Both the position numbers and the translations under genes were made by a program. Shown one piece after another: positions 1 through 64,000 of a DNA stretch of 64,000 bases (position 1 is its first letter; each line of letters starts with the position of its first letter). The stretch spans positions 873,828 to 937,827 of the forward strand of contig FN649728.1 of assembly GCA_000310025.1 (NCBI GenBank), read 5' to 3'. Under the pieces are notes generated by a model. The model was given only the letters and a program-made list of their open reading frames with translations, was not told where the DNA came from and ran no database searches. The stretch is from Ectocarpus siliculosus (Eukaryota; Sar; Phaeophyceae; Ectocarpales; Ectocarpaceae).

Positions 1-25
1 GAGGTAGGGAAAGCGAAGCCCTTAC

Positions 26-3000
26 CTCGAAAGCGTCGAGAGAGGTGGCATCGATAGGCTCCGCCGCGTTGATGAGGTGGACGACACACGACAGGTCCAC
101 CGCCGGCTGCGGAGACGAAACGAGTTCAGGAAAAACCGGCAGCAGCCCTTACGGTCGGGCCAAACATGTCAGACAAGAAATCTACATCAGCTCCAACCTC
201 GACGCTTAGGAAAAGGCATCTCCAATTTCAGCAACACCTGCACCGACAGTCTCATCAACCCTATCGACATCACTGCCGCCGCCACCGGCCTCCCCTCCCC
301 CGCTGCAAGACTGGCAGGCACACGGCCGCCGACGCCCTTCAGCCGAAAAGGAACCGGGGATGGCTTTGTGACAGCCCCTCGGAAACACGCCAAAGACACT
401 TGAGCGCCCGCACACCGGCCGCGCGTCCCTACGAACGGCAGGAGCGTTCGGACCTTCGACGCGAACAGCAAGGATGGATCATTGTCAACGGCAAGGCAAT
501 CTTGATCACGTTAGACAGCACGCCCCCCCCCCCTCCCCCCCCCCTCGGTGTTTGCCATCGGGATTGGGTTTTCGTCGCTTGGCAACGACGTTGTATAACA
601 AGCCAATTCACTTCGTGAACTCGGCAACCAGGTTACCGTTTTTTTTTTACCTCTGTTTTTTTTTTGGCGGTAACCATAATGGTGGTCGAGTAGATCATGT
701 TGTGCGGGGTGGAGAACCCTCACTCCGCGCAAGGGGGATGATTGCACCACATTGTGTGAAATTGGTAAAGCGTCCTTGAGGCAGTTACACAGTGCTTACA
801 ACTGTCTCTGGAAGTGAAAGCACCAGAAAATAAACTAAGTCATACGCAGCTGTCATCCGTACGCAAGGAAGTAAGCACAAGATGCCGAATACCCTTAGCA
901 GGATGCAGCTCACTCTTCATGCGACTCGCCGAATACCTCACGGCGCTTCGCGCTTGGTGATGTGAGAGCCTGGTCCGGTGAGAACCCGGCGTGCTCCGTC
1001 CCGGCTTTGTAGGGATGCGAGGTCAATGGTCTAACGACTACGGCATGCACGACTATGAGTACACCCCCCCCCCTCCCCCCTTCACCTTAGTCCTGAGGTC
1101 CTGCCATTTGCGGGCGGTGAGGGCGAAAGCGAAGTTAGGGGCCTGGAGATGCGTGGCGCGGAAGCGATCTACTGCCGTTATCCAGGTCGGCGGAGATCTG
1201 ACGAAGTCCAGCGGGGAGAGGTAGTAGCCGCTGCCCCCGCAGTAGAGGGTACCCAGCACCGACCCAATTAGTCCCATGTCGTGGTACTAGCGGGACGGGA
1301 GGGGCGGGGAGCACATGGACGGCGGAAGGGTAAGAAGGGGGGGGAGAGAGAGAGAGAGAGAGAAGGTGGGGGGGGGAGAGACAGACAATCAAGCAGACTG
1401 ACAAGGCGGTACCCGCAAATCATGGAAGCCGTTAGTGGAACACTGCCCGAAAAGGGGCACGTACTTAGAATCTTAGAATCGCGGTCGGTGTGACTGGTCT
1501 GAATTCGCCCCTGCCCCCTAAGAAAGCTAACAGCAAGGACTTCCTATGTGCAATACGGTAGGCCGCCCCAACCGGGCATTGTCTCCACAAGGAAAGGGGA
1601 AACGCGCTCTGTCAAAATTTGAAGCGTGGTCAGTGGCCAAATTATCAACGCAAGAAACAAGCAAGTACCTACTAATGATGCGATACAAGGCAACACCACC
1701 CGGTGGTGTCGAACATTTCGCCTCTTGCAAAAAACATCGCCGGGTGTGCAATTTTGTGGGGTATGTGGCCTCCAATTTCGCCCCGAGTACTTGATCTGAG
1801 CGCACTTCTCTACGTGTTGGGCTCATGTGGCCCCGAAAAATGTTAGTTACCGCCGGGTTGGCATCATCTCGGGGTGGTGGGCGTACAATCTTGCGCCGCA
1901 CACCCGATATGCTAGATAACCCCCCCCCCCCCCCCCTTTTCTCACCTGCGGAAGCCACGACACCCCCACCGTCCCTTCCCCAGCCTTGAGCTCCGTGATG
2001 ATCGCGCTCAAGTTGCTCGCGAGATTGCCGTGCGAGATCTTCACCCCCTTCGGGTCCCCGGGCGACCCCCAAATGTACTGGAAAAATGCCAACGAGGCCC
2101 GATCGACCCCCGCCGGAACCACGACGCCCCCCTCCCCCCCCGCCGCCGCTGCTGCTGCCGCCGTGATGGCGGTAGCCTCGTCGGCTACGACAGCGGAGGC
2201 AGAGGGTGATGATGAGGTGCTGGGAAGCGGTTTGTCTGTGACGAGCCACTGGAGGTTTTCTGGCCAACGGGAGTCGTCGCCGGTAAGCTTGGCCTTGATC
2301 GCGGACATCTGCGGGGGGGGGGGGGGGGCCCAACCCCCTTTATTTGGCAAAAAATTGTTTTTGGGGGGGGGGGGGGGGCCCAAACCCTTTTTTTGGGGTT
2401 TTGGGAAAATTGGGCCCTTCTGGGTTTTGGGGGGAAAACCCCCCCTTTTCTTTTGGGTTATTCGTTTGGGGACAGGGGGCCCCCACCCACCCCCAATTCG
2501 GCCCTTTTGTTTTTTTGGGGGGGGGGGGGGGGGGACCCCCTAACCCGGGGTGGCGGGAATCTTTTTNNNNNNNNNNNNNNNNNNNNNNNNNNNNNNNNNN
2601 NNNNNNNNNNNNNNNNNNNNNNNNNNNNNNNNNNNNNNNNNNNNNNNNNNNNNNNNNNNNNNNNNNTGTTTTGTGTGAAAATTTGTTTTTGGGGGGGGGG
2701 GGGGCCACCAAACCCTTGTTTGTGTGTTTGTGTGAATCTGGCCCTTACTGGTCTTGATGGGAACGACCATCAGTTCACTGTTGGTTAATCGATTGACGAC
2801 AGAGGGACCAACAGCAACTACAAGTCGGCGCTGTGTGCTATTGTGCGGCGGGGGGGGGGGTACACTCATACTCGTGCATGCCGTAGTCGTTTCAACATTG
2901 ACCTCTCATAAAAAATTGCAGCGATGAGCAAACCGGCTGACCAATGAAAATACGTCATTGCAGGCGGAACAACAAGACACGAACGAGCTTCCTCCGTGGG

Positions 3001-5011
3001 GGGACATTGGACGATAACACGATAACATCCAGTCTCCATATAAATACTACTACACCAAAAAAGGACAACACGTGTCACCATCACCACTTCTGAGAGTTGC
3101 TTCTGCGTCTCTCGAGGCAGCCAGCACCGGCACAGTCCTGGATGGCAGATAGACTGTACGCGCGTTGGGTGCTTGCAGAAGGACATCAATCCGCGCAAAC
3201 CCCGTCTCAAAGTCAACGCTTGACTGTGTTTAAGGTCGCCCAAAAGCTGGGAAGCGCAAAAACCACAGAGGTACATGTGCTGGCCGTGGACAGAAAGTAA
3301 AACAACTTCCGTACCTTCTTGGCGTGGTCGTACACAGAAGAGGTGAGAGCCACTCTAGCACCGCAGCTGGCCGTTGTCCTGGAAAAAGCCTGTTAGGTCA
3401 TGGTGGACGTGGTACTGTTGTTCATTAAATGGGAAGGGACCAAACAAGCCCCACCAAGGCACGGGATTAGAAGACATTGGGGGTTCTCTGTCGGTACTGC
3501 TGTAGGCATAGTTGGAGGCGTGATGGCCATTGAGGCCAGGGAAGAAGCCGAAACAAGACACCACCCGAGCTGGAGCCCTGCAGCACAGCGCAGCGCAGTA
3601 TCGAGGTCGACACATCACTTGAAATTCACATCGATGGTTTTCTCCAGTCAACCACCGAGAGGACAGGCAAATGGTGAGAAAAAGAAGCTACTAAGCAAGA
3701 ACGAAGGAAAGAAGGAAGGAAGGAACGAAGGAAATAAATAAGTAAATAAATAAATCCTCTCATCTTTACCTGGACGTCTTTCTTGAGCTTGCGGGGGTCC
3801 GGCGGGTAGACGGGCACCGCCACCAACCCCGCCCTCAGACACGCCACGAACGCCACCGCGAAGTGTAGGGACGGCGGGTACACCAGCAGCACGCGGTCCC
3901 CCGGCGACAGCGCGCCCCTGCCCTTGGCTCCTCGCAGCAGGTTGAGGCTGAGCGCTTTCGTCCGGTCGTCCAGCTCCCGATACGTGACTCTGTCGGAGGT
4001 CTCTCTGCCCCGATCGTCGAGATAACTCCATACTTGCTGTACTCGGGAGGGTGGGCCAGGGCACCGTCAGATCGGGAAGGGCGCCACGAGGGGAGGCAAG
4101 AGTGCGGACAATCCCAGAGTTAAAAAGACGCCAAGGGGTGGCATTCGTGTGTGCGTGAGTGCCGTCCGTGTTACCGAAGGAACATAGGTTCTCACACCCT
4201 TGTGTGTCGGTCGTTTGCAAGCTGGTCCGCAGCGGCCACCTCGCACATGCTGGAGGTTATACAAACCCGTTTTCAAATAAGTACCAGCCGCCCCGTCTGG
4301 GACGGACAAGCTAGATAACTCAAGAGTACTAACGTCCCTCCCGGTCCAACAGCTATTCATATTCAACTACTTAGTAGGCAAGACACATATACTTTTCTCG
4401 AGGGTTGGAGTGATAGTTTCGTGTTTTCGAAAGCTATTTGTAAAAATTTAGAGCACTGATTTTAGGGACAGGCACAAGCCTTGCATGGCAGCCCCACCCC
4501 GTGGTTACGTAGTTTGGTGAGCAATTGGGCCGTCAAAAACATCATTCGTGCACAGGAAACTTTGCGGCGAACAAGATCCCACGATCGTCGTTTGGACAGG
4601 TTTTCGTTCAGACTTTTCGTGCTGATCATGGGGTCGACAATGACTTGACATGGTCAGTGCTCAGAATTGCTGCTGTTGCGTGGGGCATAGTGCTCAAGCA
4701 GTTTGTTGCTTGCGAGTCACCTTGGCGCCTCTCTTACCATCCTCATCACAGTTTACTTAGCGGCCAACGCAAAGGCACAAACCCGATACATACCTCTGCT
4801 GCCCTGCTGTACTTCAAATCTGGGCAAGAGAGTCGCATCTACATATCTACGCGTCCCAAGTGGGTCCCTCCGTCCCTCCGTCCCTCCGTCCCTACTCCTC
4901 CTTAAAATGAAGTACCTTGTCTGGATGCCTTTCCACCCACTTCTCCAGGGCCTCCGGCAGCGTCATACCCGGCAATGTCCCTTCCTCTGCTCCTGTACCA
5001 GCGGAAGCCAT
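26..5011 (-). CDS. Fatty acyl-AMP ligase (FAAL-type AMP-binding protein), 5' six exons, truncated by the window edge
   Basis: Members of this family activate a fatty acid as acyl-adenylate for transfer to an acyl carrier protein or polyketide synthase. Exons on the minus strand: 5011-4896, 4025-3770, 3389-3315, 2308-1946, 1286-1086, 106-26. Phases agree across all five introns and give about 364 residues. Diagnostic stretches are VTYRELD (exon 2), SCGARVALTSSVY (exon 3), SHGNL (exon 4), SWLPQYHDMGLIG across the exon 4/5 junction, and INAAEPID (exon 6). The YHDMGL and NAAEP boxes point to FAALs rather than acyl-CoA ligases. The start at 5011 sits in a CACCATGG context; an in-frame ATG at 5074 would add 21 residues. 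Exon 6 ends at a GTAAGG donor, so the adenylation domain continues to the left, and a fused carrier or PKS part cannot be excluded. The ATP-binding P-loop (about 2042-2077) is altered, reading QYIWGSPGDPKGV where QYTSGSTGxPKGV is usual. The gene is divergent from the peroxiredoxin-thioredoxin gene. Confidence 0.85.
624..963 (+). repeat. Dispersed repeat A, copy 1
   Basis: About 330 bp matching 14818-15145 in the same orientation, with point changes and small indels. Shared landmarks are CAACCAGGTTACCG, GGTCGAGTAGAT, CTCTGGAAGTGAAAGCA, GCACAAGATGCCGAA and ACGGCGCTTC near the end. The segment GGTCGAGAACCCTCGCTC, clearest in copy 2, resembles a pol III B box, so a SINE origin is possible but unproven. 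This copy lies in the long FAAL intron before the exon at 106-26. Confidence 0.75.
972..1060 (+). repeat. Dispersed repeat C, copy 1
   Basis: Shares CTCCGTCCCGGC, TTGTA(A/G)GGAT(A/G)CGAGGTCAATGG and ACTACG blocks with 8990-9085. A shorter inverted match lies at 2866-2912. It follows directly after repeat A copy 1. Confidence 0.6.
1344..1363. repeat. (GA)n microsatellite
   Basis: A run of about ten GA units between two G-runs. It lies in the FAAL intron between the exons at 1286-1086 and 2308-1946. Confidence 0.9.
2312..2566. other. Low-quality, homopolymer-smeared sequence left of the assembly gap
   Basis: Nearly every base here is drawn out into runs of G, C, T or A. The order of the runs follows the clean sequence on the right of the gap (2667-2860): a T-run, a long G-run, CC(A)CCAAACCC, a T/G-rich stretch, then CTGGCCCTT and GGACAGGG-like blocks. 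This is what a failed read through a poly-G tract looks like. It is probably a bad second copy of the right flank rather than real genomic sequence. It lies in FAAL intron 3 and touches no exon. Confidence 0.7.
2567..2666. other. Assembly gap of exactly 100 N
   Basis: One hundred consecutive N, the conventional length for a gap of unknown size. It falls in the FAAL intron between the exons at 3389-3315 and 2308-1946. Confidence 0.99.
2866..2912 (-). repeat. Dispersed repeat C, inverted short copy
   Basis: The reverse complement reads GAGGTCAATGTTGAAACGACTACGGCATGCACGAG-like sequence and matches 1018-1056 closely. The two copies sit in different introns of the same gene in opposite orientation. 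Confidence 0.6.
2928..2965 (+). repeat. Dispersed CCAAT/ACGTCA motif (repeat D), FAAL intron copy
   Basis: Reads AACCGGCTGACCAATGAAAA followed by TACGTCATTG. The same string recurs at 17791-17825, 28121-28180, 28690-28760 and 28858-28920. It is probably one end of a dispersed element. Confidence 0.55.
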
Positions 5012-7571
5012 GGTGCGTCCTGTTGCGGACGCTGCTGCCGATCGGCTGGTCGTTGTGTATTTCCGATGGCACATGGCAAAGGACGAAATGGGTGAAAAAG
5101 GTGATTGCCGTTGCTATTCGGCGAACTGCAACTGCTTCTACGGTGTTGAAGGGAGGAACCCAGTGCAGCAGTCGACTGCTAATATGCTTGTAGTCCAAAA
5201 ATAACGCCAGACATAACACCCGAAATAAAACATAGACGCACAAGGCAGAGTGCGTTCCAACAACTGCCACATTTACAACCGTCAATGCACATGTACGGCT
5301 GTAGACAGGTAGACTGCAGGTAGACTGCAGCAGCAGTGTAGCTGGCATACAGCAGTAGACGCGGAACAATCTCACGAGCTGCTGACTCCCATCACCTGTC
5401 TTGCACACCCATGCACGTAGTGGACGACACACTCTTGTGCAACAAGGGGATACTCTTCCTCGTGATATTTTTCAGCCCACATAGCAGTTGTTAACCCTCA
5501 AGCCAGTGGTCCACCTTCCAAGATTCTACAGCAGTACAGCAGTAGCAGTCGATCCTGTCATCCTGTAGAGAAACGGTTCTCTGCCTGTTCACGTGTTGCA
5601 GTGCCAATGCATTTCAAACAGCGCCAAAAAGCTGATAATCCCGAAACTCCCCGATTCCCCACTTCGTTTAGCACTGCACATAATATATTGCAACACAAGC
5701 ACACACACAACGACTCACATTTTCAACGCCCCTTTCCCTTCCTTATGGACTCCACCCCCCCTCTCTCGCAGCGCCAGTAGTGGGACTCGTGTGTGGTGCC
5801 GTGCGTTGTTCCGTTGTTCCGACAGGAGGGGGTCCAACGAATGCTACTCAATTGGTGGCACATATACGGCGGTCTTTTGGGGTTTTCTTGCGTGTGCCCC
5901 CCATGTGTTATTGTTTGTTGTTGAACACAACCAAACCAACGACAGCAGCAACAAGGGCAGCGAACATCGCATAAGAATGATTAGTACACTTCGTCGGGCT
6001 GGAACCAGGGCCGGGCGTGCAGTGGGGGCCAGGTGAAGAAATAGTGTTGATTGAAGTGTTATTATGGGGGCGGGGTATTTCCCTCGTCTGCTGGCTGATA
6101 CGTTCCACGTTCCACCGCAACAACGGATGCCTGGCACTCTCGAAAACATGTCACAACCGCCCTGTGCACCACAGCTGACGAATTCAAGCAGAGAAGATGG
6201 GGTGGATCAGCGAGCGTCCACCGCACGAGATCGTAGCTTGTCGCACGAGCTCGAATCTTGAACGCAAGATGCACGTGTCGTGGTATACCAATGTGCGGTA
6301 TCTTCTCTCTGACAATATTCAATATTGTACTGAAGGATACTTGACCAGTTCAGCCCCATAGGCCACCCAAGCCACGCGTGTATGCATAATACTGCAAGTA
6401 GGCGAAGTATCACACGCAAAAACTTGCACGCGCTCATGTGTGGAGGGGTTTTCTTGATATGGTGCGTATTCCTGCTTGCCGGGAGCTTGTTTTTTTTTTT
6501 ACCCGTGTGCGGGTGCGGGGTAGCAACGCGATGGCTGCAGCGTAGTACCTGTTGTACCAGAGGGTCCTAACAATGCATCATTGTTTCGAAAAGGGTAGCA
6601 TCGAATTCACCTCCTGTATACGAACTCATCTTTTTTTCACGTTATCTTTCGGATCCGCCCCCTCCCCCGTCCATTTCCATTTCTCTCTATTTCCCGGTCC
6701 GATTACATAGCCTTGCGGGGCGCCCGGCCGCTGCCGCCGCTCCCTCCGTCACAGCAACTTGGCGGGATGCCTCACCCAGGTCAACTGCCTCTCCGGTGAT
6801 CGGGGGTCCCATAGCTCCCGCTAGGGCGATGCACACGGAGCAGGAAGCCTCCATCTTGTGAGTGGAGATTGAGCTGAACGCACACACACTTGAAGACGCG
6901 AACATTGTCGTGCGGTCAGCGCTCCTCTTTTCTTCTTCACGGCCGTTTCGGTCTCATCCGCTTATCTCGACGGCCCCGGAATTTGTTAACGACAAGCTCC
7001 CCCTACCGTGGCCGAGATTTTACAACCCGTATACACCGTCCTTTTGATGAACACAGATGTTTCGATGATTCTATCGTGTCGACAGCTCGAGAATGCATCT
7101 CGCGGCCGTGTGCTGCTACTGTAGCTGTTGTTGGGTCGGTCGTCTGCCAAGCATTGCCTGATACAAGCTTTTGCACCTCATGGTACAATATGTGGCCATC
7201 TCCTTCCGCGCTGCTCTCTCTCACTCTTGTCATCCGACAGACTGCGCATTGATAGTCCTCCCCTCATCAAAACTTTCCCGTTCATGCTGCATCCATCGGT
7301 TTGCGTGTTTACAGGCGTCTCGCCCCCTTGCTCCACATCGTAGTCGGGATGCTTGATCCCCGTTCTCGTTATTTTCGCAAGCCGCACCGCTGTAAATGCG
7401 TTAGGGTTCCCGGTTGCCCCCGACTCATGGCTTCGGTACTCGCAGAACCTTGACGCAGCGCCCCCTCCCGAGTTTCTTGGTTCAGCACCCAACAAGCCAC
7501 CTCTGAAACATTGTTCTTTTCGGCGTTTAGCACGTCACAACCCGATTTCTCCAGCGCTACGCTCATCTGCA
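5012..7571. other. Divergent intergenic region between the FAAL and peroxiredoxin-thioredoxin genes
   Basis: This 2.56-kb stretch should contain both promoters. I recognise no gene in it. A 55-codon minus-strand ORF starts at ATG 6854 (MEASCSVCIALAG) and contains a possible GTGAGG donor after VDLG, so it could be an unrecognised first exon, but nothing supports this further. T-runs occur at 6489-6500 and C-rich patches near 5755-5765 and 6655-6665. No clear core promoter motif can be assigned by eye. Confidence 0.5.
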
Positions 7572-10500
7572 ATGGATACCGGCCACTTTCCGCTCCCCGT
7601 CCCGCCCCTCGGCCCTGTGCTCACGCGCAGCTACCCCGCCCCCTCCGCCAACATCATGGAGCCGGCACCTGGGTTCAAGGCCAAGGCGGTGGTCGACGGC
7701 GACATCGTCGACGTCAGCACGGACGACTACAAGGGAAAGTGGGTCGTTCTCCTCTTCTACCCGAAGGTAATATATATATCAACGGACGGACACAGACACC
7801 CGTTCGGTTGTCGGGGTAGGTAGATTTTTGGTTAAGGGCTCGAGCGTTTGGTTGTTCGATCACCGGCTCGGTGGCGATCTGAAGTTGGGGGCACAGGCGA
7901 TGGTACATTTTGCATACGGGGAGGGGGGCTCCGTCTCGCCTTCTTGCTAGATCCTGAACTGAACGTGCAGTTCTTTCGTCATTGAAATGAGGCCGGGGTT
8001 AGGCGACTTGCGGGCAAGGAATCAGCTCAGGCCATTTTCTCGAAGCGGTAGTCGAGAGCAGGGGGGTGAACATGGATGGTATTATACCATGAACAGGTGT
8101 GCCGGTCGTATGCTCCTCGTGTCGCTCTCCAAGGCGACCCTACTATGTGCCGATACTGGCATTCTCTTGAACAGGGCGTGTGGCTTGGTGCTGTGTGATT
8201 GGAGCCAACGTTTGGCTACGCTCTCGACGCTTTCAAGCATAGGGTTTGCGACGATGTTGGAGAAATTTAAATATTCCCGTTAAGATTCAGGTCGTGGTGA
8301 GATTTCGCAGACGGAGTCAGAACCTTGTGTGGTGCACTGTTGCTTTGAAGTAAGACGCCCTGCTGTAGTCAAACCGCGGCCGGTGCTAGCCTCATCGTGC
8401 TGTCCTCGGTTGCTGTGGTTCGACTGATGCTGCGTAGTCGGTCGGTCGGTCGGTCGGCGCTGGATAAGCCTTTCCTTGAAACGTAAGGTTTATCTGTCCG
8501 AATAGATCGGTTCTTGTGTGAAGGGAACAGTTATGTGAAGGGAAACTAGCAGCGTGTACAAACGACAAGCCACAGGCCGCTGCTGTAATTCAACTTTGCT
8601 TTCGTTGTCTTCGATTCATGTTCAAATTTTGTTGTTCTTCTGCAGGACTGGACGTTCGTGTGCCCGACGGAGATCATCGCCTTTTCTGACAGACACTCGG
8701 AATTCGAGGCCCTGGGTGCACAGGTAAAAATGCAAACACAAACCCGAGGTTATTGTAGACAGACGCCTCCTAGACCCGCTTGGCTTGCAGTTGCGTCTCT
8801 GTGTGTCCTGTGGCCTTCTTTGGGCCAAGGCCAGCAAGGAACTGAACGTGTTCCTGTCTTTCCGTGGTAACCCCGCTTGGCGTCACCGAAGGGTCGTGAG
8901 CGACGGTCAACAGACGATACCCTTTGCCCGGCACGCAAAACGAAAGGATGATGACAAGCTTCTGGTTCATGCTTGTAAAACGTATCCGGGGCCGGCGAAA
9001 ACTCGGCATATCACTCCGTCCCGGCGTTGTAAGGATACGAGGTCAATGGTCTGCGGACTACGACTTCGTTTACATGGATGGGAGCGAATAGTGCAGCTAT
9101 TGGGGGCATCATATCATAGTTTCTACTTCTCACTCCCCCAATACGACGGCGCGCCGTGCATCCGCAAGGCGTAACGAATTTGTTCCGTGGTCGGTTGCTG
9201 GAGGTCCTGACTGCTTTATTGTGCCCTTTTTGGAACCGGACGCGCTGTGCGTGTTGCATGAAGGTCCTGGGGATCTCGACGGACACCGAGGACAGCCACC
9301 TCGCGTGGACGCGTCACCCCCGAAAGAGGGGAGGGCTGGGGCACATGAGGTGCGCGTAATTTGTACCACGTGCCACTCATCCTCCAGTATTCACTCAATG
9401 GCTGGTTGTCTGCATGTTGAGAGACTGACCCTAACCCTCTGTCCAGCACCCCCCTCTTCCCTCGGTCTCACAAAGAAAAGTTCGAGCATCGGCGGCCACA
9501 GGTAAATTTAGCCTACCAAGGTGAACATATCAAACATATTGTGCCGGCGTCTTCACTTAGCCATTCCTGTTACTATTATTGCTCTTGACCTAAGAACAGT
9601 TAATGAAAGTATCGGATTTTGGATGAGGCCTCCAGCTTGGAGGCCGGAGGTCCAACCCAGACCTTCACGCCCGCAAGTGGAACAACCACGGGCGCTCTAC
9701 ATTGAGCACGGTGCTGGACTAGGTGCCCCGCCATGGCGGGAGAGGGGTAAACAGAGGCCAAGCGCTGGTACGGTAAAAGTGCTACCACGTTTGGCGCAGA
9801 GACGTCTCCACCGGCGGACCCAGCACAATGGCACCGCCGCGAAGAAGATGATCGGAGTCCCACCCAGGAGGGTGGCGATCGCTGTGCGGACGACCTGCAC
9901 GCAGTTATGTCGATGTCGAGCGGGTCAGCATACTCCCGATGACGACCTCCAGAACGCGGTAGGCGCCAACCGGATGATGATCTTCCGCTAGTAGGGCCGT
10001 GGGATGGCATCGGCCACGCTGTTCGCCGCCGTTTGGAGGAGCCCACGTACAGTAGTCAGGGAGGAAGAGGAAGGCATTCTCTACCTGGAGGTCAAACAAG
10101 CGGATATTCATGTCGTGCATATGGTACGGTTCTTCGCCCGCCGCCCGCGGTCGAAGGAGACCAGTTGCCCGAGACCCGCAGCCTGCAGCCGGTCCGCAGG
10201 CGGTAGATTTCGACGGGCGCTGGTGCTGCGGCTGACGCTGGTGGCGCGGTCGGCGTCGGATTGGCCCGAGTTCCTGAAACCTCTCTGTTTTTTGTTTTCT
10301 CCAATGTTCTCGCGTGTTCACGGTGGGGAGAAAGACATTGACCAGCTGTATGTGATATATCAAAATGCTATCGGGGCTGCCGCCTGCATCCAATTTCGTG
10401 CCTAAATTGTTTATTTCGTTTGTGTGGACCCGACTTTGCTCGTGGGTCTGCCCCCCCCCCGCGGCATCCGATCTTGTGCCTTGCAGGATCCCCCTTGTCG

Positions 10501-13500
10501 CCGACCCCACGAAGGAGATTTCGGCGGACTACGGGGTGCTGATCCCGTCTCTCGGGATCGCTCTCAGGGGGCTCTTCATTATCAACCCCGAGGGCATTCT
10601 CGAACAGGCGAGCTCGTCGGTGTCGCCGGAATTTCTGTCGCCGCGTGTGGTGTGTAGCAGGTGTTGTCGAAGGAACATGACCCTTACCAACTCGCGGAAC
10701 TGTGGATGTGGTCATTCCTTGTTTGTCAAAATGTGATGACCAAGTTTGTGCACGTGCAGCAACCCGTGCCTTTATTGTGCCTGTAGGAGCGAAGTGAACT
10801 TTGGTGATTCGACAGGGGCTCGTGGTCTGCAGGCGTACTGAATTCGGAATCCGTTGAACTCCTAGCGGAAAATCGTTCGGAATCGGAATAAAACAACCTT
10901 GTGTTCTCATACTGAACAAAGAATTAACCCATCGCCACTATTCGTCCTATTTTAGACCCGGCTCGAACACCGCAATTGCATTGGTACTCTATCGACGGTG
11001 CCTAGGTTTCCGCCGGCCTGATACCAAGTGTTCACCTTTTCCGGATCCTGTTTCTCGCACGTACTGCTTGGACGCGGCTTTCGCTTTCCTGAGATGGCGT
11101 GTGCTCTGTGGATGGCTCTTCGGAGGCTCCGGCCCACCATCGCCAAACATTTTTTTCCCGCAACCCCGCCGCAACCTTGACATAAATCACTCTCATGCTG
11201 GGCTACCAATATCCCTCTCTTCCGCACCCTAACGCGATCTTGGCTCCTATCACTGCACCACAAACGTTGGTCCGAACGCTTTAGGTGACGATTAACAACC
11301 TGGGCATCGGCAGGGATGTGGATGAGACTCTTCGACTAATCCAGGCACACCAGTTCCTGGCAAAGCACGGCGAGGTAGGGGTGTGGGTGGGCAGATGGAT
11401 AGCGAGGTAACTTGAGCTACAATTTGTGCGACATGAGGGCATCTTAACTCGTGTTGTTGTCGCCCTTTGCCAATGGAGTCATGTTGATACAATGATGCAT
11501 GCGCCTATCTGGAGAGTCTCGAAGCAAATCGTTGGTGTTTTTTTCAACAACCGTTGTGGCTATGAATGATCGGATCTGCTGCTTCCAGCGCAGCAACTTT
11601 GTGTTCCAAGTACACTAAATACTTCTTCTGTCGCCCTTTTTCCCTCCCATTCTCTCTCGCAGCGAGTGATGGGCTTCAGGCGAGCCCAGGGCTATCAATG
11701 TTACGGTTGTCAATATGGATATCCGAAACCCAACAGTGATGTACTGGAATCATCTTTGCAAGATTGTGTGGCCGCAACGACCGTCACCAGCGTCGCGATA
11801 GACTGACCCTTCCTCGCCTCGGACGTCCCTCCTCTGACGCTCCTCCTGCAACGATTCGAACGAAACGACCATTACGGCCGCGTTCAGGTGTGCCCGGCCG
11901 GGTGGAAGCCGGGAGACAAGACGATGAAGCCCGGCTTGGACGCGTCCATGGAGTACTTCTCCTCCGGCGCGACGGAGAGCGAGGAAGACCCGCTTGAGGT
12001 ATTGGACGGCCTGCGTTTTTTTTTTTTATGTTTTTGTGTCCATGCTGCATCCGCCGCTGGGTTTGCGGTGTTTCGTGCCGGCGTTGTTCTCGCTGCGGGT
12101 GGTCTTTTTGCAGCGTTTTTGTCGTTCCCGCTTTTTCTTGTCCTGTTCTGCTGGAGTAGGTGCAATACTCTGCAACCTCTGTGCGGGTCGTGGGGTTGGT
12201 GTGACAATGGCGAGCGAGAAATCCCGGGCAATCGGACGTATTATTTCTCCCGTCTGGTACCATCCACCTCGTTGATTCGCGCTGCTGTTTCACTCTTGCC
12301 GTTATTTTGCACTCAAAAGACGCCCTCTTTTCACCGAAACCGCAATAAAATGGCTTGTCGGTTACGCCCAACTCTAGGCTCTTGTGTATCTCCCAACCCT
12401 CCGTCTCACGGCACGCTCTCTTACGAACACGGCTTTCGCCTTGCACGCGCCGCTGTGGACCCCGGTGCTCTAGGCTGGTGACAAGATGGTGGTGATCAAC
12501 TCCCCGAACGACTTCAAGGACGTCACCTCCGAGGCTCTTGCCGTTGTCGACTGTGAGTATGGCGGGCGGGCGGCTGTTCATTGCCGACGGGTAGCGGTCG
12601 AAGCGGGTGTTGGAACGGTGGCGTTTTCCCCGCAATGCTCGAGATCATGAGTTATACCACCCCCTGCAACGGTTTCAATCGTGGAAGACGTTGACCGTTG
12701 TGGACTGCGAGTTTAAGACGGAGACCTGCCACGACCAGTCGGTGGGGCCGTGCATCAGTTTGCAGCTGCTGGGGCGCGCGTGCCACAATTTCCCTGATTC
12801 CTCCGCCGCTCGTTGTGTCTTACCGCATTACCTTTGGCGTTCTTCTGAGGAGCTACCGCTCCATGGTTTCGCAGAACGTTCACTCTCTGCTGTTTTGAGT
12901 ATGAACGCTAGGAGATGGGAAGTTTCACTCTGCGCTGTTGCTGTGAACATCGGCACTATGAGATTCACTGGTTCCCTCGGCAATAATCGAATCGTGTTGT
13001 TTGAACAGCAACCACTTCCGACATGGCGCCACGATGGAGTCAGGTTTTGTATTCTCACGTGCTGGCATTCTTCGGTCAGTGCGCACGTGTGAAGCAAGTG
13101 ATGCGTATTCACGATAAATCGCTTTCTATTGATACACTGTGGCGAAGGAAGATGGAAACACGCGGCGGTCACAGAATTCGTCATTATCCATTGTACGCGA
13201 CACGGTGTCCTACTGCCGCACTAAACCCTTAAAGAGAATACCCGGAAGGACGTACACGCCAACTCCCCGAGGGGGATTCCTCGTTGTCGACTGTGGTGCG
13301 AATTGATGATCCTGCTAAACCATTGCCACAACCATCCATTGTTCGGGCAATGCTGATGCCACCGGTGGTTCTGCGCACCTCGTTGGAGTTGGACCCCCCC
13401 CCCGAATACAGCAAGGATCTGAGATGCCCACTCATGTCCATGATATGCTTTGTCATCCGTTGCTGTGTTTTGTCGTTCGTGTTGCCCTGTTGACTCGAGT

Positions 13501-14136
13501 GCACGTGAGCGCGATTCTGCGCACGGGGTCCAGTTGCACGTGTGGCTGCGGTAACTGACATGCTTCCCCTTACTTTCCATGTTCGCTATTTCCGCGGAAT
13601 GTTGACTCATCCATTAGTCGTGGCACCGCACTGTGGCAAGTGCCGTCAGATGATGCCGTTCGTCAAGGAGCTCAGCGAGGAGTTCCCAGAAGTCACGTTC
13701 GCCAAGTTCGACACCACCGGTGAGATGGGTCATCGTTGAGTTGGTATTATCGTCGTTGTCGTCGTCGTCGGCGGCGGCCGCGGCGTTGCTGTTTCGTGTT
13801 TTGTGGGGGGTTGGTGTTGGTGTTGATGCTACTGTGGGTGCTGCAGTTGTTAGTGTTGTTGTGTTGATGGTTTGTTGGTTGAGCTACGCACCGCAGAACG
13901 GGGGCTTCTTGTTTACTCGGCTTCTGATCTTTCGTCGTCCTTCTCCTCCTGTGGCTGTTGTATGACCTGCCTGGTCATCAGAGGAGGCGATATCAGAGCT
14001 CTCCACGGACCTGGGGGTGGAAGCCCTGCCGGCTTTCCGGTTCTACAGGAAAGGGGAAGAGGTCGTGGAGCCTGTGATGGGCTACAAGAAGAAGAAGCTC
14101 CGAGCTGCCGTTGAGGAGTTGCAGAAGAAGGCGTAG
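7572..14136 (+). CDS. 2-Cys peroxiredoxin fused to a C-terminal thioredoxin domain
   Basis: Nine exons: 7572-7766, 8646-8723, 9264-9349, 10487-10607, 11285-11374, 11888-11998, 12486-12552 (or from 12474), 13618-13719, 13982-14136. Phases agree throughout and give about 334 residues. The peroxiredoxin part has the peroxidatic Cys in TFVCPTE (Cys71), [32 protein letters not shown], the [10 protein letters not shown] strand and the resolving Cys in [10 protein letters not shown] (Cys192). GGLG plus a C-terminal YFSS make it the hyperoxidation-sensitive eukaryotic type. Exon 6 has no stop after the acidic linker [12 protein letters not shown] and splices in frame to [12 protein letters not shown], the start of a thioredoxin fold. 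That domain has APHCGKC (Cys255/Cys258), the cis-Pro region [14 protein letters not shown] and a Lys-rich last helix ending at TAG 14136. Peroxiredoxins reduce H2O2 and need thioredoxin to recycle, so the fusion would carry its own reductant. Start: ATG 7572, with a second in-frame ATG at 7656. The alternative is two adjacent genes. Confidence 0.85.
8990..9085 (+). repeat. Dispersed repeat C, copy 2
   Basis: Matches 972-1060 in the same orientation: CTCCGTCCCGGC, GTTGTAAGGATACGAGGTCA and GGACTACGAC blocks. It lies in intron 2 of the peroxiredoxin-thioredoxin gene. Confidence 0.55.
10608..11284 (+). other. GC-AG intron
   Basis: Exon 4 ends CTCGAACAG followed by GCGAGC, and exon 5 starts after TTTAG at 11285. 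Joining them gives [15 protein letters not shown], exactly the contiguous peroxiredoxin sequence expected. No GT donor nearby keeps the frame without adding residues. The strong CAG/GCGAGC context fits the minor GC-AG class handled by the main spliceosome. Confidence 0.7.
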
Positions 14137-14817
14137 GTTTTGGACAAAGCGGACTCGCTGCTCTCCTGGACTATGTGTCGCAGAGGGTCGTATATCACCT
14201 GAAGTTGAGTACGAGGTAGGAGTCGCCTGGATTTTGTTCTTCGCCTGGCCATCGTGAGTTCGTCTCTTGTTTCTTCATGTCTCGTTGGCTTTGGTGTGTA
14301 ATGGTCGTGGCACCCACGATAGCTTCGGTATTGAAATACTATGATAATGCTGTAGGCTGAGACCTGCACATGGCGGCATGTTTCCACTGCTGCATCAGAA
14401 TGCTCCATTGAGCCTGGACATTTGTCCTAGAGGTATGTCAGAGCGAGTACACCGTACAACAAAAGTGCTGCCGTGGTTAATGTGGGTTATGTGGTTTGGT
14501 GCGCGGACTGTGTTGGCCGTTGCGGTTGCGCAGCCGGCGTAGGCCAACAGCTCACAAAGCTCAGAGTTGCGCCGCGGGTGGAGATTTGTACCAATCCAGT
14601 TTATCTTTGCCTCTGAACATTGTAGGCCCTTGCGATGGCTGTGGTTATCATTCGTCTATACCACCCACAGATTGCCGCTACTGGATGTTTCTTGAAGCGC
14701 AATACGAGGGTTGCAGGGAATGAATGCATGCCTTGACGAGTAGAGGAGGTGGGTTATGTCATTTTCTTCAGGGTCACCTGGGTTCGATAGAGGCGCCCCC
14801 ACTCCAATCAAAGCTCG

Positions 14818-15145
14818 ACAACCAGGTTACCGCTTTGGCGTTGGCTTTGATTTGTGTTTGCGGTGATGAACATAGTGGCGGTCGAGTAGATTATGTTGTG
14901 CGGGGTCGAGAACCCTCGCTCCGCGCAAAGGGGACGATCGCACCACGTTGTGGTAAATTGGTCAAGCACCCTCGAGGCACTGTGCAACTATCTCTGGAAG
15001 TGAAAGCATAATAAATATATTTAAGTCATTCGCAGCTGTCACCCGCATGCAAGGAAGTAGGCACAAGATGCCGAACACCCTTAGCAGGATGCAGCGCACC
15101 CTCCATGCGACTCGCCGTCTCACGGCGCTTCCCGCTTGGTGTTGA
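14818..15145 (+). repeat. Dispersed repeat A, copy 2
   Basis: Diverged direct copy of 624-963. It keeps GGTCGAGAACCCTCGCTC and the block AAGATGCCGAACACCCTTAG. It starts about 0.7 kb after the peroxiredoxin-thioredoxin stop. Confidence 0.75.
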
Positions 15146-15189
15146 TAATGGTGGTGTCTCCGTAGTTGTGGTTGTTGCTGCTGTGTGCC

Positions 15190-17181
15190 TTGCAGTTGCC
15201 AGGCTGACCGGTTTGCCTCGATCTCCAACAACCTCCGCGCCCATACCTGGGACTTCCGGTGTGTGTGCCCTCCGTCGTATGCATGCTCATCAACGGGGAC
15301 AAGCAGGAAAGAAATATCGTAGCTTTCTTCTCCTCCAACCTCCCCACGCGAGCGCTCGCCTGCTCCTTCTGCTCATCGGTCGCGTCATCATTTCGATAGT
15401 CGCCCTCGCGAGATGAGCAGAAGGAACAGGCGAGGGCTCGCGTGGCGGAGTTGGAGGATAAGAAGCGAGGTACGTGTGTTTGTTCCCAGCAGCGGGATAG
15501 GTCAGCGAGGTGTTGCTATTGTTGACGGGGCAACCGCCGTCCCACAACCGGCTTTTGTTGTTGCTTCGTTTACACCCGTCATCAAATTCTTGTTTCAGTT
15601 TCGTTTTCTTTAAGACCCACATCACCAGGGATGAGAATAAGTGATGTTCCTACGCGTGGTGCCCGCGGGAACTTCGCTCACTCTCATCTCGTCTATCTAC
15701 TTGCCGCCGCAAAAACGTTCCGCTTCTACAGTATTACCTTCCTCAGCCATCGTCGGGGCTGTTCGACGAGCATGTGTTGCAGAACCATATATGCAACGCG
15801 TGTACACAACAGTCAACTCAGACACCTCGACAAAATTCATCGACGCCGCTGGCAACAAGATGCAAAACAGAAAATACAAAAACAAACGGGCCATCAGGGC
15901 CTGTGTCGGGAAAAACAGAACGTTTGTTTTTTGGTTTGTTGGTTTGTTGTCACTCGTGGCTTTGTTGATTGGTCGTACAGTAGACAAAGACGCAGACGCA
16001 TACCCGCGTGGTTTGTTGGTGCCTAGACTACATGTAGTTGATCAGGCGTGAAAAGCGCGGTGGTATGTAGCAATAATATCGATGAGTACGCATGATGGCA
16101 GCAAGCTGCGCTTCTCCACGGTGCAATGCCGCAACGCGCTAGAAGCCGCAAGAAGTTCCCTGGTCGAAAAATATTTACCTTGGATGGAGACCACTGATCG
16201 GTACGAACGGATGAACGACAAGCCGGGGGAAACAATTGCTTTCACCCCGCGCGAAAAGAGTGTGTGTTGTTGTTCGTACCTTGCACGCCATTTCTTGCTC
16301 TGTCACGACGCTTGATCTCTCGTACCAGACGTGCGCTGCCTCTCACCCACCCGCGCTGTGAATGGTGCCTGCGGGGCCATACAGATAAACCCTGGTGCGA
16401 GCATTCACCGAGCAAGGAGTCCTTGCTGGGCACCATATACAACGGAGCGACGAGAGGAACAGATCTACAAGCAGTAGAGGCCCCGGGGAGGTAAGAGCGA
16501 GTCGCGAGAATGACTCCGTCACTACAATGCCTGATATACCGGGGAGTATAGGAAGTCTGCTCGCACTCTTGTCGTGGTATTGGTGCACAATAAACAATGT
16601 GCCGTGCACCTCGTACACCCTCACTCGCGATGATGATGCCTCATCAACTACTCATGTCATGTCATGTTGGAGGGAAGAGCAACATGTGTCGTGCTCGGGC
16701 TCAACGGGGGTTGTCAACCTTCTTGTCTGCATACCATCTGACCCTCGCGCCCTTTGTCAGCGAACGCTTGATTCGAGACCATTGCGAACACGCACGGTTT
16801 GTTGGTGCAAAGCAAGGACGAGGTCACCAAGAGGAACGCACTGATGATGCAGCTTGACGTGCCGGAAGGGTCTTTGGTTCTTCATCGAGAACAAGTTGCC
16901 CGACGACGCCAGCACCAGTGAGTCTGTAGGACACAGTCTAATGGTTTCCTCTCCCTTCCAGGGGTCACGCCATCGCCGAGGGTTTGCCAAGTCGTGAGAA
17001 TAGGTGGGCCTTCCGCTTGTCTTGCTTGATTTGTCGCGTACGCGACGACGGCGGCGGCCCATACTTGTACATACTTTACTTCATAGTCCGGCAAGCAATG
17101 GCCCGCATTCAAGCAAGAAAGAATACTTCTGTTCTCAAAAGACAAAAAACAACTGTCGGATTGGACGAAGAAAAGGTACAG
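15190..17181 (+). CDS. Unassigned candidate exons, partly coiled-coil-like
   Basis: I do not recognise a gene here, but several short open segments end in plausible donors. They are CQADRFASISNNLRAHTWDF (about 15191-15255, after CCTTGCAG), DEQKEQARARVAELEDKKR (15413-15469, donor GTACGT), a protein-like run with STVQCRNALEAARSSL and METTDRYERMNDKPGE (about 16110-16255), KDEVTKRNALMMQLDVPEGS ending at a stop near 16920, and AMARIQARKNTSVLKRQ with donor GTACAG near 17176. Charged, Leu-poor helices dominate. I could not join them with consistent phase, so they may belong to one gene, several genes or none. Confidence 0.2.
15327..15462. repeat. Inverted repeat with 51-bp arms (hairpin), each arm encoding an E/K-rich peptide
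   Basis: Left arm 15327-15377 and right arm 15412-15462 are reverse complements with about five mismatches. The 34-base loop can add a short TCGCG/CGCGA stem. The right arm on plus reads DEQKEQARARVAELEDKK before a GTACGT donor. The left arm on minus reads almost the same peptide (DEQKEQASARVGRLEEKK). This is an inverted duplication of one short coiled-coil-like exon, or a small-RNA-type hairpin. Confidence 0.8.
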
Positions 17182-17790
17182 TAGACCACCGCCTATACAT
17201 TTGGGTAGGAATGTTCGGGTTGTGAACACATGCCATGACGGCGACAAGATTGCGAGAATGGCACATCAGCTGCACAGACGAAAGTTCTGTCAGTCGCAGA
17301 TTGCGGGGCAACATGCACAAGAAACTTCAACCCTTCTGCGTGCCCCCCCTCGACCCCTTGCGACCCCGCAATCTATGCCATCCCTCGCCTTGTTTGCCAG
17401 TTCCATGTGTGGGGAACAATGTTCGCAGCCTGGAAATACAGCAAGATATGCGTCGGTTATCATTTTCTTTGTTCATTTTCATATATATGTCTATCCACAT
17501 CAAGTGTATTGCGGGGAGAAAAACGACCAGAAAATAGGATACAGTTGTAGGATGGCGATATTTTGGAAGAGGAATGCATACAAGCAGCAGGCACGTAACA
17601 ACAACATGTGGAACTGCAGGATCTGCAGGACAGGATGACCCGATATAATATTTCTCCGAAGACCCATCTTATTGATCCACCGCATGGATGAAACTCCGCT
17701 GACCGCCCCCACGAAATTCGTCTTCCTCCTGTTTCCCATTGCACATCAGCACCGTCGGGGTGTGACATAATAGTTTGTTGTTTTAAATGC

Positions 17791-18300
17791 ATCGGCCGCG
17801 CAAACTGGCTGACCCATGAAAGAGACTGTTGCGAAGGTGTACGCCGATTCTCTGGTAAAACTCAATCGACGGATAACCTGCGAATCGGATCCTCCCGAAC
17901 ACCATATTTTGAGAAAGGTGTACCCCCCTTTGGGGAGGTTGGGTTGTGACCACGGAAGGCGTCCGCGTTAGTAGACCAGTACGGACATTATAAGGTACTG
18001 AGCGGAGACCGGAACGGTCTTTTAATGTGAAGACAACAGCAACAACCCACAGAATTTACCCTCAACTGGGAACCTCTTGTGGCCAGGACAGGTAATCCGA
18101 TGGAGGTGTCACGTATTCTTTTCAGGATCGACTCCGAGAGGTGCTCCATGGGAAAAATGTCCAAGTCAGGAGAAAATGTGCACACAAGGAGATTTGAACC
18201 CGTGTCCTACACGGCACCATGTGCGAAGGTGTATACCGATTCTGGCAAACGTAAATCGACGGATACGCTGCAAATCGGACTATGTATCTTAACACTCTCC
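17791..18300. repeat. Composite dispersed repeats (D, B and a 60-bp direct repeat)
   Basis: Begins with a copy of repeat D (CAAACTGGCTGACCCATGAA). A 60-bp segment at 17830-17893 (GCGAAGGTGTACGCCGATTC, then AATCGACGGATAACCTG) recurs at 18222-18285. Repeat B lies between (17935-18050, GTGACCACGG, GTACGGAC, AAGGTACTG, CGGAACGG, AAGACAACAGCAACAA). On the minus strand, GGGTTCAAATCTCC near 18185-18200 looks like a tRNA-type B box, so part of this may be a tRNA-derived SINE. Confidence 0.55.
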
Positions 18301-18529
18301 ACCCATCTAGTCTCTCTTGACGTCGGCTTTTTCACCTTTCCTTTTGTTTCTTGGCGTGTTGCCGGGGTCACACGGCAGGAAGGTCACACAGGGGCTTTTT
18401 TTCTCGTCCAAGCATTCCAACGGCGACGAGAATTCATCAACCATGTGTCCCACTGTGTTCGTAACTCGTACTGTTTGAGCGCTTGCGCGAGAAATTTCCT
18501 TCGTATGATTGCGACGAATTTCGAATGTA

Positions 18530-18610
18530 TGACCCCAACGCCAGAAGGTTGCCAGGTTCCCGACTAAACCACTGGGTGGGGCGCTCAGCGAACCCTGAAT
18601 ACATATTGAC
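18530..18610 (-). repeat. tRNA-like A-box segment, block copy 1
   Basis: The minus strand reads CCAGTGGTTTAGTCGGGAAC CTGGCAACC. The homologous segments at 31690-31790 and 36700-36800 read GAGCAGCTCAGTCGGTAACC and GAGCAGCTTAGTCGGGAACC. The CAGCTCAGTCGG core matches a pol III A box (TRGYNNARNNG). No complete cloverleaf was found, so this is read as a SINE remnant, not a tRNA gene. Confidence 0.45.
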
Positions 18611-20397
18611 AACCAGACCCTGGGTAATCACCTCCGCGAGGTTTAGGAAAACGCTTCGGCACGGCTGGGAAGGCTACAATATTTGGGTAGAAATCGGTGT
18701 CCGTTGTACTGGCAGGTTGAATCACAGTGGACCACGAAACACTCACCACCAGTTGCTCGAATCACAGTGAACGAAATGTCCAAGGACACACTAGGCGCCG
18801 CCCTATCCAGTGGGACTATCGGTAGCCCTCACCCTTCCCAGCCGACGCTTGACGTGGTGGGTGACATTCAACCTTCCGTTTTATTAATATTTGCCCTAAC
18901 GCTGCGTGGATCCTATTAGGCCGTGGATGGAGGGCGAGGTTGTTGGTTCGACCATTGGAGTAGGGCATCTCAAGCACAGAAAACGACCCGTGGTTCAGAG
19001 TGAATGTTTCGTTTCGCGATCACTTGAAAACATTTTCTTGCTGAACATTCGAAGCTTCCAGGATAATTCTTTTAGGATTCCATTAGTTTCAGGAGGCTTT
19101 GGCCTCAGCATATTCATGTGACCAAGCATAAGTTCCAAAGATGGCCGTTGGCTAGAACTCAAGGCGTTGTGAATTGATACGGCTGATGTAGACTGCATGC
19201 ACTCTGCATAGGTCTTCACTGTGCGACACACATCCTGTGCACCTGCCATGCTAATCCAACAAAGCAATGCACGACCGCATGCATATCCGTATTACTCTCG
19301 TCAATACCGGTTATCCTATCTCTCCCATGGTCGCGTCGCAATTAGCAACACAGGGAGACGGCAGGCTGGTTTCTCTACCTCGGTGAACGTACCAGTAGAG
19401 GCCATGTTTCACTCGAAGAGAAGACGGCATGATACTCAGAAGGTGAGAAGCGTAGCGACCGGAGTTTTGTTGACAATATTGGGAAAATCGGGACATGCAA
19501 GTGGATCAAGAGAGTCACTCTTGCTTTGGGGGTTCCAAGGAAAGGGCTGGGAGGCCTTTCGATTATCGCCATGATCACCTTCGGTGATACGAGGAAATGC
19601 CCACCGAGAGACGACGCACATGATTGGGTCGGTAGAATGAGATTTTCGCAGAGCGCTTTTGTGCGACCTCGGGTAATACTTAAAGCATACACCGAAAGGA
19701 TCTGCAGCATAGTTCAGCCGAAAGTACAACACACATAAATTCTCTCCTTATTGCGCGGCACTTCTTGAGATGATGCGTTCAATTGTAAACATTGTCTCGT
19801 GTAATTAAGTTGTGCAGTATGAAGCGGCTCCGTTCAGTCTGGTTCCTTCCCTTCCCTTCCTTTCTTTCTCCGTCGCTCCCTATCGCTCACTCCAGGCAAC
19901 ACTGAGCAAGAAGAAGGAACACATAAACCTGTTGCTGCTTTCAAATATTGTACCGCTAATCGTTTAACCTAGGAACAGAAATCGGTGTATTTCTACAAGA
20001 CACACCCGTCCAGATGGTTTCTTAGCCGAAGGCCCAAAGACCATGACACTCGGCCAAAAGTTACAATCCCTGAACGAGCACTGACTGGCGCATTCTAGGA
20101 TACCTGCTTTCATCCCATACCACTCTGTTGGGAAGTTGCTGCATTCACGCTATTCCAGAAGCTCTCCCCCGGGGGCGTCGCTTGAATTTCCAAGAATTTC
20201 TCTCAGGCAAGGGACAACTCCCGTATTTCCTTGTCATCCTTCCTCAGCAATACCACCTGTTCCACGGAGACCGTCTGCCTGATTGAAGATTCATAGCTAC
20301 TCCAAGAGACCTTCTTCTCCAAATTGCGTTCCGTGCCTGCCTTTATAGTCTACAGGACGACCATTATCGACGCTGATATGAAAATGAGCTCGACACA

Positions 20398-22224
20398 ATG
20401 TTCTTCGTTTCCCCCGGCGCCGCCAGATGTTCCTTCGTGCTGTCACGAGAATTTGGCGTGCCCTTCAAGGGCTTCCTATGGCTACTAGTGTTGACCGTAC
20501 AGTGCGTTTCGAGCCAGTACTGCCAGACGGATGTCGTGTCTTTGACGGGCACCGAGTTTGGAAATGAGTACACGTTTGAGTGCGTAGAAGGCGCGTACGT
20601 CAGCGAGGTGACCCTATCCAGCGAAACCAACGGCTTCACTGGGTTCATTCTGACGTGCTCTGATGGAGAAGTCAGCGAAATTTTCGGCTATTGCTTCTAC
20701 CGAGACACCTTGTTCGTAAAAGTGTATTGCACCGGTGGTTGGACGCAGCTGTCTACAACTCCCAGTCTCGACACAGATTCTCCAGCGAACGCGAGCTTTT
20801 TCTGCTTCAATGACGGCGGTCCATCGGGTGCTACCCTTGGGCCCTATCCGTGAGTGAAATTCAGAATATCGTGTGCATGTGGTCAGTTGTACTATCGGGA
20901 TCAGAAGAGGCTGGCACAGATTCTGCCAGACTTCTGTTTGTGTATCAAGAGTTGTTCATGGACGGTGTTTGGCCACGCCGATGTCTCGTAACTGTTCGGT
21001 CGAACCCGACCGTATCATGGACTCCACAGCATCATCTTTTGCTCAAGCCACATCATCCCGTTTGCCGCATGTTGAAGGTCCGAGGGAGGAAATCCCGACA
21101 CTTCCGCCGAAATCACGGCATCCTCATGCGACGACGGCAGCTATGCCGTAGGGGTGACGGTGTTCGAGTTTCTCGCTTCCCTTTATGGTGTGGCACTCCA
21201 TTGTAGGGCAATCGACGAGGCTTCGTGCCCTGCTCCCGACGGTCTGCTCGTGCCGGGCACCACCGGAACCACGGATGATGTCACCGATGACCTTGTCAAT
21301 TCCAGCCCGACACCCGGACCCATGTCGGAATCGCCTACGGAGCCTACCCCTGAGCCCACGCCCGCCCCGGTATCAATCCCAACACCCGAACCCACGTCGG
21401 AACCGACGACCAAGCCTACCCCTGAGCCCACGCCCTCACCCGTATCAATTCCAACATCCGAGCCCACGTCGGAACCGACCACCGAGCCTACCACCGAGCC
21501 TGCCCCACAGCCCACACCCACACCGGTATCAATTACAACACCCGAACCCACGTCAGAACCGACGGCCGACCCTATCCCTGAGCCAACGCCTGCACCCGTG
21601 TTAGTCCAGACATCCAAGCCCACTTTGGAACCGACGGCCGAACCTTCGCCTGAGTCGATGCCCACACCCGCATCGATTCCAACACCTGAACCCACTGACA
21701 TCAACCCCGTCGGTCAACCTCATTCACTTACTTCTTCTCCCTTGCGCATTGCAGCCCCCGCCACTTACACGGGTGACGAAGCATTGGCCACCACCCCGAC
21801 CCCTGTGGGTTCCACGATGACACCTACGTCTTCACCTTCGCCCATCGCGACCTCCGCCACAGAAACGGAAGACGACGCATCGGCCACCACCCAGAACCCC
21901 GTGGGTCCGACTTTGACACCGACTCCCGGCGTCCTGCAGGACGCAGACGACGACAACGATGATGGGAGCAACGACGACAGTATCTGGACCGAGACGGTGA
22001 CAACCGTTGTGAGCAGCGTAGCATCGGCGGTCGCTTTGGCTTTTCTCGCTTTTGCGTTCAAGCGGTTACGTGGTTCCCATGACGGCAGGGAGGGACGGGG
22101 AGAGGCCAGCCCGAGGGGTGAAGGAGGGGACCATGGTAACAACCGCAACGGCGGCATCGTCATCTCCAAGTACTTTTTCGGAGGCCACAACTCGATCGGC
22201 GACACCACCACCAACAGCTCGTAG
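20398..22224 (+). CDS. Predicted type I membrane protein with two related Cys modules and a Pro/Thr/Glu-rich stalk (intact copy 1)
   Basis: Two exons, 20398-20849 and 21078-22224, give about 532 residues. Exon 1 ends TATCC before GTGAGT; exon 2 starts after TTGAAG and the split Pro codon restores frame. The N-terminus has the hydrophobic run GFLWLLVLTVQCVSS, then QYCQTD, as expected for secretion. Two modules follow with the same pattern: CVEGAYVSEVTLSS..GFILTC and CDDGSYAVGVTVFE..GVALHC. A long stalk repeats TPEPTSEPTT-like units from about 21330 to 21700. One membrane helix follows (VSSVASAVALAFLAFAF, about 22005-22055), then KRLRGS and a Gly/Asn-rich tail with GGHNSIGD. The architecture suggests a surface receptor or adhesion protein. 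The modules resemble the C-G-x-V-x-V...C rhythm of beta-prism-like folds such as VMO-I, but I could not confirm a family. The only undamaged member of three. Confidence 0.7.
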
Positions 22225-22318
22225 TTGCAAGGGCACGGTAACAACGTCGGAGGAAACCAGGGGTAGCGGTGGCCCCCGCTGATGGCAGAACATCTGGTTG
22301 GGCAGGTGCGGACAGAGT

Positions 22319-22503
22319 GAAAGGGTTGCACGATATTTTTTTAGATATGGCTATTCGCTGAGTGACATGCAAGCAGAACGTCAAGTCGCGCTGACGTCGC
22401 CGCTTCTCCCTTACGATGCGGGCAAAGGGTTGCACGATACTTGCTCATGTTGGGATACTTGTTTTCGCCGAGTGACATGCAAGCAGAATGTCACGTCGCA
22501 CTA
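22319..22503 (+). repeat. Tandem duplication of about 105 bp downstream of copy 1
   Basis: GGGTTGCACGATA, then CGCTGAGTGACATGCAAGCA and GAACGTCAAGTCGC (22322-22394), is repeated as GGGTTGCACGATA, GCCGAGTGACATGCAAGCAG and AATGTCACGTCGC (22428-22501). Confidence 0.75.
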
Positions 22504-24632
22504 GTGTATCCCCCTCCATTTCCTCCCAAAATTGTGCCCGTAGATGAGGGTCAGACTGCATTGGTTGACGAAATCCTTACCCGTTTCTGCGAATGCATCC
22601 AAATCCGCAGATATATATTGATCTGTTCCCCGCTCAACGACGGGGACGACGAGTGGAGAGCTGTTCGGAAATATGTTGTCTTGGTATTTTCTTTTTTCTC
22701 GGGGGGTCTATTGTAGACTATTCCTTAACTGCAGCGTGTCCGGCGTCCTATGCTTCACGCACATGCAGGTTCTACTATTTGTTGCCGTTAAATTTCAGTC
22801 TGAAAAGTTATTTTCAGCGAGAATATTCGATCTGTGTTCCCATGCGAGGATAGTCTACGCATTTTTCGAGTACGTTGCGTTTCGCAAGGTTCGACGTATT
22901 TTCTTATATCTGCAATAATATACCTTGTGGAACAATAAACATTTTGCAGTTCGTTTCTGTAGAGGACTCTGGACTCGGCCGTAAAGTCGGATGAGAGCCC
23001 TCGTCCACAGGATAGCGGTAGACAAATTGGCATGTGCTTTACGGTGCCCATTCAACAGGTTGAAAATGTGTGAAGTTTGGAATTGTGGGCTCTGATCTGC
23101 ATGGCAAGGATTTCAATGTGCGACGTGTTGATGTTTGTGCGGAATTATTTGTCTTTTCCGCCTGACATGATCAATGCAATGGGACATCTAGGGTGTATAA
23201 TATATGTAGTATACCGCTATTTATTCTGTCTGTCGTACGACCGACTCTTCTGGCGCTGAGAAGCACATCAGAAGGCTGACGTCGGCACAGTGTGCCTGGA
23301 GCCGTGGCCTTGTCGAAGCTCATCATTAAACTTTGAAGCGAGTGAAACACGACGTTACAGTCCGTCAGGAGGGCAACCAATATATATATTTTCGGGGAAT
23401 CGACCATGCACGTGAACCATTCCGCTTCCTACTTACTGTACATTATTATCATGTGGTATTTTTTGTTTGTTTGTCGCTACGGTCGGTCGTAGTCTGGCAT
23501 GTGTCCGTCTCTGTGCCTTTCTCTTTTTTCGCCCTCTGCGTTCATTGTTTCTTGTTCGTTTTCGTTCTAGACTATATTTCCAGTCTACGGTCACCTCGAA
23601 TAGCGTGCGGAGGCGAGCGGAGGGTCCTACATGTAGACTGGTATCTATCTGTCGTTGATTTCTATTGACTGCTGTCCAAGTGCTGTCCACTATTTTTTCG
23701 TGTACCATTTTTGGGTAGGTGACCACGGGAATCGACGTCATGTGCTAGCAGACCTTCATAATAATGGGTAGTACGGACTGAAGAAGGTACTACTGGGTAG
23801 AGAGAACGGAACGGAACCCAATGTGAAGATTACAACAACAACAAACAACAACAACAACAACGACACCCATGAAGAACCTGCGGAATAGTGGTCGACGATG
23901 TACAGTTGGGGATGGCATGAGGCCTCCGCTGCGTGGTTCCATGACTCGACTTTTCTTCCGTGGATACTAGAGTCTAATCATGCGCGGTCATTTTTTCGAG
24001 ATCTGTATTTTCGCTTTTTCACTCCAAGAAGAAGATACACAGACGGGTAGAGCGCACGGAAGAAAACAACATCAACTCCAAGGGAAACCACCGAAAAAAA
24101 AAAAACGGTATTAGCGCTACAGTACATAGGTTGCTGAACGGTGTAGGTTGCTGTCAATCAGGCCTAGGCGAGACAGGTGAAACGCAAGGTTGATACGTGT
24201 AACCCTATGCCGCGGCGCGCGAGGGGGTAAGGGCTGGGTTGCTCAACAGCACGAGCTGCACCTGCCCAAGGAATGTTCCAGAAAATGGTATGCGGAGATT
24301 TCTTCAACCTAGGATTCAGTGGCACAAAAGGTACAAATAAATATTCAACTCTTTCGGTGGTGTCCACGGATCAGTAGTAATAGGAACGCGGCGGCCAAAA
24401 ATAGTACTGGGTAGTAATAGGCACCGAAGAGAACGTTCAAGAAAGGCGGCATACCGTTGTTTTGTGATTGCTTCCTTTCTCGCCGAACCTCTTGGGGATG
24501 TAGGCTTGTGGATGTTGACGATTGTCCCGTATCGGTTCTCGAAGAGGTTGTTTGTTGTATGTCCTACAGTAATTTGTTCTTGAGTTGGTGCGTGCTCTCT
24601 CCGCAGTGTGTCGCACGAGCAGAACACTATTA
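22504..24632. other. Non-coding spacer with repeat B copy
   Basis: I see no gene. Repeat B lies at 23712-23860 (GGTGACCACGGGAATCGACG, GTACGGAC, AAGGTACTACTGGGTAGAGA, CGGAACGG, then a (CAA)n tail). A partial further piece lies near 24040-24075 (GGGTAGAGCGCACGGAAGAA). AT-rich stretches and TATATATA occur near 22610 and 23380. The minus-strand ORF at 24316-24627 has no recognisable domain. Confidence 0.5.
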
Positions 24633-24690
24633 GATAAAATTAGACCATCTGATAAGTCAACGTTGACTGATCAGATGGTCTAATTTTATC
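24633..24690. repeat. Near-perfect 58-bp palindrome
   Basis: GATAAAATTAGACCATCTGA in the left arm is matched by its exact reverse complement in the right arm. The centre is AGTCAACGTTGACT, centred between 24661 and 24662. Only one base pair (24653/24670 region, A opposite G) fails, and there is no loop. The flanks are unrelated sequence. Confidence 0.95.
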
Positions 24691-25365
24691 AAACCCTATG
24701 CAGCAATGGTCACTGATGTGCATAAGCAGAGCACCCGATTGTGCAATCTTATAGTCACAGGTCAAAGGCAAAACTCAAGTGCTGCGTGTGAGCCTGTACG
24801 TGTCCTGTACAGCTGCAGCGCGGCGTACCAATTCACTTGTTGTGCCGCTGGACTCTTAATACGAGAGGCTTGGCTCTGAGTTCGCAGCAGGAAGTCCGAA
24901 GGAGAAGAAGATGGGTTGGTGGGAATGTAGTTACTTGATCAGTGGAGACCAGAAATAATGTAGAGAAACAGAGGGAGGGGTAGTGAACCCCGGAGAAGTA
25001 GAGAGGTTGAGAAACCCCAAATAGGCAGAGGGTTGGAGAACCCCCGAAGAAGCAGAGTGAGAGGATGGGGCGAGTACGCGCTCATCCTAGAAATCATGGA
25101 ATCACACCTACCTATCGGACAACGTCGACCAATCACACGTGTTCAGAATACGGTACTGGTAAGCTACGAGACGTTTCTGGAAAGATGACTTCAACACCAT
25201 GCTCTCGAACTTGTGCCAAGTATGCACATCAAATATTGTACTTGCACGCACAAGTGAATACTTGCACTGACGTACGACAAACCGCAGAATACAGCTTCAA
25301 CAACAATTGAACTACACTTCCAAATTCGACTGCTGAGCGCATACGAATATTCATTCATTCAAGGA

Positions 25366-25486
25366 CGCAAGTCTGAGTTACTTGCGACGGTACATATCCT
25401 TTGATAACACCACGCAAGTCAGAGACACTTGCGACAACTACCCGATGCATATATACTTCCGAGCACGCAAGTCTGAGCTACTTGCA
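25366..25486. repeat. Three regularly spaced short stem-loops (CGCAAGT...ACTTGCG)
   Basis: CGCAAGTCTGAGTTACTTGCG (25366-25386), a second copy with CAGAGAC in the loop (25413-25433) and a third at 25466-25486 are each a 7-bp-stem hairpin. Spacers of 26 and 32 bases differ in sequence. Related half-sites (ACTTGCACGCACAAGT) occur near 25233-25250 and a decayed one near 25518. Confidence 0.8.
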
Positions 25487-28120
25487 CTATGACATATTTA
25501 TTTCTGGAAAAAATCTAGGCTACTTGTATGCAGATTATTTCTGGATTATGAAAAACAGAACATCAACCATGTCTGTCTCCATATTCCGAGTATGACAGAC
25601 CATACGGAATTTTACCTACTACATGAAATAGCGACATTTTGACAATATTTGAACTAGTCAAACTGACTACCTAAATGCTGAAGCTACGGTAGTGCCAAAT
25701 ATTCCAACAGAACCTAGGGATCAAACATCGCACGCAGGCACTATACGTGCACCTCGACCAGCACTCCAACAGAAGAACCTCTCTCCTTACTCAAACACTC
25801 CCCGCCTTCGCACGAAAAAATGCTCTCGAAAATCAAAATGTTGTCTGCTTGTTAGAGTGCAACACAAGAACCCACCGCTTCGGGAAGACAGAGAAAAAAG
25901 AAAACTCTTTGTTGTTGTCCCTCCTGTCCATGTGACCCCGGCTCGTTGCATTGTGCTCGAACACATCAATGTGTGCACATTGTCCCCACAGGAGAAGACT
26001 GGCGCCCCGAATAGATAGAAAGGACGAAAGCTCGCACGCTAACCTTACCAAACTTCGTGCCTCGTGAGAGACCACACGACGCAAAGTAGAAACGACGATA
26101 TAGCTGCAGTAACCACGTTCTTTCGACGCCCCGGTCTTTCACCCTGGGCGCGCGCCAATCGCCGAAGCGAAAAGGGAGCCGGCCTTGCGACACCCACAGG
26201 TAAGAGAGGGAGTTGGTTACTAAGCGAGTTTAGCGCCCTCGCAGCTCTCGGCAACGAGGTGGGTAGGGAGGTGCGACGCATTCCACAAAAAAGGTAGTAG
26301 CTGGTATGCACGAGATCATGTATGCCGCTGTTGTCCTGCGGTTGCATATACGCCGGAGGTATGCTCACACGTCTGGTGTTGAGTTCTAACGAGCCGTCCG
26401 GAGGCTCTCAGTCTCCATGTCTGTATCCCAACCGAACCTCTCGCCCGTTAGCATCGAGCGCTTGGCTCGAGACGGCCGTAAACACACATGGTTTTCTTTT
26501 GCGCAGAGAAAGGGAAACCGCATCAAGCGCGAACGAACCCTTGATGAGAAGATGGTTCGTGTTCTACAGTAGTATACGCGCCTGGCGGCGGGTCCATGGC
26601 TCAGTACCAGAAAGCCCGCCAACGCAAGCACGTCAGCGGTAGTGATTTATTCGCACCCAAACTGGCTTGATCGTCTTTTAGACGTCGTTCATAACCACCG
26701 TAGTGGGGGTAGATCACGCAAGTTCGTGAGCAAAACGAGGGGGGCGGGGTTCCCGGTTGTCTTGAACGATGACAAGTAGACTATACCAGTAAAGAAGAGC
26801 ACGAGGTCGAAAAACTGAGCAATCTACTACTGTATTCAACAACTGGTACACCACATATCTGTCCACAACTGTAAACGCGCCCGGAGTTTACGGGAAAGTA
26901 TTTTTGTTTGTGTGCCGGTCCGTGCACTTCGTATCCACACTCTTGGCTCTTGGCGACAGAGATTCTGCCCAGAAGGTAGTTGAGATACGCGCCCGTGCGC
27001 GTAAAAGAGTGGTGTGTGGCGTTTTGATATTGATATTGTATTGTCATCTATGTTAATGTGCTTTGCAGCATTTTCTTACCTAGCCATATCCCCTTTTATG
27101 GGTAATAGCATTTTTCATTGAGCCGCACTTGTGTTGTTAATTTGGTTATGCAAGCATTGTCTCAATGGTGGTGTGGGGGGTAGATTCGGGATATTTCTAC
27201 AGTTCCCCTTCCCTTTGGATGATATTGTGAAGAGTCATATCTTTCGATTCAGGAGTATTAATCATCAGCTCTTTCTTCTGGATCGAGCTTATTGGATTTG
27301 AGTATATAATCTGCATAGATGACCTTCAGGGTGGGCCAGTGTTAATGAGTGTTGCTGTAGGGCCTAGATGTGGTACATCTTAGTCTAGTATAGGATGTGG
27401 GATGTCCGTGAGGTACACCTCTCAGGGACCATACCACATCAGGACTCAGCTATCTGCGTGCCCCCTGGTTGCTAGGAGGATCCCCTCCTCAATCAGACCT
27501 TCCTCGCTCTCAATTCAAGCAACATCTCATTTCTACACAATCGTGGAGACAAGGCATCAAGCGACCGTACCTCTTTCTTTACCCTAGGACCCAGCTGCTT
27601 CCTACAGCTGGACCTCCTTTATACGACTCAGTAAGACACTGGGCGAGGCCAGCGGAACGTCGTGTATTTACAGTAACCGCCCGCCCGTTCCATGTCTTCG
27701 TATCGACCCACGGGGTGAGCGCCTAAGCAGTTAGCTACACGTTTGTGCCACAATTGCGCGGTTGGTTTCATTTCGATTTTTTTTTTCTGTCGGTGACATA
27801 CTGTAGCAGTAGTGGTTAAAAATCAATGCAATCACGGCAACAAAGCTACATGTAGTTTTTATTTTATTTTTTCTCAATATTACCCGACGAATCCATCTCA
27901 AACTACAAGATAGAACATTCTGAAGTTCATTCTCGTTGTCGACCGGCGCACCGGAAGAAATTGATTTTCCATTTTATTTGAACGAACTGGCACCGGGCGG
28001 CTTTGAAGAGTCCTGCCTTGAGCCAAAGATCACTTCAACGCCCCGAACACGAAACGTGTCAGCCATGGACCAAATCGCAGTGTTACAGAAAAGCATCTTC
28101 CGTGTGTCTTTTTATTTTTG
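25487..28120. other. Gene-poor spacer
   Basis: No gene recognised on either strand. The ORFs here are short, lack domains and have no consistent splice context. The segment is AT-richer than the gene regions. Confidence 0.5.
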
Positions 28121-28180
28121 GCATCGACCGCGCTAACCGGCTGACCAATGAAAAGACGTCAGTCTCAGTGCGGTTGAAAA
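28121..28180 (+). repeat. Repeat D, copy near the acidic ORF
   Basis: Reads ATCGACCGCGCTAACCGGCT, then GACCAATGAAAAGACGTCAG and GCGGTTGAAAAC. Diverged copies at 28690-28760 and 28858-28920 keep the same order. Two copies are followed about 60 bp later by GGGGGAGACTAGCC/GGGGGAGTCTACTC and TCTCCGGAT. Confidence 0.65.
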
Positions 28181-28192
28181 CACAAAACGCTT

Positions 28193-28654
28193 CTAAATGC
28201 CATTAACTGGGACCCCGTGAGGGGGCGGCATGGGGGAGACTAGCCTATTCTCCGGATCAACAACAGAAACGGTAGCAACAGAAGAAGGCTGCACGCGTCT
28301 ACCAAGGCTGCTACCTTGCACACGAGTTCGTTTTGGGGTGCTTTCACCATCATCCTCCTTGCTTTCACTTCCGTCGTTCTCATCATCGTTGTGACAGCAA
28401 TTTTTCGACATTTCACCTCTGGCCCCGCGTCGTTTGTGGTGGGGAAGGTCGTCTGGCTCGGACCTTGTGTTCTCTTCCACGACATGATTCCCAGCTCGAC
28501 TGCTGTTTGTCTCTGCCTTGTCCTCCTCCTGTTCCCTCTCCTCCTCCTTCATCACTTCCAAACGAATTCCCCTTATTGCCATCCTGGTCGTTTCTACTGC
28601 ACTACTTCCGAGATCCCAACCTATTGGCCGTGGTGGAAACTGATCAATCAGTAG
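28193..28654 (-). CDS. Unrecognised acidic/basic protein with nuclear-localisation-like clusters
   Basis: The open frame from about 28654 reads LIDQFPPRPIGWD, an ATG at 28582 (MAIRGIRLEVMKEEEREQEE), SEPDDLPHHKRRGARGEM, an Asp/Glu/Lys-rich part, GESTPKRTRVQ and VSPMPPPHG before the stop at 28193. KRRGAR and PKRTR look like short basic localisation signals. A diverged second copy lies just upstream at 28990-29401. The conservation of LIDQFPPRPIG, EPD(D/E)LPH(H/N)KRR and NPKRTR/TPKRTR between the copies supports past coding. It may be the tail of the retroelement remnants next to it rather than a host gene. Confidence 0.4.
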   Translation of the reverse strand, partial: LLIDQFPPRPIGWDLGSSAVETTRMAIRGIRLEVMKEEEREQEEDKAETNSSRAGNHVVEENTRSEPDDLPHHKRRGARGEMSKNCCHNDDENDGSESKEDDGESTPKRTRVQGSSLGRRVQPSSVATVSVVDPENRLVSPMPPPHGVPVNGI

Positions 28655-28989
28655 TTCATGGCGTGTCTATGTGTGTCTTAACTAACCATCGACCGCCTGA
28701 CCGGCTGACCAATGACTAGACCTCAGGCAATTATCGGTCTCCATTGCGGCTGAAAACAGAGCATTCTTGTAGAGATCATGATCTGGGAGGGAGTCATGGG
28801 GGAAACTAAGCTGCTCGTAGGAAGGAAATTGTCGTGTTTGTATGTGTTTCTTATCAGAGTCGACCGCGCTTACCGGGTGGCCAATGAAAAGACGTCAGTC
28901 TCGGGGCGGTGGAAAACATAAAATGCTTCAACAGGCCACGATCTGGGACCGTGGACCGAGCGTCATGGGGGAGTCTACTCTACTCTCCG

Positions 28990-29401
28990 GATAAAAGTCA
29001 GATACCGTAGCAATAACGGACGGATACTGCACGTGTTTACCATGGCTGCTGCTGCTTTGGATGCGCGTGCGTTTTGGATTGCTTTCATCGCCTTCCCCGC
29101 ATTTACTACCACCACTCTCGTTGGCAGCATTCCCACTTATTTTCAGAGGTCCTCTCTAGTCCTGCGTCGTTTGTTGTGCGGAAGTTCATCTGGTTCAAAC
29201 CCTTTTGCTCTCTTCAACACCATGTTGTCCTCCTCCATCATCTCCTTCGTTCTCCTTCCTTTGCTTTCCCCTTCCTTCATCTCCGTCCCTCCCAAAAGAG
29301 CTACCCTCAATACCATCGTTATCGCTTTCACCAGATACGGAATCCCTACCTATTGGCCGTGGTGGAAATTGGTCGATCAGTAGTCCATGACCTTTGAACA
29401 C
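28990..29401 (-). pseudogene. Diverged, frameshifted second copy of the acidic/basic ORF
   Basis: LLIDQFPPRPIGRDSVSGE is in one frame (29401 downwards), while FEPDELPHNKRRRTREDL, ESNPKRTRIQSSSSHGK and SPMTLGPRSQ follow in another. At least one frameshift separates the halves compared with 28193-28654. Confidence 0.55.
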
Positions 29402-29409
29402 ATCACGAG

Positions 29410-30048
29410 TTAGTACCGACAGAAAACGAGCCAGCTCAAAGGTCTGCGAATTATGTCAGAATGGTAAACCTTCAGGCGAAGCAACGCTCTTTCATCGTAA
29501 AAATTCCCCCTGCAATATTCTTCGTAGGCCAAGTGGTTGGCGATAGCTACGAAGAATCGATTGATGCCTTGGCCAAGACCACTACAAGTTGAAAAGGCAG
29601 CAATAAGAAGGTTAGATCTAGACGGGTTGAAAGTTCCCACATAGTGGTTTGCTTTACTTGCAGCTCGATCTTCGAGGGCGGATCCTGGCGTTTGGATGGA
29701 CTTGCAGATGGGTTGACGATTGTGACATCTACAACAATAGACTTGGTGCAAAACTCTTGAGCTTTATCTCCTGCGTGTAATCCTGGGGGGATCACCAAAT
29801 CCATATTTTGGAGCCCCTTTCCCCTACCAGTGCCTGTGGCAAATGGGGAAAGCATCCTCAACGGTGACAAGCATGTGGCACTCGCGTAATGCCTTCAAAA
29901 CAACGCGAACCATCCTGTTGTGCAGGAATGTTGATGCCCCGGTTTTCGTGAAGACGAGGGAGTGGGCCCGGCTCAAACGTTCCTTGCATACCCGTACCGC
30001 AAAGTCTTCCTGTGTCGCAGTCAGTTCGATCGTGACTCTCCAGTACAC
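29410..30048 (-). pseudogene. Decayed retroelement C-terminal region, copy 1
   Basis: Minus-strand pieces in shifting frames read MVRVVLKALRECHMLVTVED, GLQNMDLVIPPGL, KSIVVDVTIVNPSA and then KANHYVGTFNPSRSNLL followed by AFSTCSGLGQGINRFFVAIA. The order (short catalytic-domain tail, DxxIP box, a VVDVT strand, then K..HY and a STxGxLG box) resembles the region after reverse transcriptase in algal non-LTR elements. This is family inference; no RT catalytic motif is present. A second, worse copy follows at 30417-31129. Confidence 0.45.
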
Positions 30049-30416
30049 GACTAATTGACCAGATACGGGCCAGGCAGCATTCGTTCATCCGCTGAAAGCC
30101 CTTGCGTTGTCAGCCGTGACGACCCCCCCCCCCTCTTGCTTCCTCGAAACGGAACAATGTTTTCTTTCCTCACGACGACGCACAGCTGAATAATGGGGTT
30201 TCGACAGGACGGATTGGGCTTCAATGGCTTGGTAGTGCTGACCAAATTATTACCGCATGTGGACGGTGGTTAACCGCATGTAGACAGCAGTGGTTGCCAT
30301 CTTCATTGGTTTGTCCTGTCTTCCCTGCTTCGAAGAGGTAGACTCCTTTAAGCGTGGGAGTCAAATTATCACATGTGCAAAGGTTAGCCCCTGACTGACC
30401 AACAGCTTTATCGAGC

Positions 30417-31129
30417 TTATCTTTGATGATCATCTGCAGGCCATCCGAAAGCTTTGGGTGGGGTATGAGCTGACCTACCACCGCTCCCCCCGATTTTTCC
30501 AGAAGTGCTCATAGAGAGGAACCGAGCGAGATCAAATGACAACATCTCCGAATCATGCTCTTGAATTATGCCTTTGGTTGGCGGAAAAATCCTCTTTGTC
30601 GTGAAAGTCTCCTGTATTGTATGCTCCCTGGGCGAGATGAGTTGATGTTGCTTCAAGAAATCACTGTGCCCCTTCACCGAAACCACCAGATGTAGAGAGA
30701 GCCACCGTAAGGAGGGTAGAGCTGGACGGGTCAAAAGTACCCACATACTGGGTTGCCTTCCGTGGTTACTGTATGAACGACGTGGGATACGGCTTTGGGA
30801 AAGACCAATCGATGCACGCACCTGTATCTGCCGCAGAATTGACGATAACGCGACATCTACTACAACCTGCTTCGTGGAGAGGTCCTCGGGATTTTTCCCT
30901 TCGTTTCTCCAAGCAGGTGGTATGGTGAGATCCATATTGTACAGACCATTGTTTCGACCAGTTCCTCAAATATACTGGAGGAATTTTCGATTGCAACCGT
31001 CATGTTCCATTGGCGTGTGCGTTTAAACGTTACGGGTGACAAGGGATTGTGGGGAAACTTTGTTCCTTCAGGTGAGGGTGTGAACACGACCGAGAGGTCT
31101 TGTACATTGTTCAAGTACACCAGCGACAC
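30417..31129 (-). pseudogene. Decayed retroelement C-terminal region, copy 2
   Basis: Paralogous to 29410-30048: GLYNMDLTIPPAWRNEG, KQVVVDVA, ATQYVGTFDPSSSTLLTVAL, then STSGGFGEGAQ directly followed by an in-frame stop. Several more stops follow. The upstream part has HNPLSPVTFKRTRQWNMTVA. The two copies are tandem and in the same orientation. Confidence 0.45.
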
Positions 31130-31559
31130 AAACTCTGCCTAAGTCACAGTTGGCTTGGTCGTGACTCCCCCGTCCACGCCCGAGGGGTTCTCGAGATATC
31201 TCTGAAGCATATTCTCTTCCGAAAGAGAGTCCTCGTGGCATCAGCCATGATTGAATTTCTTTGCCTCGGGCCTCTGCAAGACGGACGGACTGCTAAAATC
31301 TTTCCACGATCGTCTGATTGACTTGATCGACGTGCAATGGTTCGGAAAGGGCGACCTGGGCACGAAAGACTTGGCCGCCTTTGTAGGTGAACGGTGAGGA
31401 TGACTGGAACTCCTCATCCCTGTTTCCATCCTCTCCCATGCCATTCCCTCCGTCAGTGTGCTCTTCTTCCCCTTGAACAGATGGTCCATTTTTCTCAAGT
31501 CTTCCTGATTCTATGACAAGATTCCCTGGCAACGTGTTTGTTCCTCCATCAAGCTGTTC

Positions 31560-34500
31560 CTTATGCCACAACAATGATTCGGCCATCCCTTTTCCTCCTC
31601 GACCGTGTATCCAATTCGTTGTGCACATCGCTACTCACGTTGTTTGAGAATACTTTCCAAACGATTCCTCTTTGTATGTGACTGCGACGAAATGCTAGCT
31701 CACGACCCAAGCGTTATCAGGTCGCCAGGTTACCGACTGAGCTGCTCAACCACCCTGAATACTTCTCAATACCAGACCCAGCGTAATAGCTCGATTTCAA
31801 CTTTGTTTTATTGTGCTACGGCTGCTGAATACTGGACTCTCCCCCCCCGACCTTGTACACGAGGCGACAGAAACTCCACCGAACACTGCACTGACGCGTG
31901 CAAATTGTGCGACCCGGTCACTCGTGCAAAGTATACAGCAGTCTTGCCGAAGACGGAGTCCCTCTCTCTTCCGTGTCCGTTTCGTGATATGCCACAGCAG
32001 CAAACGATACGCCGGCTTTTCTACAGTAGCGAATTGCCTGGTGGAAGACATGGGTTTCTTAAAGAGAAGATGGCATGTTATCCAGAAGGTGAGAACCGGT
32101 GCGACGGGGGTTGCTAGATTAGCATACAATTGTGCCACGGAAGGTCCTTCAATTGCGGGGTAATGACGCAAGGGCGTGGAGGCACTTGGTAGAAAGCCGT
32201 GAGTGCGTTTGGGGGACGTGAGGACCAGTTGTTGCGAGACGGCGACGTCTGTATTTGTGTTTGTCGGTAGAGTCACTTTCGCATAGCGTATTGATAAGAC
32301 CCCAGCTGATAAGTTCAAAATTAGAGAGTATTCGGAAGGGTAAGTGTAGCCTGGCGCCAGAAATAAAGTAGACGAAAACACACCACACACAAAGTACAGG
32401 TGTATCGTGTCTGCGCGTGAGCCCAATTACCCTACCAATTTTATCAATTTCAAGCATTGTTTCCACAAGGATCATGATGAGCACCGACCGGCGCTTGCCA
32501 CGCCACCGGTTGTTGCATCCCATACGGTGCCATGGGTTGCATTCCTTGAGTTTCCGCCGTGTTGAAGGAATCTGGTCCCTGGAGGCGTTTCCGAAAATTC
32601 CGAGAATTGTCTCCCCGGCAGGGCAATTCTCCCTCCTGTTTTTATCTTCCCATAGGTAACAAGGCCAACTATTTTCCGGAGACCGTTCCTCGCCCGATGG
32701 ACGATTAGTGGCTCTTCGGTACCTCGGCGGAGAATATATATTCTACTAAGACAGTCTGTAGGACGGCCAATATCGATGCTGACTGGAAAACTAGCGGACA
32801 CAAAATATATTTTCCTCTTTTTGCCACCGCACCGCCGATGTCCCTTCGTGCCGCCACGACTCCTGGCTCGATATTCAAGGGGGTTCTTTGGTTGCTGGTG
32901 TTGAATGCCCAATGTTCTTTGACTGGGACTGACTTTGGCAACGACTACACCTTTTGAGTGCGCGGAAGGCGCTTATATCAGCGAGGTGACAATCGATGGC
33001 TTCATGGGGCTCATTCTAACGTGTTCAGATGGAGAAGTGAGCAGAGGTTTCGGGTCCCACGTCTACAACTTCTTGATAGAAGAGGATTTCACCGGTAAGT
33101 GGATGCGGCTGCCTACACCTCTGAGTCTCTTCAGTGAAGCTCCATCGAAGGCGAGCCTTTCCTGCTTCAACAAGGGCGATCCATCCGATACCTCCCTTGG
33201 ACCTTATCCGTGAGTGAAGCAAAAAACAACGCGTGTTGGTAGACGACCCTCTCGGGATCAGAAGAGGCTGGCATGAAATCGTCAAACGTTGAAAATGTAC
33301 GAACGCCAGTGTGCCTCGTATCTTTGAATTCCGAATCTTGCGTGGGTTCGTTGGAAATATGTGCTGCTGGGAGGCCTGTTTCACATCAAAGGGTGGAATT
33401 TGGCCATGCCAATGCTTTATAACCGTTAGGCCGACGCTCTGAAGTGTCAACAGCCTGATCTTTAGCTCAGACCACTTCCGTCGCGTTTGCCGCACCGGAT
33501 TTTGCAGGTCAGAAACCAACCCCGGCACTTCCGCCGAGATCTCGTCCTCGTTCGACGACGGTAGTTATGCCGTAGGGGTGACAGTTTTCAAGGTTTGCGT
33601 TAAGATCTATGGTGTGGCACTCCATTGTAGGGCTATCGATGAGGCTTCGCGTCCTGCTCCCGATGGGCTGGTCTTGCCGGGCACCACCGGAACCACGGCT
33701 GATTACACCGATGATCGTTCCACATCAAACCTGATACGCGGAGCCACGTCGGAGTCGACCACCGAGCCTACCCCCGAGCCGACGCCCACCGGCATCAGCC
33801 CCACCGGCCAACATCACCGATTTAGCCCGCCCAAGGCTTCGAATTCTCACCCATCGCGGCCCCCATCACAGACATGGATAGCAGGATCAAACTCCAGAGA
33901 GGGACTAAATCACCTGCGGATCATGCTAGGACAACACTGTTTTCAGCCTCGTCCAGCAAGACTCGTGCCCCGGTGGCTCGATATGTGGTTCTTTTCATGG
34001 CTGGAATGTAGTGTTCCACTGTCAGGCAAACCGACTAGCGACGATGACATGCTTGACTCGTTTTCAACGCCGCCCATATTCAGACAACACACTGCGCGCC
34101 CTACGGTGACGCCGGGAACTGTGCGTCCTACGGCGACGCCGGGAACTGTGCGTCCTACGGTGACGCCGGGAATCCCCGACGTAAACGACGCCCCCCTTAA
34201 GGACGCAGACGTCGTAGACGGCGCCGGTGACGCCAGCAACTGGATCAAGGCACTGACAGTCATCTTGAGCACCGTCGCGGCGGCGGTCACATTCTTCGCT
34301 TTCGTATTCCACCGGCTACGCGGGAGCCCTGACGGTGGTACCCGGAACGGCGGCATCAACGGCAACACAGTTACCTGTGTTTTCGGATGTCACAACTCCA
34401 TCGGCGACACCAACAACATCACCCCGCCGCAAGCTGAAGGGCATCGCAACAATGTAGCCGACGGTTGCACGTCCGGCGAACACGGCAGCGACGACGTCTT

Positions 34501-35560
34501 TTTCAGCGCGCGCAGCAGCCCCGTACACGTTGGCGGGCTTTGCAACGACATCGGAGCAATGCAAACGTCTCTGTAGCAAAGACACATTTGCTCGGGTACA
34601 GTAGCGATGGGTATGATAATGAGGGTTGCAGCCGCCACCTTAGGATTGTGTTGTTTGGCGTGCAAAAATGCAGGTCACAACGCGTTACTTACCCTCCCTC
34701 CCGTCCATCCCCAACACTCTACGAATAGATTCTTGTTGGTTTTCGCATGTGTTTGGCAAACATGGTTCTACGCTCCGTTCAATGACGGGGAGAGCGTCGC
34801 CCGTTTCACCATCGTGGTTTACTCTTCTCTCGGGGCGGCTATAACCTGTTTTGGCCGGCTGGGTGAGTTGTGGTGGTCCTCGCATGAAAAGCGATTTGAT
34901 GTGTCGGTCAAAATCGATACCAGTATTTGCCAGATTCTTCTCAGCCGAAGAGGTTTGTTAAGCGGGGATTTACTTTTCGTGTGTATTCCTTGTGGGGCGA
35001 GTACATGTAGGCACGACGTACCGTAGTTCTTCATCCTAATAGTTGCCGATCATACCTCTATGAAGTACCACGTGGAGAACATTGTTACAGCAGCGTGTTT
35101 TGCTCTGGAACCTTCATTATTTATTCTTGGAAAACCCCGGTCCTGGCCTATTAACGCCTCAAGATAGAGATGGAGTCAAGCTGTGTCATGAGGCTTTTGG
35201 CGTCAGGTTGCCGTTGTTACGTTCCCCGTTTTTTTTTTCTTTTCACGGGCTGCTGGGTTTTTCGTTTGCTGATCGCGTGTTTTCGCCCCATCTATGCTGG
35301 ACGCCAGTGTACACCTTCCGGGTATGTTTGACGCACCAGCTGAGGTCAGCGCCACACCACAGGAGACCGGTAGATACAAGCACTGGAGATCGAAACCTGA
35401 TCCGAATTTGGTGGCTGTGGGAACTGCTGTGGGAGCGGCACCGATCGTTCAGAAGAAGTTGCCCAGACACAAACAATTGCCGAGACCAATATTGGCATCA
35501 ATAAGATCCGAAAAGAGGCTCAGATTTGCTTTCGGCATGACGTGACAACGCCCCCCCGCT
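31560..35560. repeat. Segmental duplication block, copy 2
   Basis: Closest to copy 3 (36500-41690). Shared segments include TCCTCCTCGACCGT near the start, the A-box segment at 31690-31790, and CCCTCCCGT(C/T)CA(C/T)CCCCAAC near 34695 and 40865. GAGATGGAGTCAAGCTGT at 35168 recurs at 41350. Confidence 0.7.
32838..34576 (+). pseudogene. Membrane-protein paralogue, copy 2, broken in exon 1
   Basis: The start ATG at 32838 opens MSLRAATTPGSIFKGVLWLL. Compared with copy 3, 33 bases coding for the GQYCQTDFLF region are missing in frame. One extra T at 32951-32954 (ACCTTTTGAG instead of ACCTTTGAG) then brings a TGA. After the shift, the frame continues through CAEGAYISEVTI and GFMGLILTCSDG to the GTGAGT donor at 33210. 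Exon 2 (33508-34576, after TTTTGCAG) is open: FDDGSYAVGVTVFKV, TEPTPEPTPT, three VRPT(V/A)TPGT units, one membrane span (LSTVAAAVTFFAFVFHRL) and a tail with CVFGCHNSIGD, longer than in copy 1. A single-base sequencing error could explain the frameshift. Confidence 0.7.
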
Positions 35561-37830
35561 GATTGGCCAGAAGACTCGCGCGCCCCGTTCCCCACGCCGC
35601 TGCTTTCCCCCTTTGTACACCCTGTAAAGGCCTCTTGCAAGCAAACTCTCTGCCGGTCAGGTGGCGTCCTGCTTCAATCAAGCGAAAGAAGGAGGCGCTA
35701 GCTGTAGTAGCAGCAGCAGCAACGACAACAATAGCTTCAACGTGCAACAATCACCCCTAACCAGCGATACCTTTGAGCAGCATTCCGAACCGCAACAGCT
35801 GTCTAGAGGAGGTGACGCCGATAGAGAGTAACACAAGGTGACTTTTGGGCCACGCCAGCAGTTCGAGTGGCCTACAGCTCATGGCCTGGGTGTTCTATTG
35901 GTTGCAGGCAAGAAAGTTGCACTATTTTTGAGGCTGGTGAACCTTGTCCCATTCTACCCTCTTTCCTCGGTTCCTTCCACAGCAATATCAACACATAAAT
36001 AAAGTACATACACGCACAGCCCGCATCGGAGGAGGGTAGGTCTGTCTATCCAGTGGTGGTGACATGAGGCTCGGACGAGTCTGTATCCTACGTTGCCATC
36101 TTTTTGTGGTGGTTCTACTGTGCTAATACTAACCAATCTGGACCTACTGAACAGGAACCCACGCCTCAGATAAAGTGAGGGCGGTGAGAGGTGTTTGTCT
36201 GAGCCGTGGGGGTAAAGTGGGGGGCCGTCTCAGAGAAAAAGAAGACAATGCCACCTTGGATACCAGCTAAAATATATGAAAAAGACCCTCGGATTGTCTG
36301 GGCCATTTCTGGGCCATTTATCTGACCCAAAAAAAAACTTCCGAAACGGTCTATTAACATGGGGCGTAAGTATATTATGGTGTCTCTTGTACATAGCATT
36401 GAACCCGCGCGCGCGCCGATTGACCAACGCCAAAAACAACTAAAAAAATGTGTCTAAGATACCTTTCTGAACAACTCTCTTTTTTCACCTCTAGGAATGT
36501 ATGTGGACGCAATATTAGCGGGTGTCACACAGCAGGAAGCCATACACGAACGAACGTGCTTCTTCCTCCAAAGCTTGTCCTATTGCCGCAACAACCATGC
36601 GGTCGTACCTTTCCTCCTCGACCGTACATCCGATTCGTTGCGTACATACGAACTAGTCTCTACCAACGTTGTGAGCATATCTTCGGAAAGATTCATGCTA
36701 TGCAGCTCAGGACCCAAACTTTATCAGGTTTCCAGGTTCCCGACTAAGCTGCTCAGCCACCTGGGCGACCAGCGACTAGACGCTGGGCCATAGCTAGAGG
36801 GTGCTACGGCTGCTGAAGAATGAACCCTCACCATGCGACCTTGTACACGCGGCGACATTAATCCCACCGAGCACTGCACGAACGCGTGGAAATGGTGCGA
36901 CCTGGTCACTCGTGCAATATCAACGGCAGTTTCGTCAAAGCTGGATTTTGTCTCTCTTTTATCCGTTTCGTGATAATATGTAACAAAAGCAGGCGACGCG
37001 CTGGTTTTTCTAAGGTAGCGAATTCGCCTGTGGAGGGCATGGGTTTCTTGAAGACAAGATGACATAGTATCCAGAAGATGAGAACGGGTGCGATGGGAGT
37101 CACTCGATAGCATACAAGTGTACCACAAAGGTCCTTCTTTTGGGTGTAATGATGCAAGGCTGTGGAGGCACATGGTAGAAAGCCACGAGTGTGTTAGGGC
37201 GACGTGAGGAACAGTTGTTACTAGAGGGCGACGTGTGTCACTCCGTGTGTGGGTACAGAGTCATTTTGGCATCGCGTGTCGCTATGACCCCGGCTGATAC
37301 GCCCAATACCTAAAGAGAATACCGAAGGCTAAGTGCGGCCTGGTGCCAGAAATAGATTGGACAACAACACAACACGCGCACAAAGTATCGTGTCTGCGCG
37401 TGAGCCCGAAAAACACTACAGACTATTTCTATTTCAAGCGTTGTCTCCACAAGGCTTACGATGAGCACCGACCGGCACTTTCATGCACAACGGTTGTTGC
37501 ATCCAATGCGGCTATGTGTGGTTGCATTAATTGCGTTTCCGTCGTGCTGAGGGCAGCTGGCCCCTGGAGATGTTTCCGCATATCCAAGAGTTATCTCCCC
37601 GGCAGGGGGAAACTCTCGCTTCTGTTTCTAACCTCCCATAGAGGGACAAGACCAGCTAGTACCGGAGACCATCCCTCGCCTGTTGGACAATTAGTGGCTC
37701 TTCGATGCCTTCTCCCGAGAATATTGTCCTTATCCGCTACTATAGACAGTCTGTGGGACGGCCAATATCGATGCTGACATGAAAACGAGCGGACAAATGT
37801 TTTTACCTCGTTTTACCGCCTCACCGTCGG
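34577..37830. other. Spacer between copies 2 and 3 with block flanks
   Basis: Holds the 3' flank of block 2 (to about 35560), roughly 0.9 kb without match, and the 5' flank of block 3 (from about 36500, A-box segment at 36700-36800). No gene recognised. Confidence 0.5.
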
Positions 37831-40800
37831 ATGTCCCTTCGTGACGCCACGACTCCCGGTTCGACCTTCAAGGGCGTCCTTTGGTTGCTGGTGTTCACCG
37901 CACAATGTTCCTTGGGCCAGTACTGCCAGACGGATTTCCTGTTTCTCACTGGGACTGAGATTGGCAACGACTACACCTTTGAGTGTGCGGAAGGCGCATA
38001 TGTGAGCTCGGCGACTGTATCCAGCGGAACCGATGGCTTCACGGGGCTCATTCTAACGTGTTCAGATGGAGAAGTGAGCGACGTTTTCGTGTTTTGTTCC
38101 TACTGCGACACGTTCTTCAAAACAGTGGATTTCTGGGGGTAGCTGTCTGCAACTCTGAATCTTGTCAACGAGACTCCATCGAAGGCGAGCTTTTTCTGCT
38201 ACAACATCGGCGATCCATCCGGTACCTCCCTTGGACCTTATCCGTGAGTGAAGCAACCAACAAAGCGTGCTGGTGGATGGTACTCTCGAGAAAATATGAG
38301 GCTGGTATCGAATCGCCAGACGCTGAAAGTGTACGAACGCCAGTCGTGTGCTTCGTTCCTCCTTGAATTCCGAAATGATGCGTGGTGTCGTTGGAAATAT
38401 GTGCTGCTGGATGGAGTTTGGCGTTAACTTGACCGATCCACGCTTCTTGTCGCTGACCCTATCTCGTTGGCCGTATCGAGCGATGCAGACCCGAAGGATG
38501 AAATCCCGACACTTCCGCGGAGATGACGGCATCATCATGCGACGACGGTAGCTATGTCGTCGGGGTGACGGTGTTGGAGGTTTTCGCTTCCCTCTATTCT
38601 GTGGCACTCCAATGTGCGACAATCGACGAGGCTTCGTGCCCTGCTCCCGATGGTCTACTCGTTCCGGGCACCGCCGGAACCATGCACTACGACACCAATG
38701 ATCCCACATCCATCCCGACACCCGGACCCGTGATGGAACCGACGACCGAGCCTGCCCCCGAGCCCACGCCCGAACCGACCACCAAGCCTACCCCCGAACC
38801 CATGCCAGCTCCCATACCGGTCATAGGCGTTCCCACTCGGCTCAGTCCCACCGGCCAACCTCGCCCACCTACGCCTTCGCCGTTTTCAGCCATGATTACC
38901 CCTCCGGCCGCCATCCCGACCCCTACGGTCATGCCGACGCTCCTTGACAACGATGACCCGACGAATCGTGTGTAGATGGCAGAGATAGTCCAGCAGCACC
39001 CAGTCCAACACCCCAACTCACGTGGGACTTGGCGGCTGAGCCTACAACTGAGCCCACGCGCACACCCTTGTCGGTCACCGCGCAGCCCATTCATCCCATC
39101 CCCGCCGGTCAATCTCATCCTCCTGCTTCTTGACCCTCGTCCATCGGGGCTTCCCCTACAGACAAGGGTGATGAAACACCAGCCACCACCCCGCCCCCTG
39201 CGGGTCCTACTAGAACGCCGATGTCTTCACTCTCGCTCAACGAGAGAGCCTCGCCCTGCATGACTCGTGCCCCTGTGGCTCCTAGTATGACGCCAACTAC
39301 TTCATCCATGGCCAACGAGACTCGTACCCTTGCTGTAGCTCCTACTATGGCGCCGGTGTCTTCAGCGTGCCCAGCACGACTCGCGCCCCTGCTGTGGCTC
39401 CGACGCCAACTTCTTGACTCTAGGCCTGCGAGACTTTTTCGCCCGTGGATCCTATCACTAGGACGCCGATTTCGGGTGTGGATCCTATGTATTGGACGCC
39501 GATCTCTTCACTTTCCCTCATCGTGGCTCCCGCTACAGACACGGCCAACATGCCAACCACCGCCCCACCCACCGTGGGGCCTACGGTCACGCTGGGGTCC
39601 CCCGACTTATACGACGCCCCCCAACAGGACTTAGGCGACGTAGACGGCGGCGGTGACGCAAGTAACTGGGCCAAGGCACTGACAGTCATCTTGAACACCG
39701 TCGTGGCGGCGGTTACATTCATCGCTTTCGTGTTCCACCGCCTACGTAGGTGCCCTGACGGTGGGGATGGGAATGACGACGACGGTAACAACCGGAACGG
39801 CGGTATCGACGCCAACACAATTACCTGTGTTTGCGGATGTCACAACTCCTTCGGCGACACCAACATCATCACCCCGCCGCAAGCTGGGGCACATGGCAAC
39901 AACGTAGCCCACGGTTGCACCTCCTACGAAAGCTGCAGCGACGACGTCTTTTTCAGCGCGCGCATCAGCCCGGTACACGTTGAAGGGTTTTGCAACGACA
40001 TCGGAGCAATGCAAGCGTCTCTGTAGTCAAGACAAAGTAATGCACTTCTATTTTAAGGGTTGCAGCATTTACCATAGGATTGTTTTGTGTGGCGTGCAAC
40101 AGAAGCAAGTCACAGCATTAAAGTTTTTTGTTGAAGACCGAACAATCTGCACTTTTTTGTGCACGGATGAATTCGGAACATCTCCCATCTATGTGTGTAT
40201 TTGGGTTTTTGTTGTGCCGCCCTGGAGGCGCGTTGGTTCGGATGTCTTGGTTCGGCTTTCTGGGGTTCCAAAAAGAGAAAGGTCTCACGGAGTTCTCATT
40301 CTGCTGCCTCGGTGCTACGCTTGTCCACTGGACCCAAGGGCCACGATGCGAGAAAGACACAATGTGTAGCATGCCGCCCGCTTTGGAGGGCCACGCGGTA
40401 GAGAAGGGCAGCAGCTAGCTACATCGAAATTTGGACGATAGCTCGCAATCATGTCGTAGTTTTCTCCCGCCCGCCCACCCCTTTTCTTTCGAAGGTGGGG
40501 GATAGGAGAGACGTTACGAATGAGGGTTCACTTAGGAGAGGCCTCTTAATATTTTCTGGTACTCGGAGGAGCCACCGTTGCTACCATGTAGAATCAAGTT
40601 GGTGTAGCATGGAGTGTTTCCTGAATGGTAGTTGGTACTATTGGGAGGCTCAATCGTCCGAGACTGCTACTGTACAACAGTTTCGTCCCGTCTGGTGGTA
40701 TTCGGAGGGAGATGTGTGTTTAGTAGCAGAGACACGTTAGGATACCGCGGAGGCTTTGTGCCGTGCGGGACGTGTGGTACGGGGGAAGTCTCCCCCCGTA

Positions 40801-41690
40801 GGCCACAGAAATATGAACCAAGGCAACTCGAAAGAAAAACAATAAAAGCGTTATTTAGCCTCCCTCCCGTTCACCCCCAACGCTGTACAAATAGATTCTT
40901 GCTGGTCTCCGTGTATGTTTGGCAAATGAATATGGTTCTACACCCCGTTCAACAACGGGGAGGGCGACGTCCGTTCCGCCATCGTGGGTACTTTCTCTCG
41001 AGCGGCTAAAACCTCTGTTTTGGCCGGCAGGGTAAGTTGTGGTGGTCCCGGCATGGAAAAGCGAAACCAGTATTTGCTAGCTTCTGCTCAGCCGAAGAAG
41101 TTTGTAGAGCGGGGATTTGCTTTTCGAGTGTACATGTACATGTATGTACATACCGTTTCATGTTTTTCCCTAATAGACTATGTAGTTGCCGATCATACAA
41201 TTGTACCTCTATCAATACCGCGTGTGTACACAACGAACGTTGTACATCAGCGTGTTTTGCTCTGGAACCTATTTTTTTTTATTCTTCGCACAGACTATGG
41301 CCTTGGAATACCCCGGACCCTGGCTGCGGTGTCCTCATCCTCAAGATAGAGATGGAGTCAAGCTGTTTCAAAAGGCTTTTGGCGGTGCCGATACAAATAC
41401 ACTGCTGTAGGTTGCCCTTGTCATGTGTTCCGTGACTTTCTTTCTCCTGACGGGCTGCTGGGTTTTTCGTTTGCGGATCGTGTGTTTTCGCCCCATCTAT
41501 TCTGGACGCCAGTGTACACCGTCGGCATATATGTGTGACGCACCAACTGAGCTCAGTGTCACACCACAGGAGGCAGGTACAAGCACTGGACAATCGAAAC
41601 CTCAAAAGATCCGAATTTGGTGACTGTGGGAAAACTGCCGTGGGAGAGGTCACTGCAGGAGAGGCGCTGGGACACGGATCGTTACGCGGG
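36500..41690. repeat. Segmental duplication block, copy 3
   Basis: Same order of landmarks as block 2: TCCTCCTCGACCGTACATCC, the A-box segment, GAAGACAAGATGACAT with CAGAAGATGAGAACGGG, the gene and the 3' stretch with CCCCGTTCAACAACGGGGAG. It ends near GAGATGGAGTCAAGCTGTTT and TTCGCCCCATCTATTCTGGA. Block 3 has about 0.8 kb between gene and 3' flank (40030-40850) that block 2 lacks. Confidence 0.7.
37831..40026 (+). pseudogene. Membrane-protein paralogue, copy 3, with several nonsense codons
   Basis: ATG 37831 opens MSLRDATTPGSTFKGVLWLL and QYCQTDFLFLTGTEIGNDY. In exon 1 a TAG at 38140-38142 replaces the CAG codon seen in copy 1 (WTQL becomes WG-stop). The frame then stays open to the GTGAGT donor at 38244. 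In exon 2 (acceptor GATGCAG, 38489) an in-frame TGA at 38499-38501 precedes CDDGSYVVGVTVLEV. A TAG at 38973-38975 interrupts the stalk. The distal part (39445-40026) is open again, with the membrane span LNTVVAAVTFIAFVFHRL and the tail CVCGCHNSFGD to a stop at 40024-40026. Several independent lesions argue for real decay rather than sequencing error. Confidence 0.75.
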
Positions 41691-41927
41691 ACTGTAAAAA
41701 ATTGAGGAACGCGCGGAACGGTTCCCGTGGTGCCAAACTCAGACCAATCAAAGATCTACAGTTGTAGGCTGCCGGCCCATGACCACATGATCACCCCACT
41801 CGTGGCACAAACCTACGCGCTCCTCCCGCCTTCCCTGTCTCTCCCGTTCTCTCCGCGGTGTCCAAGACTATCAGCTCCGCACACGGGCTGCCCACAACGC
41901 AGACGACATCTAAGGTGTACGAGTACC

Positions 41928-44900
41928 ATGATGCGGCGTTCCTCCAGTGCGCCTCAACCGGCCGACCGAAGGCACGCCGACACGTCTCCCTCTTCAGCAG
42001 GCCTTTTCTCTACTGGCCCAGACCCAGGCGTTCCAATCCCTCTCGATTCCGCCCCCGCCATGCTCCGACGTCATTTCAGCTGCTCTGCCTCGAGCGGCGG
42101 TCCGACAAGCCCGTTGTCAGCATCATCGGCAGCAACAGCGGCACGAACATCAGCAGCGTCATCACCAGCACCAGGACTCTGGGAGAATCTAAAATCAGAT
42201 ACCATCACGTTCGGCACCTTTCGAAGTGAATCCTTTGGTCTACCCGTTCGGCCTCAGCCATCATTGTCGGTGAGTACTTGAGGTTCTTGGGGTGAAAACA
42301 GGGAAAACGCGCTGCTATCATGGGTAGGGGAGATGATGAGAGGACGGTCTACATGTACTGTCTACTGTGCACCATCTACAGTAGTAAGTGGAGGGAAAGA
42401 CCGTGGATTCTTACATGTGTTCCTTCCTTCTCCCTTCCTCTTTGTTTTTCTTAAAACACCGTGGATTATGTACATGTGTTCCTTCCTTCTCCCTTCCTCT
42501 GTATTTTTCCTCCCCAAGACTTACATTCCTTACGCCCTTGCTCGAGCCATGAGCATGTCTTCTTCGTTCGGAGCGAACGATTCGGAACCGAACCTGCTTC
42601 TCTCCCAGCAGCAAGCATAGCAAACACAGCAAGCAGCAACACCACACAATAAAAAAAAAGGCGCGGACCCGCCGTGGAGAAAGGAAAAACCGTGGAAATA
42701 CAGGTAGCTAGCTTTCTCCTGACGCCATAAATTCATTGCTAATCTGTCTTAGACCCTTTTCTTAAATAGAGATGGGTTCGTTGGGTCATTTTCAGGAAAT
42801 AGAACAAAACCGAGAACAACTGCATGTTGGTAGACATTTGCACGTGCGTCAATACTTGTTCGCTCTTTTGTTTCTGTGGTCCATGGTCCTTCGGTGGACT
42901 GGCTGGCAAAAATGGAAAACGTCTCGCATCCTTCCCCTCTTCGGTTCACTTCAGACAGAAAACAAACTTTGGCCCCGTTATCATACATAGAGCACATGAC
43001 TCACCCCCGAAAACACCGAGTTTCCGAATAACGCCACTACCCATGTATGTAGATGGGGGGGAGAGAGAGCGACAGATGTTCTGTTGATACAAAACAGCGC
43101 CCTTGATAGCGTAGCGGGGGGGGGAGACAAGAGCGTTCTGATATGGCAAGACCGTCCACGTACTCCACAACATGCTGTACGATTCTACCACTGCACCTTT
43201 AGCACTACCCTGTCCGTAAGCAGGGATGGTACAGCCTCCTGCTTGATGCCCGTAGCAAACTACAGCAGGAATGTGTTGAAACAGAAGCAAGCTTTTTTCG
43301 ACCGAGTACCTTCGTTATTGGTTTACGACTTGGTCGCTCGATCTGGGTGGTCCACACATAGGATACCAGACCGACAGTACAGTCGGCCCCTCCAACACCG
43401 GCCGCACGTTGCTGGACGAACGGAGTGGCCATTTTCGTAGGCATCGATACGTTACCTTTGCTAAAGAAGTGTTTTTGCATGTTTTCTACATTCGGTGAAC
43501 TACCACACACTTCTATACGGCCATTCCGTCTAAAGTCGACCCCCCCCCTCGTTTCCCCTCCTAATATATTTCTCCAAGCACAGATTGAGATGCGACAGGT
43601 CCCAGAACCTTCACCTCGTAGCACCGAACGCGTGCCATCCCCACCAGCACCACCAGCACCCGTCTCCGTCGAAGACAGCACTCCCCGACCAAAGGCAGAA
43701 GAAGAGAAAGAGGATGAGAAGGAAAAGTCCGCAGATTCGAAGAAGGTTCCGGGGACTCGTCCGGGCGCGTGCATGGTGTGCCTCGAGGACTGCGACAACG
43801 TGCTTGACTCTGCCTGGTTGCACCGCCTCGCCGCTTCGTCGTCCGCTTCCGATGTTGGAGGGACCGACTGTACGGTTACTGCTTGTGTCAGCTGCCTAAA
43901 GACGTACTTCACGGTGAGAAGAGATGAGATAGAAAAACGTAGGAGCAAGGTACAATAAATCTAGACCTTATGTACCGCTGTTGAAACATACCCAAGGGAG
44001 AATTTGGGAGACAATGTCATCGGGTTGTCTTGAGCGACAAAGGGCCGAATAACACTGTTTGCGGGCGTCACGTGCCTCAAGACCGCATCGGCACCAAGAA
44101 CATGAACAATCGTAGCCCTTCAGGATCCTCAACGACGTTTGCTATATCGTCTGACGAGCTTTGGACACTACCCATCCCAGAACAACGATCGATCGGTCTG
44201 CTGATCTCCCACCCTGTGGGTGTGTGTCGACAGGATTGGACCGACTAAAGAGCCACGACACGTGCCTGGTCACTCGTTAGCGATTGTGCTGCCTGAGATC
44301 GAGTATTTCCTTGGGAATGTTCTCGACCACCTCTTCTACTACAGTGCACCAATCCGCTGTAGATGTGCATTCCGTTGTTTGGGTACTCGTCTCCCATTCT
44401 CAACACGCCATATCCCACCCCATTGCTTCAGGGCATCGTCGAGGCAGGCTTCGATGGGGCCTGTCCGCGAATGCGTTGCATGTGCTGCCCTCGGGTGGTT
44501 TGCGAGTGGGTGTGGGCCCCGCTGGTCGAAGCCACCGTTCTTGAGACCTTCCAGAAGCGCGCGGCCACCCTACTGTCTATCCAGGTACCCCCAAAGTTTT
44601 TTTTTCCAGCACAGCGTTTCCCGCATGCGATATCCTTCGCCATCCTACTCGTTATCTGCTCCAAGTCCTGCTGTGAGCGTTGAAATTGCCCACAGGGATA
44701 GACCAGCATATCTCAGCATTTTTCGGCGAAGGTCGGGGATCCAAGACTTCGATGTCCGTATCCCGCGGGCTCATCTCTTGTGTCAATCTGAGAACCAGGC
44801 AATCCGGACAGACGCCATGTACTCGCGTCTCGCTGATGAGCGCGCACCCGAGGCACTGGCCATGTGGTGTTTCAGTCAGACGAACAGCTGATTCCCACAC

Positions 44901-46221
44901 AAGGGCTTTTTCCTTGACACCCGTTCCGTCCCACGAAATCTCGTTCCACCACAGTGCGGGATGTGCCACAGCCGCGGCACCATAATGGTCAAGCCACCAG
45001 CCGACCATTGCTACAGGTGCGGACTCGCGTCCCTATCCCTAGCTTGGGTGCGCCACGTGGTTCGACTTCAGTTTTGATTATGGAGATATATGTATCTACT
45101 TCCTAGGTGCAAGGCAGCTCAAGGGAACCCTTCGTTCGAAAGGAGGCATGCACCGGTGGTAGCAGACGTTTGATATACCTTATGAACTGGATATTCCATG
45201 TGTTGTATCGGTGGAAATCATGTCCGAAGCGCCCAAGGTGGAATTGTGTACAACGATTTGGTGAAAACCGAGTATGAGCAAGATCAGACCGGTCTCACCA
45301 GCAGTATCGTAACACCGCAGAAATTCCTTGAAAAATTGTTATCACCCAATCCACGTGATGCCATACTTGGCGCCATCAGCACTAAATCGAACTGTCTACG
45401 GCGATACAACATTGTTGCACGTCTTTCGGCAGCTCGGCGCTGGACAAGTTGATGGCGATGATCGCTTCCGGTCTCGCCCCCGCCACACCCCCGTCCGCCA
45501 CCACCGCCACCGCCATCACCACCCAGGGTAGCCCTGCCAACATCAAAAGCAGCACCAACGGCGGCGACAACAGTGTGGCTTCCTCCACATGTAACGCACA
45601 ACGCTTGGAGATTTTCCGCGCTTCTCTAGAGCGCTACATCTCCGGGCACGAGATAGACCCATCCCTATGCTATATCGCGCTGGAAGCGGCGATCGCGAAC
45701 CCTGGGATCGGGCAGGCAGCACAGGAATCCCGCGATGAGCTAATGGTGCTGCTCATGAGCTGTGTCGAGGGTGAGACAGTTCGTGTCAACCCACACTTTT
45801 TTGTCAATTGCATGTCTGGTGAAATATTGAAGCTGCTGTTCATGCGCAGCCATGTGCCATCCTGGCAAGATTTGGCGTGCTGATGACTGTGGGAAAGACG
45901 TGTCCCGAAGCCCTCGTTCTTTGACACGACTGTCGGGATTGCCTTCGCGTACCGTACTCACCTGAGATGTCCCGAAGTGAGTCCTTTGGCGTTGCGTTGC
46001 TGTGACTTACCCTGCCTCACCGTGTCCGTCTCGACGTCGTATACATGCGTGCGTGTACGTTGTGGCTACGAGCAGATAGCGAGCGACGGGCAAACCTGCA
46101 TATCCGCTTCATCCGGTCCAACCCAATGGTCGTGACGCAGTGCTGCAAGTCGCTGCACTGCTACCCGTGAGACTTACGATAGAGCGAGAGAGAAGGGGGA
46201 GATTGTGTGTGCTTGTGAGAG

Positions 46222-46261
<40 letters not shown>

Positions 46262-49200
46262 TTACCAAGTTTAAACATGACTCCACTGTTGATGCCTGCT
46301 ACAACGAACGCAGAGTTCATCGGTTGAATTGGTACCCAGGATTAAGAATGGAGCTTCTCCGTAATCGCTGGTGCAGCATCTCCCGCCACGAGGGATGTTC
46401 GCCCTTGTGTTCAGCCATAGGTAGACTGGGCAGAGCATGATAGTAGCACTGGGATCGCGACCTAATAGGGTGGGCCCTGCAGACAGATGACCATAAAAAA
46501 CCAAACATACCCGTCTTCTTTAATTGATGCAAAAATGCTCGCACCATACTCGGACGCAGGTGCCGTGTGGTCGGCGGACACCACCCTCAGACATGCGAGC
46601 AGTACGAGGCCGGGCGAGGCCACCAGGACGTCTGCAAGTGTCCGGGGTGTGGCGTTTACGTGGTAAAAGGCGATGGTGAGACCGAAGAAGAAAGGAACAA
46701 CGCCGCAGATTAGGAGGTGTACGTAGGTGGACACACATGTCTCCGAGAGAAGAAAGACAAGGTCTATATTTCAGTTTTGTTAGACTCGATTGTTTGGTGA
46801 GCTCGTGGTCATCGCTTTCTGGGTTTGACGGATGGAGAAAAGGACGTACTTCACGACGGTCAGAACCGTGTTTAGTATAAAGACGATAACAGCGGCAACA
46901 GGACGCGGAGGGGGCGTGCAGTTGTGAAGAAACGTGCTGTTGCGGTAGCAGACAAAGAAATAGACATTTCACACTTGTGGTGCCTTCTATGTAGTTATAC
47001 GCAAACTTTGTCCCACTTTCCTAGATGCTGCTCTTGTTCACGATATCGGTTTCTTGCTTCGCCTTCGAAATGGTCCCAATGTCTTTGTATCTCTCGATCG
47101 CGATGACAGGCTGTGACAGTATCAGCTGCATCTGCGGCCACGACTTCAGCTGGAGCGAGCTGGTTGCAGCACGCCACAGGCGGATCGCGGACGCCTTTCG
47201 AGACGCCCATCCCGAAGACACCGGTCGGGCGGCGGCACAGATCATCCGACGTGGCCCTCCCACGGCTGCTGACCTCGGCGCTGGTCCCCAGGTCGGTCTT
47301 CCGCTAGAGTTTGAATGTCACCTTGCTCCAACTACCATGAGTGTTGATTTTGTCATCGTGTCGTGGGGCGAACCCAAATACCATACACAAAACATGTTCT
47401 TATTGGGCTCGTCATTTGAGCTGTACGTTCGTAATATATCGTACTAATGTCGCCAACGTCCCGTTAATCCAGGAGGACATCAACGAACACGTTGGTGCAC
47501 GCGGGGACATCGAAGAGCAGCAACAGCAGGGCCACGAATACCCGCTCGACGCACCTGCAGCGACTGCTGCCGGTACGGAGGGCGGTGAGAGCGAACAAGG
47601 GGAAGATGGAGAGGAAGGACAACCTGCTACCAGCGGGGCATGGGGAGAACCGGTTGAACATTGGGAGCCTGTTGAGGACGGCGCGTGGGGACAACGATGG
47701 GTGCCGGGGGTTGAGCAAGGACCGGGAGCGGCTGATGCGTGGCAACCAAACCAGAGACCGGCCCAGGAACTGGAACGAGCACCGCTTCATGGGACGGGTC
47801 AGGCAACCATTGAGGAGGAGCGGGATGAGCCGGTCCCGGTCCCGGAAGAAAACGGGCGTCTTTCAGCGGAGGATGAGTTCCGACTGGCAAACGCCTACGC
47901 GGAGGCATACCCTCGAGAGCTTGCCCGGGGGCGTGCGGTCATTTACGGGGAAGAGAACCCACACTTTACAGTGCAGCGGGCTTGTGCTCAGGTGAGAATT
48001 CCGAATTTTCGCTCGGATCCACATTGACGAAATGCGTTCCCTTCTTTACATACTGTAGCACCGCATACGTCGGATAGTACGATTCGCACGGCCATGAGAA
48101 AAGGTCAAGGAGTAAGAGCTTACATCTCCCGCAATAGGTTTAAAGTGTTTCCCGGCAACGTCAACAGGAACGTTTACACAGAAATTCTTGGGTTCCTGGA
48201 ACGTTGGTCCAACGCGTTAGACGCTTTCTGATCGGTAGTACTGTATTTACGCCTTTGCCGGCATGCAGTAGAGAAAGTGCGGTCGTTGGCAATTTTTCCG
48301 GGTATTGCGAAGGAAAAATAGAGAACAACGTAGATGCCTGCCAATGTGCTCCAGCAAAGTATTGCAGCAATAATAACAATTCCCAGGCGGAGAGTAACGT
48401 CGTGACTACAAGCCGCCGTTGGACCTCCGGTTTCACGTTCGTATGCACCTCTCATGTCTCGAAACGATCCCAGAAGCATCTCCCTGTTCTGTTTACACGG
48501 AGTTCTCCGCGCACGCTCCTCAACACCCTGTTTGCAACCCCCGGGGTCGTTCCGCCCGACGTGCCGTTGATGTTTCTGACATATCTCATCACACATCACA
48601 CTCTTCCGGCGGATGTGTTCCTTGAATGACAGTCCAGCCAGTTACCGCCTTTGTTGGCGTTGAGCTACTTCCATCAACCGTGCCCTGCTAGCACGAGCGA
48701 AACCGAAGCAGCGTGGTTAATGCGTGCCGCCGAGGACTGGCGCACGACCAACCAGGTGAGGGAATGAGCACGGGTTTTCAGGCATATATCTGGTTTGAAG
48801 CTTCTTGATGGTGCTGTTGGTCGTGGTAGAGTGACAGTCAACTCCTTAAAAGGGGAGATACGTGCTGACTTGATGTTTTTGCTCTACCTACTTGGTCAAA
48901 CTGTCGATATTTTGCGATAGAGACTTGACGGAATGGGTTTCTGGCGGCCAACCTTTGTGTCCACACAAACCAGCTACTTGAACTCGTTCTCTGCTCGTTA
49001 TACAGCATTGGTGCGTCACTGACAGTGGTTCGTCGGTTGGTTGCGGGCGCGCCTAGCATGCCTCGCCAGAGAGATGTCACGCTCAAGTTCGATTTTCGAC
49101 GACGCGCTTCCATCCTTGTTCCCCCCAAATATTCAATTGCACAGGGCGAAGTGAACGCTGTTAGACGAAGGGACGAGGCCGCACGTTCCTCGCTCGTGGA

Positions 49201-51411
49201 GGCCTTCTACAGCGGTGACGACCTCCTTCGGCACATCGCGGCGGAGTACGCCCGATCCGCCCTCCGCGTCGCTCCTCCCTTCACAAGCGTCGCCGCCACC
49301 GACCGCCCGCGCGCGTTCTGGAGTCGCCTCGAGCAGTATCTGCAGCAGCAGGCCAATGGCGAACAGAACGGCGAGCCCCTGTTCAAGTGGCTGGGCATCG
49401 TCGAGCCCCCTCCCCCGACCGGCGACCAGTCAACGTGGGAGGAGGGTGACGATGGCGCCGTGGCTGACGAAGATGCGTGGGAGGTGCCCTTCGCGGATGC
49501 CGAGATCGAGGTGGAGACGTTCGAAGTCCTTCCTCCCCCGCGAAGGCTGTTTACACCGTGGCCGTCCGCGCGCACGGGAAGGGTAGACCTTAGGCCCACT
49601 CCTCCAAGTTCGCGGGGACGCAGGCATGCACTGGACCCGGCCAGCAGACTAGTGTTGGCAACGTCGACGTTCGGGACTCTTAACCTTCGAGCAGAGGTTG
49701 AACTTTGGGTGGCCGGAACGAACATTCGCCAGGAGGGTCTGCGGCGCCTGATGGTGGGTGTCTTGAACCTATAGAGCAGAATGGCGCGAAGCGTGTCTTC
49801 GCTCTCCTCTCCCATCCCGACTGCACATCGTCTTTTTTGACATTCGATCGCCTCGCCGTCGTTGTGTACGCTGAAATCCTCTCCTCCTCTTTTTCTGCCT
49901 CTTTTTTCATCAAAACGCAATATTTCAGCAGGAAAATCGCACACCACAGTAGATAACAACCCGCTGTTTCGACCACGTTACCCAATCCACCGCGCACACC
50001 TTGGCCTGGCTGCAGGCCGTCCAGGAACGCGAGCTATCCAAGGCTTGGGTTGCCCTATGGAGTCACCGTCGTCGTCTCGACCCCGTCTCGAAGACTTGGG
50101 TCGACGCCGATGATCCCGGTGACGCCGCTGTACGTGCGGCAGCCCGACGTGTGGTTTTCCTCGAGGCCCACCCGGAACAGGTGTGTACGACGGTTGTCGA
50201 AACCTTCGTGAATGGCAGGACATTCTTCGACAACGCTCTGCCGCTTTCTCTGTATTTAGTATCTCGGTACCTGCCTCTGTCTGAATTTGTCTCTGCGTTC
50301 GGGGGCAGCATAGGCACAGGCCCACGAACCCTACCAAGATAAGGCCATCGTGAAACGCAGCACTCCACCAAACCTCGCTGTTACGCACTGCATCTACCAC
50401 CCTTTCAGGCACGGGGATGGGGGGTCTCGGCAGCTTACCTTTTCTCCCCCCTTGTTTGTGAACACAAACAGGATGCGTTCAATTCGTTTCCGCGTTAACC
50501 CCGACCTGTTGTTTGGGTCTTATCGGTAGGCTTGCCAGGAGCAAGGGGCGATGATGAAGGCCTTCGTCCGCCGCAATGGAGCAGAAGTTTTGAAAGCCGT
50601 AGAGGAAGCCGATGCCGAGCTAGCCGCTGCGTGGGAGCGTATGCACGACAACCACGACGACGTCGACGCTTCTCACTCCTCAACTACACCTCCAGCCTCG
50701 ACTTCCCCTTCAACGTTTGACCGCGCGTACGCCGCCTACCGCAAGCACATTGACACCCGGGCCTCAGCTGCCCTGGTGGCGAACTCACTCCCCCCGACGT
50801 CCGTGGCATCGGCAACCCTGCAACTCCGGAGGATCGGTCGGATGGCCGACGCCTGGGAGTCTGCTAACCACCGACGGGTATGCGCCCAGAGGTTCGCCGA
50901 CCACTTCAGCGGCGCTGCTGGCGCAGAGAAGGCAGCGCAAGAACGGGAGGCTCTGCCGAAGCGACTGCGGGAGAGCCGCGCGGCGGCTAACGAAGACGCC
51001 GCAGCATTCGGTGCCGTCGTGGCCCTTGTCGTGGCGCCAATGTTGATTGGCCGCGCGTCCCAGATGTGCGAGTGCGACATGGGGGCTATCCTGAGCAACG
51101 CGGTGGACTGGGTGGCCTTCAACGGGGAAGCGTTCGAAGAGGAATTGCAGAGGATGGAGGCCAGGCTCAGACTGTCGCCAGGGACGATGGCAGGGAAAAA
51201 CGTAAAGGACGAGGGGTGCTCGGGAGGGGGTATGGGGAGAATACTGGATGGATGCGAGTGCAACCTCGAATCTTCAGTTTCGTCTTGCAGCCGGCTGGTG
51301 GCGTGCCCCATCGTTACGCGTCGGATATTGAGGGTGCCCGAGCCCGTTTGCCCGGAGTGCGAGGATGGCAGCGGCGTGTTTGGCACAGATTTGTTCGACC
51401 TGTTCGCTTAA
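41928..51411 (+). CDS. RBR-type (RING1-IBR-RING2) E3 ubiquitin ligase-like protein with a long C-terminal region
   Basis: Thirteen exons: 41928-42269, 43584-43913, 44432-44584, 44955-45016, 45433-45770, 46076-46166, 46560-46675, 47110-47291, 47473-47991, 48633-48755, 49145-49753, 50016-50180, 50539-51411. All phases match and the coding length is 1301 codons. RBR ligases take ubiquitin from an E2 onto a RING2 cysteine, then to the substrate. RING1: CMVCLEDC (Cys177/180), TDCTVTACVSC and GACPRMRC split by an intron at YFT/GIV. IBR half: VTQCCKSLHCYPCRVVGGHH..TC. RING2: CKCPGCGVYVVKGDGCDSIS then CICGHDFSW; Cys479 corresponds to the catalytic cysteine (Cys431 in parkin), at the same 10-residue distance from CPGC. 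The last RING2 zinc pair (usual FCWxC) is missing. The C-terminal part repeats AF(R/A)DAHPE-like helices and ends in a Cys cluster (VPEPVCPEC). The first exon (alternative ATG 41787) is the least certain. Confidence 0.72.
46225..46258. repeat. (GA)n microsatellite
   Basis: About 17 GA units in the RBR gene intron between the exons at 46076-46166 and 46560-46675. Confidence 0.95.
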
Positions 51412-52716
51412 ACTTCCCTCGTAATAGATACTGTAGAGAGCGAAAGCAGTATAGGTATGTATGTAGATATTTCGTGAACCCTTTTCACCCGATCGATCTC
51501 TCTCGACCTCATGATACCGGTCTTCATGGGCTTTTTACGTGTAGCAGTGTAGCTTCACTCGTGGTAGTCCCTTGGAGATGTATATACGAGCTTGTGACCT
51601 GCTCCCCTCGCCAATCCGTACCGTATGAGACGAAGTCATTGGGTGTTGGTGTGGGTTGGGCTAATCAGACACGTCAGTGTTGACCTAGAGTGTGTTCTTG
51701 TCTCATTGTGGCTTCATCTGAGGGGGGGCTGTGAAGTGAATGCGCCGCATGGGCATACTCCGCGACATGTCTGTCTCGGTGCGGAAGGGGTTCCTTCGAG
51801 GTATCCTCCCTTAGGAGAAATGTTTCCTAGCCGTCGTTGGATTGTTCCCTGTTTATTGTGTTGAGGCCATGCATGCCTTGTTCGTTGTTATTTTTGAGTG
51901 TGAACGTTGTCGGAGAGCACGCAGTGACTCGAGTATGAAAATGAGGGCGTGCTTAAAATTTACATGTACGTTTACCAGCCTCACTTTACGCCATTCTTCG
52001 AAGTATTTCTAGGGGCGAGTAGTGGTTCTCGAAGACTTGGTATCATAGTCTACTGGTACAAGTCACCTAGTTTCACGCCGCGCTAATGTTGTTCAACGTT
52101 GGGTATCCTACCCTGCCAAAAGGGTTGAACAGACAAGCTGCTGTTGCTCGCAGAAACACGGAGGCCGTACATTGCGTGACGCAGCGTTGCTGTATACTGC
52201 TAGCGAAAGGAACAACAAGCCGAGCGTCCTGTGTGGACGTATGAAGCCTTGCAAAGTTGCTGGGGTGTGTCCCATGGCCACGCCACAACCCAGCAGCAAA
52301 TGATTCGGGAGGATACGCGAAGTCTTGGAAACGTACTTTTGATAGCGCGGGGGATCTATATCTCTACATTAGTTAAGGTTGTAAGGGGGAACAGCGCTCT
52401 CGGCCACAACGTGCGGTTGCAATATCGAACGATTGTCCGCTTCGCTCTTCATTCCCGTGCCTCTAGTAGCTGCAAGGGCAGCGAGGCAAGCGCATGTGTC
52501 CTCGGCCCATTTCCTTGAACTGGTGTACGTTTCGCATGGACCCTTTCGAACAAGGAAGAAGCAACACACGAAACATTAACCGTCAAGCATTGAGATGGAA
52601 TTGGTCAATGTACAGACTGCACCATGAAGGATTTTGTTGAGGTATTATTGTTGCGGCGGTGAAATCTCCTGAGGCTCCGCGACCCCTAAGAGCATCCCCG
52701 TCGGTATCCTACGCGG
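51412..52716. other. Downstream spacer of the RBR gene
   Basis: No gene recognised. The remaining ORFs are short and without domains. Confidence 0.5.
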
Positions 52717-53067
52717 CTATTTCCAGATGCAAAAGATATAACGACTGCCGCAGAGTCGGTGGCCACCACTACAGTTGAGTGGGTGGGCTTGAGCAGGTAA
52801 GTTGGCGAGAGGGCGTCGGCGCCTCATCACGTGTGCCAACAAGTTTGCGGAGAATAGTTGCGATGGAATTCCCGCCTCCACGGCGTGACCCGCCGATATT
52901 GGCGGTGACTCTAGTAAATAGTCGCGGGCCTCCAACGTAAATCCAGTGGTTATCACCACGAGGAAACCATGATGTGAAACGCAGCTAACTCCCTGGAACT
53001 CAAACGCCGAAGAGCACGCACGAGGTACCAGAAAAATGAATGCGAGCATCCATGATACGAACGCCAT
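52717..53067 (-). CDS. Candidate small secreted or plastid-targeted protein (first exon?)
   Basis: A 116-codon ORF from a true ATG starts MAFVSWMLAFIFLVPRACSS and continues AFEFQGV. The first 21 residues look like a signal peptide, and the SSA/F junction resembles the ASAF-type motif of heterokont plastid presequences. The rest has no recognisable domain and ends CGSRYIFCIWK. No following exon was found, so it may be a chance ORF. Confidence 0.22.
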   Translation of the reverse strand: MAFVSWMLAFIFLVPRACSSAFEFQGVSCVSHHGFLVVITTGFTLEARDYLLESPPISAGHAVEAGIPSQLFSANLLAHVMRRRRPLANLPAQAHPLNCSGGHRLCGSRYIFCIWK

Positions 53068-53465
53068 TCACACGTTGAACAGTGAATCTACCAGGCATCA
53101 ATATATTGTCGTGTGGGTGACCGTATATTTCCTAGGGGCTTCCGATTACGATGAGCAACGGAGCTACATCGGCATAATATCTGAAGCATGAATGTCGTTA
53201 GACCTCCCGAAAGGCGCGGCGAGCTTCCGCCAAGGTAGCTTCGTTGAGGAAGCAGGTACCCCAGGCACTTGCTCGTAAGGCAGTTGCGGATAACCTACCT
53301 TCAACACGTGTGGAATGAAGCAAAGGCCGTCCAGACAAGCTTCCACAGGGTTACCGTTCCGTGGGAAAAAAGGGCAGCTTCCATGGCGGCCATGAGGTCT
53401 CATAAATAACTTTGAAAGCTTCCATGAAGGAACCGGTGAGCTGACACCGATTCTACATGAATCCA

Positions 53466-53600
53466 TCACCCATCGGGGTCGTCCGCGTACACACCAATCA
53501 CCAATGCTTGACGATGTGCAGCTGTAGTGAATCGGCGATATTTGCGGTATTGGTGGCATGGGCGAGAGAGAAAGAGAGGGTAGCAGGCGTGAGGGTGGTT
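53466..53600 (-). pseudogene. Possible tiny copia reverse-transcriptase remnant
   Basis: The minus strand reads RQALVIGVYADDPDG and then a stop. Copia RTs have an LxVGVYVDD(L/M) box at this place. Nothing convincing flanks it, but the copia gag-protease remnant on the same strand at 56197-57946 makes it worth noting. Confidence 0.22.
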
Positions 53601-55004
53601 AGAGGTGGAGGTTAGATCTTGGTTTCCGGTTCCCTGGGGGGTATTTGCAGTTTTGAAACGCGGAAGGTAGCCGCGGGTAAGCTTCAATTTTGACAGTCCC
53701 GCGAAATGGATGGCGCTCCGCGTTCTCATCTCTCACCTCTCTCACGATAAATCGGAAACATAAGCAGTCAGAGCAGGCGGTGTTAAGGTAGAGCCCCTCC
53801 CTCTGTTGTGAAAAGGCAGACTTCCCCCGCAACGAGCCGACGAACCATCACCGACTCGCCCCAATCCCCTTTTCATCCGCGGCACCTCCCCTGTGCCACA
53901 GAACTGAACCCGCCCGCCTCCTAGACCTGCTGCTCGCTCGACTGAATGTACAACCACGGGTTGTACGGAGACCGGCTTCTACATGGGGAGTATCGTGGTT
54001 GCGTGGTGCTTGGGTGATAAACGGGGGTCCGTGGATCATTTTGCTTATAAAAATCGCATCTGGTCAAATAAAAAATTCATCTGCAGTACAGACAGTAGCA
54101 TCTGACGAGGAGACCACGAATGAATACCATTGTTTCACAACACGACAAAATCGCGCATACTTTTTGTGCATGGGCTACCCATGACATACTCGTGTACATA
54201 AGACTCCTGCAGCATGCACAATAGACCTTCTAAACAACACATCACACGACACACGAGGGTGGAAATGAGAGGCGAGAATAATCACACCGCTGCAAATCCA
54301 GCCGACAGACACGAGCACACCGGAACACACCATGCCGAACTTGAACATTCTTCCCTCACAGGCGGCGCAGATTATGGACCATAGACTACAGCCGGTATAC
54401 ACCCAATGTGACCAACAGACAATGATCTGCGAGGCATGGTCTTTCATACGCTACTTGACTGAGCTGAGATGGACCCCGTGGCCACCAACGAGTCTCGGCA
54501 AGCATTCCCGTGGCCGACACGACTACGCTCCGCACGCCGCTCCCCATCGATCCAACAGGTACGAGCCCGCGCTGTTGCATACCAGAAATAATCCTAAAAA
54601 TGTATCCAAAATTCACAGTCAAGCAGATTCAAATCAGCAATACTGTAATCCACCAAATTGTCAAACGACAAGGCGGCGATTACCTGTTTGTGAAGGTGGA
54701 CGCTTATATCACACGACACAACGGAGGACATCTCCCCGATTTATTAGACGTTATTAAACTGCTCTTTGAGCAGGAAGCCTAAAAGAGCCGCAAGTCTATT
54801 GGCAACTTTTGGTCGGGGGTTTTGTCGATGGAACTCTTGGTGCATGCTCTTAATGGGACGAACAAGGTTTGGTGCACGGGATTGGCGGAATGCGGAGGCG
54901 AGATCCTATATTTTGTTTAGCAACGGCGAGAAGTAGGCACACCCCTTCATACCACACCGCGAAGAAACCGGCCAGAGCGTGCAGGAGAAGGTAATGTAGT
55001 GACA
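53601..55004. other. Gene-poor spacer
   Basis: No recognisable gene. One segment near 54468-54559 could be a first exon: ATG, MDPVATNESRQAFPWPTRLR, then SPSIQQ and a good CAG/GTACGA donor. No partner exon was found. The open run after it (ATG near 54599, MYPKFTVKQIQISNTVIHQI) is 61 codons with no known match. Confidence 0.4.
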
Positions 55005-55480
55005 ACGTTTTTTCTCCACACTCACGATACCCACAAGCATCAAATCTGGCACCAGATAGATGCTGTGTAGAGCTACCCCCCTCGGGGTGGCATTGCTGTT
55101 GCTGCTGCCCCCTCCTTCGAAAAGTTATCGCTGGAAAACCAAACCATGAGCACACAATTCCCGCAAACTTGAACCAACCCCTCTCTCTCGTGGGTATTTT
55201 AGACTCAACAAAAACGTTTTTCCCGGCGCGCACGATACCCAACGGCACCAAATCTTGGGTATGAAAGATGGAGCAGAGGGCTACCTCTCGCCGAGTGTCC
55301 TTTCTATTGCTGTTGCTTCCTCCTTCAGAAAGTTATCGGTGGAAAAACAAACCCGTGGAGGTCACAAACACCGAATTTGAACCATCAGTTCGCGGCCGTC
55401 GACGATCGTCGTGCGTCAGTACAATCTTTTTCCCCCGGCCGATTCGGCACCTCACGGTACCAAACCTTGGCAGTACCCAA
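55005..55480 (+). repeat. Two and a half diverged tandem units of about 205 bp
   Basis: Unit 1 from about 55007 (CGTTTTTTCTCCACACTCAC, CCCCTCCTTCGAAAAGTTAT, GGAAAACCAAACC) matches unit 2 from about 55210 (CGTTTTTCCCGGCGCGCACG, CTTCCTCCTTCAGAAAGTTA, GGAAAAACAAACC). A partial third unit begins near 55420 (ATCTTTTTCCCCCGGCCGAT, CACGGTACCAAACCTTGG). Confidence 0.6.
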
Positions 55481-56196
55481 CAGCTCATGGCATCATCTCG
55501 TTCCAGATACCATTCATGACGTAGCTCGTCAGGTATTCGTCGAGATATCAGTGATCACGGTCTTCTCACAATCGAAGCTGGAGAGGGGGGTATATATGTG
55601 TGTGTGAATAGGGGTAGGAGCTTGACGTTGGGTTGGCGGAAGTCGCGCCGCGTAATTTTGTTCGACACCTTCGTCGCGAAAAAAGCTTCAGAACATTTCT
55701 GCAGATTGCGTTTTTTTCTCCGGAGAAACGTTTCAAAACTTCTGTGCAGCGTTTTGCTCCCATAGTCTAATGAGTGTATAATAGAAAAAAGGAAAAAAAA
55801 GGTTGAGAGTTTTGACTTTTTTCGCAGCATTCTGCTCCATTAATAGCGGTGTTAACCCAACAAAGAACGACAATATATTTTAGAATTCATACCTATACAG
55901 AGAGGTTTTGTGATTAGCACCAGCTGGCATCACTGTATAGTTTTAGTAGCATATAGGCTTACAGCAACTCTAGGGTTTGTCCCGTACCACCGTAGGTTGC
56001 ATAAAATATTATACTTACATTTGATACCCCTCCGGAAAACGTACACAATACCCGTGTGCTAATTGATTGAACCCCCGGCAAAAGCGTCATTGCATCACAC
56101 GGCGACATAAACACTGGTACACCCCCTAAAGTTGAGCCGCATATTATCGACGCAGGCCCCGCTTATCCCACGCCGTGACAACGTGAGAGCGCGAGA

Positions 56197-57946
56197 TCAC
56201 AAGCACATAACCTGCTCGCAAAGGTCATCACACATCACCCCCTTCTCGGCCAAAGCTCCAACCGACAAGATGTTCGCCCCTAGGTTGCGAACCAGCAGAA
56301 CTTCCACCGCTACCGGTACCACCGTGTTCTTGTCATTCCGAATTCCAAATTTTATCGTGCCTTTCTTCGTTGCATTTGAGGCACCACACGACCCGATGAT
56401 ACGCACGGCGCAGTCCACCGGATTACGAACATTTTTCGACAGGCGGGACTCGGTGCATATCATGTGGCTAGAAGCGGCAGAATCGATGTATACAGTCGTA
56501 TCTCCAACAGCGGAGGGATTCACCTGTTCCACTTGAATTACGTTAGTGTACGCGACATACTCTGTTCCATCAGACGCCTCCTCCGCCTGAAGGTGAGTCG
56601 TTGCCACAAGCGCCGCCTGCACCGGCACATCACCAGCGGCGCGCTCATCACGCAGCACCGCAGCAGGCACATCCTGCACCTGCACAACTCCAGCAGCGCG
56701 CTCCTCTAGCTGCGCCGCACCAGGCACCTTCTGCGCCTGCGGGTTGTCGACGGCGCACGTTTCCGCAGCAGGTGCCTCGTGCACCCGCATGTAGTCGTCA
56801 GGCTCCATCTGCACCTGCGTGTCATCTCTGATAACAATCTCGAAGTCCTCCAGCTGGCTGCTGGGTCCCTCGATCCGCGTAAACCACGCCTGGGTGGTCG
56901 ACTCCTGTGTGACATGAGAAGCCTGTTCCTTGGCTTCTTCCGCCTCCTGCGAAAGGCGAAGTGGGCAGTTGTGCCACCCGTGCTCTTTGGAGTTGTGGCA
57001 GCACCTGCACAAGCCCGTCGAGTTTTGACCATTGTCCCGGCCCCGTTCTCGACCGTTTCCACCGGAAGCTTGGCTAACGCGACCATTGCCGCGTCCGCCT
57101 TGCGCATTTCCCGCGCTGTTTCCGTGTGTCGAGGCACCTCCGTTGCTCCCGTTCGACGAACCGCCGCCCGTGGAACCATTCATTCGTAGTTTGGCCGCCA
57201 TTTCCTCGACGACCACGTCCGCCACGTTCACCGCGCCCCCCTTGCTTGCGGAAGGCACGGACTCCTCCGTGCGTGACAAGGTTCAAAGCTCGACCATGAC
57301 TGCCTGCCCCATCAACGCGGCCAGAGTCTTTCCCCCGGATTCGCATTGCGTGAAATGTTGTAGCACGGAGAGCGAGTACTTCGATATCAACCGTACCCTC
57401 AGCCGACCTCTGCGACTCACACAGCAACGCAGTCTTCAGTTCGCTGTAGTGGTTGTCCGGGAGAGCGTCATGCAAAGCGTTGGACAGCCGCTAGTCGACG
57501 ACAACATCGCCGAGAGAACCCAACTCGGTAGAAATGCGGCGCAACTCCTGGATTGCGCGCGACGGATCAAAATATTCGTCGCTTGCTGTGACGGCGACGG
57601 ATGCCAGTTGGGCGTGCAGCTGCTTCATCCGATACGGACCCGCCACCTTGTACTTCTTCTCTTGCGCCACAAAGGCAGCACGACCATCCCCATACTCAGC
57701 ATCTCCAATCGGCCCGTACCTCTGTACCACCTGTGATGCCGCGCGGGAGAACTCTCCTGCGCCGTCGGACGTCGACATCAGAAGCCGCATGTACAGCTCG
57801 CCATTTCTCTCTGCGAATTGCTCTATCGCAGTGGCATGCGCCGCCCGTTCGTCCGGGGCTTCATCTCCCGTCAGAGCTTCAAGAGGTTGTTCTTTTTCCG
57901 ACATTATCTTTCCGAGGCCAGACTTATGCATCAAGACAAGGCTCAT
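56197..57946 (-). pseudogene. Ty1/copia-type gag-protease fragment, interrupted
   Basis: Reads 5' to 3' on the minus strand. The gag helical part (57946-57491) has FAERNGELYMRLLMSTSDGA, AQEKKYKVAGPYRMKQL and ELRRISTELGSLGDVVVD, then an in-frame TAG at 57493-57491. The same frame continues as RLSNALHDALPDNHYSELKT. A frameshift near 57280 leads to the third segment (to 56197). It has a Gly/Asn-rich linker, a zinc knuckle (CRCCHNSKEHGWHNC) and a long acidic repeat-like spacer. The retropepsin motif follows as VYIDSAASSHM (usually DSGASxHM) and ANILSVGALAEKGV. It stops soon after, and integrase, RT and RNase H are missing here. No LTRs were found by eye. The copy cannot be autonomous. Confidence 0.8.
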
Positions 57947-58537
57947 AACCTAACAGCTCGACAACAGCTGTTGTATGCTGTGGCTGGCGAATGTGACGGA
58001 AGCTTGGGTAGTGAAACACAGAGTGATTTATTTTTCACACACACAGGCGCCCAAGCATTCTTCACCTGACGGTTACAGACTTGGAAACACGCCTTCACAA
58101 TGCCGGGGATAAAACCCACACAGCAGAATAGAGTCGTTCATGCACAACACAAATACCCCAACACCGAATACCTTTTCCAACAGGGCCGTCTGTTGTCTTT
58201 GGCACACGCTCCTAAACTCGCACGAGCCACTTTCATTTTGACGGACCGTGTCACGCAAACTACGGTACTTGTACCAGGAAACGCCTTTGTTCGTTTCTTG
58301 AGTATCGCACCTATCGGAGTCATCGCACCGAGGTGCGCGGGAAATCTATGTAGAACGTTCGCACCGGTATCGGTGATATGACACCCATCGGTGTTTGGCA
58401 CCGGGGTGCGATAAAAACCAAGATATAGTCTATGGATCATGTTATATATACTCACAGGATGGTCGTCGTGACGTGATACATTTCTTGTTATTAGTATGGA
58501 AAAAAAAAAAATGGCTCGATTTTTGTATTTCTATAGC

Positions 58538-59140
58538 AGTATGGACCAGACGCCGACTGTACATAGAAGTCGTACGAGTGTCGACTTAGTTGTGCTGTCT
58601 TAGCATCGTCCACGCACTTTTGCCTGGGCTGGTTTGTTGATTGGAGTCTTGTAGGTCGAGATGCAGCAGTGGGATTCTCGGGGTGTGGAGGCAAAAAGTG
58701 AACCAGAGCAAAAAATTGCATGCACAGCTCGATTACTGCTGTGTTTTTGCTACACCAGTATGGACTAGACGCCGAACGACGTCCGCGTACTACGGCAACG
58801 ACTTAACTGGATGGGATTCTTCCTGCCACGGCGAACCATAGTACCATGCGATGCAATCATCCGTTCGTGTGTCGTGCGGCTACCATATGTGTCGACGACA
58901 GGTACACATAGAGCTCTCGCCATATTGTCGTTACCGCGCAGGAGGACCCCTCGGAGATCTTGCACATGGTGCTACAACGACAGCAGTACAGCTGTACATC
59001 GATGTCGTAGGAGAGTGGAGTTGTGCTGTCACGGCATCTTCCACGCACTCTCCTACCGGTGCTTGGCGTCGATTGGAGTCTTGTAGGCCGAAATACAAGA
59101 GTGGGTTGGGTTCTCGGGTTGTGGAAGCAAACCTGCCTGC
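58538..59140 (+). repeat. Diverged direct repeats of about 450 bp spacing
   Basis: TGTACATAGAAGTCGTACGA with GTTGTGCTGTCTTAGCATCG and TTGATTGGAGTCTTGTAGGT (58558-58655) recurs as TGTACATCGATGTCGTAGGA, GTTGTGCTGTCACGGCATCT and CGATTGGAGTCTTGTAGGCC (58991-59089). ATGGACCAGACGCCGA at 58541 also recurs as ATGGACTAGACGCCGA at 58760. Confidence 0.65.
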
Positions 59141-59299
59141 AACAGAGAAGGCGGTGTTCTATTTACTACAGTATCCCGCTCAGCTTTTGTTTTTTTTGCG
59201 ACATGGGTTGCATATTTCTTTGCCACTGCCGAAAAAGACCGCTGGATCTTTACGCAGTCCATCTTTCGCATTTATCATTTAGCACGACGCAGGACGGGT

Positions 59300-59437
59300 C
59301 TACCTTCATCATTGTTGTTGTTGTTGTTGTCTTCCCAATAAAAACCGTTCCGATCTCTCTCTACCCAGTACCTTCATACGTCCGTACAGATCCAACACTT
59401 GACGCGGTCGATTCCCGTGGTCACAGGCTAACTTGCC
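59300..59437 (-). repeat. Repeat B, inverted copy
   Basis: The reverse complement gives GTGACCACGGGAATCGACCG, GTACGGACGTATGAAGGTAC, TGGGTAGAGAGAGATCGGAA and a (CAA)n tail. It matches 23712-23860 and, more weakly, 17935-18050. The simple-repeat tail always lies at the same end, as in SINEs or LINE ends. Confidence 0.65.
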
Positions 59438-59984
59438 CTAAAAGTGGCAACGCGCAAACAAACTGGCCCCGATGGGTCCGCAAGTCAAAAGAAATCAACG
59501 ACAGATATTCTGGAGTCCTCCGCTCCCTCTGCGCGCTATGCGAGGTAACAACTGAGACTAGGAGTCAGCATCACGGGCCAGAGAGAAAGAGGTACACCCC
59601 CTTGCTTCAATCTTGGTGCTTCACACGCAAGCAGAGACAAGGCCATCTGACCCAGAAAAAGAGAGAAAAAAGAGCGACAAAGATATAAAAGAGAAGAAGA
59701 GACTCCATCGTTATGTACATAACGTATACCTCAATTTTTCGGCTTTTCGATTCCGATAGACAAGACTACGGACTGACATGTCCCTTTCACCCCCGACGGG
59801 ACCGCGCGCTCGTTGAGTGCCGAAATTCTGCACCACTTCCTTGCCTCTCCCAACACCGTCCCTTCTTCCCGCCCCTACAAATCCTCTCCCCGTAGCAATC
59901 TCATAGTCTAGAGGGATCCGGACAACAACCCTTCTTCTTCCACTTTCTTTCCTCCTGGACACTCACCACCATCCGTCCTGGATG

Positions 59985-60019
59985 TTGGCCCCCAGCCCCC
60001 TTGGGGGGTGGGGGGCCAA
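59985..60019. repeat. GC-rich inverted repeat
   Basis: TTGGCCCCCAGCCCCCTTGG followed by GGGGTGGGGGGCCAA can fold on itself almost completely. The G-rich strand also has G-tracts of six and six. Confidence 0.75.
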
Positions 60020-60595
60020 TCCTTAACCCTAGTACATACATACGCATAGGAATATTAATAATCGTATATTCACCGCCAAAACTTGACTGTAGTACCTGCT
60101 GTACACTCACATTTTTCTCGCCCGCATTCTGAGGAGCTCCAGCGCATTCCAGGCATGGCGATGAGCAAGCTCGCTTTCCGCCTATCGTGTTCGTGGGACG
60201 GTAATGGTTGTTTTGGTGCGTCGCTCTTTGGTCACGGCACGGAGTGGGGAGAGGGCATGGAGACAGCGCGATCAGGCGGTGAACCTCGCGGGATTGCAGT
60301 CAGTCACCTTGCGCTCCTATTGGCTGAAATCAACAGTTGTGTCTCCAGTCACGAGTCATACTGCTGTAGCAGATACAAACGCATGCACCCATGTGAAGAC
60401 AACAACAACAACCCATGCGAACAATTCAAAGCCACATTCACCCGCAGACCTGTGACGGGGGCTTGAAACCGGTTAGTCTATGACCCCTTTATTTAGGGCT
60501 GGATCGCCTTTTGGGGACACTTTTTGTCCCCATCTTCTTCACCTGCTTTACCTCGCCAAGAATGGCATGATTTTCTCCTCCTTTGCACTGGTCGA

Positions 60596-60961
60596 CTAGG
60601 GGGGTGAGTGGTACACAGGGACGACTGTAGGTATGGATGCTTTGTAGAGTGGAGGAGTATGGGTAATGAACAGGTCGAATCGCGGGGCGATACGCCGCGG
60701 GTTCAACAGCGAAGTTGCGCTGCGTCTGTCTACCCTTGGGTGGAAAGCGCTACTAGGGGCAAGCGCGGAAGAAGTACCTAGCCCACCGTTGACAGGAGGC
60801 ACCGAGCAACCTTGGGCTTGAGTTAGAAGGTCTCGCTTTTCCTCTAGAGAAATATCTTGAAAACCTCTTTTTCGTGCCCCGTTCACCACGCTCCCGCCAG
60901 TTGCTGTCGTTACGAGGGACATAATAAAAACACACACAGAAAGACTACCCATTCGAGACAT
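60596..60961 (-). CDS. Candidate small secreted protein, unrecognised
   Basis: A single-exon ORF of 121 codons starts at ATG 60961 (ATCAAATGTC context). MSRMGSLSVCVFIMSLVTTA looks like a signal peptide, with cleavage probably near TGGS. The mature part has GFQDISLEEKRDLLTQAQGC, a Ser/Ala-rich stretch, ATSLLNPRRIAPRFDLFI and ends PVYHSPP. One Cys remains after the signal. No family was recognised. The frame is also open upstream to 61018 (19 more codons), but the signal peptide favours 60961. Confidence 0.4.
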   Translation of the reverse strand: MSRMGSLSVCVFIMSLVTTATGGSVVNGARKRGFQDISLEEKRDLLTQAQGCSVPPVNGGLGTSSALAPSSAFHPRVDRRSATSLLNPRRIAPRFDLFITHTPPLYKASIPTVVPVYHSPP

Positions 60962-61302
60962 TTGATAGGGATTATAGACAAGAGACGGCTCAGGGATGGA
61001 ACTGTCTGCACCATCCAATCAGCAGGCGTCGTTCGCTCTTTTCTTACATTTCAGAAATTTCGCAAGAACGCCATGAGGCTGACTCTAAACCTCATCTCAA
61101 ACCCACACGACAGGTGACAGGTGCAAGGTTGGCGCTGGGTGGATAAGTCCTCGTACCGGTGTCGGCATCTGGAAAAAAGCTGGGCGGCATTGGACAATTT
61201 CCACAGCAGGCAGGTGCGTGTGTGCGGCATGGCACCCTCGATGCTACATGCATGTAGGATGGCGTTGATACATAGGCTGATGTTGCTCGGATAGGTGCTA
61301 TT

Positions 61303-61532
61303 GGTTCCTGACGTTTTGTAGTGCCCAGGCCGCTCTTGTCCGCGCTGCTCTTGCTTCGCCGAACTCGTCGCAACGTCGCAACGGCCAACAACTTTTTTTT
61401 TTTTTTCCATGCTGGTGGTTCCTGACGTGAGTAGTGAGTAGTGCCCAAGGCCGCTCTTGTCCGCGCTGCTCTTGTTTCGCCGAACTGGTCGCAACGTCCC
61501 AACGGCCAACAACCTGTTTTTTTTTTTTCCAT
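61303..61532 (+). repeat. Tandem duplication of about 114 bp with T-runs
   Basis: Unit 1 (61303-61413) and unit 2 (61417-61532) both read GGTTCCTGACGT, GCCGCTCTTGTCCGCGCTGC, TTCGCCGAACT(C/G)GTCGCAAC, GGCCAACAAC and end in 10-16 T followed by CCAT. Confidence 0.9.
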
Positions 61533-61589
61533 CTACTGCTGTACATAAAACGAATACAAGGAGGAACTACATTATGTACACTGTTTTGC

Positions 61590-63350
61590 TGCCCAAACAA
61601 AGGACAGTATCGTGAGGTCATGCACAACCTCTACAGGTATCTAAGTTCAGGGTGTTCTGCGTCTACAGTATTGGCCGCACACGAGCCGAAAACGTCAACC
61701 CTGCTACATTGCTCTGCTGACGTTCTTGCCTTTTTGACAAAAGAGCGGGTTTTTCCCGCTGCATATGTGAACAGTCAAAAACGAATGCCAGAGAGGCGTG
61801 ACGCCGACGACATCCACAACCTGCGGCCAATGGCGCGTGATCATACACATGCCCTCTGCTCGAGTCCCAGAAACAGGACGTATTGTTCAGTGTTTATTTT
61901 CACATGGCCTGCAAACGTGAATCGAAGTGTTTTGGTGTTGACCTTTCGTGTTGTGACCTTTCGGATATTTTTTGTTGTTCCGCCGCGTGTGTGTTCCGAC
62001 TCTCACCGGCCACCGGTCCAAAACGCATGCCAGAGGGAGGCTATAGGCCGACGACATCCACAAACTGCAGCCAATGGCGCGTGGTCATACACATACCCTC
62101 TGCTCGCCCCCCACAAACAGAGCGTTTTGCCCAGTTTTAATCTCACACGGCCTGCAAACGTGGATCGAAGTGTGTCGGTGTTGACCTTTCGATCTTTTTG
62201 TTGTTCCGCCGCGTGTGTGTGCGTTCGGTGCTTCACCCGCTCACCCGCCACGATTCCAAAACGCATGCCAGAGGGACGCTTTAGGCCTACGACATCCACA
62301 AACTGAAGGCAATGGTGTGTGGTCATGCACATTCCCTGCAGACGACCCACAAGCAGGATGCTCATTGTCTTGTTCGCTACACACGAGCCGAAAACAAACG
62401 TGAACTGAAGCATGTTGTGTCCCATAAAAACCTTCAGTCTATGCAAAGTTCCTCACAACAAAAAGCGTTGTAAAAACGGGATGGCGTCAAGCCCATCCAA
62501 AACAAAAACAACTTGGATTCAGGCGTTTCTTACGCATGGTGTTCTGGCTTTTGGATTTGGGGGAAGGATCCTTTTCTCAGCCCCAATAATTATTTGGGCT
62601 TTTTACGCGGAGGAGAATGGCAACTTATCATACCAAATTCTCACAGCCCAAATATTTCCAAGGATTCCGGTCGGCCTGTTAGAAAATTGCAGGAGGAAAG
62701 TTGGCCCATTTTCCAACAGCGATCGGGTTGGAATATCGCTCTTGGAATTGGGGGGGGTCACCCCCTGGTCACACCCCGATCGTGTCAGGACGAGGAAGTA
62801 CACCATCTGCTGGCCACACAAAGGCCAGTATTAATAAGGTCATGCACAAACCCTCTGCAGGAGGTATCTACAATTCAGGCCGTTCTGCGTCGTGTTGGCC
62901 GCACACGAGCCGAAAACGTCAACCCTGTCACCTTGAACTGCTGACGTTCGCCTGACGGCCGAAAAAAGCCATTTTTGCGCCTGCTGCATGCGTGATCAGT
63001 TGAAAACGTACGCCAGAGAGAGGCCACCTCCACAAACTGCAGCCAATGGCGTGTGGTCATACTCGTACCCTCTGCTCGCGTACCAGAAACAGAGCGAATT
63101 GTCCAGTTATGAATGCACACGGCCTGCAAAACAAACGTGAACCGAGGTGTGTTTCGGTGTTGCCTTTTTGGAGTTGTCTTTTTTTTTCTGGTTGCTCCGA
63201 GTGTGATCAGTGTACAACACATGCCAGAGGGAGGCCTTTGGCAGACGACATCCACAAACTGCAGCCGATAGCGTGCGATGATACACGTGCCCTCAGCAGG
63301 CGACCCAAAAGCAGGGCGCTCGGCGTCTTGTTGGTCGCACACAAGCAGTG
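61590..63350 (+). repeat. Complex tandem array: two long and three short units, with one foreign segment
   Basis: The core repeated in all five units is AACG(A/C)ATGCCAGAG, GACGACATCCACAAACTGCA, GGTCATACAC and CCCTCTGCTCG (units near 61780, 62020, 62255, 63000 and 63210). The two long units (from about 61600 and 62805) also carry GGTCATGCACAA, GTTCTGCGTC, GGCCGCACACGAGCCGAAAA and CGTCAACCCTG before the core. Between the third and fourth units lies a unique segment, 62405-62804. No protein is evidently encoded. Confidence 0.8.
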
Positions 63351-64000
63351 TTTGTGCGTAGCAAAAAAAAAAAGTTAGACGTACGTAAGTGCCAATTCTC
63401 ACTGTACCGTGCTGTACATGCACAGGGTTAGGCCACTCCTCCAAGATGAAGCACTATGGCTGCAGATGTCTCCAATAGCTAGCGACGGACCCAAGTAGTA
63501 TGAAATTCCATACACCACAGCGCTAGAACTCAGCAGTGAAAGACCTCAAATCGGCCCAAAAAAAATAGGCAAAAGCGGCAGAGCCCCCACAGACGCGGCG
63601 GAACCTCGACCGAGCCGACGGTGTTGGATGTACTCACAGCATCAACAGATTATTGCGAGCAAGAATTTCCCGAGAAGATGGAGCGGGGAGTTTGGGGGTT
63701 CAATGGTTGCTATGGATTAGATTTGGTGGTACCAACTTTATCACATATTGCAGGTTTGAGGGTATGGGTGTCTACAACGGAATTTGTGTGCGTGGCTTGT
63801 GGTTCCTCACTTCCTTTTTCTGTGTATAATCAAGTCCTTTTTCCGGCTCTCACGCCAACCCCGGCTTCCACGCCCATACTCCGGCTATCACGCCAACCCG
63901 GCTTCCACGCCTTCAGGACTCCCACGTCCCTAAATATGCCTTTACATCAGGGCCACCACGCCACCCGGCTTCCACGCCACAACTATATTATACACGAGCT
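63351..64000. other. Right edge, no gene recognised, short tandem repeat
   Basis: From about 63848 to 63982 the unit CGGCTTCCACGCC recurs four times with CACGCCAACC/CACGCCACCC between copies. Nothing else is assignable. Confidence 0.6.

Follow-up and report, generated by a model that had tools for sequence, protein, structure and literature searches.

Does a brown alga make a peroxiredoxin that carries its own thioredoxin? Peroxiredoxins normally draw free thioredoxin from a common pool, and this dependence links the removal of peroxide with many other reactions of thiols. The question is raised by a locus at 7572-14136 of a 64,000-nucleotide stretch of the Ectocarpus siliculosus genome (contig FN649728.1, forward-strand positions 873,828 to 937,827), which we refer to as the window and whose numbering we use throughout. 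We favor, at a probability of about 60%, the reading that the locus is a single gene, that its product is a typical 2-Cys peroxiredoxin (Prx1-type) extended at the C terminus by a thioredoxin domain, and that this product acts as a self-recycling peroxidase.

Re-splicing of the raw sequence joined nine exons on the plus strand, from 7572 to 14136, into one 338-amino-acid frame with no internal stops, in agreement with the nine-exon, single-frame model of the first-pass annotation. Exon 1 (7572..7766, residues 1-65) opens with an ATG and encodes an N-terminal extension and the first strands of the peroxiredoxin fold. Exons 2 to 4, for which alignment provides the evidence, carry the peroxidatic Cys71 in the sequence WTFVCPTE (8646..8723, residues 66-91), the GGLG motif (9264..9349, residues 92-120) and the catalytic Arg147 (10487..10607, residues 120-160), and exon 5 (11285..11374, residues 161-190) leads into exon 6 (11888..11998, residues 191-227), which holds the resolving Cys192, the YF motif and the start of an acidic linker. 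Beyond intron 6 (11999..12473), which separates the two domains, exon 7 (12474..12552, residues 228-254) supplies the end of the linker and the first thioredoxin strand, exon 8 (13618..13719, residues 254-288) the thioredoxin active site, and exon 9 (13982..14136, residues 288-338) the remaining thioredoxin hallmarks and the TAG stop codon at 14134-14136. All eight introns end in an AG acceptor and seven begin with a GT donor; intron 4 has a GC donor directly after 10607 (CAG/GCGAGC), and use of an alternative GT donor about 12 nt downstream would add four residues. Upstream of the ATG at 7572 the frame stays open without a further methionine, and an additional exon in that direction is possible.

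Judged by its motifs and domain matches, the first half of the predicted protein is a typical 2-Cys peroxiredoxin, complete and of Prx1 type. It matches Pfam AhpC-TSA (PF00578) over residues 30-160 (E 1.4e-40, 138.5 bits) and 1-cysPrx_C (PF10417) over residues 182-215 (E 1.1e-11, 44.9 bits), both above the cut-off. The PxxxTxxC active site and the catalytic arginine are present as Pro64, Thr68, Cys71 and Arg147, all four invariant in a five-sequence alignment in which this half is 63% identical to AcePrx-1, and the resolving Cys192 lies in the C-terminal segment (VCPAGW). GGLG (114-117) and YF (213-214), the motifs of the hyperoxidation-sensitive form, are both there, so that each of the features first claimed for this half, Cys71 and Cys192 included, was recovered at its position in the re-spliced protein. 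The nearest solved structures for this half are animal Prx1 and Prx2 (E ~1e-77).

A linker of 17 residues (215-231), acidic and with a net charge of about -5, leads into a match to Pfam Thioredoxin (PF00085) over residues 239-332 (E 6.5e-18, 65.1 bits, profile positions 8-102 of 103), likewise above the cut-off and, as with the other two families, far from a chance score, which upholds the initial description of an acidic linker running into a complete thioredoxin fold. The active site reads HCGKC (258-262) in place of the WCGPC of ordinary thioredoxin, a variant absent from the first-pass annotation; both cysteines and the glycine are kept, and the tryptophan and proline are replaced. The domain should nonetheless be redox-active, because the buried Asp253, Pro267 after the active site, cis-Pro304, Gly312 and Gly321 are all retained. 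With different residues beside and between its cysteines, it may have a shifted redox potential or prefer other partners. This half matches thioredoxins and the a-type domains of protein disulfide isomerases (PDIs) at 1e-17 to 1e-19, and its top match is the PDI family member TXNDC5 (ERp46); PDB entry 8eky holds Prx4 chains together with a TXNDC5 chain.

Whether these two halves belong to one gene turns on the junction between exons 6 and 7. Exon 6 goes on for 13 codons past YF, through an acidic stretch and without a stop, into a phase-0 donor. The missing stop and the phase 0 shared by the end of exon 6 and the start of exon 7 bear out the first reading. The bacterial and nematode peroxiredoxins compared by alignment end no more than four residues after YF. 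When the exon 6 frame is read on into intron 6, 160 codons stay open (11999-12478) before the first stop, a TGA at 12479-12481. Out of 3,000 dinucleotide shuffles of the intron, only 76 were free of stops in this frame. A peroxiredoxin-only product would therefore need a different splice. The plus-strand stretch 11999-12478, if the intron were retained, would encode a sequence rich in Phe and Leu. The splice signals at the junction (AG/GT and TAG, phase 0 on both sides) resemble those at the remaining introns. Intron 6 matches intron 8 in its richness in T, and its acceptor is on a par with the acceptors of introns that homology confirms. An artificial join in the assembly is unlikely, given that the gene contains no N and that a single contig of 7.3 Mb carries its two halves; the window as a whole contains 100 N.

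The main competitor at this junction is a pair of adjacent genes, in which a peroxiredoxin would end within intron 6 by way of another splice and a thioredoxin would start at the ATG at 12486. That position had been taken as the start of exon 7, which the re-spliced model places 12 nt upstream, at 12474. The ATG at 12486 is then in frame but internal (Met232), and it has a good start context (AAGATGG). Because of that context a separate thioredoxin transcript starting inside intron 6 is conceivable, and the thioredoxin opened by this ATG would be of natural length. The intron also offers acceptors that would lead quickly to a peroxiredoxin-only stop (for example at 12157, 12160 and 12378), none of them remarkable; as acceptors they are weak, with GAG at 12157 as an example. 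Its single AATAAA, at 12344, could be read as a gene end but is not diagnostic, as the same hexamer occurs within intron 4 (10887). In addition, 475 bp would have to accommodate the 3' end of one gene together with the promoter and 5' untranslated region of the next, and the exon 6 frame goes on past YF for 13 acidic, linker-like residues and then runs open for 160 codons. Two adjacent genes are thus an unlikely reading, and no competing gene model equals the single gene in simplicity.

One gene with alternative products is a slightly better prospect, though still rather unlikely as an account of the locus. Here the fusion would be made alongside free thioredoxin from the internal start, since a full thioredoxin domain follows Met232, or alongside a peroxiredoxin-only splice form that uses one of the candidate acceptors in intron 6. 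Together, the junction data suggest that the fusion is probably real, and we regard it as very likely to be the main product of the gene.

The prokaryotic and viral relatives covered here give no second example of the fusion. Out of 157 prokaryotic relatives in GTDB contigs, the best 80 proved to be plain peroxiredoxin genes without exception, with no fused peroxiredoxin-thioredoxin frame among them. In six of these 80, all from Acidobacteria, the match extends into the thioredoxin half (to residue 276-319), but it does so by crossing stop codons into a separate gene for a TlpA-like protein of the thioredoxin fold, and the candidate fusions were rejected as two genes. At each of these loci (L082, L084, L085, L087, L089 and L090) the TlpA-like gene directly follows the peroxiredoxin gene. 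L082 and L084, the two loci that were read throughout, also have a gene for a Fur-like regulator just upstream. The arrangement resembles an unfused state, and it lends the two-gene reading a precedent for peroxiredoxin and thioredoxin-fold genes that are adjacent yet separate. A whole-genome survey of 634 prokaryotic genomes from three phyla (398 + 119 + 117) returned, among the matches listed, none that covered both halves in an open frame. Viral contigs yielded peroxiredoxin matches that were plain peroxiredoxin genes only, no match to the thioredoxin half and no fused gene.

We found no report of a natural Prx1-thioredoxin fusion in the open literature, and a 2009 atlas of the thioredoxin fold found only glutaredoxin combined with another thioredoxin-fold domain (PMC2757866). 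The parts are ordinary, and their combination appears undescribed. The remark in the first-pass annotation that such a fusion seems unusual fits the results from prokaryotic genomes as well as those from the literature; among other stramenopiles the fusion might be common, and it may already be predicted in relatives.

What the rest of the genome provides was assessed with exon-wise searches that covered the 189-Mb assembly (492 contigs). These did not find a second Prx1-type gene in the assembly, from which a plastid-encoded copy could be absent. The further AhpC-TSA matches translate as PrxQ-like genes (contigs C480, C6 and C461), a 1-Cys-like gene (C23) and a divergent gene (C476). Ordinary WCGPC thioredoxins are encoded elsewhere in the assembly. 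Contig C33 (genome G000) carries a gene for a thioredoxin reductase of the TRX_reduct family; there the stretch 1447497-1456302 (L161) contains thioredoxin reductase exons followed by a thioredoxin domain with TCGPC, lacking the tryptophan, and amounts to an NTRC-like gene. A profile search for genes of the ParB/sulfiredoxin fold gave no match with PF02195, a poor probe for short sulfiredoxin exons. Because of the gene on C33, the reductase that a self-recycling enzyme would require is available in the organism, and we consider its product a candidate reductase for the fusion protein.

In the mechanism that we propose, peroxide would oxidize Cys71 to a sulfenic acid, which would pair, as is usual, with Cys192 of the other subunit in an intersubunit disulfide. 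The HCGKC site, tethered by the 17 flexible acidic residues that follow YF, would then attack the Cys71-Cys192 disulfide and become oxidized itself, and a thioredoxin reductase would in turn reduce it. YF would cover the peroxiredoxin active site, with the thioredoxin tether beginning after it. By our estimate the linker could span some tens of angstroms, so that the tethered domain could reach the disulfide of its own dimer or that of a neighboring one. Such an enzyme would need NADPH and a reductase, and free thioredoxin would be dispensable. Thioredoxin-type oxidoreductases usually reduce the disulfides of typical 2-Cys peroxiredoxins, and mixed disulfides link PrxIV to thioredoxin-fold PDIs, ERp46 among them (PMC3824332). 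Self-recycling is plausible because both cysteine pairs, the linker and a genomic thioredoxin reductase are present, although the activity of a site without the tryptophan and proline of WCGPC towards either peroxiredoxin or reductase is not assured. Of the original interpretation, then, the gene model and the domain order are confirmed, while the self-recycling peroxidase is a plausible deduction from sequence.

The changed active site also bears on a different use of the same fusion, as a peroxide sensor or relay in which the peroxiredoxin would oxidize the HCGKC domain and this in turn would oxidize client proteins, in place of a scavenger recharged by a reductase. HCGKC is non-canonical, and replacement of the proline in CGPC-type sites makes them more oxidizing. 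A relay would also suit the best match of the domain, since ERp46 belongs to the PDI family and accepts disulfides from PrxIV (PMC3824332). However, we saw no obvious ER signal or retention motif in the protein, and apart from its active site the domain is like an ordinary thioredoxin. We consider the relay improbable, more so than either of the alternatives at the junction, and retain the self-recycling peroxidase as our preferred reading.

If that reading is true, peroxide removal by a Prx1-type enzyme that carries its own thioredoxin would no longer be tied to other thiol reactions. The protein would also offer a natural test of how thioredoxin docks on the C-terminal tail of a peroxiredoxin and, as a natural single-chain peroxidase or peroxide relay, a useful tool. 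A bolder proposal, which we advance tentatively and at somewhat less than even odds, is that the organism has a single typical 2-Cys peroxiredoxin and makes it only in fused form, joined to a dedicated thioredoxin with the altered HCGKC site, so that each peroxiredoxin ring has its own recharging domains and is run directly by thioredoxin reductase; such an architecture would be new to peroxide metabolism and signaling in eukaryotes. Were the fusion common to all brown algae or stramenopiles, it would represent a lineage-specific rewiring of redox metabolism and not a curiosity. Elsewhere in the window, two long related open frames lie about 12 kb apart on the plus strand (21076-22221 and 33443-34573), both with SAEI..DDGSYAVGVTVF and VALHCRAIDEAS; by their sequence they may be either local duplicates that form a family or copies of a repeated element.

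Set beside known systems, the peroxiredoxin half shares its catalytic residues, both cysteines, GGLG and YF with the Prx1/AhpC subfamily (animal PRDX1-4, yeast Tsa1 and chloroplast BAS1), but where those proteins end just after YF, the predicted Ectocarpus protein has a linker and then a thioredoxin domain. The acidobacterial pair has the same order, a peroxiredoxin and then directly a thioredoxin-fold gene, yet in two frames with stops between them and with a second protein that is not an ordinary thioredoxin.

In plastids and cyanobacteria, NTRC is a dedicated reductant of 2-Cys peroxiredoxins, and CDSP32 and NTRC, two peroxiredoxin-dedicated thioredoxin modules of plants, lack the tryptophan before CxxC. 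The Ectocarpus fusion shares this lack with the NTRC thioredoxin sites, which read GCGPC in a cyanobacterial NTRC (L155) and TCGPC in the NTRC-like gene described above. An NTRC origin of the thioredoxin half, the idea that this likeness suggests, is unsupported by the sequence scores, with 44.7 bits to NTRC against 44.3-46.6 for ordinary thioredoxins. The architectures differ as well: NTRC joins thioredoxin to a reductase, whereas the predicted Ectocarpus protein joins it to a peroxidase, and Pfam finds no FAD/NADPH reductase domain in the 338-residue product.

Comparable in plan are the bacterial Prx5-glutaredoxin hybrids (hyPrx5), such as the natural fusion of Haemophilus influenzae (PMC2757866), in which a peroxiredoxin likewise has its own C-terminal reductant of the thioredoxin fold. 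The 338-residue protein does not have the Prx5 peroxidase and glutaredoxin domain that mark this type. In hyPrx5 the peroxidase is an atypical Prx5 and glutathione feeds its glutaredoxin, whereas the predicted Ectocarpus protein pairs a Prx1 of the typical 2-Cys class with a thioredoxin domain.
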